Assembly (NCBI GenBank): GCA_017849585.1
Contig: JAFIGT010000039.1
Span: forward strand, 186,001 to 250,000
Direction: 5' to 3'
DNA from: Verrucomicrobium sp.
GTDB taxonomy: Bacteria > Verrucomicrobiota > Verrucomicrobiia > Methylacidiphilales > UBA1321
DNA: 64,000 bases
Shown: piece after piece, positions 1 through 64,000 of the stretch
Numbering within the stretch: position 1 is the stretch's first letter
Layout: each line of letters begins with the position of its first letter
Translations under genes and position numbers: made by a program
The notes under the pieces: generated by a model
What the model was told of the DNA's origin: nothing
Databases searched by the model: none
The model's input: the letters and a program-made list of their open reading frames with translations, nothing else

Positions 1-1
1 G

Positions 2-145
2 AACGGTCTGACGACGTACCGGGTGCCGTATGAAACCATCGGCGCGCGCGCTTTCGATACGTTGAACCAGATCATTGCCGGACAGGCTTCGCAGCTGACG
101 GAAATCCAAGTGCGCGGGGAATTGATCGTCCGCCAGAGCGCGTGA
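2..145 (+). CDS. C-terminal end of a GntR/LacI-type transcriptional regulator (partial)
   Basis: Only the last 47 codons lie in the window; the start is off the left edge. The translated end (TTYRVPYETIGARAFDTL, finishing RGELIVRQSA) closely resembles the end of the regulator at 24258-25355 (TTYHVPYEEIGRKEFEAL, finishing RGEIVVRESA), so both belong to one paralogous group with a periplasmic-binding-protein-like sensor domain. This stretch is the final part of the ligand domain. The stop is 29 bases before the oxidoreductase start, so it may regulate or be co-transcribed with the two dehydrogenases downstream. The DNA-binding domain cannot be seen here. Confidence 0.75.
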   Translation, partial: NGLTTYRVPYETIGARAFDTLNQIIAGQASQLTEIQVRGELIVRQSA

Positions 146-174
146 TCGGCTCACCTTTTATCCCCTTTTCAATT

Positions 175-1182
175 ATGACCTCTCAATCCCTACGAATTGC
201 TGTCGTCGGCACCGGAAATGTGTCGACGGGAAACTATCTGCCCATTTTGCGCGACGAGAAAGATGTGGTGCTCGGGGTGTGCGACCGCAACGCCGAACGC
301 GCGCAGGAAGCGGCGAAGACTTTCGGCGGCGAATATCTCGCCTCGCTCGAAGCGGTGGCGAAGTGGAAGCCGACGTCGGTCATCGTGACGACGAACGAGA
401 CGGTGCGCTTTGAAGTGGTGATGGAACTGCTGCGCCTTGGCGTGAAGCGGATCTTCTGCGAGAAACCGCTCGTGGCGAAGAACGGTCAGGCCAATGTGAC
501 CGAGGAGGATTTCCACAACGCGAAGAAGATGCTGGAAACGGCGAAGCAGAAGGGGTGTCTCGTCGCGATGAATTTCAATTACCGTTCGTTCGACCAGACA
601 CTGGCAGCGAAGCGGATCGCGGAGGAACGGAATTTTGGGAAGTTGATCCAGGCCGCGGGCCAGGTCCATTTTGCGTGCTGGAGCCATTGTATCGATTTGA
701 TCCATCATTTCGGCGGCGAAGTGGAGGAACTCTCGGCGGTGACGGGCCTGATCGACCGGCACGGACAGGGTGGCATTCTCGCTCCCGATGTGGCGGCGAG
801 TTTTCGTCTCGCGGGCGGGGCGGTGGGCACCATCCTCGGCACGGCGGGCATGGGCTGGCAGCATCCGCTGTTCGAATTGATTTTCACGTTTGAAAACGGC
901 CGCGTGCATATGCGCGACATCGACGGCGATCTGGAAGTGCTCGACACGGCCAAGCGCACGCAGGAGCGGTACTCGATGGTGCGCGATGCGTCGCGTTGGG
1001 ATCATTACGGTGCGTCGTTCCGCAAGGCGATTCCGGCTTACCTCGAATCGATCCGCAAAAACACGGAACCTCCGGTGAGCGGTCTGGACGGCCTGCGCGA
1101 ATTGCAGGTGGAAGCCGCGCTGAAACGGTCGATCGCGGAAAAGCGCACGGTGATCGTGCAGAAGGAACTGCCGCTTCTCTAA
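175..1182 (+). CDS. Gfo/Idh/MocA family NAD(P)-dependent oxidoreductase
   Basis: Predicted cytoplasmic sugar or polyol dehydrogenase of 335 residues, a usual length for the family. The N-terminal Rossmann fold starts at VVGTGNVSTGNYLP, and the family EKP motif is present in FCEKPLVAKNG, whose lysine is normally catalytic. The ATG at 175 was chosen because it places the dinucleotide-binding strand close to the N-terminus; an in-frame ATG at 142 overlaps the upstream regulator stop. No clear Shine-Dalgarno sequence precedes 175. The zinc dehydrogenase starts 12 bases after the stop, so the two are probably one transcript for oxidising a sugar-derived substrate. The substrate cannot be told from sequence. 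Confidence 0.88.
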   Translation: MTSQSLRIAVVGTGNVSTGNYLPILRDEKDVVLGVCDRNAERAQEAAKTFGGEYLASLEAVAKWKPTSVIVTTNETVRFEVVMELLRLGVKRIFCEKPLVAKNGQANVTEEDFHNAKKMLETAKQKGCLVAMNFNYRSFDQTLAAKRIAEERNFGKLIQAAGQVHFACWSHCIDLIHHFGGEVEELSAVTGLIDRHGQGGILAPDVAASFRLAGGAVGTILGTAGMGWQHPLFELIFTFENGRVHMRDIDGDLEVLDTAKRTQERYSMVRDASRWDHYGASFRKAIPAYLESIRKNTEPPVSGLDGLRELQVEAALKRSIAEKRTVIVQKELPLL

Positions 1183-1194
1183 CGAAATGGTTTT

Positions 1195-2199
1195 ATGAAA
1201 ATTGTTCATCAAAAAGGTAACAGCGAAATTGTCATTGCCGAAGCGCCGATTCCGACTCCCGGTCCGGGCGAGGTGATCGTCAAGACGGCGGTCTCCGCTC
1301 TCTGCGGCAGCGAACTCGGTACGTACCGCAAGGAAGGTCTTCCCGCAGGCAATAACGGCCATGAAGCGGCGGGCATTGTCTCCGCGCTCGGTGAAGGCGT
1401 GACGACGGTGAAGGTCGGCGACAAGGTCGGCGTGAGCGCGATCTCGGGTTGCGGCCACTGCGATTATTGCGCGAAGGGTCAGTACACGTGGTGCGATCAC
1501 TTCAAGTTCTTCGGCCACATGCACGCGGAGTATTTCAAGGTCGACGCGATTGCGTGTCATCAGTTGCCGCAGGATGTGCCGTGGGAAGTCTCGGTGCTGA
1601 TTACTGGCGACGGTCTCGGCGTCCCCTTCCACACCTCGACGAAGCTGCGCAGTGAAGAAATTAAAACTATCGCGGTGTTCGGTCTCGGCCCCATCGGGTT
1701 GAGCGAGATCATCGTGCAAAAACATCTCGGTCGAAAATTGATCGGCGTGGACCGTTCACCGGACCGCATCGAGTTGGCGAAAAAACTGGGTGCGACGGAA
1801 ACGATTCTTGTCACCGAGGGGCTCGATGTCCCGGCGGCGATCAAGGCGTTGACCGGCGGCAAAGGTGCGGACGTTTGCATCGAAGCCGCGGGCGTTCCGG
1901 TCACGGCCAAGCAATGTTTTCTCGCGGTGCGCAAGGGCGGAACTGTGGTGTTCAACGGTGAACAACCGGCGTTGCCGCTCTCGCCGAGCGATGATTTCAT
2001 TCGTCGCGACATCACGGCGGTGGGTTCGTGGTTCTATCACTTCAATGAATACCCGGCGATGTTGGATGCCTACCGCAAGGGATTGCCCGTGGCGTCGTTG
2101 GTGACGCATCAGTTCCCGATGGAGCAGGCTGCGGAAGCGTTCCGTCTGATGGCCGACGGCAAGACCGGCAAGGTTTTGCTCCGGTATGCCTCAGTGTAA
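1195..2199 (+). CDS. Zinc-dependent medium-chain alcohol/polyol dehydrogenase
   Basis: A 334-residue MDR-superfamily dehydrogenase resembling sorbitol or galactitol-phosphate dehydrogenases. The catalytic zinc region shows ALCGSELG and the NNGHEAAG (GHE) signature near residues 36-62. A cysteine-rich structural zinc lobe follows (SGCGHCDYCAKGQYTWC). The NAD-binding Rossmann motif is VFGLGPIGLSE, near residues 160-170. It probably oxidises a polyol or sugar alcohol together with the oxidoreductase 12 bases upstream. The exact substrate is unknown. A terminator-like hairpin with a T-run lies downstream at 2269-2293 and supports the end of this operon. Confidence 0.88.
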   Translation: MKIVHQKGNSEIVIAEAPIPTPGPGEVIVKTAVSALCGSELGTYRKEGLPAGNNGHEAAGIVSALGEGVTTVKVGDKVGVSAISGCGHCDYCAKGQYTWCDHFKFFGHMHAEYFKVDAIACHQLPQDVPWEVSVLITGDGLGVPFHTSTKLRSEEIKTIAVFGLGPIGLSEIIVQKHLGRKLIGVDRSPDRIELAKKLGATETILVTEGLDVPAAIKALTGGKGADVCIEAAGVPVTAKQCFLAVRKGGTVVFNGEQPALPLSPSDDFIRRDITAVGSWFYHFNEYPAMLDAYRKGLPVASLVTHQFPMEQAAEAFRLMADGKTGKVLLRYASV

Positions 2200-2216
2200 A
2201 AGTTAAGTTTTTCCGA

Positions 2217-2246
2217 CTCCTTTCCCTCTCAGTGAGGCGAAAGGAG
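2217..2246 (+). other. Stem-loop in the 3' region of the dehydrogenase operon
   Basis: CTCCTTT (2217-2223) pairs with AAAGGAG (2240-2246), and CCTC pairs with GAGG inside it. No T-run follows. It may stabilise the 3' end of the transcript or act together with the T-run hairpin at 2269-2293. Confidence 0.4.
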
Positions 2247-2268
2247 CGGTAAAATATATAACTTTATG

Positions 2269-2293
2269 ATGCAATAGAGTAATTGCATTTTTT
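2269..2293 (+). terminator. Rho-independent terminator candidate after the dehydrogenase operon
   Basis: ATGCAAT (2269-2275) and ATTGCAT (2282-2288) form a perfect 7-bp stem with a 6-base loop, followed directly by a run of T to 2293. The stem is AT-rich and therefore weak, but the geometry is right and it lies between two genes on the same strand. Confidence 0.55.
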
Positions 2294-2336
2294 GGCGCTT
2301 GGAGGAGAATTGGGTACACTAAAAGGGAGATCTTTT

Positions 2337-3017
2337 ATGAGTACCCGTTCCTTCTTTTCCCGCTGCCCGTTCCATTTCCTTTTTCTCGCTGTGACCCTGG
2401 CTATGCTGGGAGCGGGAACCGTGCGGGCCGAAACCCTGTTGTACGAGATCATATTCAAGGGAGAGGACGGCTCGACTCCCCGTGATTGGCAGAAAGCTGG
2501 AGCCCCGGAAGACGCCGACCAGTTTACGATTCGAAAAGGCGTGTACCGCGCCGACGCTGGCAAGGACTTCGTCGCTTCCTGGTTTAGCGGTAACGATTTG
2601 AAAGGGCAGCCGTCCGATACGTGGACCGATTACACGGTGAAGGGCGTGGTGCGGCTCTCAGGGGAAGCGATGACCGGTGTTTTGGCGCGGTTCAAAAGTC
2701 CAACGGAGTTTTATCACGCACGCATCAAAGGCACGGGCGCGAAGGCGACGTTTGAGCTTTATCGCATTGGCGGCATGAACGGATCGGTCGCGTTACAAGA
2801 CCCGGCGCAGATTAATTATCCCCCCGGCGAATCGTGGCGGATTGAGCTCACCGTGGCGGGCACCAACATCTCGGCGAAACTTTTCGATACAAAAGGTGAG
2901 CTCATCGCGTCCCTTTCCGGCACTGATAGTTTATACAAATCCGGCACGGCGGGAGTGCGGGTGTTCTCGCGGAATTTTGCGGCGGTGGTGGAGAGTCTGA
3001 CGGTAACCGCGCCGTAG
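2337..3017 (+). CDS. Secreted concanavalin A-like (DUF1080/LamG-like) protein
   Basis: 226-residue protein with an N-terminal signal peptide (basic start, hydrophobic FLFLAVTLAMLGAG, then a probable cleavage after VRAE). The rest looks like one beta-sandwich domain with alternating strands, as in DUF1080 or LamG-type lectin/glucanase folds. That fold assignment is an inference from pattern, not a motif match. The ATG at 2337 was chosen because GGGAGA lies 7 bases upstream; a longer reading from 2283 would bury the signal peptide. It sits between sugar dehydrogenases and a sugar symporter, so glycan binding or hydrolysis at the cell surface is plausible. No catalytic residues could be assigned. 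Confidence 0.7.
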   Translation: MSTRSFFSRCPFHFLFLAVTLAMLGAGTVRAETLLYEIIFKGEDGSTPRDWQKAGAPEDADQFTIRKGVYRADAGKDFVASWFSGNDLKGQPSDTWTDYTVKGVVRLSGEAMTGVLARFKSPTEFYHARIKGTGAKATFELYRIGGMNGSVALQDPAQINYPPGESWRIELTVAGTNISAKLFDTKGELIASLSGTDSLYKSGTAGVRVFSRNFAAVVESLTVTAP

Positions 3018-3107
3018 TCGGCAATCAACCATTTGACTATTTGAGCGTCTATTTTTGTTTGAACTATGCTAACACGTGTAGGTAATTTTTATTGCTTGGA
3101 TCGAAAC

Positions 3108-3126
3108 TTTGGATTATTGATCCAAA
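3108..3126. promoter_or_regulatory. 19-bp dyad upstream of the sugar symporter, candidate operator
   Basis: TTTGGAT (3108-3114) and ATCCAAA (3120-3126) form a perfect 7-bp inverted repeat around a 5-base centre, about 87 bases before the symporter start. A second TTGGATC copy at 3096-3102 overlaps the same pattern. The LacI-type gene just downstream (4697-5749, opposite strand) is a possible binder. No experimental support. Confidence 0.35.
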
Positions 3127-3212
3127 AGCGATCATTATCCGCGACTTTGGATTCACGCATTGGTTAATCTCACGCCGCGCAACGTCATTCACCCTCGAAA
3201 AAAGAACATCCC

Positions 3213-4679
3213 ATGGCACTCCCTACTCAATCTGAAGAAGAGCTTCCCACGTCGGCTTCGGCAAAACCTGCCATCGCGGAGGCGGACCGGATACCGCTCC
3301 CGCAAAAGCTCGGAGTGGCGGCCGGGACGTGCTTTGACTTTCTGGCGGTTAGCATGACCATCGGCGGTTTGTGGATGCCCTACTTCAATATCGGTCTGGG
3401 CATCAGTCCGGCGAAGCTTGGCTTGGTCTTGATGATTTTGCGCGCGTGGGATGCGATCACCGACCCGATCATGGGCAATATCTCGGACAATACGCGGACC
3501 CGCTGGGGCCGGCGGCGACCATATATGGTGGTGGGAGCGGCGTTGGTGGCGTTGGTGTATCCGTGGATCTGGCGCGTGCCGAGCGGGTGGAGTGAGACGG
3601 GGATGTTTTTCTATTTGCTTGGCATCGGCATGCTTTTCTTTGCCTGCACGACGATGTGGTGCATGCCGTATTATAGTTTGCAGCTGGAGCTGACGCCGAA
3701 TTATGACGAGCGGACGCGCCTGATGGCGTGGTGCGCCTTGTTTGGCAAGATCGTCAATCTGTCAGGCGCGTGGGCGCTGGCGATTGTGACGGGACCGTGG
3801 TTCGTGAGCGCGGTGACGGGCAAGCCGGATATCGTACTCGGGGTGCGCACGTGCAGTTGGTTTGTGGCGGGGGCGATCCTGGTGGTGGGCTTGATGCCGC
3901 CACTTTTCGGCCGGGAGCGGTATTACAAAGCGGAGACGAGTCATCAGGCGAAGGATCCCTTTTTCAAGAGTATTGCCGAGTCGTTTCGTTGCGGCCCGCT
4001 GTGGCGTTTGATTGGGGTCACCTTTTTCCTGATTGTGGGCAATACCTCGGTGGCGGCGCTTGGTCAGTACCTGAATATTTATTATGTGAACGGTGGTGAC
4101 ATCAGCCTCGCGGCAATCGTTGGTGGTTGGAAAGGGACCATGGTTGTGGCGATGGGAATTTGCTGCATTCCGCTGTGGACCTGGCTGGGCGAGCGTTTTG
4201 ACAAACGCACCATGGTGATCGTCATGCTGGGGGTGAGCATCATGGGACACCTGACCAATCTGGTGTGCATGGTGCCGGGGCTACCGTACCTGCAGTTGGT
4301 GCCGGCGCTATTTGAAAGCAGCGCGATTTCCGCCGTGTGGCTTTTCCTGCCGTCCATGAAAGCGGATGTGGCGGATCACGACGAATTGCATACCAGCAAA
4401 CGTCGCGAAGGCGCACTCAACGCGTTTTATTCGTGGTTCGTGAAGCTGGCCTCCACCATTGGAATGGGAGCCAGCGGTGTGCTGCTGCAAATGACGGGGT
4501 TTGACGTGAAGTTGGGAAATCAGCCGCTGGAAGTGCTGCTGCATATGAAGTGGCTCTTTATCCTGTTGCCGATTTGCGGGTGGGGCGTGGCGATCTATTG
4601 CGCCTGTTCGTATCCACTGAGCCGGAGCCGGATGGCGAGCCTGCGCGGACAACTTGAGGATCGTCGCGGGAAGATTTGA
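3213..4679 (+). CDS. GPH-family (MelB-like) sugar:cation symporter, MFS superfamily
   Basis: 488-residue polytopic inner-membrane protein with about 12 hydrophobic segments. The family signature DAITDPIMGNISDNT, followed by RTRWGRRRPY, sits in the loop after the second helix. This is the cation/sugar-binding and cytoplasmic-gate region of glycoside-pentoside-hexuronide transporters. It probably imports a mono- or oligosaccharide coupled to Na+ or H+. There is no strong Shine-Dalgarno sequence before the ATG. It converges with a LacI-type regulator ending 17 bases away, which probably controls this transport locus. The substrate is unknown. Confidence 0.88.
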   Translation: MALPTQSEEELPTSASAKPAIAEADRIPLPQKLGVAAGTCFDFLAVSMTIGGLWMPYFNIGLGISPAKLGLVLMILRAWDAITDPIMGNISDNTRTRWGRRRPYMVVGAALVALVYPWIWRVPSGWSETGMFFYLLGIGMLFFACTTMWCMPYYSLQLELTPNYDERTRLMAWCALFGKIVNLSGAWALAIVTGPWFVSAVTGKPDIVLGVRTCSWFVAGAILVVGLMPPLFGRERYYKAETSHQAKDPFFKSIAESFRCGPLWRLIGVTFFLIVGNTSVAALGQYLNIYYVNGGDISLAAIVGGWKGTMVVAMGICCIPLWTWLGERFDKRTMVIVMLGVSIMGHLTNLVCMVPGLPYLQLVPALFESSAISAVWLFLPSMKADVADHDELHTSKRREGALNAFYSWFVKLASTIGMGASGVLLQMTGFDVKLGNQPLEVLLHMKWLFILLPICGWGVAIYCACSYPLSRSRMASLRGQLEDRRGKI

Positions 4680-4686
4680 TCGCCGG

Positions 4687-4705
4687 TCCCAGGCTGTCAC
4701 TGGGA
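4687..4705. terminator. Short hairpin between convergent symporter and LacI genes
   Basis: TCCCAG (4687-4692) pairs with CTGGGA (4700-4705) across a 7-base loop, overlapping the LacI stop codon. No T-run follows on either strand, so its action as a terminator is uncertain. Confidence 0.3.
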
Positions 4706-5749
4706 TCGTGTGCGACGGCGGCGGCGAATGGTGTCGCCGTCATACCAGTCGGGGGCGATGCGGATGTCGCTGGGAACGGCTGGCATGCCGGTTTCACCTT
4801 TGAGAATCAACTGGTGCACATAGCGCACGGCGCCTTCGGCGGTGAGGTCGAGATGTTGGGCCACGCCGCTGAAATGTTGCGTCGAGTTGTAGTTGCGGCT
4901 GAGAGCGACGATGCCGATGTCGCGCGGTACTTTCCAGCCGTTTTGTTCCAATACGTGTCGGATGGGGGTGGGGCAGTTGGTGAGGAGGCACTCGGGCTGA
5001 TGTTGCCGGATCCATGCGACAAATGCGGTGGTATCAAATTCCTCTGGCAGATACGGGGGAACCACCATGAAGTCGGGATGGGTGAGGGCTTCCTTGCAGA
5101 GCGAGCCATGCCATTCGTAGGAAATACGGCGTTCGAAGCGGAGCGGGTGGGCCAGTCCAACCCGGCGGTAGCCGAACTTGCGCAATTTTTCACAGGCGAG
5201 GGTCATGGCGGCAAAGAGATGCGTGCCGGTGCGGTGAGAGACGAGGTTTTCCAGTGGGTTGCCGATGGAGACGAAGGAGTAGCGATTCCAGTCAAGCTTC
5301 AGCGTGAGGTGGGCGTGGTAGAGCGGGAGGATGACCAGGCCGCGAATCCCGCGACTGTAGAGGAGTTGATCGGGCTTGGGGAGGGAGAGGAGGTCGCGTT
5401 GAATGTTGAGGATGTCGAGATGATAGCCGAGTTGCTCGCAAGCCCGAGTCATGCCTTGGTAGAGCGGCTCTAGCCAGCCGCCATCGTGGTGCAACCAGCC
5501 ATCGTCGAGCAGTGCGGCCATGTTGGCCAGCGTATGGGGTTTGCGCTGACGGCCGCGGCGGGCGACGAGGGCGGAGAGAAGCGGATCTGGCACGTAACCG
5601 AGTTTCTTGGCTGCGGCCATGATGCGGGCTTTTGTGGCGGGACTGATGCGCGGGTCGTTGCGCAAGGCGAGGGAGGCGCTGGTGGCGGTGACGCCAGCGA
5701 GGCGCCCTACATCCTGCAGGGTGGGCGCGGAATCGGAGCGAGTGGCCAT
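4697..5749 (-). CDS. LacI-family transcriptional regulator
   Basis: 350-residue repressor-type protein. The N-terminal helix-turn-helix is typical of LacI (TLQDVGRLAGVTATSASLAL, with hinge RISPATKARIMAAAKKLGYV). It is followed by a periplasmic-binding-protein-like sensor domain from about residue 65. The C-terminus is very basic (DTIRRRRRTRSQ). It converges on the GPH symporter and diverges from the PEP-CTERM gene at 5934, so it could regulate either. The ligand is presumably a sugar. The 184-base divergent region (5750-5933) holds the promoters, but no clear dyad was found there. Confidence 0.9.
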   Translation of the reverse strand: MATRSDSAPTLQDVGRLAGVTATSASLALRNDPRISPATKARIMAAAKKLGYVPDPLLSALVARRGRQRKPHTLANMAALLDDGWLHHDGGWLEPLYQGMTRACEQLGYHLDILNIQRDLLSLPKPDQLLYSRGIRGLVILPLYHAHLTLKLDWNRYSFVSIGNPLENLVSHRTGTHLFAAMTLACEKLRKFGYRRVGLAHPLRFERRISYEWHGSLCKEALTHPDFMVVPPYLPEEFDTTAFVAWIRQHQPECLLTNCPTPIRHVLEQNGWKVPRDIGIVALSRNYNSTQHFSGVAQHLDLTAEGAVRYVHQLILKGETGMPAVPSDIRIAPDWYDGDTIRRRRRTRSQ

Positions 5750-5933
5750 TCCAGAATGAAACTAGATGCCTGAATCGCGGGCGGCAAGGGCAAAGGCGGT
5801 GAAAGTTGTTTTATAGATGAAATAGCGACCGTGTTGTTTGGTGGCGTTGTCGGGATTACTCTTGATGTGATCGGTTCTCCAGAAGAGTGAGAATGGTCGG
5901 GCGAATCAGGAAAGCATTGAGCCTATTACTACT

Positions 5934-6764
5934 ATGAAAAGAATCACTCGTTGTTGGTCGACGTATTCCCTTTGGGTCATGACCGCCCTTATGAGCGTGC
6001 TGGCGATGGATTCGGTGCGGGCGCAGGTGCTCTATAGCCAGACATTCGATTACACCACGGCGAGCAGCGGTAGCGCTTCCCTCTTCGGCTGGAACGCCTA
6101 TGCGGGCAGCAGTGCGATCGATGTGTCCACCAGCAAAACCACCACGACGGCCATCGACGCCAATTCCAGTGCGACGGCCGGTTTTTCGTCGAAGGTTTAT
6201 AATGGTCTCGGCAGCCCGCACAGTACGCAGGGTTATCTGGCCTTTGACTATGATAATAATTCGGCTGGGGGTGGATTTGCGCTCAATGTGGCGGGTGTCA
6301 AAACGGGCCTGAGCTTGTCGAGTGTCAGCACGATTACCTGGCAGTCGTCGCGTACGGGGTCATTTGCCACCCTGCCGACGACCCGGTTGCTCGTGCAGGT
6401 GGGGGGTGTCTGGTATGCGTCGGAGACGACCTTTACCTCTGCGACGGCTGCGACGAGCGCCGCGCTGGACGACCGGATGGCATCGGCGGATAGTTTCAGT
6501 CTTTCGGCCGCTTCGGAGACCACGTGGCGGGTGTTGACATTGACTCCCGGTTCGCAACTTTCCCTGGCATCGACAACTACGACGTTGGATCTGGCTTCCA
6601 GCCTTGTGACGGGAGTCGGATTCTATGGGGAGTTGGCCTCGCGCTATACCTCGATCAACTACGATACACTGGTGGTTTCCACTGTTCCAGAGCCGGCGGC
6701 GATGGCGATGGTGGGGTTGGGCTTGCTCGGTCTCGGTGTGTTGAAGCGTCGTTACCGGGCGTAA
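5934..6764 (+). CDS. PEP-CTERM sorting domain protein
   Basis: 276-residue exported protein. The signal peptide covers about residues 1-31 (hydrophobic stretch, probable cleavage near VRAQ). The middle is rich in Ser, Thr, Ala and Gly with a beta-strand look, as in lectin-like surface proteins. The C-terminus is a classic exosortase sorting signal: VPEPAAMAMVG, a hydrophobic helix, then the basic tail KRRYRA. Such proteins are normally processed by an exosortase and are linked to extracellular polysaccharide; no exosortase gene lies in this window. No Shine-Dalgarno sequence is visible. It stands upstream of the glycosidase-like gene at 6841, 76 bases away. Confidence 0.88.
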   Translation: MKRITRCWSTYSLWVMTALMSVLAMDSVRAQVLYSQTFDYTTASSGSASLFGWNAYAGSSAIDVSTSKTTTTAIDANSSATAGFSSKVYNGLGSPHSTQGYLAFDYDNNSAGGGFALNVAGVKTGLSLSSVSTITWQSSRTGSFATLPTTRLLVQVGGVWYASETTFTSATAATSAALDDRMASADSFSLSAASETTWRVLTLTPGSQLSLASTTTTLDLASSLVTGVGFYGELASRYTSINYDTLVVSTVPEPAAMAMVGLGLLGLGVLKRRYRA

Positions 6765-6785
6765 CGCCATTTAATAGCTTTAATG

Positions 6786-6809
6786 GACGAGAGCGTTTGC
6801 GCACTCGTC
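6786..6809. other. Imperfect hairpin in the gap before the GH-A-like gene
   Basis: GACGAG-a-GCG pairs with CGC-a-CTCGTC around a TTTG loop, with a single A/A mismatch. No T-run follows. It could be an mRNA-processing or partial termination structure between the PEP-CTERM gene and the next gene. Confidence 0.4.
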
Positions 6810-6840
6810 GAAGCCGGAAAGCCGATGGTAGGATCGTTGT

Positions 6841-9129
6841 ATGCGAAGGCTCTCTCGTCGGCTATTTCCTTGCTCGGCCTGTCTGGCCGCTTTAATCGCG
6901 GGAATAGCTGGAGTCAGGACGACCGCGGCGGAAAGTGGTGAATGGATTGCCATCGCCAATGCTGAGTGGAAGGTTATCGATCAGTCCGATCTTGAAGTTA
7001 AAAGCGGTACGGCGCTTGATCTGACCTCGGTTTTTGGAACGCCGGTGGCGGCGGGAAGCGAGGGCTTTGTCACGGTCAATCCGCAGGGTGAATTTGCATT
7101 CGAAAAAAGTCCCGCGAAGCCGGTGCGGTTTCGTTGCCTGTCGACGGTGATGTCGACTTTTGATTTTACCACGCCGGAGGAAATCGAACGCTTGGCGGCG
7201 CAGGCGGCGCGTGCGGGGTACAACATGTGCCGTCCCCACTTTCTGGACAGCTTCCTCATGGATGGCAACAAGCGCATGGATGGAACGGAGCAGGATCTTG
7301 AGCTCGATCCAAGGCAGCTTGACCGGTGGGACCGTTTCGCGGCGGCGTTGAAGAAGCACGGGGTTTATCTTTATCTCGATGTGACCACCTCGTGGGCGGC
7401 GTACTACGGGGTCAATACCTGGACCGCCGCAGCGCATGCCAAGAAGCTGAAGACACGCGTCTATTATGATCCGGTGGCGCGGTCGCACTGGAAGGCGGGT
7501 GTAAAGCAACTGCTGGAGCACGTCAATCCCTACACCGGTCTGGCGCTGAAGGACGATCCGCAGGTGGTGATCGTGCAGCTGCGCAACGAGGCGGGGTTGA
7601 ACTTCCTGATGAACCTCCCGAAGGACAAGGACCCCACCATCGTGTTGCCATTCCGGGAGTGGCTGGCGAAGCGTTACGGTACGAGGGAAAAGCTGGTGGC
7701 CGCGTGGGGTGGCCTGCCGGAGGGACAGACGCTGGAGAGCATCGAGCTGCCGCCGCTGAATGACAAAGGACCGGCGGGCCAGGATCTGCAACGGTTCTTC
7801 ATAGACATCGAACGCGAGACCTATTTGTGGATGGCGGCGGCGGTGAAGGAGATGGGCGTGAAGGTTCCTCTGCTCGATTATAATGTCGGCACGGCGCTGC
7901 AGACCTCGATTGTGCGCGACTTGATGCCGGTGGCCGACACGCATTCCTATCATGCACATCCGACGAGTTATATTGAGAGCGGATCAAGCCTCACGACTTC
8001 GAGTGCATTGTCGAACGCAGTTGGGTTCTGGCGCTGGATGACGGGTGTGCGGCAATGGGGCCGGCCTTTCGTTTGTTCCGAGTGGGGTTATTGTTACTGG
8101 AATGCGTACCGGCATGAGACCGGGTTGACGGTGCCGGTCTACGCGGCCTTGCAGGGATGGCAGATGCAGGCGCATTTTTCCGATCCGATTTTACTGTCGC
8201 GCGTGCGGCCGATCAAAACTTTCACGGTCTATAATGATCCTCCATTGAAGGCCGCGGAATATATGTCGGCACTGTTTTATCGACGTGGTGACGTGGCGAC
8301 CTCGCCACACCGTGTTGAAGCGGTGATTAATGCGCAGGCTCTGCCGAGGAATGCGGGATTGCAGGATTCCCTCTCGTGGGCGGTGACGCAACTGAGCTTG
8401 GTCACTGGCGTGGGCATTCGCGTGGTGGGAATGCCGGACAGCGCGCCGCGCGGAGCGTATAAGGCCGACTGGAGTATTGTTTTTCAAGGCGGTGGACAGG
8501 TGTCGACGCGCGAAGGTGTGCAGGAAGTGGAGGAGACTGATCCGTCCACGGTGGCGAATCCGGGTGCGGCGGTGGCGACACTGCGCCGCATGGGGATTCT
8601 TCCGGCCAACAACAAGACGGATGTGGAGGAGGGAATTTACGAGAGCGATACGGGTCAGATTTTGCTGGAGCAAAAATCGTCGCGGGTGAAGGTGGTCACG
8701 CCACGCAGTGAAGGAGCGAATCTCGCTGTGGGTGGCGAGGCAATCAGGCTGGGGAATGCCTCGGTCAAGAATGTTGGTACGGGCGAGGCGACTTTTTTCA
8801 TCGGGTCGCTGACGGATCAGCCGCTGTCTCAAAGTGGCCGCATGCTCCTCATCGTTGCGACGGATGCGCTCAACAGTGGGGCGACGTTTGAGGATGCGAA
8901 TCGCAAGAAGCTGGTGAAGCTCGGTGAGCCGCCGGTGTTGATGCGGGTAGCGAAACTGGAATTCTCCCTGCGTCACGAACGCGCGGAAAAGCTCAAGTTA
9001 TGGGCGCTGTCTCCCAACGGTGAAAGGCGCGAGGAAATCCCGCTTCAGCGGGAAAAAGAGATGGTCAACGCCATTATTGCTACGGCAGAGTTGAAGAGTC
9101 CCACGCCCTATTTTGAATTGGCAGAATAG
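6841..9129 (+). CDS. Secreted clan GH-A-like (cellulase-superfamily) glycosidase
   Basis: 762-residue protein with a signal peptide (basic MRRLSRRLF then a hydrophobic stretch ending near TTAAES). A central (beta/alpha)8 domain is suggested by an NE-type acid/base motif QLRNEAG (Glu250) and a SEWG motif (Glu414) at the expected nucleophile strand. The region VYLYLDVTTSW looks like an inner barrel strand. Both catalytic assignments rest on clan GH-A logic. A N-terminal domain of about 100 residues and a 250-residue C-terminal region are shared with the paralogue at 10986-13295, for example ESDTGQ near residue 602. It probably hydrolyses a beta-linked polysaccharide; substrate unknown. AGGA lies about 10 bases before the start. 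Confidence 0.75.
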   Translation: MRRLSRRLFPCSACLAALIAGIAGVRTTAAESGEWIAIANAEWKVIDQSDLEVKSGTALDLTSVFGTPVAAGSEGFVTVNPQGEFAFEKSPAKPVRFRCLSTVMSTFDFTTPEEIERLAAQAARAGYNMCRPHFLDSFLMDGNKRMDGTEQDLELDPRQLDRWDRFAAALKKHGVYLYLDVTTSWAAYYGVNTWTAAAHAKKLKTRVYYDPVARSHWKAGVKQLLEHVNPYTGLALKDDPQVVIVQLRNEAGLNFLMNLPKDKDPTIVLPFREWLAKRYGTREKLVAAWGGLPEGQTLESIELPPLNDKGPAGQDLQRFFIDIERETYLWMAAAVKEMGVKVPLLDYNVGTALQTSIVRDLMPVADTHSYHAHPTSYIESGSSLTTSSALSNAVGFWRWMTGVRQWGRPFVCSEWGYCYWNAYRHETGLTVPVYAALQGWQMQAHFSDPILLSRVRPIKTFTVYNDPPLKAAEYMSALFYRRGDVATSPHRVEAVINAQALPRNAGLQDSLSWAVTQLSLVTGVGIRVVGMPDSAPRGAYKADWSIVFQGGGQVSTREGVQEVEETDPSTVANPGAAVATLRRMGILPANNKTDVEEGIYESDTGQILLEQKSSRVKVVTPRSEGANLAVGGEAIRLGNASVKNVGTGEATFFIGSLTDQPLSQSGRMLLIVATDALNSGATFEDANRKKLVKLGEPPVLMRVAKLEFSLRHERAEKLKLWALSPNGERREEIPLQREKEMVNAIIATAELKSPTPYFELAE

Positions 9130-9155
9130 CAAGGGCGGTCGAGGCATCGAAACAC

Positions 9156-10910
9156 ATGACGTTGATGTTGAAAAATGGACTTTTGGTCGCGGCGGCCTTG
9201 GTGGTGCAGGGGGTGTATGCGGTGGAAATACCCGCAGAGGTCCAGGCGATGCATCAGGATCTCTGGCAGCGGTTCATCTCGCCGCACGGCATTGTGCTCG
9301 ATTACAACACGCTCGACGGCAAGGTTGAAATTCCCAATGCGGAGGAGTGCGAGAACGGCAAGCCGAACGCGTTGTCGTGGTGGACTCCGATTGAGAATGG
9401 TCCTTTTTTCAGCGGACTGTATCTCGATGCGATCGTGCGCCGCTGGAAGCTGACGGGCAGCGAGGAAGATCGCGCCAAGGCGAAGCGCCTGGCCGACGGA
9501 TTGATCCTGTGCGCCTCGGTTTCTCCCGTTCCCGGTTTTGTCGCGCGTGGCGTGGCGGCGGACGGGAAGAGTCACTACGCGCTCGGTTCCGACGATCAAA
9601 CGGGGCCGTGGTTCTACGGTCTCTGGCGTTATATTCGTTCCGGCGCGGCGACTGATGAAGAGAAGAAGCGCGTGGAGAAAAAGATAGTGGAAGTGGCTGA
9701 AGCGTTGCGCGCGAACCATTGGTTCCTGCCAGCCGATCCGATTGGAGGGATCAAGCCCGGCCAAACGCGCGGTTCGTTTCACGACTCGGAATATCGCAGC
9801 ACCACACGGTTGTTGTTCATCACGCGAATTTTGTTTGAAATCACCGGAGACAAGGTCTGGCAGCAGGCGTATGAAGACGCGCTGACCGAAACATTCAAGG
9901 CTTCCGGCAAGACCCGGCTCGAACACCTGACCGAGGGCATCCCCAGCTTCTTTGTGCTGCATCCGCACATGGTGAAGAACCAGCTCTGGCTCTTTCTCAA
10001 TTCGCAGGGAAATCTGCGGGAGTTGATCGATCTGGAGAAACGGCCCGAGATTCGCGAGAAGTATCTCGCCACGCTGCGGCTCAATGCGAAGACCGTGGCT
10101 GGAACGGTTGTGGACTCGTATTCCACCGACATCGAGGCCATTCCCTTCAAGACCGATTGGCGTTCGCTCAACGCCTATTGGAAACCGCAAACCACCAGCG
10201 ATGAGGCGAGCAAGGTAGCACTGGAGGAATTGAGGGAATGGAAGAACGCGGGCCGTGGTATGGAAATTGCCGCCGTGCGCGAACCGTTCTGTGCGGCGGC
10301 AATTATTTTCATGGCCCCCGATCGCGATGAGCAGGCGGGTATCGCCATGGCGCGATTCCAGAAGCTGCTGCGCAAAACGCCTTGGGATAAACTCTACAGT
10401 TCCTACGGCATTTTCGCCGAACTGGCGTGGTACGCGTGGATGGAATCGCCGGGAACCATCGCGACGGAGTCGGCTTTGGCCATCGCGTCCACCACGCCGG
10501 TTGTGACGGGACCCGTATCGTCGGCTGGAGTTGAGGTGCAATCGGTGCAGGCAGGCTCATTCCGTTGCACGAAGGCGAATCCGCTGGTCGAGATTCCTGT
10601 TGAGTTGCAGGGGAAGCAAATTTATACGATCAACCGTGGACCGACGAATCAACCGGGCGCGGGATTCAAGGTGACGGCGAAATCGGCCGGAACCGCCTGG
10701 CTGTTGGTGATGACCACGAACATGCAGGAGCCGGGGCCTGAGTGGGAATCGACTTCGCTGCAGATTGGTTGGACGGGTGGCGGACGGACTTTTAAGGACA
10801 AGATTTATCGTCGCACGGTGACGGCAGGGACGGTGATTGTGGTGCCCCCGGCGACGGGGAAGTCCGGGGTCTATTATTCGATTCCCCACGCGCTGGTGTT
10901 GGAGAATTGA
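9156..10910 (+). CDS. Secreted protein, possible helical-barrel glycosidase or lyase
   Basis: 584-residue protein with an N-terminal signal peptide (LLVAAALVVQGVYAV). Residues about 40-440 are rich in amphipathic helices with conserved-looking aromatic and acidic patches (LSWWTPIENGPFFSGLYLD, GSDDQTGPWFYGLWRY, RGSFHDSEYRSTTRL). This resembles (alpha/alpha)6-barrel carbohydrate-active enzymes, but no family motif was recognised. The last 120 residues look like a beta-sandwich (SLQIGWTGGG, GKSGVYYSIPHALVLE). It starts 26 bases after the GH-A-like gene and is probably co-transcribed with it, so a shared role in degrading one glycan is likely. An alternative ATG lies at 9165. Confidence 0.6.
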   Translation: MTLMLKNGLLVAAALVVQGVYAVEIPAEVQAMHQDLWQRFISPHGIVLDYNTLDGKVEIPNAEECENGKPNALSWWTPIENGPFFSGLYLDAIVRRWKLTGSEEDRAKAKRLADGLILCASVSPVPGFVARGVAADGKSHYALGSDDQTGPWFYGLWRYIRSGAATDEEKKRVEKKIVEVAEALRANHWFLPADPIGGIKPGQTRGSFHDSEYRSTTRLLFITRILFEITGDKVWQQAYEDALTETFKASGKTRLEHLTEGIPSFFVLHPHMVKNQLWLFLNSQGNLRELIDLEKRPEIREKYLATLRLNAKTVAGTVVDSYSTDIEAIPFKTDWRSLNAYWKPQTTSDEASKVALEELREWKNAGRGMEIAAVREPFCAAAIIFMAPDRDEQAGIAMARFQKLLRKTPWDKLYSSYGIFAELAWYAWMESPGTIATESALAIASTTPVVTGPVSSAGVEVQSVQAGSFRCTKANPLVEIPVELQGKQIYTINRGPTNQPGAGFKVTAKSAGTAWLLVMTTNMQEPGPEWESTSLQIGWTGGGRTFKDKIYRRTVTAGTVIVVPPATGKSGVYYSIPHALVLEN

Positions 10911-10958
10911 ACCAGCGTGATGTTGGACCTAGAACAATGGCTCGCGCTACTTGCCGTC

Positions 10959-10984
10959 ACACACCGGCGCGCAGCGCGGTGTGT
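10959..10984. terminator. GC-rich hairpin between convergent genes
   Basis: ACACACC and GCGC on the left pair with GCGC and GGTGTGT on the right around a GCA loop, with one bulged G. This strong stem sits in the 75-base gap between convergent genes. It lacks a T-run on either strand, so it may block read-through in both directions with the help of Rho. Confidence 0.5.
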
Positions 10985-10985
10985 C

Positions 10986-13295
10986 TTACTCCTTCACGAG
11001 TTCGAAGTAGGGCGTGGGACCGCCCTTGAGCGCTGCGGTCTTGATCCGGGCAATGAGTTTGCCGTTCTTGGTTTCGAACGGAATTTCCTCGCGTCGCGAA
11101 CCGTCGTAGCCGAGTGCCCAGAGTTTGAGTCCGGCCGTATCGGAACGTTCGAGAGCGAATTCCACATCGAGCACGCGTGCGAGCACGGGTAGCGTGCCGA
11201 GTTCGACCAGTTTAAGGCGGGCTTCGCTTTCGAAAGTCGCGCCGGTATTAAGCGCGTCGCCCACAGCGATGAGGAGCATGCGCTTGCTCGTGGCAAAGGG
11301 CTGGCGATCGAGCGAGCTGGCGAAGGCGGTGACGGGGGCGCCGTGGTTGGTGAAGCTCCAGTCTGCGAGCGTGACAGGCGCGGCTCCCATGATCAGGCAG
11401 GCTCCCTGACTCAGCGGCGTGTCGATGGTGATGAGCTTCTTCGGGATGTTGAGGAGCAGTTGGCCCGTGTCGCTTTCATACGTGCCGGTGTTCGAATCGG
11501 AGCGATTCTTGGCGGAAAGAATGCCGCTCTTGCGTAACGCGGCGTTGAGCGCCTCGCTGTCCGGGGTGGTCTTCGTTGCCGCCGCCGCCGGAGCGGTGAT
11601 GATCAGGTTGCGCGAATCGGGTGCGATGCGCAGGGTCATGTCGGACTTCACCGGCGCGCCGCGCAATGTGCTGGAAAACGATTCGATCAACAGACCGCAA
11701 CGGGTCAGCAGCGAAAGCCGTCGCAGGGAGGGAGGCATGTAACCGCCGCCGCCCCAGCGGGTGAAGACGCCTTCGGGATCGAGTGTGATTTGTACCGTGT
11801 GCTCGGAGGGGGCCACATCGCCGCGCGCATAGAGCAATGCGCCCATGTATTCGCCCGCCTTGTTCGGCAGATCGTAAGCGATCTTGAAGGGGCGCAGCGG
11901 GATGGTGACCTTGAGCATGATGGGCTCGGCATGGTGGCAGATCATTTGCCAGCCCTGCAGCGAGGCGTAAGCCGGAACGCCGAGACCTGCTTCATGCCGC
12001 CACGCATTCCAATAGGGATTTCCCCATTCGCTGACCACCATGGGGCGGTCGAGTTGACGCACTTCGTTGAGCCAGGTGAAGTGGTCGAGATTTTTCTCGG
12101 CAGGACTGTCGTTGTGCTCGGTGGAACCCGGAGAAATATAGGTGGTGGGATGATCGTGGTAGGCGTGGCTGTCGACGACGGGCAATGCGGAGCGGGAGAG
12201 ATTCAGCGCGAACGCGACGCCGACATTGAGGTCGACATCCGGCACGCGCGCACCGAGCTGGCGCAGGTAGGCATTCATCCACTGATAGGTCGTCACTTCC
12301 AATTCGGTGAGGAAGCGCCACAGGTCGGTCGCGGAGGGGGAGAGCCCCTTGGCAGATGGATAGGGGATGTCGTTGAAATCCTTGATCGTCTTACCCGCGA
12401 GGAACGGGTCGCCTTCCCACGCTTTGAGCAGGGCGTCGATCGTGCCGTAACGCTTCTGGAGCCATTGACGCAGGGGAGTGAGGAGTTCCACGGGCAGCGT
12501 GTCGCCTTGCGCGGAGGTGTCCATCAGGAACTGGAAGCTCGCCTCGTTGCGGAGCTGGAACAAGACCACCTGCGGTTCATCTTTGAGCGCGGTGCCGGTG
12601 TAAGGATTCACATGTTCGAGCAATTGTTTCGTGGCGCGCTTCCAATGTTCCTGCGCGGCCGGGTCCCACGTGGTGCGGGATTTAAATTTGCGGACGTAGC
12701 CTTCCTTCGCCCAGTTGTACCCCTTGCGTGGCATCGCGTAGTAAGGGGCCCACGAGGTGGTGATGTCGATGTAGAGATAAATGCCGCGTTTTTTCAGCGC
12801 CGCGGTGAGGCGGTCCCAGCGGTCGAGTTCGCGCGGATTGAGTGCGAGATCTTCCGTGGTCTCGATCATGAGCATGTGATCGAGGAAGTGCGGGCGGAGG
12901 AGATTGTATCCGGCGAGGCGGACCTGATCGGCATACGCTTCGATTTCCTCCGGCGTTTGCGGTTCCCAATATTCCATGCCCTGACTGGCAGCGTAGAAGC
13001 GGCAGGGTTTGTCGGGTTGTTTCTCGAAAGCGAGTTCGCCCTTGGCATCAATGCGGACGAAGCCATGTTGCCCTGCCGGACCGGAGGTCACGAGCGAAGA
13101 GAAATCGAGCGCGGAACCGGGCTTTACTTTGAGATCGCCGAATTCGACGGCCTTCCAGTTTTCGTTGGCGACCGCCTTCCATGGTCCCGACGGAGCGGCA
13201 TTGCCTTCCGCCGCATGAATGGAGAAGAGATTCAGCGCACCGAAAATGAGGGGAAGAAAAGAGAGGGAGCGAGGGATCATATTAAAACGGGTCAT
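10986..13295 (-). CDS. Secreted clan GH-A-like glycosidase, paralogue of the 6841 gene
   Basis: 769-residue protein with a signal peptide (SLSFLPLIFGALNLFSIHA). It matches the 6841-9129 product along its length: the N-terminal domain (SGPWKAVANENWKAVEFGD), GIYLYIDITTSW, LKDEPQVVLFQLRNEAS with acid/base candidate Glu251, VVSEWGNPYWNAWRHE with nucleophile candidate Glu423, and the C-terminal ESDTGQ region. The family assignment is by clan logic only. It lies in convergent orientation to its paralogue and 51 bases downstream of the small secreted gene at 13347-13985. A later ATG at 13280 is also possible, because no Shine-Dalgarno sequence is seen at either. Confidence 0.75.
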   Translation of the reverse strand: MTRFNMIPRSLSFLPLIFGALNLFSIHAAEGNAAPSGPWKAVANENWKAVEFGDLKVKPGSALDFSSLVTSGPAGQHGFVRIDAKGELAFEKQPDKPCRFYAASQGMEYWEPQTPEEIEAYADQVRLAGYNLLRPHFLDHMLMIETTEDLALNPRELDRWDRLTAALKKRGIYLYIDITTSWAPYYAMPRKGYNWAKEGYVRKFKSRTTWDPAAQEHWKRATKQLLEHVNPYTGTALKDEPQVVLFQLRNEASFQFLMDTSAQGDTLPVELLTPLRQWLQKRYGTIDALLKAWEGDPFLAGKTIKDFNDIPYPSAKGLSPSATDLWRFLTELEVTTYQWMNAYLRQLGARVPDVDLNVGVAFALNLSRSALPVVDSHAYHDHPTTYISPGSTEHNDSPAEKNLDHFTWLNEVRQLDRPMVVSEWGNPYWNAWRHEAGLGVPAYASLQGWQMICHHAEPIMLKVTIPLRPFKIAYDLPNKAGEYMGALLYARGDVAPSEHTVQITLDPEGVFTRWGGGGYMPPSLRRLSLLTRCGLLIESFSSTLRGAPVKSDMTLRIAPDSRNLIITAPAAAATKTTPDSEALNAALRKSGILSAKNRSDSNTGTYESDTGQLLLNIPKKLITIDTPLSQGACLIMGAAPVTLADWSFTNHGAPVTAFASSLDRQPFATSKRMLLIAVGDALNTGATFESEARLKLVELGTLPVLARVLDVEFALERSDTAGLKLWALGYDGSRREEIPFETKNGKLIARIKTAALKGGPTPYFELVKE

Positions 13296-13346
13296 AAACA
13301 GGTGGGAGAAGTGAAGCCAATGAAGACCATCGGACGGAAGGGAGGA

Positions 13347-13985
13347 TTACTGTCCTCCGCGTTCGATGCGGTAGAAAAAGGTGATGGTGACGGGCACTCC
13401 TGCCTCGACGGAGATGCCTTGCCACGCGCGCGAGTTATGCCAGACGCGGACATACTTGTCGCCGTCAGACGCGTCGCCATTGATAACTTTAGCGCGAGAT
13501 TCCTCCGTGACGGGCGGATTGCTCTTTTCGGTATTGGCAAACATCCAGCCTTGGGGGGTGCCGTTGCCACCGACGTTTTCAAAGCTGCCATTGTTAAGCG
13601 AAACCGAGTTGCCGCCCGCAGTGACGCTGAAGTTATCGAAATGCGCGAAGATGGTGCGCAATTGTTTCGTGCCTTCAAATTCGGGAACATAAGGCCCCGT
13701 CAACGCCAATCCGATCCGACCGGTGCTGGCCGGTTTGATTGTGATGGAGCCTTGCTGCCAGTGGTTGGTGGCGGGGAATTCTGCAAGCACCACCTTTTGC
13801 CGATCAGCTCCCGCCCAATCGGCGAAAGAGGTTTTACCACCGGTGGAAATCTCAACGACTTCGATGGCGGTGGGTTGAGAGGTGGTGCCAAGAATATCGA
13901 TGCGGACGGTTTTCTCCACCGGTCCGGCCAGAGCTGGCATCAAGGAAACGAGGAGCCAAGTGAGAAGCAGTAGGGATTGTTTCAT
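13347..13985 (-). CDS. Secreted beta-sandwich protein, function unknown
   Basis: 212-residue protein with a clear signal peptide (MKQSLLLLTWLLVSLMPALA). The mature part looks like a carbohydrate-binding-type jelly roll, with strands such as GSITIKPASTGRIGLAL, FDNFSVTAGG, NNGSFENVGGN and PQGWMFAN. The phrase GSFENV...PQGW is common in CBM-like domains, which suggests but does not prove glycan binding. The ATG at 13985 was chosen over a reading from 14081 because AAAGGA precedes it and it starts the signal peptide. It probably forms an operon with the GH-A-like gene 51 bases downstream and could help target it to substrate. Confidence 0.65.
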   Translation of the reverse strand: MKQSLLLLTWLLVSLMPALAGPVEKTVRIDILGTTSQPTAIEVVEISTGGKTSFADWAGADRQKVVLAEFPATNHWQQGSITIKPASTGRIGLALTGPYVPEFEGTKQLRTIFAHFDNFSVTAGGNSVSLNNGSFENVGGNGTPQGWMFANTEKSNPPVTEESRAKVINGDASDGDKYVRVWHNSRAWQGISVEAGVPVTITFFYRIERGGQ

Positions 13986-14392
13986 AAAATCCTTTCGCGA
14001 GAGGTCGTGATTGCGGTAGTTGACTCCCACGAACAACAAATAGAGAGCAAATGTACAAATGACAACGAAAAAACTGCTCAATGATATGCATTTCCGTGGT
14101 GTATTATATTTGTAAATTAATTATTTTCAAATACATATGAATAAAAAATTTATTAATATTCAGAGGTATCAATAAATAGCTGATTAATCATTTCTAAATA
14201 ATTGCGAAGGTCGTTTTTTACGATTTCTGAGGAGAATAGAAATGGGATGCTTATTTCGATGGTTTATTCGCCAGAAGCTTGACGGTCGGTGTCTCTTGAG
14301 ATTATATTAATCGTAATCGATCTAAACAATTAAGTTTGAACGATGGGGCAGGGTTCCAAGGGAATCGGAACCAGTAGAAAGAAAAAAAGCCC
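13986..14392. other. AT-rich divergent intergenic region, 407 bp
   Basis: No gene was found. The stretch from about 14090 to 14340 is far richer in A and T than its surroundings (for example TTTGTAAATTAATTATTTT near 14110). It must contain the divergent promoters for the operon at 13985 and the PEP-CTERM gene at 14393. An inverted repeat GGTTCC (14352-14357) / GGAACC (14367-14372) lies just before the latter. GAAAGAAAAAAAG upstream of 14393 is a weak ribosome-binding candidate. Confidence 0.6.
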
Positions 14393-15325
14393 ATGAAAGC
14401 GCGCCATCTGATTCCGCTGACGGTACTCCTGATTGGGAGCATGTCCGCAGCTCACGCTGATTTTTCCACAGGTTTCGAAACGACGAATGGTTCCTATACG
14501 GCCGGGTCGACGATTATTGGTGTGGACGATAATGGGGCTCCCGGGGCAAACGCTTGGACGGCTTTACTGGGAGGCGGAACCCTTTCCTCCGCCATGGGCA
14601 TCACCACCACCAGTCCGCAGAGTGGCACGCAAGCTTTCCAGATTAACGATACAACGAATGCTCAGGCCTATGCTGGGTATGTGAATTTGACGAGCACGGT
14701 CGTAAATTTCACGCAGCCGTACAAAGTTAAATTCGGGATGAATATTCTCAGCCTGAGTTCTCCTACTTCAAACAATCAGATCCAGTTTTACCTCGGAGCG
14801 TCCCTGACCGATCCCAATGGAACGGCGGGTGGGCGTTATTGGACGGAGCTTCTCTACAACAATGGGAAAATCGAATTGTATAAGAACGCCGCCGGGGGTA
14901 CGTCCAGCACGCCGGTTGTCAGTACGTCTCTTTCCCTCTATGCGCCGACGGCTACGCTCACGACTTCCGGCATCTTTTCGAATGTCGTGACCAATACGAA
15001 TGGCTATGTGACGTTCGACATTACGATTGATCCCGTGAGCAAAACCTACACGGGTTTTCAGATCACCAGTACGACGGGTGTGGTCACTGATCTGACTTCC
15101 ACGGTAAATGGGGTGACCTTGCCATGGGTGCCGAACAGCACTTCGAGCGGGTTGTTAGTGAATGCGGACCCCGCCTACAATCTGATGTTCGTGACGGGTA
15201 CGGATGATATCGCTACGGTGAATTTTGATAACGTCTCCATCAGTAACGTTCCAGAGCCGGCGGCATGGGCGCTGGTGGCGATTTCGGCGCTGGCCACCTT
15301 TGGCTATCGATGCCGTCGACGCTAG
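14393..15325 (+). CDS. PEP-CTERM sorting domain protein
   Basis: 310-residue exported protein. A signal peptide ends near SAAHA (residue 22). The body is Thr/Ser/Gly/Asn-rich with many predicted strands and FDNVSI near the end, typical of lectin-like surface proteins. The C-terminal signal is VPEPAAWALVA, a hydrophobic helix and a basic tail RCRRR, as required for exosortase processing. It lies between carbohydrate-active genes, so extracellular matrix or polysaccharide attachment is likely. It has little similarity to the 5934 protein outside the sorting signal. Confidence 0.87.
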   Translation: MKARHLIPLTVLLIGSMSAAHADFSTGFETTNGSYTAGSTIIGVDDNGAPGANAWTALLGGGTLSSAMGITTTSPQSGTQAFQINDTTNAQAYAGYVNLTSTVVNFTQPYKVKFGMNILSLSSPTSNNQIQFYLGASLTDPNGTAGGRYWTELLYNNGKIELYKNAAGGTSSTPVVSTSLSLYAPTATLTTSGIFSNVVTNTNGYVTFDITIDPVSKTYTGFQITSTTGVVTDLTSTVNGVTLPWVPNSTSSGLLVNADPAYNLMFVTGTDDIATVNFDNVSISNVPEPAAWALVAISALATFGYRCRRR

Positions 15326-15452
15326 TCTTTGTTGTCAGAGTTTGGATGACGGTGTTTAGGAGTTGTCAGAATCATCCCTATCGCTCAAGATGAGGGCGTT
15401 CTATTTGATAATTAATTAATCGAATAATCTCTTTTATTGCCTTTTCCTCACC

Positions 15453-16634
15453 ATGAAAACGACTCTGAAGACGGTCCTGCTTTCCGGGGCCATAAGCGTG
15501 CTCACAGCTTCCTCCTCACTTACGGCTGCGCCGGTGGTGGAGAAATTGATCATTCTCGGGGATAGTATTTCCAAGCATGGTCCTGCCGTCGAATCGCTCG
15601 GTTGGTCGGGCAATTGGGGCATGGCGGCGTCGAGCGAGGATAAGGATTATGTACATCTTTTCCTGGCGAAGCTGACGGAATCGCAAGGGGGCAAAGCGCC
15701 ACAACTCATCGTCTTCGCCGAGGGTGGCGGTACGATTACGGGGAAGGGCGCCGTGAAGGATAAGATTCAGGCGGTGGGCGCGGATCTCGCCGTCATCCAG
15801 CTCGGTGAAAATGACAAGGACACCAGCGAAGCGGCATACAAGGCACCGTATGAATCGATCATCCAGGCGCTCAAGGCGGGTAATCCGAACGTGCGCATTT
15901 TCTGTTTCGGGGTGTGGGGGCAGCCCAACGCTAATGGACCGAAGGATATCCCCATTCGCGAGCTGTGCCAGAAGCACGGAGCAACCTATGTCAGTCTCGT
16001 GGCGGCCAATCGCGATATGACGAATCGCGCCGGGGCTGAAAAGCGTTTTACACACGCGGGGGTCAACTGGCATCCGGGTGACAAGGGCATGCAGGCCTAC
16101 GCCGATGCCCTGTGGCAGGCGTACACTGATCCGGCTGCGGCGGCCGCAGCGGACGCGGCGGCTTTGGCGAGCGCTGCGCCGAAAGCAGTAACGGCCACCG
16201 TGTTGATGACGGAACGGTGGGACGGAACCTCCGGCATGAAGTGGAATCCGGAGCCGAAGGTGGATACGGGCAGCGGCAAGAATGCGGCTAAGATTGTGGC
16301 GCCCGATGCGAATGGATCGATCATGCATGTCGCCGTATTACCGGTGGAAAAGTTCCGCGGTCACACGATCCGGATCAAGGCGCGTCTCAAAGGCGAGGCG
16401 ATTTCTGAAAAACCGAAACCGTGGAATGGTGTGAAGGTCATGTTGCAACTCCAGAACGCGGAAGCAAAGATGGATTATCCGCAAGCTCCGACATCGGTGG
16501 GTACCTTCGACTGGACCGATGTCAATTGGACCTGGCGTGTGCCGGAGAACATTGTTTCCGCCAAGCTCGCCATCGGTCTGGAAAAAGTGCAGGGTACGCT
16601 CTACGTCGAAAGCATCGAAATCGGCATGGAGTAG
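15453..16634 (+). CDS. Secreted SGNH/GDSL hydrolase with C-terminal carbohydrate-binding-like domain
   Basis: 393-residue protein with a signal peptide (AISVLTASSSLTAAP). The SGNH blocks are visible: IILGDSISKHG (nucleophile Ser), VIQLGENDKD (block III) and VNWHPGDKGM (block V histidine). The usual Asp three residues before that His is not present (Val there), so it may act with a Ser-His dyad. Residues about 240-393 form a separate beta-rich module (FRGHTIRIKARLKGE, PWNGVKVMLQLQ) like carbohydrate-binding domains. Deacetylation of a polysaccharide is the likely role, fitting the glycosidase neighbours. It converges with the glycosyltransferase at 16655. Confidence 0.8.
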   Translation: MKTTLKTVLLSGAISVLTASSSLTAAPVVEKLIILGDSISKHGPAVESLGWSGNWGMAASSEDKDYVHLFLAKLTESQGGKAPQLIVFAEGGGTITGKGAVKDKIQAVGADLAVIQLGENDKDTSEAAYKAPYESIIQALKAGNPNVRIFCFGVWGQPNANGPKDIPIRELCQKHGATYVSLVAANRDMTNRAGAEKRFTHAGVNWHPGDKGMQAYADALWQAYTDPAAAAAADAAALASAAPKAVTATVLMTERWDGTSGMKWNPEPKVDTGSGKNAAKIVAPDANGSIMHVAVLPVEKFRGHTIRIKARLKGEAISEKPKPWNGVKVMLQLQNAEAKMDYPQAPTSVGTFDWTDVNWTWRVPENIVSAKLAIGLEKVQGTLYVESIEIGME

Positions 16635-16654
16635 CCGCTGGGACTGCCCGGCGG
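16635..16654. terminator. Hairpin in the 20-base gap between convergent genes
   Basis: CCGC (16635-16638) pairs with GCGG (16651-16654), with inner GGG/CCC pairing around ACTG. It lacks a T-run, so termination strength is uncertain. Confidence 0.3.
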
Positions 16655-17740
16655 TTACGTGGTGAATTGGGCCATATACGACGCGAAGCGTTGCGGGTAA
16701 TTCAATTCCCGCAGGTGGGTCGCGGCGGTTTCGTAGGCGGCTTGGGCCAATCGTGCAATGCGCGGACGTTGGTGGTGCAGCGATTCGATGCGATCGGCGA
16801 TGGCTTCCAGATGACCGACCGGCGCGAGCAGCGCGTTCACCTCGTCGATCAATAATTCCGTTCCGCTGTCGATGGCGGTCACCACCGGGGCGAGGCCGTG
16901 CAGCATGGCCTCCATCAGGCTCACACTCGCGCCTTCGAATTCCGAGAGTTGCAGGAAAAGATCGTGCGATTCGAGCAACGCGTTCATTTCCCACGGAGGC
17001 AGCGCTCCGGTGAAGCGCACCGGAATGGAGGTTTGCGCGTGCAAGGCGGATTGCAACTTGGGGAGATCAGGGCCATCCCCGGCAACGGTCAACTCGGCGG
17101 GAACGCCGCGCCGGGCGAGGAGTTCCAGTAATGGAGGAATATCCAGTACCCGTTTTTGCAGGTGGAGCAGGCGTCCGTTGAAGAGCAGGCGCAAGGGTGC
17201 CTGAGGTGATGGGGAGTGAATACGTGGGGGCGGGATGGGCATGTCCCAGTCGGGCAGAATGGGTATTGTCCCCGCGCGATGCGGGAGCTGCCGGCCCAGC
17301 TTGAGCGCGCAGAGCGGACTGACCGCGATGATGCCGCGCAGGTGGGCATCCACCTGTTGGAGATTTTGATAATAGTAATCCTGGTCGGTATGACAAATCC
17401 CGACGAGGCGGCTCTGCGCGAGAAGGGGGGGGCTGAGTTTTTGCGCGAGGGTGACGTAATCGAAGGCGTGATTGATCAGGTGAATGGCGCTGCGGTTTTT
17501 CTTGAGAAACGCGACGAGTTCGAGTCCCGTGCGAATGCGGTGATCATAAAACGCGTCGATGTCGGCGACCTGAGTGAAACGAAAGGGCTGAATCTCCATG
17601 CTGGCCAATTCAAGCCGGACGTGAGCCGCGGGCAGCGTTTGCTTAAGCCGATGCATCCACGAGAAGAGGCCGCTGATTGCGGTGCCTTCCGTGTGCCAGA
17701 TGATGCAGTGCAGATCGGAGCCTGGGTCGGGTAACGCCAT
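16655..17740 (-). CDS. Glycosyltransferase, GT-B fold (GT4-like)
   Basis: 361-residue cytoplasmic or membrane-associated glycosyltransferase. The C-terminal Rossmann half shows LLFNGRLLHLQKR, ELTVAGDGPDLPKLQ, VRFTGALPPWEMNALL and the nucleotide-sugar-binding E-x7-E region (FEGASVSLMEAMLHG), all standard for GT4. An in-frame ATG at 17755 would add five residues; neither start has a strong Shine-Dalgarno sequence. It is divergent from the GT4-GT2 fusion at 17809, and the 68-base gap must hold both promoters. It probably adds a sugar in the assembly of a surface glycan made by the neighbouring cluster. Confidence 0.85.
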   Translation of the reverse strand: MALPDPGSDLHCIIWHTEGTAISGLFSWMHRLKQTLPAAHVRLELASMEIQPFRFTQVADIDAFYDHRIRTGLELVAFLKKNRSAIHLINHAFDYVTLAQKLSPPLLAQSRLVGICHTDQDYYYQNLQQVDAHLRGIIAVSPLCALKLGRQLPHRAGTIPILPDWDMPIPPPRIHSPSPQAPLRLLFNGRLLHLQKRVLDIPPLLELLARRGVPAELTVAGDGPDLPKLQSALHAQTSIPVRFTGALPPWEMNALLESHDLFLQLSEFEGASVSLMEAMLHGLAPVVTAIDSGTELLIDEVNALLAPVGHLEAIADRIESLHHQRPRIARLAQAAYETAATHLRELNYPQRFASYMAQFTT

Positions 17741-17808
17741 GGGTGCTAACCCCATTCATCGGTACATTGGGGCGGGATTTCGCGGCAAACAATGCCACGA
17801 GGAAAAAA

Positions 17809-19854
17809 ATGCCGATATCCTCTAAAGATTTGCGCTGGCGATACCGATTCCCATCTGAAACCATGGACAAGAAGATCTGCATTGTTACGCCTGACATCGT
17901 GGGTCCGATGAAGAATGGTGGCATTGGCACCGCCTGCTATTGGCTGGCGCTTTTTCTTGCCAGCCGGGGATACAAAATCAGTGTCCTGTACACTGGACCC
18001 TTTACGTTTACCGCCGTCGAAGAGAGCAAGGCGCTTTACCAAAAGCATCAGGTGGAATTTCTCGCCATGCAGGAGGTTTGCGGCAAGGCTCCGCCCTATT
18101 ATGGAATCGAGGGGCCGGGCGTGACGTCCGACCAGATTTACCATTACCTCAAGAGGCAGTCCTACAGCGTCGTCCACTTTCAGGATTGGCAGGGGGACGG
18201 CTTTGCCTCGATTCAGGCCAAGCGGATGGGTATTGCATTCGCTCATACGAAATTGGTCGTGGCCATGCACAGCCCCTCTCGCTGGTCGCGGGAAGCGATG
18301 CAATTGTGGGCGCGCAATGCCGTGGCTGATTTGAAACTGGATTATATGGAACGGTATGCGATTGAGCATGCCGATGCGGTTTGGGCGCCGAGCCAGGCGA
18401 TGTTTGACTGGATGGCATCGAAGGGGTATCGCATCCCCGAGAAGAAACGATTAATCCGTTATCTCATCCGCACGGACGTGACGCCGGAAAAGCCACCGGC
18501 CAGTTACGCGGCCAAAGATCCCTCGCATCTCGTCTTCTTTGGGCGGTTGGAGACGCGCAAGGGGCTGGAGCTTTTCACGGAAGCGATCACTCACATTCTG
18601 AAGTCGGGAGGAAATCACGGCATCAAACGCATCACCTTCCTAGGCAAGATTGGGGAAGCTCAGAGCGGCGTGAATTCCATGTACTATCTCAAGCCCATAA
18701 TCGAGTCGTGGCAGGCGCAGGGGATCACGATCAAGATCGTCGACGATTTCGATGCCTTCCAGGCGATCCGTTTTATCAAGAAGGTCGGAGCGATCGCCAT
18801 TATGCCCTCGATGCTCGACAACTATCCCTACACGGTCCTGGAGTGTCTGGAGAACGAAATTCCTTTTCTCACTTCGTCCATGGGTGGCATGCCTGAAATG
18901 GTCAGTCCCGAAGCGATATTCGACACCAATCGCAAATCGCTGGTGGAGGCTATCACCACCCGCGTCGAGCGCACCAACGCCATTCGCAATCTCTATTCGA
19001 GCAATCAGACACAAAAGGATTGGATCGACTACTCGGAAGAACTTTGCGCGCCTTCTGCCCGGCCTGACATCACCGAAAATCCTGCGGTAACCGTGTGCAT
19101 CGCCTATTTTAACTACGGCAAATTCCTGCCGCAGTTGCTGACCTCGCTTCGCAATAACGATTACAAAAACTTCGAAGTGCTCGTGGTCAATGACGGCAGC
19201 ACTGATCCCTACTCCATCGAGGTCTTCGAGAAAATGCGTCAGGAATATTCGCCCCGCGGGTGGCGCTTTCTCGAAAAAGCCGATGAGGGCGTGCGCAAGG
19301 GGCGTAACTTTGCCGTAAGCCATGCCAAGACCGATTACATTATTTTCATGGACCCGGACAATGTGGCCAAGCCGCACATGATCTCGACTTTCATGAAGGC
19401 CATGGCCACGACAAAACTCGACGTCATCACCTGCGAAGCGCAAGGATTTAGCGGCGATGCCATGCCCGACGACAAAACGTCGATCACCACAATTTTCCGT
19501 CCCGTTGGTCCGGTGCTGGAATTAAGCATCCTCGAGAATGTGTTTGGCGACACCAATGCCTGCGTCAGGAAGGCGGCGTTTGAATCCATTGGCGGATACA
19601 AGACGACCGGAGCGACCAGCCACGATGATTGGGAGCTTTGGGCTTCCATGTGCTTGAACGGTTGCACCCTTGACGTGATCCCGGAGCCGCTTTTCTATTA
19701 CCGCAACCACCAGCAAAACCTCACCAAGCGGATCAATTACGTCTCGCTCCACAAGGCCCTTTTGGAGACCTATTTCAAGAACCAGAAAAGCCTGTCGCTG
19801 GAGTCGATCATTCAGCACTTACTTATCCCGCTCCACTACCAGAAAAACAAATGA
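17809..19854 (+). CDS. Two-domain glycosyltransferase: GT4-like followed by GT2
   Basis: 681-residue fusion. Residues about 20-410 form a GT-B enzyme (ICIVTPDIVGPMKNGGIG at the N-terminus, LVFFGRLETRKGLELF, and SMLDNYPYTVLECLENEIP as the E-x7-E region). Residues about 425-640 form a GT-A/GT2 enzyme (VTVCIAYFNYGKFLPQLL, VVNDGSTDP, and FMDPDNVAKP as the DxD-like metal site). It could therefore add two successive sugars. The ATG at 17809 has GAGGA six bases upstream; an alternative at 17863 starts exactly at the GT4 domain (MDKKICIV). It is the first gene of a same-strand run through 24140. Confidence 0.85.
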   Translation: MPISSKDLRWRYRFPSETMDKKICIVTPDIVGPMKNGGIGTACYWLALFLASRGYKISVLYTGPFTFTAVEESKALYQKHQVEFLAMQEVCGKAPPYYGIEGPGVTSDQIYHYLKRQSYSVVHFQDWQGDGFASIQAKRMGIAFAHTKLVVAMHSPSRWSREAMQLWARNAVADLKLDYMERYAIEHADAVWAPSQAMFDWMASKGYRIPEKKRLIRYLIRTDVTPEKPPASYAAKDPSHLVFFGRLETRKGLELFTEAITHILKSGGNHGIKRITFLGKIGEAQSGVNSMYYLKPIIESWQAQGITIKIVDDFDAFQAIRFIKKVGAIAIMPSMLDNYPYTVLECLENEIPFLTSSMGGMPEMVSPEAIFDTNRKSLVEAITTRVERTNAIRNLYSSNQTQKDWIDYSEELCAPSARPDITENPAVTVCIAYFNYGKFLPQLLTSLRNNDYKNFEVLVVNDGSTDPYSIEVFEKMRQEYSPRGWRFLEKADEGVRKGRNFAVSHAKTDYIIFMDPDNVAKPHMISTFMKAMATTKLDVITCEAQGFSGDAMPDDKTSITTIFRPVGPVLELSILENVFGDTNACVRKAAFESIGGYKTTGATSHDDWELWASMCLNGCTLDVIPEPLFYYRNHQQNLTKRINYVSLHKALLETYFKNQKSLSLESIIQHLLIPLHYQKNK

Positions 19855-19909
19855 GGTTGCGCACCGATCAAAAACGGGCCGTAACCGGAGGGAATGGGAA
19901 GGATGTCAC

Positions 19910-20764
19910 ATGAAAAGTATTTTTGACGAACGTAGAGCTCTTTTCCCGACTGTTGGGCTGCCGATGGAACTTTGCAAGCAGGGAGGCCCGGGTAAGACGG
20001 CCATGCATCGCAATAACCCGGCGCTCGCCCATCTGCTCAAGGAATTTCTCAAGAAAGACCGGATTCCGATTCCTGCTACGGAGGATCGTGAAGGTTATCA
20101 AGGCTCCTATCACTTCGATTACTGGTTGAGTGGCTTGTCCGATTATCGAACCATTCTCGAGCATGTCGGCCCACTCCCGGAGCGGGCACACATTATCGAT
20201 TTCGGTGGTGCTTCAGGACGTGTCGCGCGCTTCTTTGCCAATGGTTCCACGGAGTGGCGAGTGACTGTTGCCGAACTCAACATTAATCATGTCGACTACA
20301 TCACGCGTTATTTCCCGGAAAATACCCGCGCGATCAAGCTCTCTGCGCTGCCTTATTTCATGCTGGCGGAAAATGAATGCGATTTGATCTACGCCTTTTC
20401 GGTATTCACGCATATCGATGTGTATGAATTGAGCTGGTTGGCAGAGATCAGACGCATCCTCAAGCCGGGCGGGAAAGCTTATTTGACCATTCACGATGAA
20501 ACGAGCTGGCTCAACGTCGAGAAGATGTCTGTCTATCGTGTCCTGATGGACTCGCCCGATTTTGGGCGTCACTACGTCAAGGGTGCGCCGATGCCCGAAG
20601 AGCGGTTGGTTTATGAGTACAGCCCCAACTCGAATGAATACAACTGCAACGTTTTTCACCATGTCAATTACATCCGCCGCATTTGGTCGAAGTGGTTGAA
20701 GGTGGTCGATATTTTGCCCGGGATCCATGGGCACCAAACGGCGGTTGTGCTGGAAAAGGTGTGA
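19910..20764 (+). CDS. Class I SAM-dependent methyltransferase
   Basis: 284-residue protein with the SAM-binding motif I HIIDFGGASGRVARFF (about residues 95-110). An acidic end of strand 2 follows (VTVAELN), then motif post-I elements (CDLIYAFSVFTHID, EIRRILKPGGKAYLT). AAGGA lies eight bases before the start. Because it sits between glycosyltransferases and a phosphatase/nucleotidyltransferase fusion, methylation of a sugar residue, for example capping a glycan chain, is the likely role. Substrate unknown. Confidence 0.85.
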   Translation: MKSIFDERRALFPTVGLPMELCKQGGPGKTAMHRNNPALAHLLKEFLKKDRIPIPATEDREGYQGSYHFDYWLSGLSDYRTILEHVGPLPERAHIIDFGGASGRVARFFANGSTEWRVTVAELNINHVDYITRYFPENTRAIKLSALPYFMLAENECDLIYAFSVFTHIDVYELSWLAEIRRILKPGGKAYLTIHDETSWLNVEKMSVYRVLMDSPDFGRHYVKGAPMPEERLVYEYSPNSNEYNCNVFHHVNYIRRIWSKWLKVVDILPGIHGHQTAVVLEKV

Positions 20765-20785
20765 TGGTGAATCGGTTGTATCCCT

Positions 20786-23164
20786 ATGGTCGTTCTGATT
20801 CTCATTGATGCATTCCGCTGGGATTACCCCGATCGGACGGACTTTATCAAAAGCCTTGCGCTGCAGGGCGTGCGTGGAAATTTCATCGAGCCATTTGGAT
20901 TTGTCCCGAGGGATGCTTACTTCGGTGGGCTCACCCCGGAAGAGTCCGGTTATACCCACATGTTCCATGAAGATCCGGAGGGTTCTCCTTTCACGCTGGG
21001 CCATGGCTTGTCGAGGTTGCCGCGTGAAGTGATCTTCGGCAAGGATTCGACCTTGCGCACGGCGGTGCGCAATGGAGCACGGCGTTACGTCCCACCCTTC
21101 GGGAAACACTATCTCTCCTCGCTCGATATTCCGCTCACGATCGTGGATCAGTTCAACATCAGCGAGCGCTATGCGCCATGGGAAAAGGGCAAGAACTACA
21201 CTTCCATTTTCGATCTGGTCGAGCAGTCGGGAAAAAAGTGGTTCCAATGTTCCTGGCCCTACACGGACGCAATCCATCCGAACGACGACAAGGGTTTGAC
21301 CCGCCATTGCATTTCCGAGATCAAGGCGGAACACGAATTTGTCTATATTCACCTGATGGAGCTCGACTCGCGCGGTCATCAATTTGGAGCCGAATCGCGC
21401 GAGGTGCATGAGACCATTCAAAACACGGATCACTGCATCCAAGCGTTGCATAAGCATTGTCTCAAGGTCAGTGGGGGCAATCTGTCGTTCATTCTCTTCG
21501 GCGATCACGGCATGGTGAACATCACCCGACAGATCGACGTATGGGCGCAGTTGCAGAAGACCGGGTTGAAGTTGAAGCACGATTACAATTGCTTTCTTGA
21601 CTCGACGATGGCGCGATTCTGGTTTCGGCATGCGGAAGCGCGTCGTCGTATCACCGCGACGCTGGAGGCAATGCCGAGCGGTTATGTGTTGAAGGAGCCT
21701 GATCTTGCCAAGTTTCGAATCGCCAAGTGCAAGCTGGCGAATGCGGAACTGATTTTCATGGCGCATCCCGGCGCGGTTATTCAACCGAACTTTTTCGATT
21801 TCTCACCACGTTGTTCCATCCAGGGGATGCACGGCTACGATCCCGCCGGTCTCGATAATCGGGGAGCGATCATCTACCACCGCTCCAACGGAAGCGTGCA
21901 GGGACGATTTGATGAGGAATTTCAATCATGGAATCTCTTTCCGCTTCTGCTGGAGAATCTCGGAATCCAACATCCGACAACGTTGAAGATTCCCTCCATC
22001 ACGGCATGTCCGATGGACGTTGGACAACAGTTGACCTTGACGCCGGAAGCCGAACCGTTCGTCCGGGCGCAAATTTCCACCGCCGTGGATGAGATTCGCG
22101 CGGCGATTCCAGATGCCAAATCCATTTATCTCACAGGCGGATTTGGGAGGGGAGAAGGGACGGTGCGCAAATCCCCGGAGGGATTTCAGGCGATCAATGA
22201 CTACGACATCGGGGTCATTGTCAAACAACCTCCGGATGTGAATGTCAAGGAGCTGGGGCAAAAGCTGGCGGACCAGTTCAAGATGGATTATGTCGATATT
22301 GGCGTCACCGGATTGTTCGATGGGCACTGGAGTATTTCGCAGCTCAATTTTGATTTGCGCCATGGCTCCCGTGTACTGTGGGGGGATAAGACCATCTTTG
22401 ATCGGTTGCCATTTTATCATGGTAATGAAATTCCGGTCTATGACGCCTGTCAGTTGATTTACAATCGCATGGCTGGCTTTCTCACCACGGAACTTGGGCA
22501 TCGAGACAACCGATTGTTCGTGAAAGACGAGCGCCGCACTTATTTCGCCTATCAATTCGTCAAAGCCTCCATCGCTTTGGGGGACGCGCTTCTCATTGCG
22601 TGGGGAGCCTATGATGTCTCCTACGCAAAACGGGCCGCGCGCCTTGCGGAGTTGCTCAAGGCGTACCCGGAGTTGAGTGAGATGGATCGTGATTTGATCC
22701 TCCGCGGTTACCGAAACAAGCTGGAGCCCTTCGCGGTCGATTTCGATGCCGTGATGGATGAGGTGGAGCGCCTGCCCGGTCTCACGCTTCGCGTTTTGCA
22801 GTGGGTCTGCGCGAAACTGGCTCCGGGGGTGGAGGTGCCGACCAATCTGGTGACGGCCTTTCAGATCATTGAGTCAGTCTATATCGAACGCGCTGGCATT
22901 GCCGAAGAGAACGCGCGCATCGCGAGAGAGCTTGGCGTGACGGAAAATTCCGAAGTTCGATCGTATCGTCAGCGCCTGTATCAAGTCATCGCGGCACTTT
23001 GTTTTTCCATGTTGGCCGAGGCAGAGGCAAAAGAGAAATACTGGAAAATGCTTGCTACGCTCACGTCACCTTTCGAGGTATCATTGCTGCCGGGTTTCGA
23101 TTGGGATCAAGCCCTCGGCTTACAAGGTCGGTTGATGAAAACTTGGGAGAGAACCTGTCATTAG
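20786..23164 (+). CDS. Fusion of alkaline-phosphatase-superfamily domain with polymerase-beta-type nucleotidyltransferase domain
   Basis: 792-residue protein with two parts. Residues about 1-400 belong to the AlkP/type I phosphodiesterase superfamily: metal-ligand motifs LIDAFRWDY (Asp near residue 7), HLMELDSRGHQFG, LFGDHGM and QGMHGYDP. The expected Ser/Thr nucleophile segment reads GFVPRDAYFGG, without Ser or Thr. Residues about 430-620 hold a nucleotidyltransferase motif, LTGGFGRGEG, followed by NDYDIGVIV as the D-x-D pair. The remainder is helical. No signal peptide is seen, so it should be cytoplasmic. It may transfer or remove a phospho-group on a glycan precursor. No Shine-Dalgarno sequence; 21 bases separate it from the methyltransferase. 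Confidence 0.75.
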   Translation: MVVLILIDAFRWDYPDRTDFIKSLALQGVRGNFIEPFGFVPRDAYFGGLTPEESGYTHMFHEDPEGSPFTLGHGLSRLPREVIFGKDSTLRTAVRNGARRYVPPFGKHYLSSLDIPLTIVDQFNISERYAPWEKGKNYTSIFDLVEQSGKKWFQCSWPYTDAIHPNDDKGLTRHCISEIKAEHEFVYIHLMELDSRGHQFGAESREVHETIQNTDHCIQALHKHCLKVSGGNLSFILFGDHGMVNITRQIDVWAQLQKTGLKLKHDYNCFLDSTMARFWFRHAEARRRITATLEAMPSGYVLKEPDLAKFRIAKCKLANAELIFMAHPGAVIQPNFFDFSPRCSIQGMHGYDPAGLDNRGAIIYHRSNGSVQGRFDEEFQSWNLFPLLLENLGIQHPTTLKIPSITACPMDVGQQLTLTPEAEPFVRAQISTAVDEIRAAIPDAKSIYLTGGFGRGEGTVRKSPEGFQAINDYDIGVIVKQPPDVNVKELGQKLADQFKMDYVDIGVTGLFDGHWSISQLNFDLRHGSRVLWGDKTIFDRLPFYHGNEIPVYDACQLIYNRMAGFLTTELGHRDNRLFVKDERRTYFAYQFVKASIALGDALLIAWGAYDVSYAKRAARLAELLKAYPELSEMDRDLILRGYRNKLEPFAVDFDAVMDEVERLPGLTLRVLQWVCAKLAPGVEVPTNLVTAFQIIESVYIERAGIAEENARIARELGVTENSEVRSYRQRLYQVIAALCFSMLAEAEAKEKYWKMLATLTSPFEVSLLPGFDWDQALGLQGRLMKTWERTCH

Positions 23165-23174
23165 GAGCGAATTC

Positions 23175-24140
23175 ATGAGTAACCCGGTGTCCGTCATTAT
23201 CCCCTGCTACAATCAGGGCCGCTATCTTGAGCGCGCACTGCGGAGTTGCGCCGAGCAGACACTCCCCGGAGTGGAAGTCATCGTCGTTAACGATGGTTCG
23301 AGCGACGACACGCAGGAAATTTGCGCGGCGCTGGCAGGCCGGTATCACTTTCGCTATCACGAGCAGGTCAATGGCGGACTGGCCAATGCGCGCAATGCCG
23401 GGATCCGTTTCGCAAAAGGAAAATATCTCCAGTTCCTCGACGCGGACGATTATCTGCATCCCGCCAAGTTGGAAGTCCAAGCGCGGCATTTGGATGAAAA
23501 TTTGCAGTACGCTTACAATTACTGCGACATCATCCATGTGCAGGACGACTTCGGTGTGTCCATCAATCAGGTCACTGTTGGTACCGCCCGGAAAATACTC
23601 ACCGGAAATATCTTTGGATCGTTATTGATCGGAGGCTTCTTTCCGCCCATTTGCCCGTTAATTCGCAGGGAAACGATCGAGCAATTCGGCGGATTCACGC
23701 CCAAGCTCGACGGCCATGCGGACTATGAACTCTGGCTGCGTCTGGCGGGGCACAACCAGCTTTGCTGCTACTTGGACGAAAAGCTGGCCTACTATCGCGT
23801 GCATGAAGACAACATGAGCAAGGATTCCGCTCATATGAACCAGACCTTCGTCGCCGCGATTCAAAAGATAGCGGTCGAATTCCCGGCGCTGTTTGCCGAG
23901 CAATTTCGGCAACTGATCCTTTTCCACGAGGGCATTTTCTCTGCCAACATTGCTCTCCAGATGAAGGAGATCGAGCTCTTCGCGGAGACTCAAGCCCTTC
24001 ATGCCAAGATCAACCAGTGTAACACTTTGCAGACTGAGGTGCAGGGGTTGCGCGACTACACCAAGTGTCTCGAAGACGAAGTGGCGAAAAAAAATGCCAT
24101 CATCGAGAAATTTCGATCTAAGTTAAAGCCTTCAGGTTAA
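23175..24140 (+). CDS. GT2-family glycosyltransferase with C-terminal coiled coil
   Basis: 321-residue GT-A enzyme. The N-terminus is typical (SVIIPCYNQGRYLERALRS), with VVNDGSSDDTQE, the acceptor-side GGLANARNAG and the metal-binding FLDADDY (DxD). Later elements are GFTPKLDGHADYELWLRL. The last 50 residues (ALHAKINQCNTLQTEVQGL and onward) form a probable coiled coil, which may drive oligomerisation or docking to other cluster proteins. AGGAG stands nine bases upstream. The start follows the fusion gene by 10 bases, and it is the last gene of the glycan cluster. Confidence 0.88.
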   Translation: MSNPVSVIIPCYNQGRYLERALRSCAEQTLPGVEVIVVNDGSSDDTQEICAALAGRYHFRYHEQVNGGLANARNAGIRFAKGKYLQFLDADDYLHPAKLEVQARHLDENLQYAYNYCDIIHVQDDFGVSINQVTVGTARKILTGNIFGSLLIGGFFPPICPLIRRETIEQFGGFTPKLDGHADYELWLRLAGHNQLCCYLDEKLAYYRVHEDNMSKDSAHMNQTFVAAIQKIAVEFPALFAEQFRQLILFHEGIFSANIALQMKEIELFAETQALHAKINQCNTLQTEVQGLRDYTKCLEDEVAKKNAIIEKFRSKLKPSG

Positions 24141-24257
24141 AAAGAATGCGATGTGTGAGAAGGGGCGCGATCTTTTACATAAGTCAATAAGCAGTTTATT
24201 TTTCTATTAAATGGTTCAATATTGACGGTGGAAGTGGAAGTTGGGAAGCTGTGGAGC

Positions 24258-25355
24258 ATGAGCCAATCTTCCTCCTCCAAGCTGCACACGGTTCATGAAA
24301 TCCTCCGTCGGGAGATTCAGGAGAATCACCAGATTGGCGACCGTTTGCCGACGGAGCATGAACTGGCCGCCCGGTTTAATTGCAGTGTGGCGACCATCAG
24401 CAAAGCGCTGTCCTTATTGGCGCATGACGGTTGGGTGGAGCGTCGGCCCCGTGCCGGAACGAAGGTGATTCGCATTGCGGCGGCCACCCCGGCCGCGAAG
24501 TCGAGTATCAAGTTGGAGGCGCTGGCCTTTGTCTATCCGAGTGAAAAGCATGAGGCGATTCTGCGCACGGTGCGCGGATTTCAGGATGCGGCGATTGAGG
24601 CGGACTGTCGTGTATTGACCATCACCACGGGGACGGACTGCGAGAAGGAGCTCGAATTTTTAGGCCGGATTTCGGAGTTTGCGGTGAACGGCGCCGTGGT
24701 GCATCCGGTTTTGCTGACGCCGGAGGAGCACACGCGCTTTGCCCAAAAGGTGATCAGCTGCCCCGTGCCGATTGTGCTTTCGGGAATGCGATTGGCCGGG
24801 GTCGATAATCCTTCGGTGGGTATCGATGCTTTTCATGCTGGTTATGCAGTGACGAATTATCTGATCCGGCGCGGCGTGAAAAAAATCGGATTTCTGGCCA
24901 ACAACGCCGGGGCGATGGAGAAGTATTACGCCGGTTATCAATGGGCCTTGGAAGAGGCTGGCTTGGCGTCGAATCCCAAGTGGGAATTGCTCGAAGCGAC
25001 GATGCATCCGAATTACGACGATCCGCAGAAAGAACCGCTGGCGTTGGCGCGCCAGTATCTTTCCGAGGATCGCGGGATGGAAGGCGTGGTGTGTCCGAGT
25101 GACGGCATTGCCGTGGCTTTGATCCAGGCGGCGTTGGAGCGGGGACTGCGCGTGCCCCAGGATTTGAAGGTGATCGGCACCGATGATGTGGCCATTGCAC
25201 GCACCTCAGCGGTGCCTTTGACGACGTATCATGTGCCTTACGAGGAAATTGGGCGCAAAGAATTTGAAGCCTTGAAAGCGACCGTGGCGGGAACGTTTAC
25301 GGGGTTTGCCCGCATCAATGTGCGCGGAGAAATCGTGGTTCGCGAGAGCGCTTAA
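24258..25355 (+). CDS. GntR-type DNA-binding domain fused to LacI-type sensor: transcriptional regulator
   Basis: 365-residue regulator. The N-terminal winged helix is of GntR type (RLPTEHELAARFNCSVATIS, then WVERRPRAGTKVI). From about residue 90 it continues as a periplasmic-binding-protein-like domain (LEALAFVYPSEKHEAILRTV, VVCPSDGIAVALIQAALERG, VIGTDDVAIARTS). This chimera is the class known from AraR-like and Verrucomicrobia regulators. The ATG at 24258 was chosen; a TTG at 24222 would add 12 residues. The start lacks a well-spaced Shine-Dalgarno sequence. It is a paralogue of the partial gene at the left edge and is translationally adjacent to the prepilin-like gene. Confidence 0.88.
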   Translation: MSQSSSSKLHTVHEILRREIQENHQIGDRLPTEHELAARFNCSVATISKALSLLAHDGWVERRPRAGTKVIRIAAATPAAKSSIKLEALAFVYPSEKHEAILRTVRGFQDAAIEADCRVLTITTGTDCEKELEFLGRISEFAVNGAVVHPVLLTPEEHTRFAQKVISCPVPIVLSGMRLAGVDNPSVGIDAFHAGYAVTNYLIRRGVKKIGFLANNAGAMEKYYAGYQWALEEAGLASNPKWELLEATMHPNYDDPQKEPLALARQYLSEDRGMEGVVCPSDGIAVALIQAALERGLRVPQDLKVIGTDDVAIARTSAVPLTTYHVPYEEIGRKEFEALKATVAGTFTGFARINVRGEIVVRESA

Positions 25356-25372
25356 TGCCCAGGAGGAGCGCT

Positions 25373-26002
25373 ATGAAATCACCGACTCAGGCTTTCACGG
25401 TGATCGAACTTCTGGTCGTCGTGGCAATTATCGTCATCTTGGTTGGATTTCTAATGCCTATGGGTAGTCGCATGCTGGAGAATTCCCGTGCGACGAAATG
25501 TTCCTCCAATCTGCGACAAATCGGCGTAGCGCTCAACAGTTACGCCGATGATCACAACCAGCTTTACCCCATGATCTACGACGGGACGGCGGGAGAAGGT
25601 TCGACGACATGGATGTGGAAATTGAAGGAGTATCTTTCCATGCCGGATAACTCGATGGGGCCCTCACCCTTGCCGCGAGCGGCTGGCATTTTCGTTTGTC
25701 CTTCACTCAAGCCGGTGGAGGCGCGCGGCGTGTCCTACGCGCTCAATGGCTATATGCTTCCGAGTTCGGTGGCCTGGCAGCGACGACGGCTGGTTGTTCC
25801 GGCGTCGCAGACCTTTCTCGTGGTGGAAATCGCCAAGAACGGTGAGAGCTATACGCCGACAATGACGGGGGGAGGCGAATTGATCCGGCGTCATCCGAAG
25901 ACGTCAGCGAATTACTTGTTTTGCGACAGCCATGTCGAAAACATCACGGGTGTGATTCCATCAACGGACCCGCGTTGGTACTTTGTGTTGGCCACGCCAT
26001 AA
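25373..26002 (+). CDS. Prepilin-like protein with N-terminal cleavage/methylation domain
   Basis: 209-residue protein starting with a type IV prepilin/pseudopilin signal (FTVIELLVVVAIIVILVGF), with the Glu at the +5-like position and a hydrophobic helix. A globular part follows, with KCSSNLRQIGVALNSYADDH and the late motif NYLFCDSHVENITG, both common in the DUF1559-type secreted proteins of Planctomycetes and Verrucomicrobia. The ATG at 25373 was chosen because a perfect AGGAGGAG lies four bases before it; an earlier ATG at 25355 overlaps the regulator stop. It is coupled to the regulator upstream. Role at the surface is unknown. Confidence 0.85.
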   Translation: MKSPTQAFTVIELLVVVAIIVILVGFLMPMGSRMLENSRATKCSSNLRQIGVALNSYADDHNQLYPMIYDGTAGEGSTTWMWKLKEYLSMPDNSMGPSPLPRAAGIFVCPSLKPVEARGVSYALNGYMLPSSVAWQRRRLVVPASQTFLVVEIAKNGESYTPTMTGGGELIRRHPKTSANYLFCDSHVENITGVIPSTDPRWYFVLATP

Positions 26003-26028
26003 AGAGACGCGGGATGGGGGGAATACTG

Positions 26029-26053
26029 GTCCGGTGCGCGAGGCACACCGGAC
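26029..26053. terminator. Strong hairpin between convergent prepilin-like and RRM genes
   Basis: GTCCGGTG (26029-26036) and CACCGGAC (26046-26053) form a perfect 8-bp GC-rich stem with a 9-base loop, midway in the 87-base gap between the two stop codons. No long T-run follows on either strand, so it may work as a bidirectional block with partial efficiency. Confidence 0.55.
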
Positions 26054-26089
26054 ATTGACGAGCGTAACGCGAAAAGCGCGTGGAGTCGT

Positions 26090-26443
26090 TTAGTAGCGAC
26101 GTTCGCGACGGTCGCCGCGATCACCACCACGTCCGCCACCACCATGGCCTCCGCCGTGTCCACCACCACCACCATAGGAGCGGGGAGGGCGGTCTTCGCG
26201 GGGGCGAGCTTCATTAACCGTCAGATCGCGGCCTTCGTAGCTCTGGCCATGGAGGGCGCTGATCGCCTTTTGGGCATCTTCGGGAGTTGCCATGGTGACG
26301 AACGCGAATCCGCGCGGACGGCCGGTCATCTTGTCCATGATCAGATCCACGGAGGCAACGGAACCATGCTGGGCGAAGAGGTCCTGCAGATCGCCTTCGG
26401 TGACTTTGAACGGGATATTCCCGACGTAGAGTTTGGTGCTCAT
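26090..26443 (-). CDS. RNA-binding protein with one RRM and a glycine-rich tail
   Basis: 117-residue protein. Residues 1-80 are a single RNA recognition motif with RNP2 LYVGNIPF and RNP1 RGFAFVTM. The tail (from about 88) is Gly/Arg/His-rich (SYGGGGGHGGGHGG and RGGDRGDRRERRY), as in bacterial cold-inducible RRM proteins. It probably binds single-stranded RNA and acts as an RNA chaperone. It diverges from rho, and the region between them is the rho leader. Confidence 0.92.
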   Translation of the reverse strand: MSTKLYVGNIPFKVTEGDLQDLFAQHGSVASVDLIMDKMTGRPRGFAFVTMATPEDAQKAISALHGQSYEGRDLTVNEARPREDRPPRSYGGGGGHGGGHGGGGRGGDRGDRRERRY

Positions 26444-26822
26444 GCTGATGTTTTGTTTGTTCAGATCTCCGGCAGCTTCGGAAGCTGGTCCCTCACGTTG
26501 GGACTCGAATCATCAACGAGCTTGACTCAACTGACGACCACTAAGCTTGAAGAGTAACCAATGATCCGTATCTGAATCGGCATGCTGGCAGGGATACGAA
26601 GGGATACAAGACAAAAAGAATCTCAATTAACTGAAATATCCCCTCGCATTTGCCACCGTTGTAACCTCTCATGCCAGAGGTACTTTTTCGCCTTGCCTAT
26701 AAACTCTCCTTGCATCCCTACAGGGATTCTGTTAGTAGTTTTTTCAGTTCGATGGGTCTTGGGACACGTTGCGTCCCGCTCTGCTTTCCAGCAGGGGTGC
26801 TTATCACTTGCCTAGTTATACC
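26444..26822. other. Divergent promoter region and structured rho leader, 379 bp
   Basis: No gene was seen between the RRM gene and rho. The 160 bases before rho contain four short hairpins in a row: CCTCT/AGAGG (26665-26680, followed by TACTTTTT), ATCCC/GGGAT (26715-26727, followed ten bases later by GTTTTTTC), GGGAC/GTCCC (26761-26777) and CTGCT/AGCAG (26781-26794). This suggests an attenuator-like leader. Rho autoregulates through its leader in E. coli, so a comparable but different mechanism here is plausible. Confidence 0.55.
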
Positions 26823-27941
26823 ATGTCAGAGACTACACCCGTATCGGGTATTTTAGAGGTTCACGATAAAGGTTACGGTTTTCTGAGGAAGCCTGAAAAG
26901 GTCGCCTCGGTCACGCCGAATGATGTCTTCGTTCCGCCGGACGCTATCAAGCGTAACGGTCTGCGCGATGGTGTCGAAATCGCCGGCATGAGCGCCATGA
27001 ACGGGCGCGGCCCGCAACTCGTCGAACTCCAGACGCTCAACGGCAAGACTGTCGAGGAATACAAGAAGCAGCTTCCCTTTGAAGAGCTCACCACCATCAA
27101 CCCCAACCGCTGGGTGAAGATGGAAACCGCCGGCGACAAACTTTCCACCCGCGTGGTCGATCTCATGACCCCGATTGGCCACGGCCAACGCGCCATGATC
27201 GTCGCCCCGCCCCGCACCGGCAAGACGATGCTCATGCAGGCCATCGCCGAGGGCGTGGCTACCAATCACCCGAAGACCCACCTCATGATCGTCCTCGTCG
27301 ACGAACGCCCCGAGGAAGTCACCGATTTCCGTCAATTCATCAAGGGCCGTGGCGAACTCTGGTCCTCCTCCAACGATCAGGACATCGCCAGCCACGTCCG
27401 CCTCTCCAAGCTCGTCATCGAGCGCGCCAAGCGCCTCGTCGAGAGTGGTCGCGACGTGTTCATGCTGCTCGATTCCTTGACCCGCCTCGGTCGCGCGTTT
27501 AACAGCGCCACCAAGGGCAACGGTCGCACGCTTTCCGGCGGTATGGACTCCCGCGGCATGGAAATCCCCCGCAAGATTTTCGCCGCTGCCCGGCAGACTG
27601 AAGAAGCGGGCGCGCTCACCATCGTGGCGACGGCGCTCATCGATACCGGTTCCAAGATGGACGAAGTCATCTTCCAGGAATTCAAGGGTACCGGTAACAT
27701 GGAAATTGTGCTCGACCGCAAGCTTTCCGACGTCCGCGTTTTCCCCGCCATCGACATCGAAAAGTCGGGCACCCGCCGCGAGGAATTGCTTCTTGCCCCA
27801 GATATTCTTGAAAAGGTTGCCATCATCCGCCGCGGACTCCACGGACAGCCCATCCAGGCCCAGATGGAACGGCTCCTCTTCCTGCTCAAGAAAGCGCCCA
27901 CCAACAAGCAGGCGCTCGAGATGCTTCCTTCCCTCAAGTAA
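26823..27941 (+). CDS. rho: Transcription termination factor Rho
   Basis: 372-residue hexameric RNA-DNA helicase that ends transcription. The N-terminal cold-shock-like RNA-binding domain is seen in GILEVHDKGYGFLRKP, and the ATPase core in PPRTGKTMLMQAIAE (Walker A), VFMLLDSLTRLGRAFN (Walker B) and GALTIVATALIDTGSKMDEV. It is shorter than E. coli Rho (419 residues) because the N-terminal helical bundle is nearly absent and the protein begins almost at the RNA-binding fold. The ATG at 26823 was preferred over upstream in-frame codons that read through the leader. No Shine-Dalgarno sequence is evident. Confidence 0.97.
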   Translation: MSETTPVSGILEVHDKGYGFLRKPEKVASVTPNDVFVPPDAIKRNGLRDGVEIAGMSAMNGRGPQLVELQTLNGKTVEEYKKQLPFEELTTINPNRWVKMETAGDKLSTRVVDLMTPIGHGQRAMIVAPPRTGKTMLMQAIAEGVATNHPKTHLMIVLVDERPEEVTDFRQFIKGRGELWSSSNDQDIASHVRLSKLVIERAKRLVESGRDVFMLLDSLTRLGRAFNSATKGNGRTLSGGMDSRGMEIPRKIFAAARQTEEAGALTIVATALIDTGSKMDEVIFQEFKGTGNMEIVLDRKLSDVRVFPAIDIEKSGTRREELLLAPDILEKVAIIRRGLHGQPIQAQMERLLFLLKKAPTNKQALEMLPSLK

Positions 27942-27951
27942 GGAAGGTTTC
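27927..27951 (+). terminator. Weak hairpin at the rho stop codon
   Basis: CCTTCC (27927-27932) and GGAAGG (27942-27947) form a 6-bp stem overlapping the TAA stop, followed by TTTCTC. Possible weak intrinsic terminator. Confidence 0.35.
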
Positions 27952-28028
27952 TCGCCGAGCGCGCCAAAGGCGCAGGGGAAAAACGGTGTGCTGATTTGAT
28001 CGGCGCGTCGTTGGCTTCATCGGTCTCT

Positions 28029-29480
28029 CTACCGCTTCAATCGCGGCCATACCCAATCGCCCTGCTTTGGATCGATTGCCGTCGCGAACTCCTTCTTCAT
28101 CACGACTTGGCCTCCATCATCCACGCCATTGAATCCCACCGAATAGAGCGCGTAATTTCCATCTGCCTCCACCCGGTAATGCAACGGCTCGGCATTACAC
28201 AAATCGTGCGGCACCTGATCTATGAACTTCGGCTCCAGCTCCGCCAACGCCGCCGGATATTTCCCGTTCGCCAGTCGGTACCGCTCCAACCCGCAAGCCA
28301 CGCGAGCCAGATCGAGTTGGCTTTGTGCTTTGGCAAAGCGAGAACCAGCTTCATTCAGGGCGGGTAAAGAAAGACTGAAAATGGCTCGAGTCGGTTGATA
28401 GGAGCGCAGGGCCCATAAATCTTTTTGAGAGAAGTTTTTCTCGGGAGAAAAACGGCGTTGGTCTGAATCGAGCACATTCAAAAAGTGGTCTATATAGCAG
28501 GGTGTAGCGATGGCTTTTGTTTCGTCGTACCAACCCGAGGGGCTGATTGACAGAATCATACTGCAAGGATTAGGCCATTTTGACCAATCGGAATCCAACT
28601 CTCCCCCGAGTGAAGCTAGAGCAGCGAATTCTTTCGAAGTGCCCAGTCGATGTTTTTTAAACCAATCTATTGTCCCGATAAAATAGACGGTGAGTTCGCC
28701 CCTCATGGAGGTGCGATAGGTTTGGAATAGATTGATCGACCCTAGGAGCGATTGCAGATGGGATAGATCAGAGTCGGACCATTGATGCGATTCGATTCCA
28801 CTCCAGAGGGTAGGCAGTGGTATCAGGGCGATCGCGCCTGTCGACAATCCGGAAATGAGTGTCGGCTGTTGTCCACCTCCCTGAGCCAGTAGATAGCAGA
28901 TGGAAATATCCCGTAGCGCGGTGATCGTGTCTTTGTTATTCAAGGAGGCCAAAGCATGCGCTTGCACGATTTGCGCGACATTCATGGCGGGGCCTAATTC
29001 CGGCAAAGGCGTTGCGGGAGGAAAGGGGAAATTCAAATCGAATGAAAATTGGCATTGAGAGCGCTCATTGGCGGCTGCGTAAAGTTGATTCAATTCGCCT
29101 TGAATCGAATCCAAAAGTGCCAAGGGCGGCGAGATCGGTTTCTGTCCAAGCTCCCAGTTAGGCCGGACCTTATTTGCGGTGCGCCATTCTTGCAGGATTT
29201 TCCTGGCGTCCATCAAGCTGCTTTGCGGGCGGATTTCTTTTTTAGGATCTCGGGAAGCGAGCAGGTGCTGCCAAATCTCACTCTTCGCAAAATTCTGTTC
29301 ATCCGGCACGGGCGGAGGAATGAGTGCTTTCGGATCGAAGCTAAAACCCTTCGCTTCGTACTGGGCCTTGGTCTCGGCCCACAGGCGCGCGCCGCGCCAG
29401 TTCTCCTCCAGATAAAACGCCACGATCAGCAGCACCAGCACCCCGAACGCGATCCCGCCCCGCTTCAGCCACCGTTTCAT
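28029..29480 (-). CDS. Membrane-anchored protein of unknown function with GspG-like C-terminus
   Basis: 483-residue protein with one N-terminal membrane helix (IAFGVLVLLIVAFYL) and a large, presumably periplasmic, remainder. No enzyme motif was recognised. The last 90 residues (LERYRLANGKYPAALAEL, YALYSVGFNGVDDGG) resemble the C-terminal part of type II secretion pseudopilin GspG, though the typical prepilin N-terminus is missing. The ATG at 29480 fits the membrane helix; a longer reading would extend to 29540. It converges with rho and is divergent from the RNA helicase. Function unknown. Confidence 0.7.
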   Translation of the reverse strand: MKRWLKRGGIAFGVLVLLIVAFYLEENWRGARLWAETKAQYEAKGFSFDPKALIPPPVPDEQNFAKSEIWQHLLASRDPKKEIRPQSSLMDARKILQEWRTANKVRPNWELGQKPISPPLALLDSIQGELNQLYAAANERSQCQFSFDLNFPFPPATPLPELGPAMNVAQIVQAHALASLNNKDTITALRDISICYLLAQGGGQQPTLISGLSTGAIALIPLPTLWSGIESHQWSDSDLSHLQSLLGSINLFQTYRTSMRGELTVYFIGTIDWFKKHRLGTSKEFAALASLGGELDSDWSKWPNPCSMILSISPSGWYDETKAIATPCYIDHFLNVLDSDQRRFSPEKNFSQKDLWALRSYQPTRAIFSLSLPALNEAGSRFAKAQSQLDLARVACGLERYRLANGKYPAALAELEPKFIDQVPHDLCNAEPLHYRVEADGNYALYSVGFNGVDDGGQVVMKKEFATAIDPKQGDWVWPRLKR

Positions 29481-29611
29481 GATTGCCAGCGTGACAGATT
29501 GGGGGACGCCAAGGCAAGAGCGGAAATGGGCACCAATCAACGCAATCTGAGGGCGTGGTTACGTCTCGTCTTTCCTCTCGCTAATGCCGGAGGATCCGTT
29601 ATTCTAACCGA

Positions 29612-30832
29612 ATGTCTTTTCAAAACTTGGGCCTTTCCGATGATGTAGTCCACGGCGTCCAGTCGATGGGTTACATCGATCCGACGCCCATTCAACTCCG
29701 CGCCATTCCGCTCGTATTGAGTGGAGCCGATATCATTGGCGCTTCGCAAACCGGCACGGGTAAAACCGCGGCGTTTGCTCTCCCGATTCTTACCAAGCTG
29801 GCGAAGCACGGCGGATTGCGTGCGCTCATTCTCGAACCCACACGCGAACTCGCGGCGCAGGTCGAGACGGCTTTTCGCGACTATTCCCGTTTCTCCAATC
29901 TTCGCACGGTGGTGATTTATGGTGGTGTCGGTTACGGCAAGCAGTTGGAAGAGTTGAAGCGCGGTACTGATATTCTCGTTGCGACTCCGGGCCGATTGCT
30001 CGATCACATGGAGCAGGGCAATATCGATCTCGGAACGATCGAACATCTCGTGCTGGATGAGGCGGATCGCATGCTCGACATGGGTTTCATGCCCGATGTG
30101 CGCCGGATCATTGAGAAGTGCCGTAAGCAACGCCAGACTTGTCTTTTTTCCGCGACCATGCCGCCGGAAATCGCCGGGTTGTGCGAGTGGGCCTTGAAGG
30201 AACCGCAGTCGATCGAGATCGGTCAGCGTCGATCCGTTGCGGAATCGGTCAAGCATGCCATCTACCCCGTGGCAGGCACGCAGAAGTTTGAGCTGCTTCT
30301 GGCGTTGCTTGAGCGGACACATTACGATTCCGTTCTCATTTTCACCCGTACCAAGCATGCCGCGGATCGTGTCGCGTCGCAGTTGAAGGCGCTGAATCAT
30401 GCGGTTGCGGTGCTCCACTCCAATCGCAGTCAGAACGAGCGGCTTGAAGCCCTTGCAGGCTTTCGCTCGGGCAAGTACGAAGTCATGGTCGCCACCGATA
30501 TTGCGGCGCGCGGTCTTGATGTCAGCGGCATCAGCCATGTGATCAATTACGACGTGCCTCAGCATCCGGAAGATTATGTGCATCGCATCGGCCGCACGGG
30601 GCGCGCGGAAGCGACGGGTGACGCGTTTACGCTGATGACGGCGGACGAAGCGCCTGATGTGGCGTCCATCGAGCGGTTCATCGGCCAATCGATTCCGCGC
30701 GTAAAGCTGGAGAATTTCGCCTATGTTTACTCCGTCGTGCTCGACTCGACCAAGTCTGCCAGTGCGGGAGCGCACAACGTGCGCGGTGGTCGCGCTGGCA
30801 AGGGCTATTCCTTTGGAGTTCGTCGCAAGTAG
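29612..30832 (+). CDS. DEAD-box ATP-dependent RNA helicase, RhlE-like
   Basis: 406-residue helicase. Motifs in order: Q-motif region GYIDPTPIQLRAIP, Walker A ASQTGTGKT, motif Ia EPTRELA, TPGRLLDH, DEAD box VLDEADRMLDMGF, motif III FSATMP, motif V ATDIAARGLDVSG and motif VI HRIGRTGRAE. The C-terminus is short and basic (HNVRGGRAGKGYSFGVRRK), in line with RhlE-type proteins rather than DeaD. It unwinds RNA during ribosome assembly or mRNA turnover. No operon partner on the same strand is close. Confidence 0.95.
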   Translation: MSFQNLGLSDDVVHGVQSMGYIDPTPIQLRAIPLVLSGADIIGASQTGTGKTAAFALPILTKLAKHGGLRALILEPTRELAAQVETAFRDYSRFSNLRTVVIYGGVGYGKQLEELKRGTDILVATPGRLLDHMEQGNIDLGTIEHLVLDEADRMLDMGFMPDVRRIIEKCRKQRQTCLFSATMPPEIAGLCEWALKEPQSIEIGQRRSVAESVKHAIYPVAGTQKFELLLALLERTHYDSVLIFTRTKHAADRVASQLKALNHAVAVLHSNRSQNERLEALAGFRSGKYEVMVATDIAARGLDVSGISHVINYDVPQHPEDYVHRIGRTGRAEATGDAFTLMTADEAPDVASIERFIGQSIPRVKLENFAYVYSVVLDSTKSASAGAHNVRGGRAGKGYSFGVRRK

Positions 30833-31031
30833 CCGGTAATAGGGATGTTTGCCGGGAAGGTGTAAGTGCTTGCGCTTGAGAAGTCAGCGGTCACTTGTAA
30901 TCTCCGGTGCTCTTTTGAGCAAGCTGTGTTAGAAAACCTTCTTTGTGCATCTGGTCTCTATAAGCTGCGCGAATTTCCCTGTCTCGGATTAAGGAAAAAT
31001 AGACAATATGCCGTTCCAGTTCTAGAGTGAT

Positions 31032-31781
31032 ATGCAAATGAATATCTCGCGGTCGCAATTTCTGAAGCAGTTGGGGGTCTCCGTCGCTGCCTTCAGTGTC
31101 GGTGGAAGCTTGGTCGAAGCGCTTGGGCAGATGTCGCCCGTGCTCTCCACGCCCACCGGAGTTTCCGGCGACCTCAAGCCCATCTCGGTCAATAGCGGCC
31201 CTGGTTTTGGTAATCGCCTGGCGATCACATTTGATGACGGCCCGACTCCGGGCGTCACCGAACGGGTGCTCACCGAGCTTAAAAAGCGCGATCTTCGCGC
31301 CAGCTTTTTCATGATCGGCCGCAATGTCAAAAATAATCCCGACCTCGCCAAACGTGTGTTCGATGAGGGGCATGAGCTTTGCAATCACAGCTACACGCAC
31401 CCGAAGCTGGATTCACTTTCCGATGATCGCGTGCGCGAGGAACTGCTCACCTGTCAGGATGCGATTTACAAGGCCACGGGATATACTCCCGTCTGGCTGC
31501 GTCCGCCTTACGGAGCATTCCGCAACAAATCACATATCGCGAAAGATCTCGGTCTCGGTATCGCGATGTGGAGTGTCGATCCTCGCGACTGGGCGCAACC
31601 CGGCGCGCAACGCATCACCGATACGATCGTCACGCAGGCCCGCCCCGGCTCCATCATTCTGTGCCACGATTTGCACATGCAGACGGCAGATGCGGTGCCG
31701 AACATTCTCGATCGTCTCCTGGACCGTGACTACGAGTTCATCAATATGTCCGGTTTCCTTGGGCAGCCCTACGTGGCGTAG
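31032..31781 (+). CDS. Exported polysaccharide deacetylase (NodB-like, CE4)
   Basis: 249-residue protein. The N-terminus (SRSQFLKQLGVSVAAFSVGG) resembles a Tat signal in layout but has only one of the twin arginines, so export by Tat or Sec is open. The NodB fold shows motif 1 TFDDGPTPG with the catalytic and metal Asp, motif 2 HELCNHSYTHPKLD with the metal His pair, and motif 3 RPPYGAFRN. It probably removes acetyl groups from peptidoglycan or another amino-sugar polymer in the periplasm. A second ATG lies two codons later (31038). Confidence 0.88.
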   Translation: MQMNISRSQFLKQLGVSVAAFSVGGSLVEALGQMSPVLSTPTGVSGDLKPISVNSGPGFGNRLAITFDDGPTPGVTERVLTELKKRDLRASFFMIGRNVKNNPDLAKRVFDEGHELCNHSYTHPKLDSLSDDRVREELLTCQDAIYKATGYTPVWLRPPYGAFRNKSHIAKDLGLGIAMWSVDPRDWAQPGAQRITDTIVTQARPGSIILCHDLHMQTADAVPNILDRLLDRDYEFINMSGFLGQPYVA

Positions 31782-31837
31782 AGCTGTTGCGAAGAATTCC
31801 CTTTAGCCCCGGCTGATTTCGGCTATCGTCCACATTC

Positions 31838-33229
31838 GTGGACGTAGAAATTTTATCGCGTATTCAGTTTGCGGTCACCATTTCGATTCACTACATCTTT
31901 CCTCCGCTCACGATTGGTCTCGGGTTGATCCTCGTTTTCATCGAGGCGGCGTATCTCAAGACGCGTAATCCGCTCTACGAGCAGATGGCGCGATTCTGGA
32001 CGCGCATTTTCGGTCTCATCTTCGCGCTGGGTGTCGCCACGGGCATTGTCATGGAGTTTGAGTTTGGCACGAACTGGGCGACCTACTCGCGCTACGTGGG
32101 CGATGTCTTCGGCAGCGCTTTGGCGGCGGAGGGGATCTTCGCATTCTTTCTGGAATCCGGGTTCCTCGCGCTGCTGCTCTTCGGTTGGAATAAGGTCGGG
32201 CCCAAGCTTCATTTCTTTGCCACGTGCATGGTGTGCTTTGGATCGCACTTCAGCGCGGTCTGGATCGTGGTGGCGAACTCGTGGATGCAGACACCGGCTG
32301 GTTATCACATTGTGGGCGAAGGAATGAAGGCGCGCGCGCAGATTGTTGATTTCTGGGCAATGGTGTTCAATCCATCGTCGGTTGATCGGCTGACGCATGT
32401 CATTCTCGGTTGCTGGCTCGCGGGAGCCTTTCTGGTTACGAGCGTCAGCGCCTATTATTTGCTGCGCCGCCGGCATATCGAATTCGCCAAATCGTCGTTT
32501 AAGTTCGGCCTCGCCCTTGCCGTTGTGGCTTCTCTTCTGCAACTGGCCAGCGGCGATAGCACGGCCAAGGGTGTGTATAAAAATCAGCCCGCGAAATTTG
32601 CCGCGCTTGAAGGCGTCTTCAAAACGGAGCCCTACTCGCCGCTTTACCTGGCGGGTTGGGTCGACGTGGAAAACGAAAAAGTCCACGGCATTGGCGTGCC
32701 CGGCGCTTTGAGTTTCCTCACACACCTCAATTTCAAGGAGCCGGTTATTGGCTACGACCGGATCGATCCAAAGTGGGGACGGCCCAAGATTCAGGCGGTT
32801 TTTCAGGCGTACCATCTCATGATCGCGATCGGCATGGGTCTCATCGGCTTGAGTCTGCTGGGAGTTTTTCTCTGGTGGCGTGGATGGCTGTTCCTTGGCG
32901 AAAATAAATGGATTCGCTATTACTGGGGAGTCATGGTGCTCGCGGTGCTTGGGCCGCAGATTGCCAATCAGGCTGGTTGGTATACCGCGGAGCTGGGGCG
33001 TCAACCGTGGATTGTCTATGGTTTGCTCAAGACTTCCGATGCGCTCAGTAAAGCGGTGAAGGCCGAGCATGTGCTCGCTTCGTTGATCATGTTCCTGCTG
33101 ATTTACGGGCTCCTCATTGCGCTCTTTATCTATCTGTTGAACGATAAGATCCAGCATGGTCCTGATGATCATGCTCCGGAGCTTGTGGAAGGTAATCCCG
33201 CCAATCCACGGGAAGGACACCGCGCATGA
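31838..33229 (+). CDS. cydA: Cytochrome bd-type quinol oxidase subunit I
   Basis: 463-residue integral membrane subunit carrying the hemes of a terminal oxidase that reduces O2 to water. The conserved N-terminus [18 protein letters not shown] has the heme-ligand His, and the later [13 protein letters not shown] is the family signature. The short quinol loop and overall length resemble the CioA or short-Q-loop type rather than E. coli CydA. The start codon is GTG at 31838. It overlaps cydB by four bases (ATGA), so the two are translationally coupled. No cydX-like small ORF or cydCD genes are visible nearby. Confidence 0.95.
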
Positions 33230-34254
33230 CGTTACCACTTGATTTGAATACGATTTGGTTTGGCATCGTCGGGGTGCTGTTTGCAGGCTACGCCATTCTC
33301 GATGGGTTCGATCTGGGCGTGGGTATCCTGCATCTTCTCAACAAGGAGGATCATGATCGCCGTATTCAACTGAACTCCATTGGCCCAGTCTGGGATGGTA
33401 ATGAGGTCTGGCTTGTGACGGGTGGTGGCGCGCTTTTCGCGGCGTTTCCCGAAGTATATGCCACGGTCTTTTCCGGCTTTTATCTCGCCTTCATGCTGCT
33501 GCTGTTTGCGTTGTTGTTTCGAGCGGTGGCCATCGAATTCCGCAGCAAGCAGCCGATGCGCTGGTGGCGGCAGATGTGGGATATTGGTTTTACGGTTGGG
33601 AGTTTTCTGTCTTCATTCCTGATTGGCGTGGCCATTGGTAATATCGCTTGGGGTGTGCGTCTCGATGCGCAGCATGAATACATCGGCGGATTTTGGGAGC
33701 TGTTGAATCCCTATGCGATCTGGATGGGGGTGACGACGGTGGCGCTCTTTGCAATGCACGGGTGCATTTACCTTGCATTGAAAACCGAGGGTGAATTGCA
33801 AAAACGCATTCGCAGCTGGGTGAATAATACGATCATCGCGTTCATCATGTGTTATGCCATTGCGTCGTTCTCCACGATGCTCTATGTGCCGCACATGGTA
33901 GAGGTATTTCGCGCGTACCCGGTTACAGGTGTGCTTGCTCTGGCGAACATGTTTGCGATTGCCAACATCCCGAGAGAAATTCACAAGGGGCGCGATTTGT
34001 TTGCGTTTATTTCCTCTTGTGTGACGATGCTGACACTCATGGGCATCTTTGGTCTTGGGATGTTTCCGCATCTGGTGGTTTCCCTGCCGGACATGGGCAA
34101 CAGCCTGAACATCTACAATGCGGCTTCTTCTCAAAAAACGCTCGGGATCATGCTCGTTGTGGCGCTTTTGGGCGTGCCGCTTGTGCTGGCGTATACGGCT
34201 TCGATTTACTGGATTTTCCGCGGCAAGGTGAAACTCGAAACGCACAGCTACTAG
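33226..34254 (+). CDS. cydB: Cytochrome bd-type quinol oxidase subunit II
   Basis: 342-residue membrane subunit with about eight to nine helices. The N-terminus [17 protein letters not shown] and the following [22 protein letters not shown] are diagnostic of CydB. It forms a heterodimer with CydA, whose stop it overlaps by four bases. It converges with the DUF58 gene ending at 34282. No further subunit gene follows. Confidence 0.95.
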
Positions 34255-34281
34255 CAGGACTTGGCCTTGCAGGGGAAGGTG

Positions 34282-35589
34282 CTACAGCCGGGCGCTTTGC
34301 TTGATTCCCAGATAACGATTCAGTGTGGCTGGAGTGAGTTCATTTGCTGGGACGTTCACCGTCAAAACACCGCGGGATTGGAGCGCACGAATGGTCCGTT
34401 GGTAATCATGCAGAACCTCCTGCGCTGCGACATGGCGATACACGTCGATGCCTTCCTCTGGCGTGGCATGCAGTATCTTTAAAAGATCAGAATCGCTGAT
34501 CGTCACGGCCATGGGCAGATGGCGCGGTTGCAATGGCACCATGCTTTCGACGAGCGTTTGGGAGATATCAAGATCAAGCAAATCGGTGAAGCAGACCATG
34601 AGCGTGCGTCGGGTATTGCGGCGCGCCGCGTAGTGGAAAACCGTGCGATAATCCGGTTCGGTTGGCCGTGGTCGGGCGGAGACCAGTGCTTGCACGATGG
34701 CGGCGAACTGGGTATTGCCCTTGTGCGGTGGTAGATAGAATTCGATCTCGTCGCTGAAGAGGAGCAGGCCCACGAGGTCGCCCTTGGCGAGCGCGGTCTG
34801 GGCGAGGCGCACGGCGGCGTTGATGGCGTAGTCGAGTTTACGATAAGCCCCGATGCGGGGATTCATCAGGCGGCCGAGATCAATCAGGATCAACAGGCGT
34901 TGATCGCGTTCGGCCTGGAATTGTCGCGAAATGAGCCGGCCTTTTTTCGCGGTCGCCTTCCAGTCGATCGAACGGTAGTCATCGTCGTGTTGATAATCGC
35001 GAAGCGACTCGAATTCGCGACCTTCTCCGCGCATGAGAAGTGGCCGGCGTCCCATCAGGTAGGGTGAACCAAGACTCAGCGCGAGATCGCGCGCGCCGGC
35101 AAGGCTGATATCTGGGAAGACATTCACCTGTGCTGAATTGGGGATTGATTCCTGCCGCTGAATCAATCCGAGTGGGCCTGACACGCGGTAATCAATCGCG
35201 CTGAAGCTGTAAGTGCCGCGCTCCTCGCTGCGTACGGTATAATCCACCACGATGTCACTATGGGGAGCAAGAAACGCGTGAATCGATTCTTCGGGACTGA
35301 GGAAGTCGGACGGTGTGCCGTCCCGCACCCAACAACGCAATCGGTGATGCGTGCGATTGCGTATGCGGAGTTTCACGGTGGTGTTCACGCCCTGGATGAA
35401 TGCCGCCGCACAATCCCTGGTGATGGTGAGGGGCTGTCGCGGCGTGAGCAGAAGATCGAGCAGCGTGGCCGCGAAGAGCAGGACCGTCAGCGCCAGGCTC
35501 ATGACCACGCTTTCCGGCTGCCAGATCGAAGCGATCGACAGCAGAATGCTCAACGCGAGGATGAGGAAAAAGCGCGGGGTGAAGATCAT
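34282..35589 (-). CDS. DUF58 domain protein
   Basis: 435-residue protein with two N-terminal membrane helices and a C-terminal DUF58/vWA-like region (DYRSIDWKATAKKGRLISR is the family signature near residue 210). Such proteins act with MoxR ATPases and DUF4350/DUF4129 partners, probably as membrane-associated assembly or stress factors. It is the last gene of a five-gene run (39477 to 34282); nine bases separate it from the MoxR stop. Specific substrate unknown. Confidence 0.9.
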   Translation of the reverse strand: MIFTPRFFLILALSILLSIASIWQPESVVMSLALTVLLFAATLLDLLLTPRQPLTITRDCAAAFIQGVNTTVKLRIRNRTHHRLRCWVRDGTPSDFLSPEESIHAFLAPHSDIVVDYTVRSEERGTYSFSAIDYRVSGPLGLIQRQESIPNSAQVNVFPDISLAGARDLALSLGSPYLMGRRPLLMRGEGREFESLRDYQHDDDYRSIDWKATAKKGRLISRQFQAERDQRLLILIDLGRLMNPRIGAYRKLDYAINAAVRLAQTALAKGDLVGLLLFSDEIEFYLPPHKGNTQFAAIVQALVSARPRPTEPDYRTVFHYAARRNTRRTLMVCFTDLLDLDISQTLVESMVPLQPRHLPMAVTISDSDLLKILHATPEEGIDVYRHVAAQEVLHDYQRTIRALQSRGVLTVNVPANELTPATLNRYLGIKQSARL

Positions 35590-35598
35590 GGCGTTGGG

Positions 35599-36540
35599 CT
35601 AACGCGGCACTTCGACGGAGGCGAGTAACTGGTTGATGATCTGGTCGACCGTGACGCCTTCAATCTCGGTCTCGGGCTTGAGTACGAGGCGATGGCGTAG
35701 AATGGGTGCGGAGAGGACTTTCAGGTCGTCTGGTGTGACGAAGTCTCGTTCGTGCAACGCGGCCCGTACTTTGGCAGCCTGCAGCCAGCCTTGCGCCGCT
35801 CGGGGACTGGCACCGAGGGACAGTTGCGGAAGTTGCCGCGAGGCGGTGATGAGCTTGAGGAGGTAATCGTAGACCTTGTCCTCGACCCGCACGGCATTGA
35901 CGCTCAAGCGTGCTTCAATGAGATGTTCCGGGTTGGCCACGGAGGTGATGACTTCGTTGAGGGGGCGGGTGGAGGGGCCGTTCTTGAGTAGTTGCAATTC
36001 CTCGTTTGCGGTGGGATAGCTGATTTTGATCTTCATCAGGAAGCGGTCGATCTGCGCTTCGGGTAGCGGGAAGGTGCCTTCGTACTCAATCGGATTTTGC
36101 GTCGCTATGACGAAGAAGTGTGGTGGCAGCGGATGCGTTGTGCCGTCGATGGTGACCTGACGTTCTTCCATCGCTTCAAGAAGGGCCGATTGTGTTTTTG
36201 GAGGAGTACGGTTGATTTCATCCGCGAGCAGCACATCGGCGAACACGGGACCGGGAAGGAAACGGAACTGTTGTTTGTCGGGTTGGAAAACATTCGTTCC
36301 GATCAGGTCGGAGGGCATCAGATCGGGAGTAAATTGGATGCGGCGAAATTCGAGGGCGAGGCTTGCCGCGAACGCGCGGGCAAAGAGGGTCTTGGCGAGA
36401 CCGGGGACGCCCTCGAGAATGAGGTGGCCCCCGGCGAGGAAGCCGATGAGGGCCTGCTCGATCAGGGTGTCCTGACCGACGATGACTTTTTTGATTTCGT
36501 TGCGGATCGCGTCGAATCGGGTGGTGATGGGTGTGGTCAT
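35599..36540 (-). CDS. MoxR-family AAA+ ATPase
   Basis: 313-residue ATPase. Walker A is seen as LEGVPGLAKT, Walker B and the following loop as VLLADEINRTPPKTQSALLE, then VIATQNPIEYEGTFPLPEAQ (sensor 1 region). Members act as chaperones that mature metal- or vWA-domain proteins, here presumably the DUF58 partner. The ATG at 36540 was chosen; it overlaps the upstream DUF4350 stop by four bases (ATGA). A reading from 36651 would run far into that gene. Confidence 0.93.
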   Translation of the reverse strand: MTTPITTRFDAIRNEIKKVIVGQDTLIEQALIGFLAGGHLILEGVPGLAKTLFARAFAASLALEFRRIQFTPDLMPSDLIGTNVFQPDKQQFRFLPGPVFADVLLADEINRTPPKTQSALLEAMEERQVTIDGTTHPLPPHFFVIATQNPIEYEGTFPLPEAQIDRFLMKIKISYPTANEELQLLKNGPSTRPLNEVITSVANPEHLIEARLSVNAVRVEDKVYDYLLKLITASRQLPQLSLGASPRAAQGWLQAAKVRAALHERDFVTPDDLKVLSAPILRHRLVLKPETEIEGVTVDQIINQLLASVEVPR

Positions 36541-37748
36541 AGCATGGTGTTCTTGATGGTGATGAGTTCGCGGGAAACTTTCAGCCAGCCGGTGGGTGGC
36601 AATCCCTGAACGTAGTCGTCGGAATCGAAGCGTTGTGCCAGTTTTTTCCACGGCGGTAGTTGTGGAAACGCCTCCTTGAGGTGTCGGGCCAGAATTTCGT
36701 GACTCGTCTCGGGGGGGAGATTGAAGCGACGCAGGATCGCTTGGTGGGTGTCGCGGAAGAGGCCGCTTACAATGTCATTGCGGATGTCGGCGCGACGATA
36801 CAAGTTGGCGAGGGAATGAACGAACTCCATTGTGGAGCGTGGTGTCTTGCGGTGCAACGGACGCACCGGACCAAAGCGCATGAGTTGCGAGCTGAGGAAG
36901 ACAAGCAGACCGAAGGCGAGCTGCGCGCTGGCGAGTTGGACGCCCGGTTGCTGGAATAAGTCGGTGAGGGCAAAGGTGGTGCGGTAACCGTGGTGTGCTT
37001 CTTCAAACCAGATTTTTTCCGGCATCCGGCCTTGTGGCTGGAGCAGTCGTAGTACGAAGGGCAGATTGTCCGCATGCGAAAGGAACGTGTTGTCGAGGAG
37101 CGAGGCGCTGGCGATTACAATGATGAGGCCCGCGCCATGCATTTGCTCAATAGCGTAATCGGCTTTTCCATCGGTGAGTAGACGATTGGCCTGATCCGAA
37201 GAACGGGGCAGAGGATAGGCGTTTTCGATGGACACGCGCTGGGGCTGGTTTTCCGGTGCAGGGGCCTGCAGCATCATGCTCAGGCGCTCACGCGAAAGCA
37301 TTTCGCTGCTTTGTTCATAGAGGCGGTTGCTGACTGCCACAGGCTTGAGATGGCGAAAGCCGATTGTTTCCAGTAATGGTTTTGCATCCGGTGATTCCGC
37401 AAAGTCTCCGAGCAGAATAAGGGTATTGCCGGCATGGACCCATTTCAGGAGCTGTTCGATTTCCAGCGGTTGCAGTGGGTAACGGCGACCGAGGCTGTTG
37501 CGGGCAAATAACAGGACTTGATTGGTGCCGGAGAGTTCACGCGGAGAACCTTGCCATCGGCCCACGGGCCAATGGAGATCCTCGAGTGTGGTGTAGAGCG
37601 CCTTGTGACCGCGCGGACCGGCGTTGAAACTGGAGGGGAGCCAGAAATCGGAGCCGCTGCCCGATTTGCGACCGAAGAGTACAATAACGAGCGCGGTAAA
37701 TGCCACCACGCCGAGCAGCGCACGAATATAGAAAGCATTCGTCTTCAT
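36537..37748 (-). CDS. DUF4350-type membrane protein
   Basis: 403-residue protein with a membrane helix at the N-terminus (ALLGVVAFTALVIVLFG), a globular part with GPRGHKALYTTLEDLHWPVG and VHAGNTLILLGDF, and a second membrane segment near residue 270 (LASAQLAFGLLVFLSSQL). The GHKALYTTLEDL region is typical of DUF4350 proteins found with MoxR and DUF58. The ATG at 37748 overlaps the DUF4129 gene stop. It probably works in the same membrane complex. Confidence 0.82.
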   Translation of the reverse strand: MKTNAFYIRALLGVVAFTALVIVLFGRKSGSGSDFWLPSSFNAGPRGHKALYTTLEDLHWPVGRWQGSPRELSGTNQVLLFARNSLGRRYPLQPLEIEQLLKWVHAGNTLILLGDFAESPDAKPLLETIGFRHLKPVAVSNRLYEQSSEMLSRERLSMMLQAPAPENQPQRVSIENAYPLPRSSDQANRLLTDGKADYAIEQMHGAGLIIVIASASLLDNTFLSHADNLPFVLRLLQPQGRMPEKIWFEEAHHGYRTTFALTDLFQQPGVQLASAQLAFGLLVFLSSQLMRFGPVRPLHRKTPRSTMEFVHSLANLYRRADIRNDIVSGLFRDTHQAILRRFNLPPETSHEILARHLKEAFPQLPPWKKLAQRFDSDDYVQGLPPTGWLKVSRELITIKNTML

Positions 37749-38488
37749 GGTGCGTTGGAGGCCGGGATGGGCCGGTCGAGATTCAAGGTGCGCGCGAGTG
37801 CGTAAAGTGAGGCGTTCCATTGCGCCCAGTCTTCGGGTGTGACCGGTTGCCCACCGTAAATGTAGCGATCATAACGTCGAACGAGTTCCTGGCACAATTC
37901 CCGCGTCGGTGTCGGAATGGACATCGACTGCAGTTGTGCGAGGTACTCCCAATTTGTGCGCGTCCGGTCGGCGCGGACGAGTTCGTGACGTTCCAGCAGA
38001 GTGAGGAATTGACGCCAGCTCAGCAGCAAGGCCGTAGTCCAGAGTTGCGCTGCGACAGCCTGACGAATCCCGGTTTCCAGCGATTCCGGCGCGACAGAAT
38101 AGCGTTCGCCCACCGTTTTTTCAGAAGCTGGCCTGGCCAGCAGATAGCGCAGGCGGAAAAATTTCAATCCCCAGTAGAGCAGTGAAATCACGCCCAGAGC
38201 GAGGATGGTGCCCATTAATGCGTAGGAAAGGCGAATTAACTGACCGCTATATTCATAATGCCGGAAGGAGTCCTGTAGCGATTGCAGGACCGCTACAACC
38301 CAATGGCCGAGCTGCGACAGAAAATCGAACGATGGTTCCTGTCGATATTCCTCGCGTTGCAGCACGGCGCGATAGTGATCGGCCACGGCGGCGGCATCCG
38401 TGATGGGAGCTGTCTCAGCCGTTGCACCCTGCATGGGAGCGATCATCACCCCGAATCCCCCGAGTAGCAGAAGGAGTAATCGTTTCAC
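37745..38488 (-). CDS. DUF4129 domain protein
   Basis: 247-residue protein with a signal peptide or first helix (LLLLLLGGFGVMIAPMQGA), one membrane helix near residue 95 (LSYALMGTILALGVISLLYW) and a C-terminal domain (LLLSWRQFLTLLERHELVR, NWEYLAQLQ, RRYDRYIYGGQPVTPEDW) that fits DUF4129. That domain is commonly found with MoxR/DUF58 operons or fused to transglutaminases. It overlaps its neighbours on both sides by four bases, so tight co-translation is expected. Confidence 0.82.
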   Translation of the reverse strand: MKRLLLLLLGGFGVMIAPMQGATAETAPITDAAAVADHYRAVLQREEYRQEPSFDFLSQLGHWVVAVLQSLQDSFRHYEYSGQLIRLSYALMGTILALGVISLLYWGLKFFRLRYLLARPASEKTVGERYSVAPESLETGIRQAVAAQLWTTALLLSWRQFLTLLERHELVRADRTRTNWEYLAQLQSMSIPTPTRELCQELVRRYDRYIYGGQPVTPEDWAQWNASLYALARTLNLDRPIPASNAP

Positions 38489-39477
38489 GATCGAAGGTTG
38501 CCGGGTGCGGCGGCGTTATCAAGTTTCAGGGAAGAGGCGAGAAGTTCCAGATCGTAGGCTTCCTTGCGCACGCGGACGTCATAATAAAAGAGCGTGCCGC
38601 CGGTGACAAAGAGCGGGGCGATGAGCGCGCTGCCGAGGAAGTTCAGCAGTTGGGTGATCGTCATGATGACGGGAGACGGGGTAATGGCGTTCGCACTCAA
38701 ATTACCACGCAACATTTCACCGGCTGTCGCCACGAGTTGGGGGAGATGACTGGCGATGATGACGAGAATATTGGCAACGCCGATCACGAGCAGGATCAGG
38801 CTGATCCGCGTTTCCCCCCACTGCATGATATTTTTCCCGAGATTGTAGCGAATGATCTCGCTCGAACGTCGCAACGCGGCAAAGCCACTAACTTTTTCCA
38901 GCATGACCGCTTGCATCATCACAAGATAACGCACGGCGAGAATGAGCCACGGCATGAACAGTAGCAATCCCGCGAGCGACAGGATCACTATCATCCAGAA
39001 GCTCAGGGGGCCATTCCAGGACTGTCCAATGACAATTGGAATGATGGAGGGCAGGAACGCGAGAAAGATCAGGACGTATTTGATGACCGTACTCCATAGG
39101 ATGGCCGGGCTGCGCCGGATCATGGAGGCCAAGGAGTGACGCACGGATACATATTGCCCGAGATACAGGCGCGCCACGTAATCGGTGAGCGCGCCATCCC
39201 CCAGCGTGAGCAGCAGAATGCTGGGTAGCACACGGATCAAAAACCACGTGATATTTTCTGGATGCGCCGAGAGATCGGTGAACGATACATTACGATCGAA
39301 AAAAGACAGGATCAGGCTCAGCGAAAAGGGAAAGGCATGGATCAGTGCGGAAAAGTAAAAAAGCGGAATGAAATGACGCCGATAAAGTTGAAAACAGCGA
39401 TCCGCCAATTCCCCGATGGAGAAAGGGCGCAACCCCGAAATGGCCGAGGAGGAGGGGGAAGAAAGGACATCCGCCAT
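38485..39477 (-). CDS. Multi-pass membrane protein, first gene of the MoxR operon
   Basis: 330-residue protein with about six to seven hydrophobic helices and a cytoplasmic start that includes FSIGELADRCFQLYRRHF. That N-terminal pattern followed by TM segments resembles the membrane domain found in GDPD-type and DUF7847-like proteins. No catalytic motif was seen. It overlaps the DUF4129 gene by four bases. In related operons a similar protein starts the cluster and may anchor the MoxR complex. Function unknown. Confidence 0.75.
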   Translation of the reverse strand: MADVLSSPSSSAISGLRPFSIGELADRCFQLYRRHFIPLFYFSALIHAFPFSLSLILSFFDRNVSFTDLSAHPENITWFLIRVLPSILLLTLGDGALTDYVARLYLGQYVSVRHSLASMIRRSPAILWSTVIKYVLIFLAFLPSIIPIVIGQSWNGPLSFWMIVILSLAGLLLFMPWLILAVRYLVMMQAVMLEKVSGFAALRRSSEIIRYNLGKNIMQWGETRISLILLVIGVANILVIIASHLPQLVATAGEMLRGNLSANAITPSPVIMTITQLLNFLGSALIAPLFVTGGTLFYYDVRVRKEAYDLELLASSLKLDNAAAPGNLRS

Positions 39478-39627
39478 GCTCTAATCAATGGCGTCTTTTT
39501 GCCATCTGACAAGTCAAAGCGCCGATGGGGAATCAAGGCCCGTGAGGCATTGGGCAGATTTTGTCCTGTTCACCGGAGAATGTGCTAATCGTTCGACGTC
39601 AAACTCCCGATTTTTTAGAGATTTAGA

Positions 39628-39655
39628 TTGCGTGGCTTAGTTCCACTAATATATT
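39628..39655 (+). promoter_or_regulatory. Sigma70-type promoter candidate for the ferredoxin gene
   Basis: TTGCGT (39628-39633) and TATATT (39650-39655) are separated by 16 bases, 21 bases before the start codon, in an otherwise gene-free 199-base gap. A good AAGGAG follows at 39667-39672. Confidence 0.5.
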
Positions 39656-39676
39656 AATTTAACCTCAAGGAGAATT

Positions 39677-39907
39677 ATGGCTGATATTGCAAATCGTTAT
39701 CCCGAAAACATTGCTGGCAAGTACTACGTGGACAGCAACTGCATCGACTGCGACCTTTGTCGCGAAACCGCGCCGAGTAATTTCGGACGCAATGATGACG
39801 GTGGGTACTCCTACGTCTTCAAGCAACCCTCGACTCCGGAAGAGGAAAAACAGTGCACCGAAGCGAAGGAAGGCTGCCCCGTCGAAGCCATCGGCGACAA
39901 CGGTTGA
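39677..39907 (+). CDS. Single-cluster [4Fe-4S] ferredoxin
   Basis: 76-residue acidic electron carrier. The cluster ligands are CIDCDLC (three Cys spaced C-x2-C-x2-C) and a later CP in GCPVEAIGD; an additional Cys lies in QCTEAKEGC. This is the layout of monocluster ferredoxins of the Thermotoga/Desulfovibrio type. AAGGAG stands five bases before the ATG, one of the clearest ribosome-binding sites in the window. A strong terminator follows at 39932, so the gene is monocistronic. It may serve as donor for biosynthetic or Fe-S related enzymes. Confidence 0.93.
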   Translation: MADIANRYPENIAGKYYVDSNCIDCDLCRETAPSNFGRNDDGGYSYVFKQPSTPEEEKQCTEAKEGCPVEAIGDNG

Positions 39908-39931
39908 TCCGGTCTTACTTTCTGTCAGTAG

Positions 39932-39966
39932 AAAAAGCGCGGGGCGCAATCCCCGCGCTTTTTTCT
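39932..39966 (+). terminator. Rho-independent terminator after the ferredoxin
   Basis: GCGCGGGG (39937-39944) and CCCCGCGC (39951-39958) form a perfect 8-bp GC stem with a 6-base loop, flanked by A5 on the left and T6 on the right. This is a textbook intrinsic terminator. Confidence 0.9.
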
Positions 39967-39976
39967 TTTCACGATC

Positions 39977-40564
39977 ATGCAACGAATCTGTGTCTATTGT
40001 GGGTCGAGTCCGGGCGATGATGCCGAGTTCATTCGCCAGGCGCACACGCTGGGCGAGGAATTGGTGCGTCGCAATCTAGCCCTCGTTTATGGCGGTGGCA
40101 GCGTGGGGCTCATGGGGCATGTTGCCGAGGCGGTGCTCGCGGCTGGCGGCGAAGTGGTGGGAGTGATCACAGAACAGCTCGTGACGATGGAACTTGGACA
40201 TCAGGGGCTGACCCAATTGCATGTCGTGGGCACCATGCACGAACGCAAGGCGCGAATGGCGGAATTGGCTGATGCCTTCATTGCGATGCCTGGCGGTTTT
40301 GGCACGCTCGAGGAAATTTTTGAAGCACTCACCTGGCAGCAACTGGGTATTCACGCGAAACCGTGCGGACTGCTCAATGTCGCAGGGTATTACGATTCGC
40401 TGATCGCTTTTCTTGATGGAGCGGTGACGCAAAAGTTCATCAAGTCAGAGCATCGCCAACTGGTCGTGGTCGATACAGCTCCCGCGGCATTGCTCGACAA
40501 GCTTGCGAGCTTTCAGTCTCCACCCGTGGACAAAGCGGAGTGGATTCGGTCGCTGAAGTTGTAA
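39977..40564 (+). CDS. LOG-family protein (TIGR00730 type), nucleotide 5'-monophosphate phosphoribohydrolase-like
   Basis: 195-residue Rossmann-fold protein. The family motifs are GGGSVGLMGHVAEAVL near residue 40 and PGGFGTLEEIFEALTW near residue 99, which form the nucleotide-binding and catalytic site. Members hydrolyse AMP-like or cytokinin-riboside phosphates; many bacterial members have unclear physiological roles. The start lies 10 bases after the ferredoxin terminator. It converges with pyrC. Confidence 0.9.
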   Translation: MQRICVYCGSSPGDDAEFIRQAHTLGEELVRRNLALVYGGGSVGLMGHVAEAVLAAGGEVVGVITEQLVTMELGHQGLTQLHVVGTMHERKARMAELADAFIAMPGGFGTLEEIFEALTWQQLGIHAKPCGLLNVAGYYDSLIAFLDGAVTQKFIKSEHRQLVVVDTAPAALLDKLASFQSPPVDKAEWIRSLKL

Positions 40565-40585
40565 TTACGGCTCTAAATCCAGGGC

Positions 40586-41902
40586 TCAGCTTTGGTAGAC
40601 GATGCGGCCACCGACGATGGTGTGGGTGGCGCGACCGCGCAACTCCCAACCATGGAAGGGCGTGTTGCGGGAGAGCGATTGGAATTGATTCTTGTCCACT
40701 GTCCACTCGAGTGACGGGTTGATCACGGTCACATCGGCGTCTTTACCCGGCGTCAGTGTGCCCTTGTCGAGGTGCAGCAATCGGGCTGGGTTGATCGTCA
40801 GCTTGGCCAGCATGTCCGACCAATCGAGCACTTGCGGTTCGATCAGCGTCTTGATGAAAATTGCCAACTCGGTCTCGAGTCCGAGAATGCCGAAGGGCGC
40901 ATAGTTGAACTCCACTTCCTTCTCGTACTCGCAATGCGGCGCGTGGTCGCTCGCGAGAATTTCGATGGTGCCGTCGGAAAGGCCTTCGAGCAGCGCCTCC
41001 TGATCGCGCTTGGTGCGCAGAGGCGGATTCATCTTGAAATTCGTGTTGTAGCCTTCCGTGTCGCCGTCGGTAAGGGCGATATGGTGGGGCATCACTTCGC
41101 CGGAAATCTTGATGCCGCGTTGGCGCGCTTCGCGGACGATGCGGACTGAGCCTGCACTCGAAAGGTGTTGGCAGTGAATGACTGCGCCCGTCAATTCCGA
41201 GAGCATGGCGTTGCGGCTGACGATGACTTCCTCCGCAATGGCGGGCCAGCCCGGCAGACCGAGCACGGTGCTCCAGTAGCCTTCATTGATCACACCGCCG
41301 GCGGACAGATTGTAGTCTTGGCAATGATCGAAAATCGGCACATCGAACATCTTGGTGTATTCGAGCGCGCGACGCATGAGTTCATTATTCTGAACGCAAT
41401 TGCCGTCGTCGGTGATGGCGATGACGCCCGCCTTCACCAGCGAGCCGATCGGGGCGAGGAGTTCCCCGGCCATTTTCTGGGAGATGCAGCCGGTGGGATA
41501 AACATTGATCAGCGCGGTTTCTTCGGCGCGTTGCAGGATCCACGCAATCGTGCTCGCGCTGTCCGCATGGGGCGTCGTGTTGGGCATGGCCACGATGGTG
41601 GTGAATCCACCCACCGCCGCGGCGCGTGTACCGGTCGCGATGGTTTCCTTGGCCGATTGACCGGGCTCGCGCAAATGCACGTGGAGATCGATCAGGCCGG
41701 GAGTGACAAATTGACCGCGGACATCAATTGTGCGCCAGTTGACACCTTGTGGCAGTTGATTCGGATCGGCGATCTTGCCGTTGTGAAGATAAAGATCTCC
41801 CACTTCGTCACGCTTGTTGGCGGGGTCGATGATGCGACCGCCATGGAGGCAGATCGATTCGACGGGAGCATCGCTCAGTTTTTTTAGGTGAGACGGAATC
41901 AT
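40586..41902 (-). CDS. pyrC: Dihydroorotase (type I)
   Basis: 438-residue amidohydrolase that closes carbamoyl aspartate to dihydroorotate in pyrimidine synthesis. The metal motif is DLHVHLREPGQ; later ligands are in FDHCQDYNL, VIHCQHLSSAG and the catalytic Asp region ILASDHAPH. The length and HLREPGQ fit type I dihydroorotase. The start overlaps the pyrB stop by four bases, so pyrR-pyrB-pyrC are coupled. Confidence 0.95.
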   Translation of the reverse strand: MIPSHLKKLSDAPVESICLHGGRIIDPANKRDEVGDLYLHNGKIADPNQLPQGVNWRTIDVRGQFVTPGLIDLHVHLREPGQSAKETIATGTRAAAVGGFTTIVAMPNTTPHADSASTIAWILQRAEETALINVYPTGCISQKMAGELLAPIGSLVKAGVIAITDDGNCVQNNELMRRALEYTKMFDVPIFDHCQDYNLSAGGVINEGYWSTVLGLPGWPAIAEEVIVSRNAMLSELTGAVIHCQHLSSAGSVRIVREARQRGIKISGEVMPHHIALTDGDTEGYNTNFKMNPPLRTKRDQEALLEGLSDGTIEILASDHAPHCEYEKEVEFNYAPFGILGLETELAIFIKTLIEPQVLDWSDMLAKLTINPARLLHLDKGTLTPGKDADVTVINPSLEWTVDKNQFQSLSRNTPFHGWELRGRATHTIVGGRIVYQS

Positions 41903-42870
41903 GCCTTCACTCCTTGGGGACCGCTGCCGCCGGTGAGGAGATAGAGGACGGCCATGCGGATGGCGAGCCCGTTGGTGACCTGTTGCAAAATCACGGAGTT
42001 CAAGCCGTCGGCGAGTTCGCTGGCGATTTCCACGCCGCGATTGATCGGGCCGGGGTGCATGATCATCACGTCGGGCCGACAGCGCTTGAAGCGTTCGTGC
42101 GTGAGACCGAACAGGGAAATGTATTCGCCGAGCGAGGGGAAAAGTTGTTGTTTCTGCCGTTCGTGCTGGATGCGCAGCAGCATGATCACATTGGCTTCAG
42201 CGAGCACGTCGTCGATGCGATGACTGATTTTAACGCCAAGGCGGCGGAACTCTTGCGGCAGGAGGGTGGTGGGACCGACGAGGGTGACTTCCGCGCCGAG
42301 CTTGCCCATGGCCCAGATGTTGGAGCGGGCGACGCGGCTGAACTGGATGTCGCCGACAATGGCGATTTTCAATCCTGCGAGTTTCTGGTCGGCGGGTGCG
42401 TCATGCTTGCCGAATTTTTCGAGAATGGTGAAGGTGTCGAGCAACGCTTGCGTCGGGTGCTCATGTGCTCCATCACCCGCATTGATCACGCCGGCATGCA
42501 GTCGTTCCGCGAGGAACTGCGGGGCTCCGGCGGCGGGGTGGCGCAAAATGATGATATCCGAATTCATCGCCTGCAAATTCAGGCCGGTGTCCTTGAGCGT
42601 CTCGCCCTTCTTGAAGGAGCTGCTTTCGCTCGCGATGCTTACGACGTCGGCGCTGAGGCGCTTCGCGGCGAGTTCAAAGGAAGTTCGCGTGCGCGTGCTC
42701 GGTTCGACAAAGAGATTGATGACCGTTTTGCCGCGCAGGGAGGGCACTTTCTTGATCGAACGGCTCAGTACTTCCTTGAAGGCGCGGGCGGTGTCGTGAA
42801 TGAGTCCGATCTCGGCCGGATCGAGTGGCCGGATGGCGAGTAGGTCCTTGTGTTTCCAAACCGTGCTCAT
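41899..42870 (-). CDS. pyrB: Aspartate carbamoyltransferase catalytic chain
   Basis: 323-residue enzyme making carbamoyl aspartate, the committed pyrimidine step. The carbamoyl-phosphate motif is FVEPSTRTRTSFELAAKRL; other signatures are HEHPTQALLDTF and MHPGPINRGVEIASEL. There is no regulatory chain gene pyrI nearby, so it is probably an unregulated trimer or a complex with PyrC, as in other bacteria with adjacent pyrB and pyrC. Overlaps pyrR by four bases. Confidence 0.97.
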   Translation of the reverse strand: MSTVWKHKDLLAIRPLDPAEIGLIHDTARAFKEVLSRSIKKVPSLRGKTVINLFVEPSTRTRTSFELAAKRLSADVVSIASESSSFKKGETLKDTGLNLQAMNSDIIILRHPAAGAPQFLAERLHAGVINAGDGAHEHPTQALLDTFTILEKFGKHDAPADQKLAGLKIAIVGDIQFSRVARSNIWAMGKLGAEVTLVGPTTLLPQEFRRLGVKISHRIDDVLAEANVIMLLRIQHERQKQQLFPSLGEYISLFGLTHERFKRCRPDVMIMHPGPINRGVEIASELADGLNSVILQQVTNGLAIRMAVLYLLTGGSGPQGVKA

Positions 42871-43424
42871 GCCTTTTGCACCTCCACGGCGTCGCGGCCG
42901 TCGACTTCTTTTACCTTAACGGACACGTGGTCGGCAAACTCTGTCGGTACGGTCTGGCCGATATAATCTGCGGCAATTGGCAGGCGGCGATGTCCTCGGT
43001 CGATGAGGGTGGCGAGCTGGATGGCCTCGGGGCGGCCCAAATCGTTCAGGGCATTGAGGGCGGCCCGGACGCTGCGTCCGGTGTAGAGGACGTCGTCGAC
43101 GAGGATGATCACCCGGTCAGTGATGTCGAAGGGGACATCCGTCACATGCGGAATCGGACGGCGCAGTTCGAGGTCGTCGCGATGGAAAGTGATATCGATC
43201 TGGCCGACAGGAATCTGGATGCCGGTGGACTGGTGCAACTCGGCCGCGATGCGTTGGGCGAGGGTGACGCCCCGGGTCGGCAAACCGACAAGGGCCAGTT
43301 TGGAGGGAGAGGGATTACGCTGGGCGATCTCGGCGCTAATGCGGGTGAGCGCTTGGTGGATGTCCTGTTCGGTAAGGACAGCGCGACCGCCATTCGTTGC
43401 GGAAGTCGAAGGGGAGTACGACAC
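42867..43424 (-). CDS. pyrR: Bifunctional pyr operon regulator / uracil phosphoribosyltransferase
   Basis: 185-residue PRTase-fold protein. The PRPP-binding loop is VILVDDVLYTGRSVRAALN. PyrR binds UMP/UTP and the pyr mRNA leader to cause attenuation in Gram-positives; in other phyla its RNA-binding role is not always kept. The leader before this operon begins at the small gene 43432-43677, and no obvious anti-terminator hairpin pair was found, so regulation here is open. Coupled with pyrB by ATGA overlap. Confidence 0.95.
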   Translation of the reverse strand: MSYSPSTSATNGGRAVLTEQDIHQALTRISAEIAQRNPSPSKLALVGLPTRGVTLAQRIAAELHQSTGIQIPVGQIDITFHRDDLELRRPIPHVTDVPFDITDRVIILVDDVLYTGRSVRAALNALNDLGRPEAIQLATLIDRGHRRLPIAADYIGQTVPTEFADHVSVKVKEVDGRDAVEVQKA

Positions 43425-43431
43425 GGGCGCG

Positions 43432-43677
43432 CTAATTGTTGGTTTTGCCCGCCGTCTGAGTTAGCGGGATTTGGGCAAAACGATTGCGCGAAGCCCGCCA
43501 AGCTGAGCGATGCTTTACGATCCAGTCCAACAAAGCCTTCTCGAACCCGATATCAATCCCGGCTTTTTCGCTTTCGATCCACTTGTGTTTGAGGATCTCT
43601 TCGCGCTCCGCCAGGAATTCCTGATACAGGGCAGAATTCTTGAAGAAACTATCCGGTTCCTTCGATGCGTCCGTCAT
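43432..43677 (-). CDS. Small conserved-looking protein at the head of the pyr operon
   Basis: 81-residue hydrophilic protein without signal peptide or membrane segment. It contains FLAEREEILKHKWIESEKAG and DIGFEKALLDWIVKHRSAWR, a pattern typical of small helical proteins found in several Gram-negative phyla but without a known function to me. Its stop is seven bases before the pyrR start on the same strand, so it is probably co-transcribed with the pyr genes. The short gap upstream (43678-43735) separates it from mrp. Confidence 0.75.
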   Translation of the reverse strand: MTDASKEPDSFFKNSALYQEFLAEREEILKHKWIESEKAGIDIGFEKALLDWIVKHRSAWRASRNRFAQIPLTQTAGKTNN

Positions 43678-43735
43678 GTGCTTACAATAACATATCCCAA
43701 CCAGCCCATTGTCAATATAATTAGAAGTACTTAAT

Positions 43736-44785
43736 TCACGCGCCTTTGGTATTACGCAGAATAATTTTAGAGGCTTCTATAATTTGTTGTGAGCTAATGG
43801 CTTGCAAATCTCGTGATACGATCGGCCTCCCAGTGTCTCCGGATTCGCGAATTGGTATTTCAATAGGCACTTGAGCGAGAAGGGGGACTTTGAGCCGCTC
43901 GGCTTCCTTCTGGCCACCCGAACTGCCGAAGATATCGTAACGCTTGCCGTCGCTTGGGCAGAGGAAGTAACTCATGTTTTCGACAATGCCGAGCACGGGA
44001 ACGTTGACCTTCTCGAACATCGTCGCCGCCTTGCGCGCATCGATCAAGGCGACTTCCTGAGGCGTAGTCACGATCACGGCACCCGATAGCGCGACGGTCT
44101 GCACAATTGTCAACTGAATGTCGCCCGTACCGGGGGGTAGGTCCAATATCAAATAATCGAGCTCACCCCACGCGACGGAACGGAGGAATTGCTGCGTATA
44201 GCGTGTGACCATGGGGCCGCGCAGAATTGCCGGAGCGGTATCCTCCAGCAAAAAGCCCATACTCATCAACTTCACCCCATGCGCCTCGATTGGAATGATC
44301 TGGCCGTCGTCCGTGCCGGTCGGTCGCTCTTTGCTGCCGAACATGAGTGCGACGCTCGGGCCATAAATATCGCAATCACACAGTCCGACGCGCTGACCTT
44401 GCAATTGGAGTGCCACGGCGAGATTCGCCGCGATGGTCGACTTACCGACGCCGCCCTTGCCACTGGCCACGGCGATGACGTGCTTCACGCCGGGAATCTC
44501 GTTTTGCGGCAGCCCGCCTGCCTGACTGACCGCTTGCAGCGGGGCATTGCTTTCGACATGCACATCGGCGAGGGTCACGCCGGGAATTGCTTTCAAGGCG
44601 GCGGCGACGCTTTGGCGCAACGCCTCGGGGATGTTGGCGTCGGCGGTCGTGATGGCGATGCGCACGCCGACCTTGCCGCCGTCAATGCTGATGCCTTTGA
44701 CCAGGCCAAAGGAGACGATGTCACGGCTGAAGCCGGGGTATTTGACGGTTTTGAGCGTATCGAGAATTTGAGGTTCGGTGAGCAT
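43736..44785 (-). CDS. mrp: Mrp/NBP35-family P-loop ATPase with MIP18-type N-terminal domain
   Basis: 349-residue Fe-S carrier-type protein. Residues 1-80 form a DUF59/MIP18-like domain. The deviant Walker A is VASGKGGVGKST (near residue 110), with DLPPGTGDIQ as the switch region. The usual CxxC motif that binds a shared cluster at the dimer interface reads LCPSDG (Cys276, Asp279), so the second Cys is lost. It lies 148 bases downstream of iscS on the same strand. It may not carry a cluster in the standard way. Confidence 0.9.
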   Translation of the reverse strand: MLTEPQILDTLKTVKYPGFSRDIVSFGLVKGISIDGGKVGVRIAITTADANIPEALRQSVAAALKAIPGVTLADVHVESNAPLQAVSQAGGLPQNEIPGVKHVIAVASGKGGVGKSTIAANLAVALQLQGQRVGLCDCDIYGPSVALMFGSKERPTGTDDGQIIPIEAHGVKLMSMGFLLEDTAPAILRGPMVTRYTQQFLRSVAWGELDYLILDLPPGTGDIQLTIVQTVALSGAVIVTTPQEVALIDARKAATMFEKVNVPVLGIVENMSYFLCPSDGKRYDIFGSSGGQKEAERLKVPLLAQVPIEIPIRESGDTGRPIVSRDLQAISSQQIIEASKIILRNTKGA

Positions 44786-44793
44786 GGGGGAAA

Positions 44794-44927
44794 GTTTTCA
44801 GTTCGAAGTTTTCAGTTTTCGGTGAGAGCCTGCCAAGCTTGTCAGCGAGGTGATCAGGCAATCCGAAGCAGCCGGAGTCTCACACTACAAACGGAGAGTG
44901 CGCTCCTGACAACTGAAAACTGAAAAC
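44794..44927. repeat. Intergenic element with inverted terminal motifs
   Basis: GTTTTCAGTTTTC (44808-44820) and its exact complement GAAAACTGAAAAC (44915-44927) bracket about 94 bases. The left end GTTTTCAGTTCGAAGTTTTC (44794-44813) recurs with two changes, in reverse orientation, at 63152-63171. It sits between mrp and iscS. It looks like a copy of a small dispersed non-coding element. Confidence 0.5.
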
Positions 44928-44933
44928 CTGCCT

Positions 44934-46202
44934 TTAATGGGCAGGTTTGCCGGACACACTCGCGGCGCGCTCGGTGAACGACTGGCCGATGCCGGTCGGC
45001 GAGATCACGGAATCAATCTTGTGCTCTTGAAACTCCTGCCACATGGGCGACATGGTGCGCAGGCGATCCACGATCTTCGCAAACGTTTCCACCACGTAAT
45101 CGACATCGTCGTCGGTATTATCCTTGCCGAGACTCATGATAATGTTGCCTTGGGCGAGGGCGTGGTCGAGTCCGATGGCACTGAGTACATGAGAAACCTT
45201 GAGCGATTTGCTGACGCAGCTCGAGCCACTCGCGACGGCGATGCCATTGAGATCAAAAAGGAGAAGCTGGCCTTCGCCTTCGATGAACTCGGTGCTCCAG
45301 TTGAGCGAATTGCAGATGCGGTCCGTGCCAGGGACGGGACCGTTGAGCTTGATGTATTGGATGCGGTTCATCAGGCCATCATAGAGACGCTTTTGCAGTC
45401 GGCTGACATGGGCGATGCGGTCGCCCATATCGCGCAGGGCGACTTCCGCCGCCACGCCCGCGCCGATGATGGCGGGAACGTTTTCCGTGCCTGCGCGACG
45501 CCCGTTTTCCTGCACGCCGCCATGGATCAGGGAGGTGACGCGCGCCTTGCGGCTGCGGTAGAGCACGCCCACGCCTTTCGGGCCGTAGAAGCGGTGAGGA
45601 GAGAGGGAGAGAAGCTGGCATCCGAGGCTCTGCACATCGATCGGGTGCCAACCGGCGGCTGCCACGGCGTCGACGAAGAGGGAGATGCCTTTTTCCTGCG
45701 TGATCTTGCTGATTTCCTTGATCGGTTCGATGGTGCCGATGTCGTGATTCACGAGGTGGACGCTGACGAGAATGGTCTTGTCGGTGATGGCGGCGCGAAT
45801 GGTTTGCGGGTCGATCTGGCCGATCTCGTTGACGGGCACTTTCGTCGAGGTGAAACCGTGATGTTTTTCAAGGTACTCGATCGAGTTGATGACGGACGGA
45901 TGCTCCGTCGCGGCGAGGACGATGTGGTTGCCCTTGCGTTCGTTCGCATCGGCAAAGCCCTTGATCGCGAGATTGGCCGATTCCGTACCGCCCGAAGTGA
46001 AGATGATGTCGTCGGGGCTTTCCGCATTGATCAACGTCGCGATTTGCTCGCGCGCCGTCTTGACTCCATCGCGCACGCGCAGGCCGAAGCGGTGCAAGCT
46101 CGACGGACTGCCGAAGGCTTCGGTGAAATAGGGGCGCATGGCCTCGAACGCTTCCGGAAGGAGCGGAGTCGAAGCTTGGTGATCAAGATAAACGGATTTC
46201 AT
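44934..46202 (-). CDS. iscS: IscS/NifS-like cysteine desulfurase homologue lacking the PLP lysine
   Basis: 422-residue class V aminotransferase-fold protein aligned to IscS by motifs: YLDHQASTPLLPEA, FTSGGTESANLAI, AATEHPSV (His101), FVDAVAAAG (Asp178) and the mobile Cys loop ASGSSCVSKS (Cys329). The internal-aldimine lysine motif SGHK reads SPHR here, so the PLP lysine is Arg204. Two other positions that contact PLP in IscS also differ (His153 for Asn, Ala181 for Gln). Residue 329 still offers a Cys. Enzymatic desulfurase activity is thus doubtful. It stands between iscU and mrp; the last 40 residues resemble ordinary IscS in length. Confidence 0.85.
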   Translation of the reverse strand: MKSVYLDHQASTPLLPEAFEAMRPYFTEAFGSPSSLHRFGLRVRDGVKTAREQIATLINAESPDDIIFTSGGTESANLAIKGFADANERKGNHIVLAATEHPSVINSIEYLEKHHGFTSTKVPVNEIGQIDPQTIRAAITDKTILVSVHLVNHDIGTIEPIKEISKITQEKGISLFVDAVAAAGWHPIDVQSLGCQLLSLSPHRFYGPKGVGVLYRSRKARVTSLIHGGVQENGRRAGTENVPAIIGAGVAAEVALRDMGDRIAHVSRLQKRLYDGLMNRIQYIKLNGPVPGTDRICNSLNWSTEFIEGEGQLLLFDLNGIAVASGSSCVSKSLKVSHVLSAIGLDHALAQGNIIMSLGKDNTDDDVDYVVETFAKIVDRLRTMSPMWQEFQEHKIDSVISPTGIGQSFTERAASVSGKPAH

Positions 46203-46303
46203 GGGAAAAAGGGAGGACGAGGTTTCAATTTGAGGCAGGAGCCAAGGTGGGCCGGGATGCTATCACCCCGACCGTTCCATCGATCTGGAAAGCCGATCGC
46301 GGC

Positions 46304-46708
46304 TTATTTCGCGACCGCAGCGTTCTTCTTCTCGTAATCTTCGATGGCCGCCTTGAGGGCTTCCTCGGCGAGAACCGAACAGTGGATCTTCACCGGGGGC
46401 AGGCCACCGAGAGCGTCGACCACTTCCTGGTTCGAGAAGTTTTTGATTTCATCAATCGTGCGGCCCTTGATCAATTCGGTCGCCATGCTGGAAGAAGCGA
46501 TGGCCGATCCGCAGCCAAAAGTTTTGAAGCGGGCGTCCTCGATCTTGCCGTCGCGGATCTTAAGGGAGATCTTCATGATGTCACCACACGCGGCCGCGCC
46601 GACTTCGCCGACGCCGTCGGCCTCGGGCAGGTCGCCCATATTGCGGGGGTTCATGAAGTGGTCCATAACGGTGTCGTTATACAGGGTGTATTCTTTTTGG
46701 TCGCTCAT
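46304..46708 (-). CDS. iscU: Fe-S cluster scaffold protein IscU
   Basis: 134-residue scaffold protein. The three cluster cysteines are present: AACGDIMK (Cys41, with Asp43), FGCGSAIASSS (Cys66) and LPPVKIHCSVLAEEA (Cys110). The LPPVK motif that binds the HscA-type chaperone is intact. It assembles [2Fe-2S] or [4Fe-4S] clusters on sulfur delivered by a cysteine desulfurase. GAGGAGA precedes the start. No hscA or hscB gene is in the window. Confidence 0.95.
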   Translation of the reverse strand: MSDQKEYTLYNDTVMDHFMNPRNMGDLPEADGVGEVGAAACGDIMKISLKIRDGKIEDARFKTFGCGSAIASSSMATELIKGRTIDEIKNFSNQEVVDALGGLPPVKIHCSVLAEEALKAAIEDYEKKNAAVAK

Positions 46709-46760
46709 TGGGTCTCCTCGTTTTTTATCGTTTTGATTTTAAAGTGTAAAAGCGGTGTCT

Positions 46761-47276
46761 CTATATGGTAGCGCCATTCGGCGGGCTGACCACGGTATCG
46801 GCGATGGACGCCACGGATTCCGCCCTGCTGGGGACGGCTTGATGCGGCATCTTGCGCACCTTGGCCAAGGCTACTTCCTTTGGCATCATCAAATCTTGCA
46901 AGGTCATCTCACTGAATACTTCGGTTACCCGATTCTGGGCTTCCGAGAATACAGCACAAAGCGTGCACGAATCGGCTCGTTCGCAACCGGGCTCTTCCAG
47001 GCAGCGCTGAAAAGCGATCTTGCCCTCAATGGTCTCAATGACCTCGAGTACGGTGATCTCCTGCGGGCGTCGTGCCAAGGCGAAACCGCCGCGCGCGCCT
47101 TGCCGGGAGCGGATATGGCCTGCTTTGGCCAGACTCTGGAGAATTTTAGCCAGAAAGCCTTTCGGAATGCGCTCGCCCTTGCTGATGTCGTCGATCATCA
47201 CGAGCCGACCCTCCGGCTGCTTGGCCAGATGGATCAACGCCAATAAGGCATATTCACCAGCTTGGGTAATTTTCAT
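46761..47276 (-). CDS. iscR: Rrf2-family regulator, IscR-like
   Basis: 171-residue winged-helix regulator (AGEYALLALIHLAKQPEGR at the N-terminus, HIRSRQGARGGFALAR as the wing). The cluster ligands sit at Cys92, Cys98 and Cys104, the same numbers as E. coli IscR, while the fourth ligand, His107 in E. coli, is Cys107 here (CERADSCTLC). It probably senses Fe-S status with a bound [2Fe-2S] cluster and controls the downstream isc genes. The upstream gap 47277-47399 is AT-rich and should contain the operon promoter. Confidence 0.92.
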   Translation of the reverse strand: MKITQAGEYALLALIHLAKQPEGRLVMIDDISKGERIPKGFLAKILQSLAKAGHIRSRQGARGGFALARRPQEITVLEVIETIEGKIAFQRCLEEPGCERADSCTLCAVFSEAQNRVTEVFSEMTLQDLMMPKEVALAKVRKMPHQAVPSRAESVASIADTVVSPPNGATI

Positions 47277-47399
47277 TAATAAAGACCTTTTTTATCTTGG
47301 TTTAATTTACGCCTGTCGGGCAGCTTGTCAATCCGGCAACAGGATCGGACGCGAAGTATAAGAAAAGGTACTCGCCCGGCGGGCGCGGAGAAGGGGAGT

Positions 47400-47975
47400 T
47401 TACGGGGGAGTCAAGTTGGAATGAGTGGAATCTGTGGTCTGCAATTTTTCACCACATTGATCGCAAAACTGAGCGTCCAACGAAACGGGGTGTCCGTGGG
47501 AGCATGTGCGCCGTAATTGTTCCCATCCTCGGGAGTAAGCGGAATAGAGGATGCAGAATCCTGCGCCATAAAATACCATCCAATGCCCCGAAAACATTCG
47601 AAGCACCTCGGGTGGGGCTTCCTTGTTGACTGACTGGCGATGAGGTAGTTGCGATTGAGTAGCCATAGCGGCCACAAAGTTGATTGCTACATAGGCAAAC
47701 AGACCATAGACCGCGTACCTCATCCAGCGAGGGCAACCGGCAAGGAGGTTCTTCCAATAATCTTTTTGCTGAGCTTTGGCATTGATGCGCAGTCCAATCA
47801 GTACTGTGGGGATCCAAATGACAAAGATGCCAATGTGGAGTGACCAAGTCGCGGCGCCAAAGGGTGTCTGAAGGCCAAGTAAGGATAATAAATGGACTGA
47901 TAGGCTGAGAATAAAGCCGATGATGGATAAGATTAGGAATGGGAGAAGTATTGATCGGAAAATTTTGGAGTTCAT
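47400..47975 (-). CDS. Membrane protein with C-terminal zinc ribbon, function unknown
   Basis: 191-residue protein with three to four hydrophobic helices (SILLPFLILSIIGFILSLSV; IGIFVIWIPTVLIGL; YAVYGLFAYVAINFVAAMA). A C-terminal domain has paired Cys residues (CSHGHPVSLDAQFCDQCGEK), a short zinc-ribbon-like motif, with its first Cys pair incomplete. The ATG at 47975 was chosen; a TTG two codons upstream would be the other start. It is separated from the iscR promoter by 123 bases. Function unknown. Confidence 0.7.
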   Translation of the reverse strand: MNSKIFRSILLPFLILSIIGFILSLSVHLLSLLGLQTPFGAATWSLHIGIFVIWIPTVLIGLRINAKAQQKDYWKNLLAGCPRWMRYAVYGLFAYVAINFVAAMATQSQLPHRQSVNKEAPPEVLRMFSGHWMVFYGAGFCILYSAYSRGWEQLRRTCSHGHPVSLDAQFCDQCGEKLQTTDSTHSNLTPP

Positions 47976-47996
47976 AGCCAAGGTTGCATTGATGAA

Positions 47997-48443
47997 TTAA
48001 AGACTCGGAAAATCCCATGTCTTGTTGGACTGGAAATGATCGGTGATCCACCAACTCCCCTTGCGGTAGACGAAGGGCAGGGTGAAGAGATATTTTTCCT
48101 CGCCGGTCTGGCGGATGAATTCCACCTCGGCGAATTTCTCCGGTTCGAAAATGGTCAGTTTGTGTTGCGAGTAGACCGCCTTTTGCTCGAGATCGAGCCG
48201 CCGCACGATCAGCACGATTTGCTGTGGATGGAAACTTTGTTCGCCGAGGAAGCGGATGAATTCCGGGGAGAACTTGTCCTGCACCGAACTGTAGTCGCCG
48301 TCATTGACTTGCGCCACGACCTTGCGGATTTCCTTCAGGAATTTCTGTTCCGGTGTGTCGCTGAAAAATTTCCACCAGACCAAGCCCGCAATGACCACGA
48401 GCAGGGCGGTGGTGAGGGCGAGTTCGAATTTGGTTTTGGGCAT
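47997..48443 (-). CDS. Membrane-anchored small protein, possible NTF2-like fold
   Basis: 148-residue protein with one N-terminal helix (LALTTALLVVIAGLVWW) and a periplasmic or cytoplasmic part of mixed helices and strands (VVAQVNDGDYSSVQDKFSPE; LFTLPFVYRKGSWWITDHF). This resembles NTF2/SnoaL-like domains in pattern. It starts six bases after the stop of the large CPBP-like gene, so the two are translationally linked and may function together. No known family recognised. Confidence 0.72.
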   Translation of the reverse strand: MPKTKFELALTTALLVVIAGLVWWKFFSDTPEQKFLKEIRKVVAQVNDGDYSSVQDKFSPEFIRFLGEQSFHPQQIVLIVRRLDLEQKAVYSQHKLTIFEPEKFAEVEFIRQTGEEKYLFTLPFVYRKGSWWITDHFQSNKTWDFPSL

Positions 48444-48449
48444 AACGCC

Positions 48450-51400
48450 TCAGGCCGGTTTGGAATTTTCGTCAGCGAGGGTTGTCTCCACAGCAGGTTC
48501 GGGTGTCGCGGAGCGAAGCCACCACGCGAGCGCAACGATCGCTACGGCTGCGATGCTGAGGGGCCATGCCTGATTTTCATACGCAGGGCCACCCTTTTCG
48601 GCAAAGAGTGCGATCTCGGGCAGTAAATATCGCAGAGCGGTCACGGCGAAGATCAATGCCGCATCAAAGCGCCAGAGTTTCCAGACGAGGAAGATTGCCA
48701 GTAACCAGTGGAATTCGCTCATGGCCGTTTCGCGGATGAACTCGTGCACGGTATCGGCGTGGAGCGCGGAATAAGCTGGGTAGAGCAGTAGTAATGACCA
48801 GACCACTCTCGGCCAGCGGCGATGGAGCAGTACTGCGATGGAGGCGACGAAAGCGTAGCGTAGCACCGTATCATAGCCGGATTGCACGGCATTGATCAGT
48901 GTGGCGAGCCACGGCACGGCGACATTTACGGACGGGTAATCAAAAGACAGGTTCGGCTTTTCCTCCGTGACAAACGTCAGCCACGTTTCGAAATAAGTGG
49001 TCACCCACAGCAGGGCGAGACTTAGGAGCAGTAGCGCAAAGAAGTCCGGCATCGACCGGCGCAGCGTCGGCCAGTCAAATTTCGGCCAGCGCAGATCGCT
49101 CAATTTCCAGCCGAACGCCCACGCCATCAAGCCGAGCACCACGCTCAACCGCGCGCCATAATTCAACCACGAGTAGGTCAGGCTTACAGCATCGCCGCCG
49201 ATGCGTTGCAGTAGGTAGTGATTGAGTGGCGTGGTGGTTGAGTACCCGGAGTAGAACCACGGTAGTGAATTTAGCTTTTCGATGATCACCAGCGCCGTGG
49301 GGGCGAGGCTGATCAGGAACCCTGCCTTCCATGGTATGATGCCGCGTCGCAGCAGGATCACGAAGGCGATGATTACGAGGCCGCCGATTACGAGGGAGCT
49401 CCAGCTGGAGATTTGACCCAGGATCGCATCTTTCCAGCCGCCATACTTTTTCTCTTGTTCGCGATTCCACTCGTCGGGAACTTTTACGTAACGAGTGAAG
49501 TTGACCGGTTCATCTCCTTGGATTGCGATTTGTGTCCGCAAGCGGGAATCGCCCCAATCCCAATCTTCACGTTCCCAGGAGAAGTAATAATCGCGGCGAT
49601 GGAGTTGCTGTGTCAGGCGATCCTCTACGAGTTTCTCGTTGTTGAAATCTACGCCGTAGTTCTGGACGAGGTGTTGTTTGGCCAGTTCCAATGCGGCGGC
49701 CTTTTCCAGGGAGGCTCCATGGGCCTCTCGAGGCAGCGTATGGCGCCACTTCACCAGCTTGCCGTCATAGTCGAGCGTCAGGTTAAATTCCTCCCGCTGG
49801 CGAACGCGAAAATAACGAATGTTCCAGACCAAGTCGGGCCATTCGGTTTCAAAGAGGGCCGCGATTTCGTCTGGGGTGCCATGCTCGCTCAGGTAGTCAT
49901 TTGCGGTTGAGTTGGACCTCAGGCTCACGATCCGGTGATAGGTGGAGGGATCTTGTCCGCGTTCGCGCAGGATTTTGTCCGCTGCGTTGGCGATCTCTTG
50001 CCGTGAGAGTGTGATGTGACCGTAATCTTCCATCGGTCGATACGGCATGTCGCCAGTTTCCTGCACTAGGAAGATGAGTCCGGCGGTGATGAGAAAGATC
50101 ACGCGTTGTACGCGGGTCAGGATGAACGGTTGGAAATTCCACGCGAGGGTTGGCTCCTCCGGTACAGTGGTTGGATGCGCTTCGTCCACTTCCTCCGGTA
50201 ATTCAGGAGGCGTCTGTCCGGTGCGCTGGTAATGCACGCCCACCATCCACAGTAGAATCGGCCACACACTCACCAGAACTGCCCCGAATTGATTCAGCGG
50301 ATCGGCGGATTGAAAGACCACGAAGCTGCTCAGCCAGCAGTCGTAAAGGTAATGGCCCGTCAACGTTGCCACGATGCCGAAGCGCACCATCGCTGCGCCC
50401 CAGAGAATACCCTCCGCGGTCAGTTCGCACCCGCGCAAATAGCCCGGCATCTGCGGATAATTGCTATGCAGAAACGCCCATGTCGCGCACGCCACGACCA
50501 GTCCAATCCATTTGTATCGGCCCCGCAATAATTTCCAGTATAAAAGAATGCCAACAATCCGGTAGGTAAACTCCTCCGTCCATGAAGCGCTCATGCCAAC
50601 CTGCATGCCACTGATCCATGGGATGGGGCCGCCGATAATCTTGGAGTAATCGATCTCCACCGGAGACCAGGCGCCGAAGTGATTTGCCACCACGTAAAAC
50701 GTACAGACATAGCCGATGCCGAAGCAGGCCAGTACGATGCCCACACCCAGACCCCGCACCGTCTCTGGTTGATACAGGCTGTTGCGGCCCATTGCCCGCG
50801 AGAAGGAAAGTTTATCTGGTAACTGCTCGCGATAAATGGCGTCCGCCACGAGGGAAAGTAAATACGCGCCTAATAGGGTTGCAACAGTCCCCAGCAGGCT
50901 GCCCCCAACCTGGGTGAAAAGATAGCTGCCCCACTTTTCGGTGGTCGGATAGTTGCTGTAGATATCCGGCAGGTTATTCCATGTCGCGGCCAATTCCACC
51001 ACGCCGAAGAGAATCAACCAGCGATATGGAATGGCCGTGCGCCACCGCAGTCGATGCTTGCTCACGTACAGAACGAACAACACGGCCATGCCAATCATGA
51101 TCGGCACCGACGCCGATTGCGCGATTTGCTGGAAGACCGCATTGGTCGAGCGTTGCGTGCGATATTTCAGTATCCACGCTTCCGGCACCTTCACATTCTC
51201 ATTGTAGCTGCCTACCTTGTCGCCCTTCACCGTGGCGTGTAGTTGGTAGGTCGCATCGCCTAGGCGTAAATCGTCCTGTTCCCACGTGAAATAGTAGTCC
51301 GTGCGATTGGGTAATTTCTTCGAACTATCCTCCACCAGCCGTAATTTGGCGAATGGATGTTGCGTCACATGCTGCTTCAGGAAATCCTCCGCCACGACGC

Positions 51401-51830
51401 GCGCTTGCTCTCGTGTCAGGAACGGGCGCTTGGCCTTCTCCGGGATCGTATGGAACAAACCGACGAAGTGACCTTGCGGATCGTAGGCCACGCTGATCTC
51501 CTCTTCCTGCTCGGGTTTGAAAAAACGCGTCGTCCAATACCAGATATTGACCCCTTCGCTCACCTTCTTTTCCAGCGTGGGAAGGCCGTACTCTTTCTCG
51601 ATGAAATTCTTCTCCGTGCCATCCTCCCCGAACTGCGTGGCTGCGAGATAGCCCTTCAGGTCATGGCCAATCAATTTCAGAAATTCGCGCGACTTGGCTT
51701 CCGCAGCCGCCTCGGTGATCGAAAATTGCAGGGCGGCGGTGGGAAACGCGCGGTTCCAAAAGAAAGCCCCGGCCAAAAGGCTTAATACGGCGATCGCCGC
51801 TCCAAGGAGAAAACGGGGAGAGATACGCAT
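48450..51830 (-). CDS. Giant CPBP (Abi/CAAX-type) intramembrane protease-like protein with internal duplication
   Basis: 1126-residue membrane protein. Its first half has an N-terminal extracytoplasmic domain and about eight helices with the CPBP motif WTEEFTYR (Glu419, Glu420, Arg424), FLHSNY and HYLYD as the further conserved His motifs. The second half repeats the domain order: YYFTWEQDD...VKVPEAW in the first matches YYFSWERED...VKVPDEW in the second. Helices then follow without a recognisable catalytic EExxxR motif, so only one protease site is expected. This is well above the usual 200-300 residues of the family. It probably cleaves or processes membrane substrates. Confidence 0.75.
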   Translation of the reverse strand: MRISPRFLLGAAIAVLSLLAGAFFWNRAFPTAALQFSITEAAAEAKSREFLKLIGHDLKGYLAATQFGEDGTEKNFIEKEYGLPTLEKKVSEGVNIWYWTTRFFKPEQEEEISVAYDPQGHFVGLFHTIPEKAKRPFLTREQARVVAEDFLKQHVTQHPFAKLRLVEDSSKKLPNRTDYYFTWEQDDLRLGDATYQLHATVKGDKVGSYNENVKVPEAWILKYRTQRSTNAVFQQIAQSASVPIMIGMAVLFVLYVSKHRLRWRTAIPYRWLILFGVVELAATWNNLPDIYSNYPTTEKWGSYLFTQVGGSLLGTVATLLGAYLLSLVADAIYREQLPDKLSFSRAMGRNSLYQPETVRGLGVGIVLACFGIGYVCTFYVVANHFGAWSPVEIDYSKIIGGPIPWISGMQVGMSASWTEEFTYRIVGILLYWKLLRGRYKWIGLVVACATWAFLHSNYPQMPGYLRGCELTAEGILWGAAMVRFGIVATLTGHYLYDCWLSSFVVFQSADPLNQFGAVLVSVWPILLWMVGVHYQRTGQTPPELPEEVDEAHPTTVPEEPTLAWNFQPFILTRVQRVIFLITAGLIFLVQETGDMPYRPMEDYGHITLSRQEIANAADKILRERGQDPSTYHRIVSLRSNSTANDYLSEHGTPDEIAALFETEWPDLVWNIRYFRVRQREEFNLTLDYDGKLVKWRHTLPREAHGASLEKAAALELAKQHLVQNYGVDFNNEKLVEDRLTQQLHRRDYYFSWEREDWDWGDSRLRTQIAIQGDEPVNFTRYVKVPDEWNREQEKKYGGWKDAILGQISSWSSLVIGGLVIIAFVILLRRGIIPWKAGFLISLAPTALVIIEKLNSLPWFYSGYSTTTPLNHYLLQRIGGDAVSLTYSWLNYGARLSVVLGLMAWAFGWKLSDLRWPKFDWPTLRRSMPDFFALLLLSLALLWVTTYFETWLTFVTEEKPNLSFDYPSVNVAVPWLATLINAVQSGYDTVLRYAFVASIAVLLHRRWPRVVWSLLLLYPAYSALHADTVHEFIRETAMSEFHWLLAIFLVWKLWRFDAALIFAVTALRYLLPEIALFAEKGGPAYENQAWPLSIAAVAIVALAWWLRSATPEPAVETTLADENSKPA

Positions 51831-51936
51831 TGGTATTAATCAAAGGGCGCTCCGGCCGAAAGTCAACCAGCGTGACGGTATGTGCAAGCTCTTGGACGGA
51901 GGCAATTAACCATAAGTCAGTTTTTTCGTCTTTTCA

Positions 51937-52276
51937 TCAATGAGAATTTAGCGGTCCCGCGTTACGAGCGAAGCCGACTAGCAGCGTCACTGTGAGCAGG
52001 AAGACCAGACCGATCACAATGCCCGGGCCAACGAGTGCGCTGAGGCTTGTCCATCTCAATTCGTGACGACGGGAGAGGAGGGTCGTCGTTATTGTCCACA
52101 GTAGCGGTAGGAGTAACAAAACAGGCCGAAGTGATCCGCAAATTGAGTGACTGCCGGCAAAGGACGTCCGCCGAGAACTTGCTCCGCAAAGTGGGTCGCG
52201 ATACGAGTTGCCGCTAAGAGGGCCAAAACAAAACGAGTTGAGTCAATCCCACGACGGTAATGATGTGTGAGGGCAT
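51937..52276 (-). pseudogene. Frameshifted small membrane protein gene
   Basis: From ATG 52276 the reading is MPSHIITVVGLTQLVLF, then stops early. The next frame continues LALLAATRIATHFAEQV and LGGRPLPAVTQFADHFGLF, and the third continues LLLPLLWTITTTLLSRRHE through GLVFLLTVTLLVGFARNAG to a stop at 51937. Joined, these give a plausible 110-residue protein with about three membrane helices. Both shifts fall at runs of four T (TTTTG), and adding one T at each restores the frame. Either the gene is decaying or the two runs are sequencing errors. Function not recognised. Confidence 0.5.
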
Positions 52277-52306
52277 TGGATGGGATCTAATTGAGGTCAG
52301 CCAAAC

Positions 52307-52338
52307 AAAAAAGGCGATGCCGGAGCACCGCCTTTTTT
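52307..52338 (-). terminator. Bidirectional intrinsic terminator downstream of the ferredoxin
   Basis: AAAAAAGGCG (52307-52316) and CGCCTTTTTT (52329-52338) form a perfect 10-bp stem; inside it TGC/GCA pairs around CGGA. The A-run and T-run give a terminator on both strands. It ends the ferredoxin transcript (minus strand). Confidence 0.85.
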
Positions 52339-52392
52339 AGAGGTAAAACTTCATCCGAGAGACTTACTCGGGGCGAAGCGTTACAGGAAGTT

Positions 52393-52431
52393 CAGTAGCC
52401 GAAAGCGGCCCGCATCGCGGGCCAGCTACTG
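52393..52431. other. Two-tier stem-loop just after the ferredoxin gene
   Basis: CAGTAGC (52393-52399) pairs with GCTACTG (52425-52431), and inside it GGCCCGC (52407-52413) pairs with GCGGGCC (52417-52423) around ATC. It stands 11 bases beyond the ferredoxin stop and before the terminator, so it forms in that mRNA. Role unknown. Confidence 0.55.
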
Positions 52432-52442
52432 CCGTGATGCAA

Positions 52443-52619
52443 TCACCCGGCGATGATCGCGCCTTCGGGGCAGGACGATTCGCAGGCGCCGCAATCGACG
52501 CAGAGGTCGGCATCAATCTTGTAGGGCTTGCCCGCATCGCCCGCGCTGATGGCTTCCTGGGGACATTGATCTTTGCATGTGCCGCACTGCGCGCACTTTT
52601 CGGTGATTTGATAGGCCAT
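52443..52619 (-). CDS. 2[4Fe-4S] bacterial-type ferredoxin
   Basis: 58-residue protein with two classic cluster motifs: CAQCGTCKDQCP near residue 9 and CVDCGACESSCP near residue 40, each C-x2-C-x2-C-x3-CP. The start MAYQITEK and this arrangement match clostridial-type low-potential ferredoxins. It has ATG at 52619 and a stop at 52443; the ribosome-binding site is weak (AAAGAG). It is monocistronic, with the terminator downstream at 52307. It differs from the single-cluster ferredoxin at 39677. Confidence 0.95.
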   Translation of the reverse strand: MAYQITEKCAQCGTCKDQCPQEAISAGDAGKPYKIDADLCVDCGACESSCPEGAIIAG

Positions 52620-52833
52620 GATGACTCTTTCTGATGGTGGTTGGTAAAGTTGGTTTCAAGTGCCGTGATTCGTTTTCACGAACAAAGCGCCTGTGATCGT
52701 ATCAGGGTTTCATCGGAAAACAACTGCGGAATATTAGAGGAGCTTCTGAGTCTTGTTTCATTGGAAGCTTCGGTTCCTGCGGGTTTGAATTTGCAATTAC
52801 CTCGAAGTGTACTAGCGTCTGCCCCTTACACCC

Positions 52834-53664
52834 ATGCGTTTGTTAGAACTCAAAGACACCAGTACGGCCTATCTCGAGAGGCACGGCGTGGAATCGGCGC
52901 GGCTCACGATGGAATTGATTCTCGCCCATGTCCTCGAGAAAACACGCATGCAGATCTACCTCGCCTTTGAGGAGGATATTCAGGAGCCGACCCTTGCGAA
53001 ACTGCGTCCGCTGGTGAAGCAACGCGCCGAAGGCGTCCCGCTCGAGTACCTGCTCGGCTTCAAGGAGTTCGACGGCCACAAGTTCAAGCTCACCCCCGAT
53101 GTTCTCATTCCCCGGCCCGAAACCGAGATGTTGCTCGAAGCGATCGTGCCGCTCGTGAAGGCCGATGATCCGCTGCCCCTCGTCGATGTCGGCACCGGCA
53201 GCGGCATCCTGGCCGTTTCGCTGGCGCGTCGTTTTCCCACCGTGCCCGTCATTGCGCTCGATATTTCCGAGGCGGCGCTGGCCGTGGCGCGCGAGAACGG
53301 CGCGGGCCTCGCCAACCTCACTTTTCAGCAGAGCGATCTCCTGTCCGCCTGGGACGCGAATGCGCAGCTCATCGTCGCGAATCTCCCCTATATTCCGGCG
53401 GGCGACATCGCGGGTTTGAGTCGGGAAGTCCGGAAGGAACCGCGGCTTGCGCTTGACGGCGGGCCGGACGGGACGCAGCTTATCGCAAGCCTGATTGCCC
53501 AGAGCGCCGGTCGTACGCGACATTTGGCGCTGGAATTTGGTGACGGTCAGGCCGATCATTTGAAAAGTGTTTTAATCAACCACGGATACGAGGTGACCCT
53601 CCTGCAAAAGGATCTCACCGCGCGCGAGCGCATCCTTCTCGGCACCACACAACATCATGGATAA
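52834..53664 (+). CDS. prmC: Peptide chain release factor N5-glutamine methyltransferase
   Basis: 276-residue SAM methyltransferase that methylates the GGQ glutamine of release factors. The N-terminal helical domain is followed by PLEYLLGFKEFDGHKF, the family hallmark PRPETEMLLEA, SAM motif I DVGTGSGILAVSLA and the catalytic motif VANLPYIP. The usual NPPY is NLPY here. The start has no Shine-Dalgarno sequence. Its stop overlaps the murA start by eight bases, so the two are coupled. Confidence 0.92.
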   Translation: MRLLELKDTSTAYLERHGVESARLTMELILAHVLEKTRMQIYLAFEEDIQEPTLAKLRPLVKQRAEGVPLEYLLGFKEFDGHKFKLTPDVLIPRPETEMLLEAIVPLVKADDPLPLVDVGTGSGILAVSLARRFPTVPVIALDISEAALAVARENGAGLANLTFQQSDLLSAWDANAQLIVANLPYIPAGDIAGLSREVRKEPRLALDGGPDGTQLIASLIAQSAGRTRHLALEFGDGQADHLKSVLINHGYEVTLLQKDLTARERILLGTTQHHG

Positions 53665-54922
53665 ACTAGTAGTCACAGGCGGCCACAAGCTCAAAGGCCG
53701 CGTCACCATCAGCGGTTCGAAAAATTCCGCTCTCCCTATTCTCGCGGCCACGCTGCTCACACCCGAAAAGTGCACGATCCACAACGTGCCCGACCTGAGC
53801 GATATCCGCTTCATGCTCGCCATCCTGCGGTTCCTCGGGTCCGAAGTGACCTTCGAACACGGCACCGTCACGGTGAAGGCGGAGAAGATCCACGCGGAAG
53901 CGCCATACGATCTCGTCCGCAAGATGCGCGCCTCCATCTGCGTGCTCGGCCCGCTGCTCGCCCGTTGTGGCGAAGCGATCATCTCGCTCCCCGGCGGTTG
54001 CGTCATCGGCGATCGTCCCGTGGATATTCACTTGAAGGGCATGGAAGCGCTCGGCGCGCAGGTCGCGACCGAAGGCGGTAATGTCGTTGCCCGTGCGAGC
54101 AAATTGCGCGGCGTGGAAATCTACCTCGGCAGCAAATTCGGCTCCACGGTGCTTGGCACGGATAACGTCATGATGGCCGCCACGCTGGCCGAAGGCACCA
54201 CTGTTATCGAAGGCGCTGCGTGCGAACCGGAGGTCAAGGACCTCGCCGAATTCCTCAACAAGATGGGCGCGAAAATTCGCGGCCACGGCACCCGCCGCAT
54301 CGAAATTGAGGGCGTCAAGGGCTTGCACGGCGTTGAGCACACCGTGATTCCCGACCGCATCGAAGCGGGTACCTTCATGATCGCGTCCCTGATCACCAAG
54401 GGCGAGGTCACCGTCGAAAAGATGGAACCGGGCCACCTCAACAACTTCATCGAGCGCATGAAAAGCTGCGGCGCACAATTCCGCGTCGGCCCCGACTGGG
54501 TGACCTCGACCGTGCCGCGCAAGATGGCGTCGCTGGATGTGGTCACGGAGACCTACCCCGGTTTCCCCACCGACATGCAGGCGCAACTGTGCGCCCTCAT
54601 GAGCGTGACGGACGGCATCAGCGTCATCACTGACAAGATTTTCCCGAACCGCTTCATGCATTTGCCGGAACTCAAGCGCATGGGCGCGAAGGTGGATCTG
54701 GAAGGATCGACCGCCATCATCACGGGCGTGCCCGGCCTCAGCGCCGCCCCCGTCATGGCATCCGATCTGCGCGCCTCGGCCGCACTGGTCCTCGCCGGAC
54801 TCGTCGCCAAGGGCCGCACCGAAGTGAATCGCGTGTACCATATTGATCGCGGTTACGAACAGATCGATGTCAAACTCCGCGCTCTCGGTGCCGAGATTGA
54901 GCGCGTCAAATCGCCCGCGTAA
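53657..54922 (+). CDS. murA: UDP-N-acetylglucosamine 1-carboxyvinyltransferase
   Basis: 421-residue enzyme of the first committed peptidoglycan step, transferring enolpyruvate from PEP to UDP-GlcNAc. The N-terminus shows [20 protein letters not shown]. The catalytic loop is [14 protein letters not shown] with Cys115 at the same number as in E. coli, so it should be fosfomycin-sensitive by that residue. The C-terminal [15 protein letters not shown] fits the family. Overlaps prmC, followed by a terminator hairpin at 54941. Confidence 0.97.
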
Positions 54923-54940
54923 AAGCGCGGATGTCTTGTT

Positions 54941-54972
54941 GTATGGCGCGATTGTATTGCGCCATACCCTTT
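54941..54972. terminator. Terminator between murA and the convergent orphan gene
   Basis: GTATGGCGC (54941-54949) and GCGCCATAC (54959-54967) form a perfect 9-bp stem with a 9-base loop, then CCTTTTG follows on the murA strand. On the opposite strand an AACAAG follows, so action is probably mainly for murA. Confidence 0.7.
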
Positions 54973-55011
54973 TGATTGTCGACAGAACCGAAAAGGCTTT
55001 GGGGCGCCGTT

Positions 55012-55818
55012 TTAATGTGCGAGGGCCATGGATCGGGCGAGATTGCCTGTAGTGGCGAGGACGAGGCTGCCAGTCTGGGTAAGGTAGAGTTCAAAGCCGT
55101 TGGATTTGATTTTGTTGGCGAGGAGGTGGCGTAGGCCTTGGGAATCGAGCACGGTTTCGGAGCCGGTTTTCGTACTGACGACGATTTCGCCACCCTTATT
55201 GCGAATGGTCTGGGCCTGATTGGTCCCGGTCTGGAAAGAGAACGACTGACCGTCCTTGATGAACTGCGCGAGGGTGGGCTTGAGGACCATCCCATAGTGG
55301 AACGGACGGGGGCTGGGCCATTCGGCGCTCCAGCGGTTGGTGGTGGCATCGAAATGAACGTCTGCGCGTTGGAGGAGTCCTTGTTGCTGGGTGATTTCGT
55401 TGAGGGGGAGCAACGTTTCTGTGGAGGTTGCGCTAGCTAGGGTTGCTTCAACAGAGGGAGTCGGGGCGGTCGTGGTGACGGCTGGCGCTGTCGTGGCTGC
55501 TGTTCTCGTCGTCACGGCAGCTACTGTTTTTCCGTCTGGTGGCGGAGGTGGTACAGTAGCGACAATGGGTTCGGGTACGGGAAGTCGTGCGGAGTAGGAA
55601 TAGGCGAGAGTCGGGGGAGTGGATTCTTCCGCAAGCGTTTGTTTTTCCCGGCGAATGACGGTCTCGGCCAAATTGAGTCGCGCGGGGACGTTCGCTTTCA
55701 ACCTCTGGGCGTTCAGCATTTGCTCCCATTGAGCGGCCTTGACGGGAATGGATTGGGAGACGGCGCGATTGACGTCAATGCGGGAAATAGTGGTGGGGTC
55801 GAGCCGGGGAATATCCAT
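55012..55818 (-). CDS. Protein of unknown function with Pro/Thr-rich linker
   Basis: 268-residue protein without signal peptide or membrane helix. Residues about 1-60 are predicted helical, 75-130 are a low-complexity linker (PEPIVATVPPPPPDG and Ala/Thr/Val repeats), and 145-268 are a folded domain (PFHYGMVLKPTLAQFIKDG, KGGEIVVSTKTGSE, GFELYLTQTGSLVLATTG). No family recognised. The layout resembles flagellar hook-length or tape-measure type proteins only vaguely. It lies between murA and the Wsp operon in its own orientation. The ATG at 55818 has no Shine-Dalgarno sequence. Confidence 0.65.
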   Translation of the reverse strand: MDIPRLDPTTISRIDVNRAVSQSIPVKAAQWEQMLNAQRLKANVPARLNLAETVIRREKQTLAEESTPPTLAYSYSARLPVPEPIVATVPPPPPDGKTVAAVTTRTAATTAPAVTTTAPTPSVEATLASATSTETLLPLNEITQQQGLLQRADVHFDATTNRWSAEWPSPRPFHYGMVLKPTLAQFIKDGQSFSFQTGTNQAQTIRNKGGEIVVSTKTGSETVLDSQGLRHLLANKIKSNGFELYLTQTGSLVLATTGNLARSMALAH

Positions 55819-55919
55819 CCAATTACGTCAACGGCATCTTTTGCCCAGAATTTTAGGGCAACGTGAAGCGACTTCCAGATAGAGCCTCTTACGAAAGACT
55901 TAGAACTCATCTGCGATGG

Positions 55920-55970
55920 CGTTGTGAAATGATTTGGATGCCTCCCCGGCACCCAAATCATCTCATAACG
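55920..55970. terminator. Long hairpin downstream of the Wsp operon
   Basis: The arms 55920-55942 and 55948-55970 form a near-perfect 23-bp stem (ATGATTTGG against CCAAATCAT in the centre, TGCC/GGCA near a TCCCC loop) with one A/C mismatch inside, one near the base and one G/T wobble. It stands 16 bases beyond the last stop of the operon. There is no T-run on the operon strand, so it may work as a structural end or with Rho. Confidence 0.6.
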
Positions 55971-55986
55971 TTGCTCATTCTGCCAG

Positions 55987-57189
55987 CTAAGCCAATTGAA
56001 ACTCGACAATGGAGAAATCGTCGACGAAGAACTCGCTGCCTTGCTGAGCGCGGACTTCGGACAGAATCGCGTCCAGTTTTTGTTCGAGACCATCAACCGG
56101 CTTGGCAAGCAGCTGGACGAATTCTTCGAGTTCCATCATCGTACCGTCGGGCCGCTTGATTTCGTAGGTGCCGTCGCTGAAGACAAAGAGTTTTGCGTTG
56201 GCTGGAACGTCCGTTTCGAGCGACTGGAATTTAGAGATGGAGAGCGCACCAACCGGCATGGCCGGTGCGCGCAGTGCGACAGTTTCCGGCTGGCCATCGG
56301 CACCCGTCTTCACCAGGATGGCGGGAGGGTGCCCGGCGCTGGAGTAGGTCAGCTTGCGGCTGGTCTTGTGATACACGCCATACCAGATGGTGAAGTACAT
56401 GTTGTGCTGCTTCTCCATTGGGAAGGTGTGATTGAGCGCGGTGATTACGTCCGCGGGTTTGCGGAAATCCACTTCCGGCAGCGTGTGTGCGGAGATGACG
56501 TTGAGAGCTGAGACCGAGAGCAAGGCAGCGCCAACCCCGTGACCGCAGACGTCGAGCAGATAGATGGCGAAATGTTCGTCATCGATCCAGTGGTAGCCAA
56601 ACGCATCGCCTCCAAGCGAGGTGGATGTGATGAATTTCCAACTTGTCGCGATGTCGCCGGTGAGGGGAGCGGGTAGCAGGTCACGCACGTAATCGGCTGC
56701 TTCGGCGAGTTCGGCTGCGAGCGCCTGCTGGCTTTCGACGAGGGCTTGGTAGGCTTCGTTACGTTGAAGCAGATTGATGTAGGCGGTGGAGTGGTAGCGG
56801 ATTCGGGCGATGAGTTCGATCTTGTCCGGGAGTTTGACGAGGTAATCGTTCGCGCCGAGGGAAAATGCCTCCGCCTTCGTCTTCGGTTCTTCCTTGGTCG
56901 AAAGCACGATAAGCGGGATATCTTTCGTTGCGGGATTCGCGCGGTAATTTTTCACGAGCGTCAGCCCGTCTATTTGCGGCATGACGAGATCCTGCAAGAT
57001 CAGCGTGGGCTTGAGCTCCTCGGCCTTCTGCTGGGCTTGTGCCGGGTCGCTGCAAAAGTGAAAGACGATGTCCGACTCACCCGAGAGCATGCGGCGGACG
57101 GCTTCGCCGATGATCAATTGATCGTCGACAAGCAGAACAATGATATCGTGTTTGGTCAGCTTCGGGGAAGAAGGAGTGGGCGTCATCAT
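55987..57189 (-). CDS. WspR-like receiver fused to a SpoIIE/PP2C-type phosphatase: output of the Wsp system
   Basis: 400-residue response regulator. Residues 17-140 are a receiver with VLLVDDQLIIGEAVRRML, phospho-acceptor Asp67 in LQDLVMPQIDG, VLSTKEEPKTKAEAF and ANDYLVKLPDKIELIARIRY, matching WspR of Pseudomonas very closely. The linker LLQRNEAYQALVESQQ is WspR-like as well. From about residue 175 the GGDEF domain is replaced by a SpoIIE-type phosphatase (LGGDAFGYHW, DVCGHGVGAALLSV, SSAGHPPAIL, VFSDGTYE). It probably dephosphorylates a Ser/Thr-phosphorylated protein. It overlaps wspF by four bases. Confidence 0.93.
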   Translation of the reverse strand: MMTPTPSSPKLTKHDIIVLLVDDQLIIGEAVRRMLSGESDIVFHFCSDPAQAQQKAEELKPTLILQDLVMPQIDGLTLVKNYRANPATKDIPLIVLSTKEEPKTKAEAFSLGANDYLVKLPDKIELIARIRYHSTAYINLLQRNEAYQALVESQQALAAELAEAADYVRDLLPAPLTGDIATSWKFITSTSLGGDAFGYHWIDDEHFAIYLLDVCGHGVGAALLSVSALNVISAHTLPEVDFRKPADVITALNHTFPMEKQHNMYFTIWYGVYHKTSRKLTYSSAGHPPAILVKTGADGQPETVALRAPAMPVGALSISKFQSLETDVPANAKLFVFSDGTYEIKRPDGTMMELEEFVQLLAKPVDGLEQKLDAILSEVRAQQGSEFFVDDFSIVEFQLA

Positions 57190-58241
57190 GAGTGGGAAGT
57201 TTTGGCCGGGGTTGAGTTGGAGGTCGGTGAAAAATAGGTGCGGATTGCATCGCCGATGACGCTGAGGGGCAGGATGGTTTCTGCTGCGTCGAGTTCGGCG
57301 GCAGCCTTGGGCATGCCGTAGACGATACTGCTCGCTTTATCCTGTGCGATGGTGTGGAAGCCTGCCTTGCGCAAGGCGAGCAGGCCCTGCGCGCCGTCGC
57401 GGCCCATGCCGGTCAGAAGGACCGCGCAGCCGCGTCCGCGCCAGAGTTGACTGACGCTTTGGAAGAAGACATCGATGGAGGGGCGGTAGTTGCTTGTGCG
57501 GGGGTGTGCTGTGTAGGAGAGCGAGGCATCGCTTTTGAGAATGATGTGATCATTCGTCGCGGCGACAAAGACCATGCCTGGCATGAGTTCGGCCCCAGCG
57601 CGCGCGATCTGCACCGGGAGCGGGCATTGTTCCTGCAGCCAGGTGGCGAGACCGGGCGCGAACATTTGGTCTACGTGCTGCACCAAAACCACGGCGGCTG
57701 GAAAATTCTTCGGCAGATGCGAGAGGATGTGCGCCACGGCTTGCGGACCTCCCGTAGAGGCGCCGATGACAAGCAAAGGCTCGGCGGTTGAGGGATGGTG
57801 CGGGGCATTCTCCGGCGGGCAGTCGCAAGTGGATGGTGAAGTCTTTTGACCGATTAGCGAGGCGATCATTCCGATTTTGCGCAAGAGCGTTTCCGCGCCG
57901 CCGAGGGCACCATTCGCGGCGAGGGTGGGGGTGGCGACGGCATCAAGTGCTCCATGGCCCATCGCTTCATAGACCTTGGCGCTGTTGCCTTGCACGGTAG
58001 CCGTGACAATGAGGATCGAGCAGGGAGAGGTCTGCATGATCTGGCGCGTCGCTTCCACTCCATCCATCACAGGCATGATGAGATCCATCAGGATCAGATC
58101 GGGGGTCTGCGCGCGGCATTTCTCCACCGCCTCGGCTCCATCCCGGGCGACCCAGAGAATTTCATGGTCGACGTTTTGCGAGACGACGCGGCGCAGGGCT
58201 TCCACGGCGAGGCTGAGGTCGTTGACAATGGCGATTTTCAT
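57186..58241 (-). CDS. wspF: Chemotaxis-type methylesterase WspF (CheB family)
   Basis: 351-residue two-domain protein. The receiver carries Asp53 (LILMDLIMPVMDG). The C-terminal esterase shows VIGASTGGPQAVAHIL with the nucleophile Ser, VLVQHVDQMFAPG with His and LTGMGRDGAQGL with Asp. It removes methyl groups from the WspA receptor and thereby resets the array. It overlaps the neighbouring genes by four bases on both sides. Confidence 0.95.
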   Translation of the reverse strand: MKIAIVNDLSLAVEALRRVVSQNVDHEILWVARDGAEAVEKCRAQTPDLILMDLIMPVMDGVEATRQIMQTSPCSILIVTATVQGNSAKVYEAMGHGALDAVATPTLAANGALGGAETLLRKIGMIASLIGQKTSPSTCDCPPENAPHHPSTAEPLLVIGASTGGPQAVAHILSHLPKNFPAAVVLVQHVDQMFAPGLATWLQEQCPLPVQIARAGAELMPGMVFVAATNDHIILKSDASLSYTAHPRTSNYRPSIDVFFQSVSQLWRGRGCAVLLTGMGRDGAQGLLALRKAGFHTIAQDKASSIVYGMPKAAAELDAAETILPLSVIGDAIRTYFSPTSNSTPAKTSHS

Positions 58242-60559
58242 GCGTGTGATTCTCCGATCAGATCGACCACCGCATGGATGAGCGAGGCGTCGTGAAAGCT
58301 GCTTTTGGTGAGATAATAGTTGGCGCCGGCATCGAGTCCGCGCAAGCGATCTTCCTCGCGGTCCTTGTAGGACACGATGACGACCGGGAGCGCTTTCAGA
58401 CGGGCATCCTGCCGGATATGGCGCACGAGCTCAATGCCGTTCATGCGGGGCATGTCGATATCGCTGATGATCAGGTCGTAGTCGCCGAGACGGACCGAGT
58501 TCCAGCCTTCCATTCCGTCGACGGCGGAGTCGACCTGATAGCCGGCGGCTTCGAGGAGCTTGCGTTCCAGTTCGCGCACGGTGACGGAGTCGTCCACCAC
58601 GAGCACATGCTTGGTTTTCTTCTGCTCCACGGCGTCGCCTTGACGGCGTGTACGCGAAAGGCTGCCGCCACTCATTTGCGCCTCAATGGAGCAGACTAGG
58701 TCATCCACATCGAGAATGAGCAGGGCGCGGCCATCTTCCATCACGGAGGCGGCGCTGATGTCGGGCACTTTGCCGAGTCGCGGGTCGAGCGGGCGTACGA
58801 CGACGCGGCGTTCGCCAATGAAGGCGTCCACTTCGACTCCGTAACGGCGCTCGCGGTTGCCGACGATGACAATGACGATTTCCTGACGGGGGGAATCCTC
58901 TGGTGGCAGGCCGAGTACCTCGGTGGCGGAGACGAGGGGAATAAACGCTCCGTCGAGTCGGAAGCCTACTCGTTCGTTTTCCATTTCCAGCGCAGCGAGG
59001 GTTGTCTTGTACATGCGCTCGATGCGTGCGAGAGGGAACGCATACGGTTCACCGCCAATAGTGGTCAGAAGCGCGCGAATAACGGAGCGGGTGACGGGCA
59101 GTTGCAGGAGGAAGGTGGTGCCGGCGCCGGGTTGGGATTGAATCGAAACGGTGCCGCCGAGTTCCTGTACGGTGGCATGCACAACATCGAGTCCCACGCC
59201 GCGACCGGAAATATCGGTTACTCGCTCGGAAGTGGAGAAGCCGGGGAGGAAAAGAAATTCGAAGAGTTCCGCATCGGAAAGTCCCCGGCCCATTTCTTCC
59301 GTGACCAGTCCTTTTTCTGTCGCTTTGATGCGCAGCCGGTTGACGTCGATGCCGCGACCGGTGTCGCTAATGGAGATGTTCAAACGGCCTGCATGATGGC
59401 GGGCTTCGAGACGAAGGATGGCTTCGGCGGGTTTGCCTGCCTGCTCACGTTCGGCGGGGAGTTCGATGCCGTGATCGAGTGCATTGCGAACGATGTGGCC
59501 GAGCGGCGCTTCCAGCTTTTCCAGGCTGTCGCGATCCACGAGGGTATCCTGCCCGAGGATCTCCAGTTTCACGTTTTTGCCGAGTCGACGCGCTAGGTCG
59601 CGCACCATACGTGGGAAGGCGATGGTACCTTCGCGGAATGGACGCATGCGGCTGACGATGACCTGACGGTAGAGCCGTTCGGTGAGTGATGTGGCGCGCT
59701 GTGTGTACGCCTCGAGTTCGATCGTGCGCTGAGCGATCAGGCGAATGGTGTCGTTTAGCCTGCGGTGCGCCTCGTGCCAGAGTGCTTCGGCTTCCTCCGG
59801 GGGGAGTCCGTTTGTCATCGAGGTGTGCATCTCTGAGAGCAATCCGGCGAGGCGGATCTGTGCCTTGCGGATGGTTTCGAGATTGCCGACGTACGGCTCG
59901 AGGTTTGAGGTCTCGACCAGCGTTTCGGCGGCGATGCTCAGCAGTTGATCAAGCGTTTCGGCGGTGACCCGCACGGCCTTGTTGCGATCTTCCGCGCTTT
60001 CGGCTTTTTCCACCACGGGAGAAGCAACGGCGGCCGGGGCTGGCGTCGTAGCTGCAGCGGTGGCTGCGACGGGAACGACCGGGGCCGCGGGCGCAGGTTC
60101 CACTTCCGGAGTGGGAATGGGAATCGAAGTGGCGGCGGTTTCGGTCACCGCAGTAGGTGGTGCTTCCTCGCCGAGAAACTGACGGATTTCGCTCTGCAGA
60201 CTTTGCAATTCACCTTCTTGTGCGGTCAGCCACGGGTTGATTTCCTCCTCAGGCAGGGCCTTGAGTTTGGTAAAGAAATCAACGGCACGCAGCAGTACGT
60301 CGACATGCGTGGCGGTGAGGGTGAGTTTGCCTTCCTGCGCTGCGACAAAGGCATCTTCCATCGCATGCGCGAGCGTGACCACCGTGTCGAGTCCCACAAT
60401 CCGGGCTGCGCCCTTGATCGAGTGGGCTGAGCGCATCAGCGTCTCGAGCGTAGTCGGATCGCCCGGTTTGCTTTCTAGTGCGAGCAGTCCTTCACTCAAG
60501 GCGGCTCCGTGGCTTTCGACTTCCGCGCGGAACAGGTCGATGAGGGAGAAGTCGCTCAT
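58238..60559 (-). CDS. wspE: Hybrid chemosensory histidine kinase WspE (CheA-REC)
   Basis: 773-residue kinase. The Hpt domain has MRSAHSIKGAARIVG with phospho-His46. A Pro/Ala-rich linker follows (near residues 150-190). The ATPase has HIVRNALDHGIELP, ISDTGRGID and DISGRGVGLDVVHATV, and then a CheW-like coupling domain occurs. The C-terminal receiver has Asp700 (LIISDIDMPRMNG). This is the WspE layout. It should phosphorylate the phosphatase-type regulator and WspF when the receptor is activated. Four-base overlaps on both sides. Confidence 0.96.
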   Translation of the reverse strand: MSDFSLIDLFRAEVESHGAALSEGLLALESKPGDPTTLETLMRSAHSIKGAARIVGLDTVVTLAHAMEDAFVAAQEGKLTLTATHVDVLLRAVDFFTKLKALPEEEINPWLTAQEGELQSLQSEIRQFLGEEAPPTAVTETAATSIPIPTPEVEPAPAAPVVPVAATAAATTPAPAAVASPVVEKAESAEDRNKAVRVTAETLDQLLSIAAETLVETSNLEPYVGNLETIRKAQIRLAGLLSEMHTSMTNGLPPEEAEALWHEAHRRLNDTIRLIAQRTIELEAYTQRATSLTERLYRQVIVSRMRPFREGTIAFPRMVRDLARRLGKNVKLEILGQDTLVDRDSLEKLEAPLGHIVRNALDHGIELPAEREQAGKPAEAILRLEARHHAGRLNISISDTGRGIDVNRLRIKATEKGLVTEEMGRGLSDAELFEFLFLPGFSTSERVTDISGRGVGLDVVHATVQELGGTVSIQSQPGAGTTFLLQLPVTRSVIRALLTTIGGEPYAFPLARIERMYKTTLAALEMENERVGFRLDGAFIPLVSATEVLGLPPEDSPRQEIVIVIVGNRERRYGVEVDAFIGERRVVVRPLDPRLGKVPDISAASVMEDGRALLILDVDDLVCSIEAQMSGGSLSRTRRQGDAVEQKKTKHVLVVDDSVTVRELERKLLEAAGYQVDSAVDGMEGWNSVRLGDYDLIISDIDMPRMNGIELVRHIRQDARLKALPVVIVSYKDREEDRLRGLDAGANYYLTKSSFHDASLIHAVVDLIGESHA

Positions 60560-61233
60560 TGCAAACTCCTTTTCAATCCAGCGAAGAGAAGTTCATCGTC
60601 GATGCGGTTCACGATCCGCCCATCGAGCTCAAACATCGTGGTGAGATAAGTGGTAGAAGGGTCATTCTCGTCCGAAGGAACGGCCATTGCGGAGTCGGAG
60701 GTGAGTAGATGGAGTCCGAGCATTTCATCGACCGGGAAGACCCAGCGCTCACCCTGTTTTTCAATCAGCGCCATGCGTGGCAGGATGCGCTTGCGACCGG
60801 CAACGAGGGGTTCCGATTTCAGCCGCAGCAATTCCGGCAGCGAGAAGGCAAGTTGCAATTCGCCCTGAAGTGCCACCAGTCCGAGCACCACATTGGTGTT
60901 GCGGTGCGGGATGGGATGAATGGGGCGCGGTTCCAGAATGCGTTTGAAGACGGATGTGCGCAAGGCGAGTACATGGTTGCCGAGGCGGAAAATGGCGAGG
61001 GAAACCGTGTCGGTGGGTTGGGTCTCCTTGGGCCGGGCCATGATCTCTGCCCATTGACGGCGGTACTCGTCGGAGGCCGTTTGTTCGAGTTGATGACGGC
61101 CGCTCTGAATGTAGACCGGGCAATTGTGGCAGTGGATCTCCTCCGCAAGCTTTGGGCACGACGCATCCCCCCAGATGCCGATGGAGCGCCAGCAAATCTC
61201 GGGCGGTGTCAAGGTGGAGGGTGTGACGGTCAT
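60556..61233 (-). CDS. wspD: CheW-type coupling protein WspD
   Basis: 225-residue CheW-domain protein with the WspD-type N-terminus: CWRSIGIWGDASCPKLAE followed by IHCHNCPVY, a Cys-rich segment found in WspD but not ordinary CheW. The CheW fold follows (SLAIFRLGNHVLALRTSVF, VVLGLVALQGELQLAFSL). It links the receptor with kinase WspE. Four-base overlaps with wspC and wspE. Confidence 0.93.
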   Translation of the reverse strand: MTVTPSTLTPPEICWRSIGIWGDASCPKLAEEIHCHNCPVYIQSGRHQLEQTASDEYRRQWAEIMARPKETQPTDTVSLAIFRLGNHVLALRTSVFKRILEPRPIHPIPHRNTNVVLGLVALQGELQLAFSLPELLRLKSEPLVAGRKRILPRMALIEKQGERWVFPVDEMLGLHLLTSDSAMAVPSDENDPSTTYLTTMFELDGRIVNRIDDELLFAGLKRSLQ

Positions 61234-62435
61234 ACTTCAGGTTGCAAGGATTGCACACGTCGGATACGCGCTTCAAGACGCGCGGCGGCGGCGTGATCAC
61301 CTTCCCTTTCCAGGACATTTTTCAGTCGTTGCAGGGAATTCAGGTGTCGTGGAAAAAGATAGAGCGATTTTTGCCACGCGTCCTTGGCGGCGGCGATGTC
61401 TTGGCGCAGTTCGTGCGCTTCGCCGAGGAGGTAGTACAGCTCCGGATGAATCCGCGTGTGGCTGAGGGCGGCCTGTCCGATGCTGTGCGCGGTTTCGCCA
61501 TCCTGCCGTTCAATTGCTTCCTTCATTTCATGGAGGAGGGCGGACAGCGGAGGCTTGTGAATGGGCGTCATCGGTGTGACGAGATTCGCGACAGAATCGG
61601 TGGGGGGAAGATTTGCTCGCCGGGAAGGAGGAGGCGGTGCGCCTTTTGGATAGTAGGCGAAGGCAGAGGCATTGCGCGCCATGCTGAAATGGGCACTGAG
61701 GTCAGAAAAGGCGTCGGCATGGCCGATAAAGAGAATGCCGTCTGGACGCAAGAGTTTACGAAAGAGTTCCACGGCCTGCCGTCGCCACGATTGATTGAGA
61801 TAAATGAGCAGGTTGCGGCAGAAGATGGCGTGATAGGAACCGGGGATTTCTGGAAAAGGAAATTGCTGGAAGGTGCCATGCGCGAATCGCACCGTGTCGC
61901 GTACGCGCGGAAGCAGGTCGAAACAATCCGGGGTGATCTCGCTGAAATGCCGTTGCAATACATCGAGATTTTTTCCACGAAAATCGTGGAGGCTGTACCG
62001 TGCCACGCGGGCGCGATGCAGTGCTTCATGGCTGACGTCGACGGCGTCGATATGGAACGATTCCGGCGCATTCCCTGCATCGAGCAGGGTCATCGCGATG
62101 GAGTAGGGTTCCTCGCCAGTGGAGCAAGGCAGGCTGAGCAGATGCAGCGGTGAGGCGGCGGAGTAGTCACCCCATTGTTTACGGGCATGGACGGCGAGAA
62201 AATCAAAAGGCGCTTGATCACGAAAAAACCATGTCTCCGGTACCACGACCTGTTCTATGAGCGCATTTTGCTCCTCGGCATTTGATAGGAGCAAATCCCG
62301 GTATGCACCGATGTCGGTGATCTGCAGCGCGAGCATTCTCTCCTGCAGCGCGGCCTCAATGCCGGGCAGGCCAACGGAATGGGCTTCCAATCCGATGCGC
62401 TGCGCCAGGAAATCGAGGATGCTGGGGAGGATCAT
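61230..62435 (-). CDS. wspC: Chemoreceptor methyltransferase WspC (CheR with TPR tail)
   Basis: 401-residue CheR enzyme. The SAM-binding region shows LHLLSLPCSTGEEPYSIAM and YHAIFCRNLLIYLN, standard for CheR. The C-terminal 90 residues (IHPELYYLLGEAHELRQDI, AWQKSLYLFPRHLNSLQRL) form TPR-like helices, as in WspC. It methylates glutamates on the WspA receptor to tune sensitivity. Overlaps wspD by four bases. Confidence 0.93.
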   Translation of the reverse strand: MILPSILDFLAQRIGLEAHSVGLPGIEAALQERMLALQITDIGAYRDLLLSNAEEQNALIEQVVVPETWFFRDQAPFDFLAVHARKQWGDYSAASPLHLLSLPCSTGEEPYSIAMTLLDAGNAPESFHIDAVDVSHEALHRARVARYSLHDFRGKNLDVLQRHFSEITPDCFDLLPRVRDTVRFAHGTFQQFPFPEIPGSYHAIFCRNLLIYLNQSWRRQAVELFRKLLRPDGILFIGHADAFSDLSAHFSMARNASAFAYYPKGAPPPPSRRANLPPTDSVANLVTPMTPIHKPPLSALLHEMKEAIERQDGETAHSIGQAALSHTRIHPELYYLLGEAHELRQDIAAAKDAWQKSLYLFPRHLNSLQRLKNVLEREGDHAAAARLEARIRRVQSLQPEV

Positions 62436-62446
62436 GGTGATGAAAG

Positions 62447-62575
62447 GTCAAACTTCAAAAGTTACAGGTCAAAAGGAGGACGCTGAAGCTGATTTTGCTA
62501 GCTGAAAAATACTCCAGATGAGGCATCGTGCCCACTTTTGACTTTTTCATTGTATCTTTGATTTTGAAATTTGAC
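62447..62575. repeat. Intergenic inverted-end element between wspC and wspB
   Basis: GTCAAACTTCAAAA (62447-62460) and TTTTGAAATTTGAC (62562-62575) are inverted copies with one mismatch over 14 bases and bracket a gene-free 100-base stretch. It looks like a different type of the small intergenic elements seen at 44794 and 63042. Confidence 0.45.
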
Positions 62576-63022
62576 TTATCCCAACACCAGATCGAGCACG
62601 ACGGTGGGGAGCAGTCGATCCAGATGGAGCAACTGCACGGTGCCGTAGCCGTCGAGAGTCAGGGGCGTCTTGAAAGCAGCTTCGTCGATTTGTTGATCGG
62701 TGGTGTGGAGTTGTGCCGGGGTGATCGTGACGGTTTCAGTGACTTTTTCTGCGAGGAGGCCGATGATGCGATCTGGATATTTCGGAGACGCACGACGCAC
62801 GAGAATAATGCGGGTGCTCAGGAGCGGTGGGCAGGCAGATTGACCTGTCAGCAGGCCGAGATCGATGATTGGCGTGGGGGTGCCGCGATAGGAAAATTCG
62901 CCAGCGACGAAATCGTGCGGCTGGCTGCCGTGGAGGAGCTCCACATAAGGCGCCACCTCCACGATTTCGCTGGCGTCGAGTCCGAACCGTTCCGTGCCGA
63001 TGGTGAAAAGCAGGGCGAGCAT
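62576..63022 (-). CDS. wspB: CheW-type coupling protein WspB
   Basis: 148-residue single CheW domain (LLFTIGTERFGLDASEIVEV; FSYRGTPTPIIDLGLLTG; RIILVRRASPKYPDRIIGLL). It couples the WspA receptor with the WspE kinase, and the operon has a second CheW (WspD). It is separated from wspC by 140 bases and from wspA by 164, both filled by repeat-like elements. ATG at 63022 has no clear ribosome-binding site. Confidence 0.93.
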   Translation of the reverse strand: MLALLFTIGTERFGLDASEIVEVAPYVELLHGSQPHDFVAGEFSYRGTPTPIIDLGLLTGQSACPPLLSTRIILVRRASPKYPDRIIGLLAEKVTETVTITPAQLHTTDQQIDEAAFKTPLTLDGYGTVQLLHLDRLLPTVVLDLVLG

Positions 63023-63041
63023 GATGGATCGGAGGGAAAAG

Positions 63042-63171
63042 GTTTTCAGTTCAATGTCTTCGGTTTTCGGTGGAAGATGGGGTAATAGTCAGTGTCGGAT
63101 TTCCCGGCAATTTCGCTGAGGTGTTTGGCCTTGGATTAGTTGTCTTTCACTAAAAACTTCGAACTGTAAAC
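63042..63171. repeat. Intergenic element between wspB and wspA
   Basis: GTTTTCAGTTC at 63042-63052 and the inverted GAAC...AAAC motif at 63152-63171 (complement GTTTACAGTTCGAAGTTTTT) bracket 99 bases without a gene. The right end matches the left end of the 44794 element in 18 of 20 bases. Confidence 0.5.
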
Positions 63172-63186
63172 GTCTTCCATCCCGTC

Positions 63187-64000
63187 TCACGCTACCTTGA
63201 ACTTGGTAATTTCCTCCTTCAGGCCTTGCACGGCGCGGTGCAGTTGCTCGGCGGCGAGATTGAATTCCCGGATCGATACGGCTGATTGGCGCGCCGCATC
63301 GGTGAGCTGCAGCATGGCGTCGTTGATTTGTTGTGCGCCCTGAGACTGCGCTTGCATGCCTTCGTGGACCGCTTCGAAGCGCGGCGTGAGCGCCTGCACT
63401 TGGTCGATGATCCGGCCGAATTGCTGGCCGAGTTGCGACGCGGTATCGACGCCGCGGCGGACTTCCTCGCTGAACTTGTCCATCTCCATCACTCCGGTTG
63501 ATACAGAGGTCTGCATTTCGCGGATCATCTGTTCGATGTCGAGAGTGGCGACGGCCGTTTGATCGGCGAGGCGGCGGATTTCGCGCGCCACAACGCTGAA
63601 GCCGAGACCGTACTCGCCCGCCTTTTCCGCTTCGATGGCGGCGTTGAGAGAAAGGAGATTGGTCTGGTCAGCGACCTTTGTGATCGTGGTGATGACGCTG
63701 CCAATGTTGTTGGCCTTGTCATTGATGATCGAAAGCTTGGAGGAGATGGTGCCGGTCGATTGCGCGAGCTTGCGCATGGCCTCTTCCATCCCGCCGATGC
63801 TGGTATGCGCGGCAGCGGCCTGCGAACCGGTCTGGTTCGCCACGATGGTGACGTCGTCCATCGTCTTGAGCAGTTCCTGAGATGTGGCGGAAATTTCTTT
63901 CACCGCTGCGGCGATTTCGCTCGTGGAGGTGCCGAAGTTTTGCACGGTCGATTCCTGCTGCTTCGACGTGGCGCTGATCTGCGTGGCAGTGGAGATGAGC
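63187..64000 (-). CDS. wspA: Methyl-accepting chemoreceptor WspA, C-terminal part (partial)
   Basis: At least 271 codons are in the window and the frame stays open to the right edge, so the N-terminal sensor and membrane helices are outside. The signalling tip and its surroundings ([53 protein letters not shown]-like region) match WspA closely, as does the end region ([32 protein letters not shown]). The tail KFKVA lacks the NWETF pentapeptide. The receptor should sense surface contact or a related stress. It heads the operon. Confidence 0.93.

Follow-up and report, generated by a model that had tools for sequence, protein, structure and literature searches.

A widespread Verrucomicrobiota IscS relative with a rebuilt active-site pocket is probably an assembly platform and not the usual sulfur-releasing enzyme

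The window analysed here, a stretch of 64,000 nucleotides from a Verrucomicrobiia genome (GCA_017849585.1, contig JAFIGT010000039.1), carries on its minus strand the gene order Rrf2/IscR-like regulator, IscU, a lysine-less IscS/NifS homologue that we call IscS*, Mrp/ApbC and a small conserved ORF. The regulator gene (46761..47276) encodes the Cys-x5-Cys-x5-Cys pattern of cluster-binding Rrf2 proteins, and the product of iscU (46304..46708), an ISC-type scaffold, keeps Y3, C37, D39, C63, the LPPVK motif, H105 and C106. The iscS* gene occupies 44934..46202 and encodes 422 aa. Downstream of it lie mrp/apbC (43736..44785), which encodes an Fe-S carrier P-loop NTPase, and the small ORF of 81 aa (43432..43677), which matches DUF4032 weakly and is found together with mrp at many loci of Verrucomicrobiota. 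The mrp unit is followed directly, on the same strand, by pyrR-pyrB-pyrC-like genes (40586-43424), recognised from their translations. The minus strand also encodes, at 48450-51830, a membrane protein of 1126 aa that has a YcdB/YcdC repeat domain (Pfam DUF4901) and, by eye, a CPBP-protease-like segment. The closest named record to iscS* is that of Verrucomicrobia bacterium Tous-C9LFEB, with 96% identity at the protein level, followed by Candidatus Methylacidiphilaceae bacterium UBA1321.

IscS* is an IscS homologue by descent and fold, and belongs to the class-V aminotransferases (238 bits against the Pfam profile Aminotran_5). Its nearest NCBIfam families are NifS and IscS, though it falls far under both curated equivalog cutoffs, scoring 438.5 bits against 530.75 for FeS_nifS (TIGR03402) and 367.6 against 643.2 for IscS (TIGR02006). 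An AlphaFold2 model built from 29 homologues reached a mean pLDDT of 88.4, with low confidence at residues 226-238 and in the Cys loop (327-334). The best PDB matches of this model in Foldseek were NFS1 in its ISCU complexes, Archaeoglobus fulgidus IscS and E. coli IscS (TM 0.84-0.95), a match that supports the IscS fold of the predicted structure and nothing beyond it.

The residues of IscS* were numbered against the aligned sequence of E. coli K-12 IscS, in which Lys206 is the Schiff-base lysine, Gln183 contacts PLP, Asn155 is an active-site Asn and Arg354 is the substrate-contact arginine. The sequence-only reading had reported that SGHK is replaced by SPHR, with Lys206 becoming Arg204, and the re-read ORF and codon agree with the alignment: the motif is Ser201-Pro202-His203-Arg204, with CGC at 45591..45593 (minus strand, as are all codons given here). 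The alignment likewise returned the other substitutions of that reading, Asn155 to His153 (CAC, 45744..45746) and Gln183 to Ala181 (45660..45662), as well as the retained mobile-loop Cys329 (45216..45218), which corresponds to E. coli Cys328. The list was nevertheless incomplete, since R354 is also replaced, by Ile355 (45138..45140), as are M151 by His149, K187 by Trp185 and G204 by Pro202. T76, H104, D180, S203, H205 and T243 are unchanged.

The loss of catalytic residues is a typical first step of gene decay, and a sequencing error at 45591-45593 was the weak point that the earlier reading had itself named. Such an error is excluded by the 12 genomes of the family, all of which lack the lysine: eleven have Arg, encoded by CGC, CGT or CGG, and one has His, encoded by CAC. 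A pseudogene is excluded by the dN/dS values between iscS* and its relatives (0.05-0.18), which indicate strong purifying selection, and by the conservation of its residues. With the frames intact, the replacement residue conserved and the clade spread across many families, decay or misassembly has a negligible chance of explaining iscS*.

Relatives of iscS* were gathered through genome searches, one scan of named genomes and fetched regions. Taking matches at E <= 4e-122 as clade members, about 47 of 384 sampled Verrucomicrobiia genomes, many of them metagenome assemblies, carry one, and more diverged members also exist; relaxing the cutoff to E <= 1e-92 gives 76 genomes, a number that may include canonical proteins, one canonical NifS having reached 4e-98. 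The scan of named genomes used a pattern containing SPHR and one other, and was biased to Arg members, so the restriction to Verrucomicrobiota is only indicative. Two records titled Betaproteobacteria and Bacteroidetes carry this Verrucomicrobiota gene cluster with 76-77% identity, and these titles look wrong. For the tree we used 76 non-redundant non-canonical sequences and 16 canonical ones, none of them archaeal. One branch separates the two sets, with an SH-aLRT of 99 in a quick tree and support of 100/99 in a careful tree from which ten pocket columns and ten long branches had been removed. As far as these sequences resolve it, iscS* is a member of one monophyletic Verrucomicrobiia clade, and our literature search found no report on a lysine-less IscS family of Verrucomicrobiota.

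Within this clade, the position of Lys206 is occupied by Arg in 66 of the 76 sequences, by Gln in four, Lys in four, His in one and Gly in one. Asp180 and the loop Cys328 are each invariant (76/76), and the cofactor contacts His104 (68/76), Thr76 (66/76) and His205 (64/76) are largely retained. The residues specific to the clade are conserved to a similar extent, with Trp185 in 75, Pro202 in 73, His149 in 65 and His153 in 64 of the sequences, while the substrate arginine persists in just five of the 76. Judged from this alignment, the pocket is rebuilt and not decayed, through N155H, Q183A, M151H, K187W, G204P and R354I/L, and the strength with which its new residues are conserved suggests that this region still handles a ligand or a reaction.

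The distribution of residues is most economically explained by a single basal change from Lys to Arg, followed by Arg to Gln within a single group of the order, Arg to His once and Arg to Lys twice. The four members that would have regained the lysine have the motif SPHK, encoded with AAA or AAG in place of the CGN of their relatives, and they retain His153, Ala181, Ile355 and a pocket that is otherwise non-canonical. Because the lysine came back in two lineages without the other canonical residues, we reject its loss as the defining event; the trait of the clade is the rebuilt pocket. The earlier emphasis on the lost PLP lysine and its parallel in A. fulgidus is accurate on both points but places the weight on a residue that is not the key one. 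A more diverged homologue, present in four genomes of this order of which some are complete, has the motif NPNQ, with Thr76 replaced by Trp and His104 by Gln; the loop Cys and Asp180 are retained, and the gene stands apart from any IscU. A homologue at loci L029 and L201 has the motif HFRG, with Lys changed to Gly and the loop Cys retained.

An ISC-type IscU (E about 1e-48) adjoins iscS* in each of the 12 genomes of the family and is also the neighbour of many other clade members; in one further genome it lies on the same contig as the clade member, 69 kb away. Wherever the region is covered, these IscUs retain Tyr3, Cys37, Asp39, Cys63, Lys103, His105 and Cys106, and LPPVK is present in every one except that of locus L168. 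The C-terminal tail of IscS* (44937..45050, minus strand) comprises an IscU-docking segment (SPMWQEFQ...IDSVI) and about 20 extra residues, ending in SFTERAASVSGKPAH. The motif SFxxHAAxxSGKxAH (44937-45000, minus strand) lies past the usual end of IscS and occurs mainly in IscU-bearing members; the docking tail has its long form in nearly every locus with IscU and tends to be shorter in the others. For many clade members, a search for ISC-type IscU found at most SufU-like NifU_N proteins; the genes of such members are often neighbours of mrp. The presence of IscU maps as two changes on the careful tree, where deep support is moderate and one locus (L159) was left unscored, so that the members with IscU almost amount to a single clade. 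IscU as the sole partner of the clade is rejected, given the many members without it. Of the 60 clade loci for which 2 kb or more of flank could be read, 31 have mrp downstream in the same orientation, whereas it was near no canonical locus among 40, a rough contrast since the canonical flanks mostly extend about 1.5 kb.

The presence of a second, canonical desulfurase had been proposed as a check, and three homologues were found elsewhere in the genome. One is SufS, adjoining genes named SufU and SufT-like from their translations; the other two are Lys-bearing NifS homologues with the motifs SGHK and TAHK. The cell is thus apparently not dependent on IscS* for desulfuration.

Among known systems, the closest likeness is to A. 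fulgidus IscS (PDB 4eb5, 4eb7, 4hvk; D199K mutant 4r5f), in which Asp replaces the lysine, no activity remains and a Cys of the protein serves as a ligand to the IscU-bound cluster (PMC7585200). Both proteins have the same fold, lack the PLP lysine, keep the loop cysteine and have an IscU partner, which at our locus is encoded next door with its functional residues. They are 41-42% identical in the structural match and, by this match and the published description, differ in having Asp or Arg in place of the lysine. The essential lysine is missing from Methanosarcina acetivorans IscS1 too, which likewise has an IscU of its own (PMC7585200); by its description it differs in being archaeal, in being one among several iscSU copies and in not having been obtained soluble. 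With E. coli IscS (TIGR02006) and NifS (TIGR03402), IscS* shares the fold, the loop Cys, D180, most phosphate contacts and the neighbouring iscR and iscU, but it has Lys206, Gln183, Asn155 and Arg354 replaced and scores under both curated cutoffs, and a search of its genome for HscB did not find it. The 3-dehydratases ColD and E1, in which His takes the place of the lysine of the aminotransferase fold and the cofactor is PMP (PMC8987622), resemble IscS* in the replacement of the catalytic Lys, but they belong to another branch of the superfamily, act on nucleotide sugars and have no IscU.

The explanation that we favour, with somewhat better than even confidence, is that IscS* is an IscS paralogue dead as a cysteine desulfurase, which would serve as a platform for IscU in the manner of the A. 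fulgidus protein, with Cys329 acting either as a ligand of the cluster or as a persulfide relay. We favour it because the lysine, Gln, Asn and Arg are all replaced while the loop Cys is invariant and the adjoining IscU intact, because other desulfurases exist in the genome, and because of the A. fulgidus precedent, the match to the IscS/NFS1 fold, the purifying selection, the IscU next door in 12 family genomes and the docking tail that is long mainly with IscU. Either of the single changes K206A and Q183E is enough to abolish desulfurase activity in E. coli IscS (PMC9978102). We envisage that IscS*, which still has the mobile-loop cysteine, the fold of the IscS dimer and, in its subclade, the IscU-docking tail, would dock the IscU encoded beside it, and that Cys329 would act as ligand or relay while the cluster assembles on IscU. 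The cluster would then move from IscU to its targets, perhaps via Mrp, and the sulfur could be supplied by sulfide or by a canonical desulfurase that the genome also encodes, either SufS or one of the NifS homologues with SGHK and TAHK. Two observations run against this explanation: most cofactor contacts remain, which a pure scaffold would not need, and the new residues of the pocket are highly conserved, which suggests that the site still deals with some ligand or reaction. Since many clade members lack an ISC-type IscU, docking IscU cannot be the sole role either. The scaffold-type IscS of the sequence-only reading is favoured by the neighbouring IscU, by the unaltered Cys loop and by the presence of canonical desulfurases in other parts of the genome, but the partnership with IscU would be only part of the role. 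The evidence speaks neither for nor against the other suggestion of that reading, a sulfide-using IscS.

The main rival takes the rebuilt pocket as the site of another reaction or of ligand sensing, with PLP or PMP bound non-covalently and His149, His153 and Arg204 as working residues. It would account for clade-specific residues about as conserved as the kept cofactor contacts, for the retention of D180 and most phosphate contacts, for the one close relative with His at position 204 and for the persistence of members without IscU, and enzymes with a Lys-to-His change and PMP are known in the superfamily (PMC8987622). However, the neighbours of iscS* are Fe-S genes and nothing links it to a metabolic pathway, and an invariant loop Cys fits sulfur or cluster work; we regard this rival as unlikely. 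A proposal at the scale of the phylum is possible, if doubtful: that in a whole bacterial IscS family the pocket formed by His149, His153, Trp185, Pro202 and Arg204 has been turned into a site with another function, PLP/PMP-dependent or ligand-sensing, for use in Fe-S assembly, and that the ISC-type IscU is thus paired with a non-desulfurating partner.

It is rather improbable that IscS* is still a cysteine desulfurase, with Arg204 or a His as base and the PLP aldimine formed directly with cysteine. The return of Lys twice in the clade suggests that a positive charge is wanted there, E. coli R354K has wild-type activity with DTT, and E. coli K206A yet forms intermediates, very slowly (PMC9978102). 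Against these stand the inactivity of the E. coli K206A and Q183E proteins (PMC9978102), the change of the lysine, Gln183, Asn155 and Arg354 all together in IscS*, and the failure of the Lys-regaining members to recover the other residues. IscS is dimeric and canonical paralogues are present in the genome, so IscS* might instead be an inactive subunit that forms a heterodimer with a canonical IscS/NifS homologue and tunes or directs it; in trypanosomatid deoxyhypusine synthase, for example, a dead paralogue activates a live one (PMC3663545). The paralogues here are only about 40% identical to IscS* and are encoded elsewhere, and we consider such a pairing very improbable.

In the cited literature, lysine-less IscS proteins are confined to archaea (A. 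fulgidus and M. acetivorans IscS1) and could pass for an oddity. A conserved, monophyletic bacterial family, found with and without IscU, amounts to a set of natural variants with Arg, His, Gln or Lys in one pocket, which allow tests of whether IscU needs a working desulfurase alongside, of the role of Cys328 beyond desulfuration and of the origin of the sulfur. Proteins annotated as "IscS" in this group may be without desulfurase activity, and this widespread Verrucomicrobiota relative of IscS is, as its conserved changes suggest, probably an assembly platform and not the usual sulfur-releasing enzyme.
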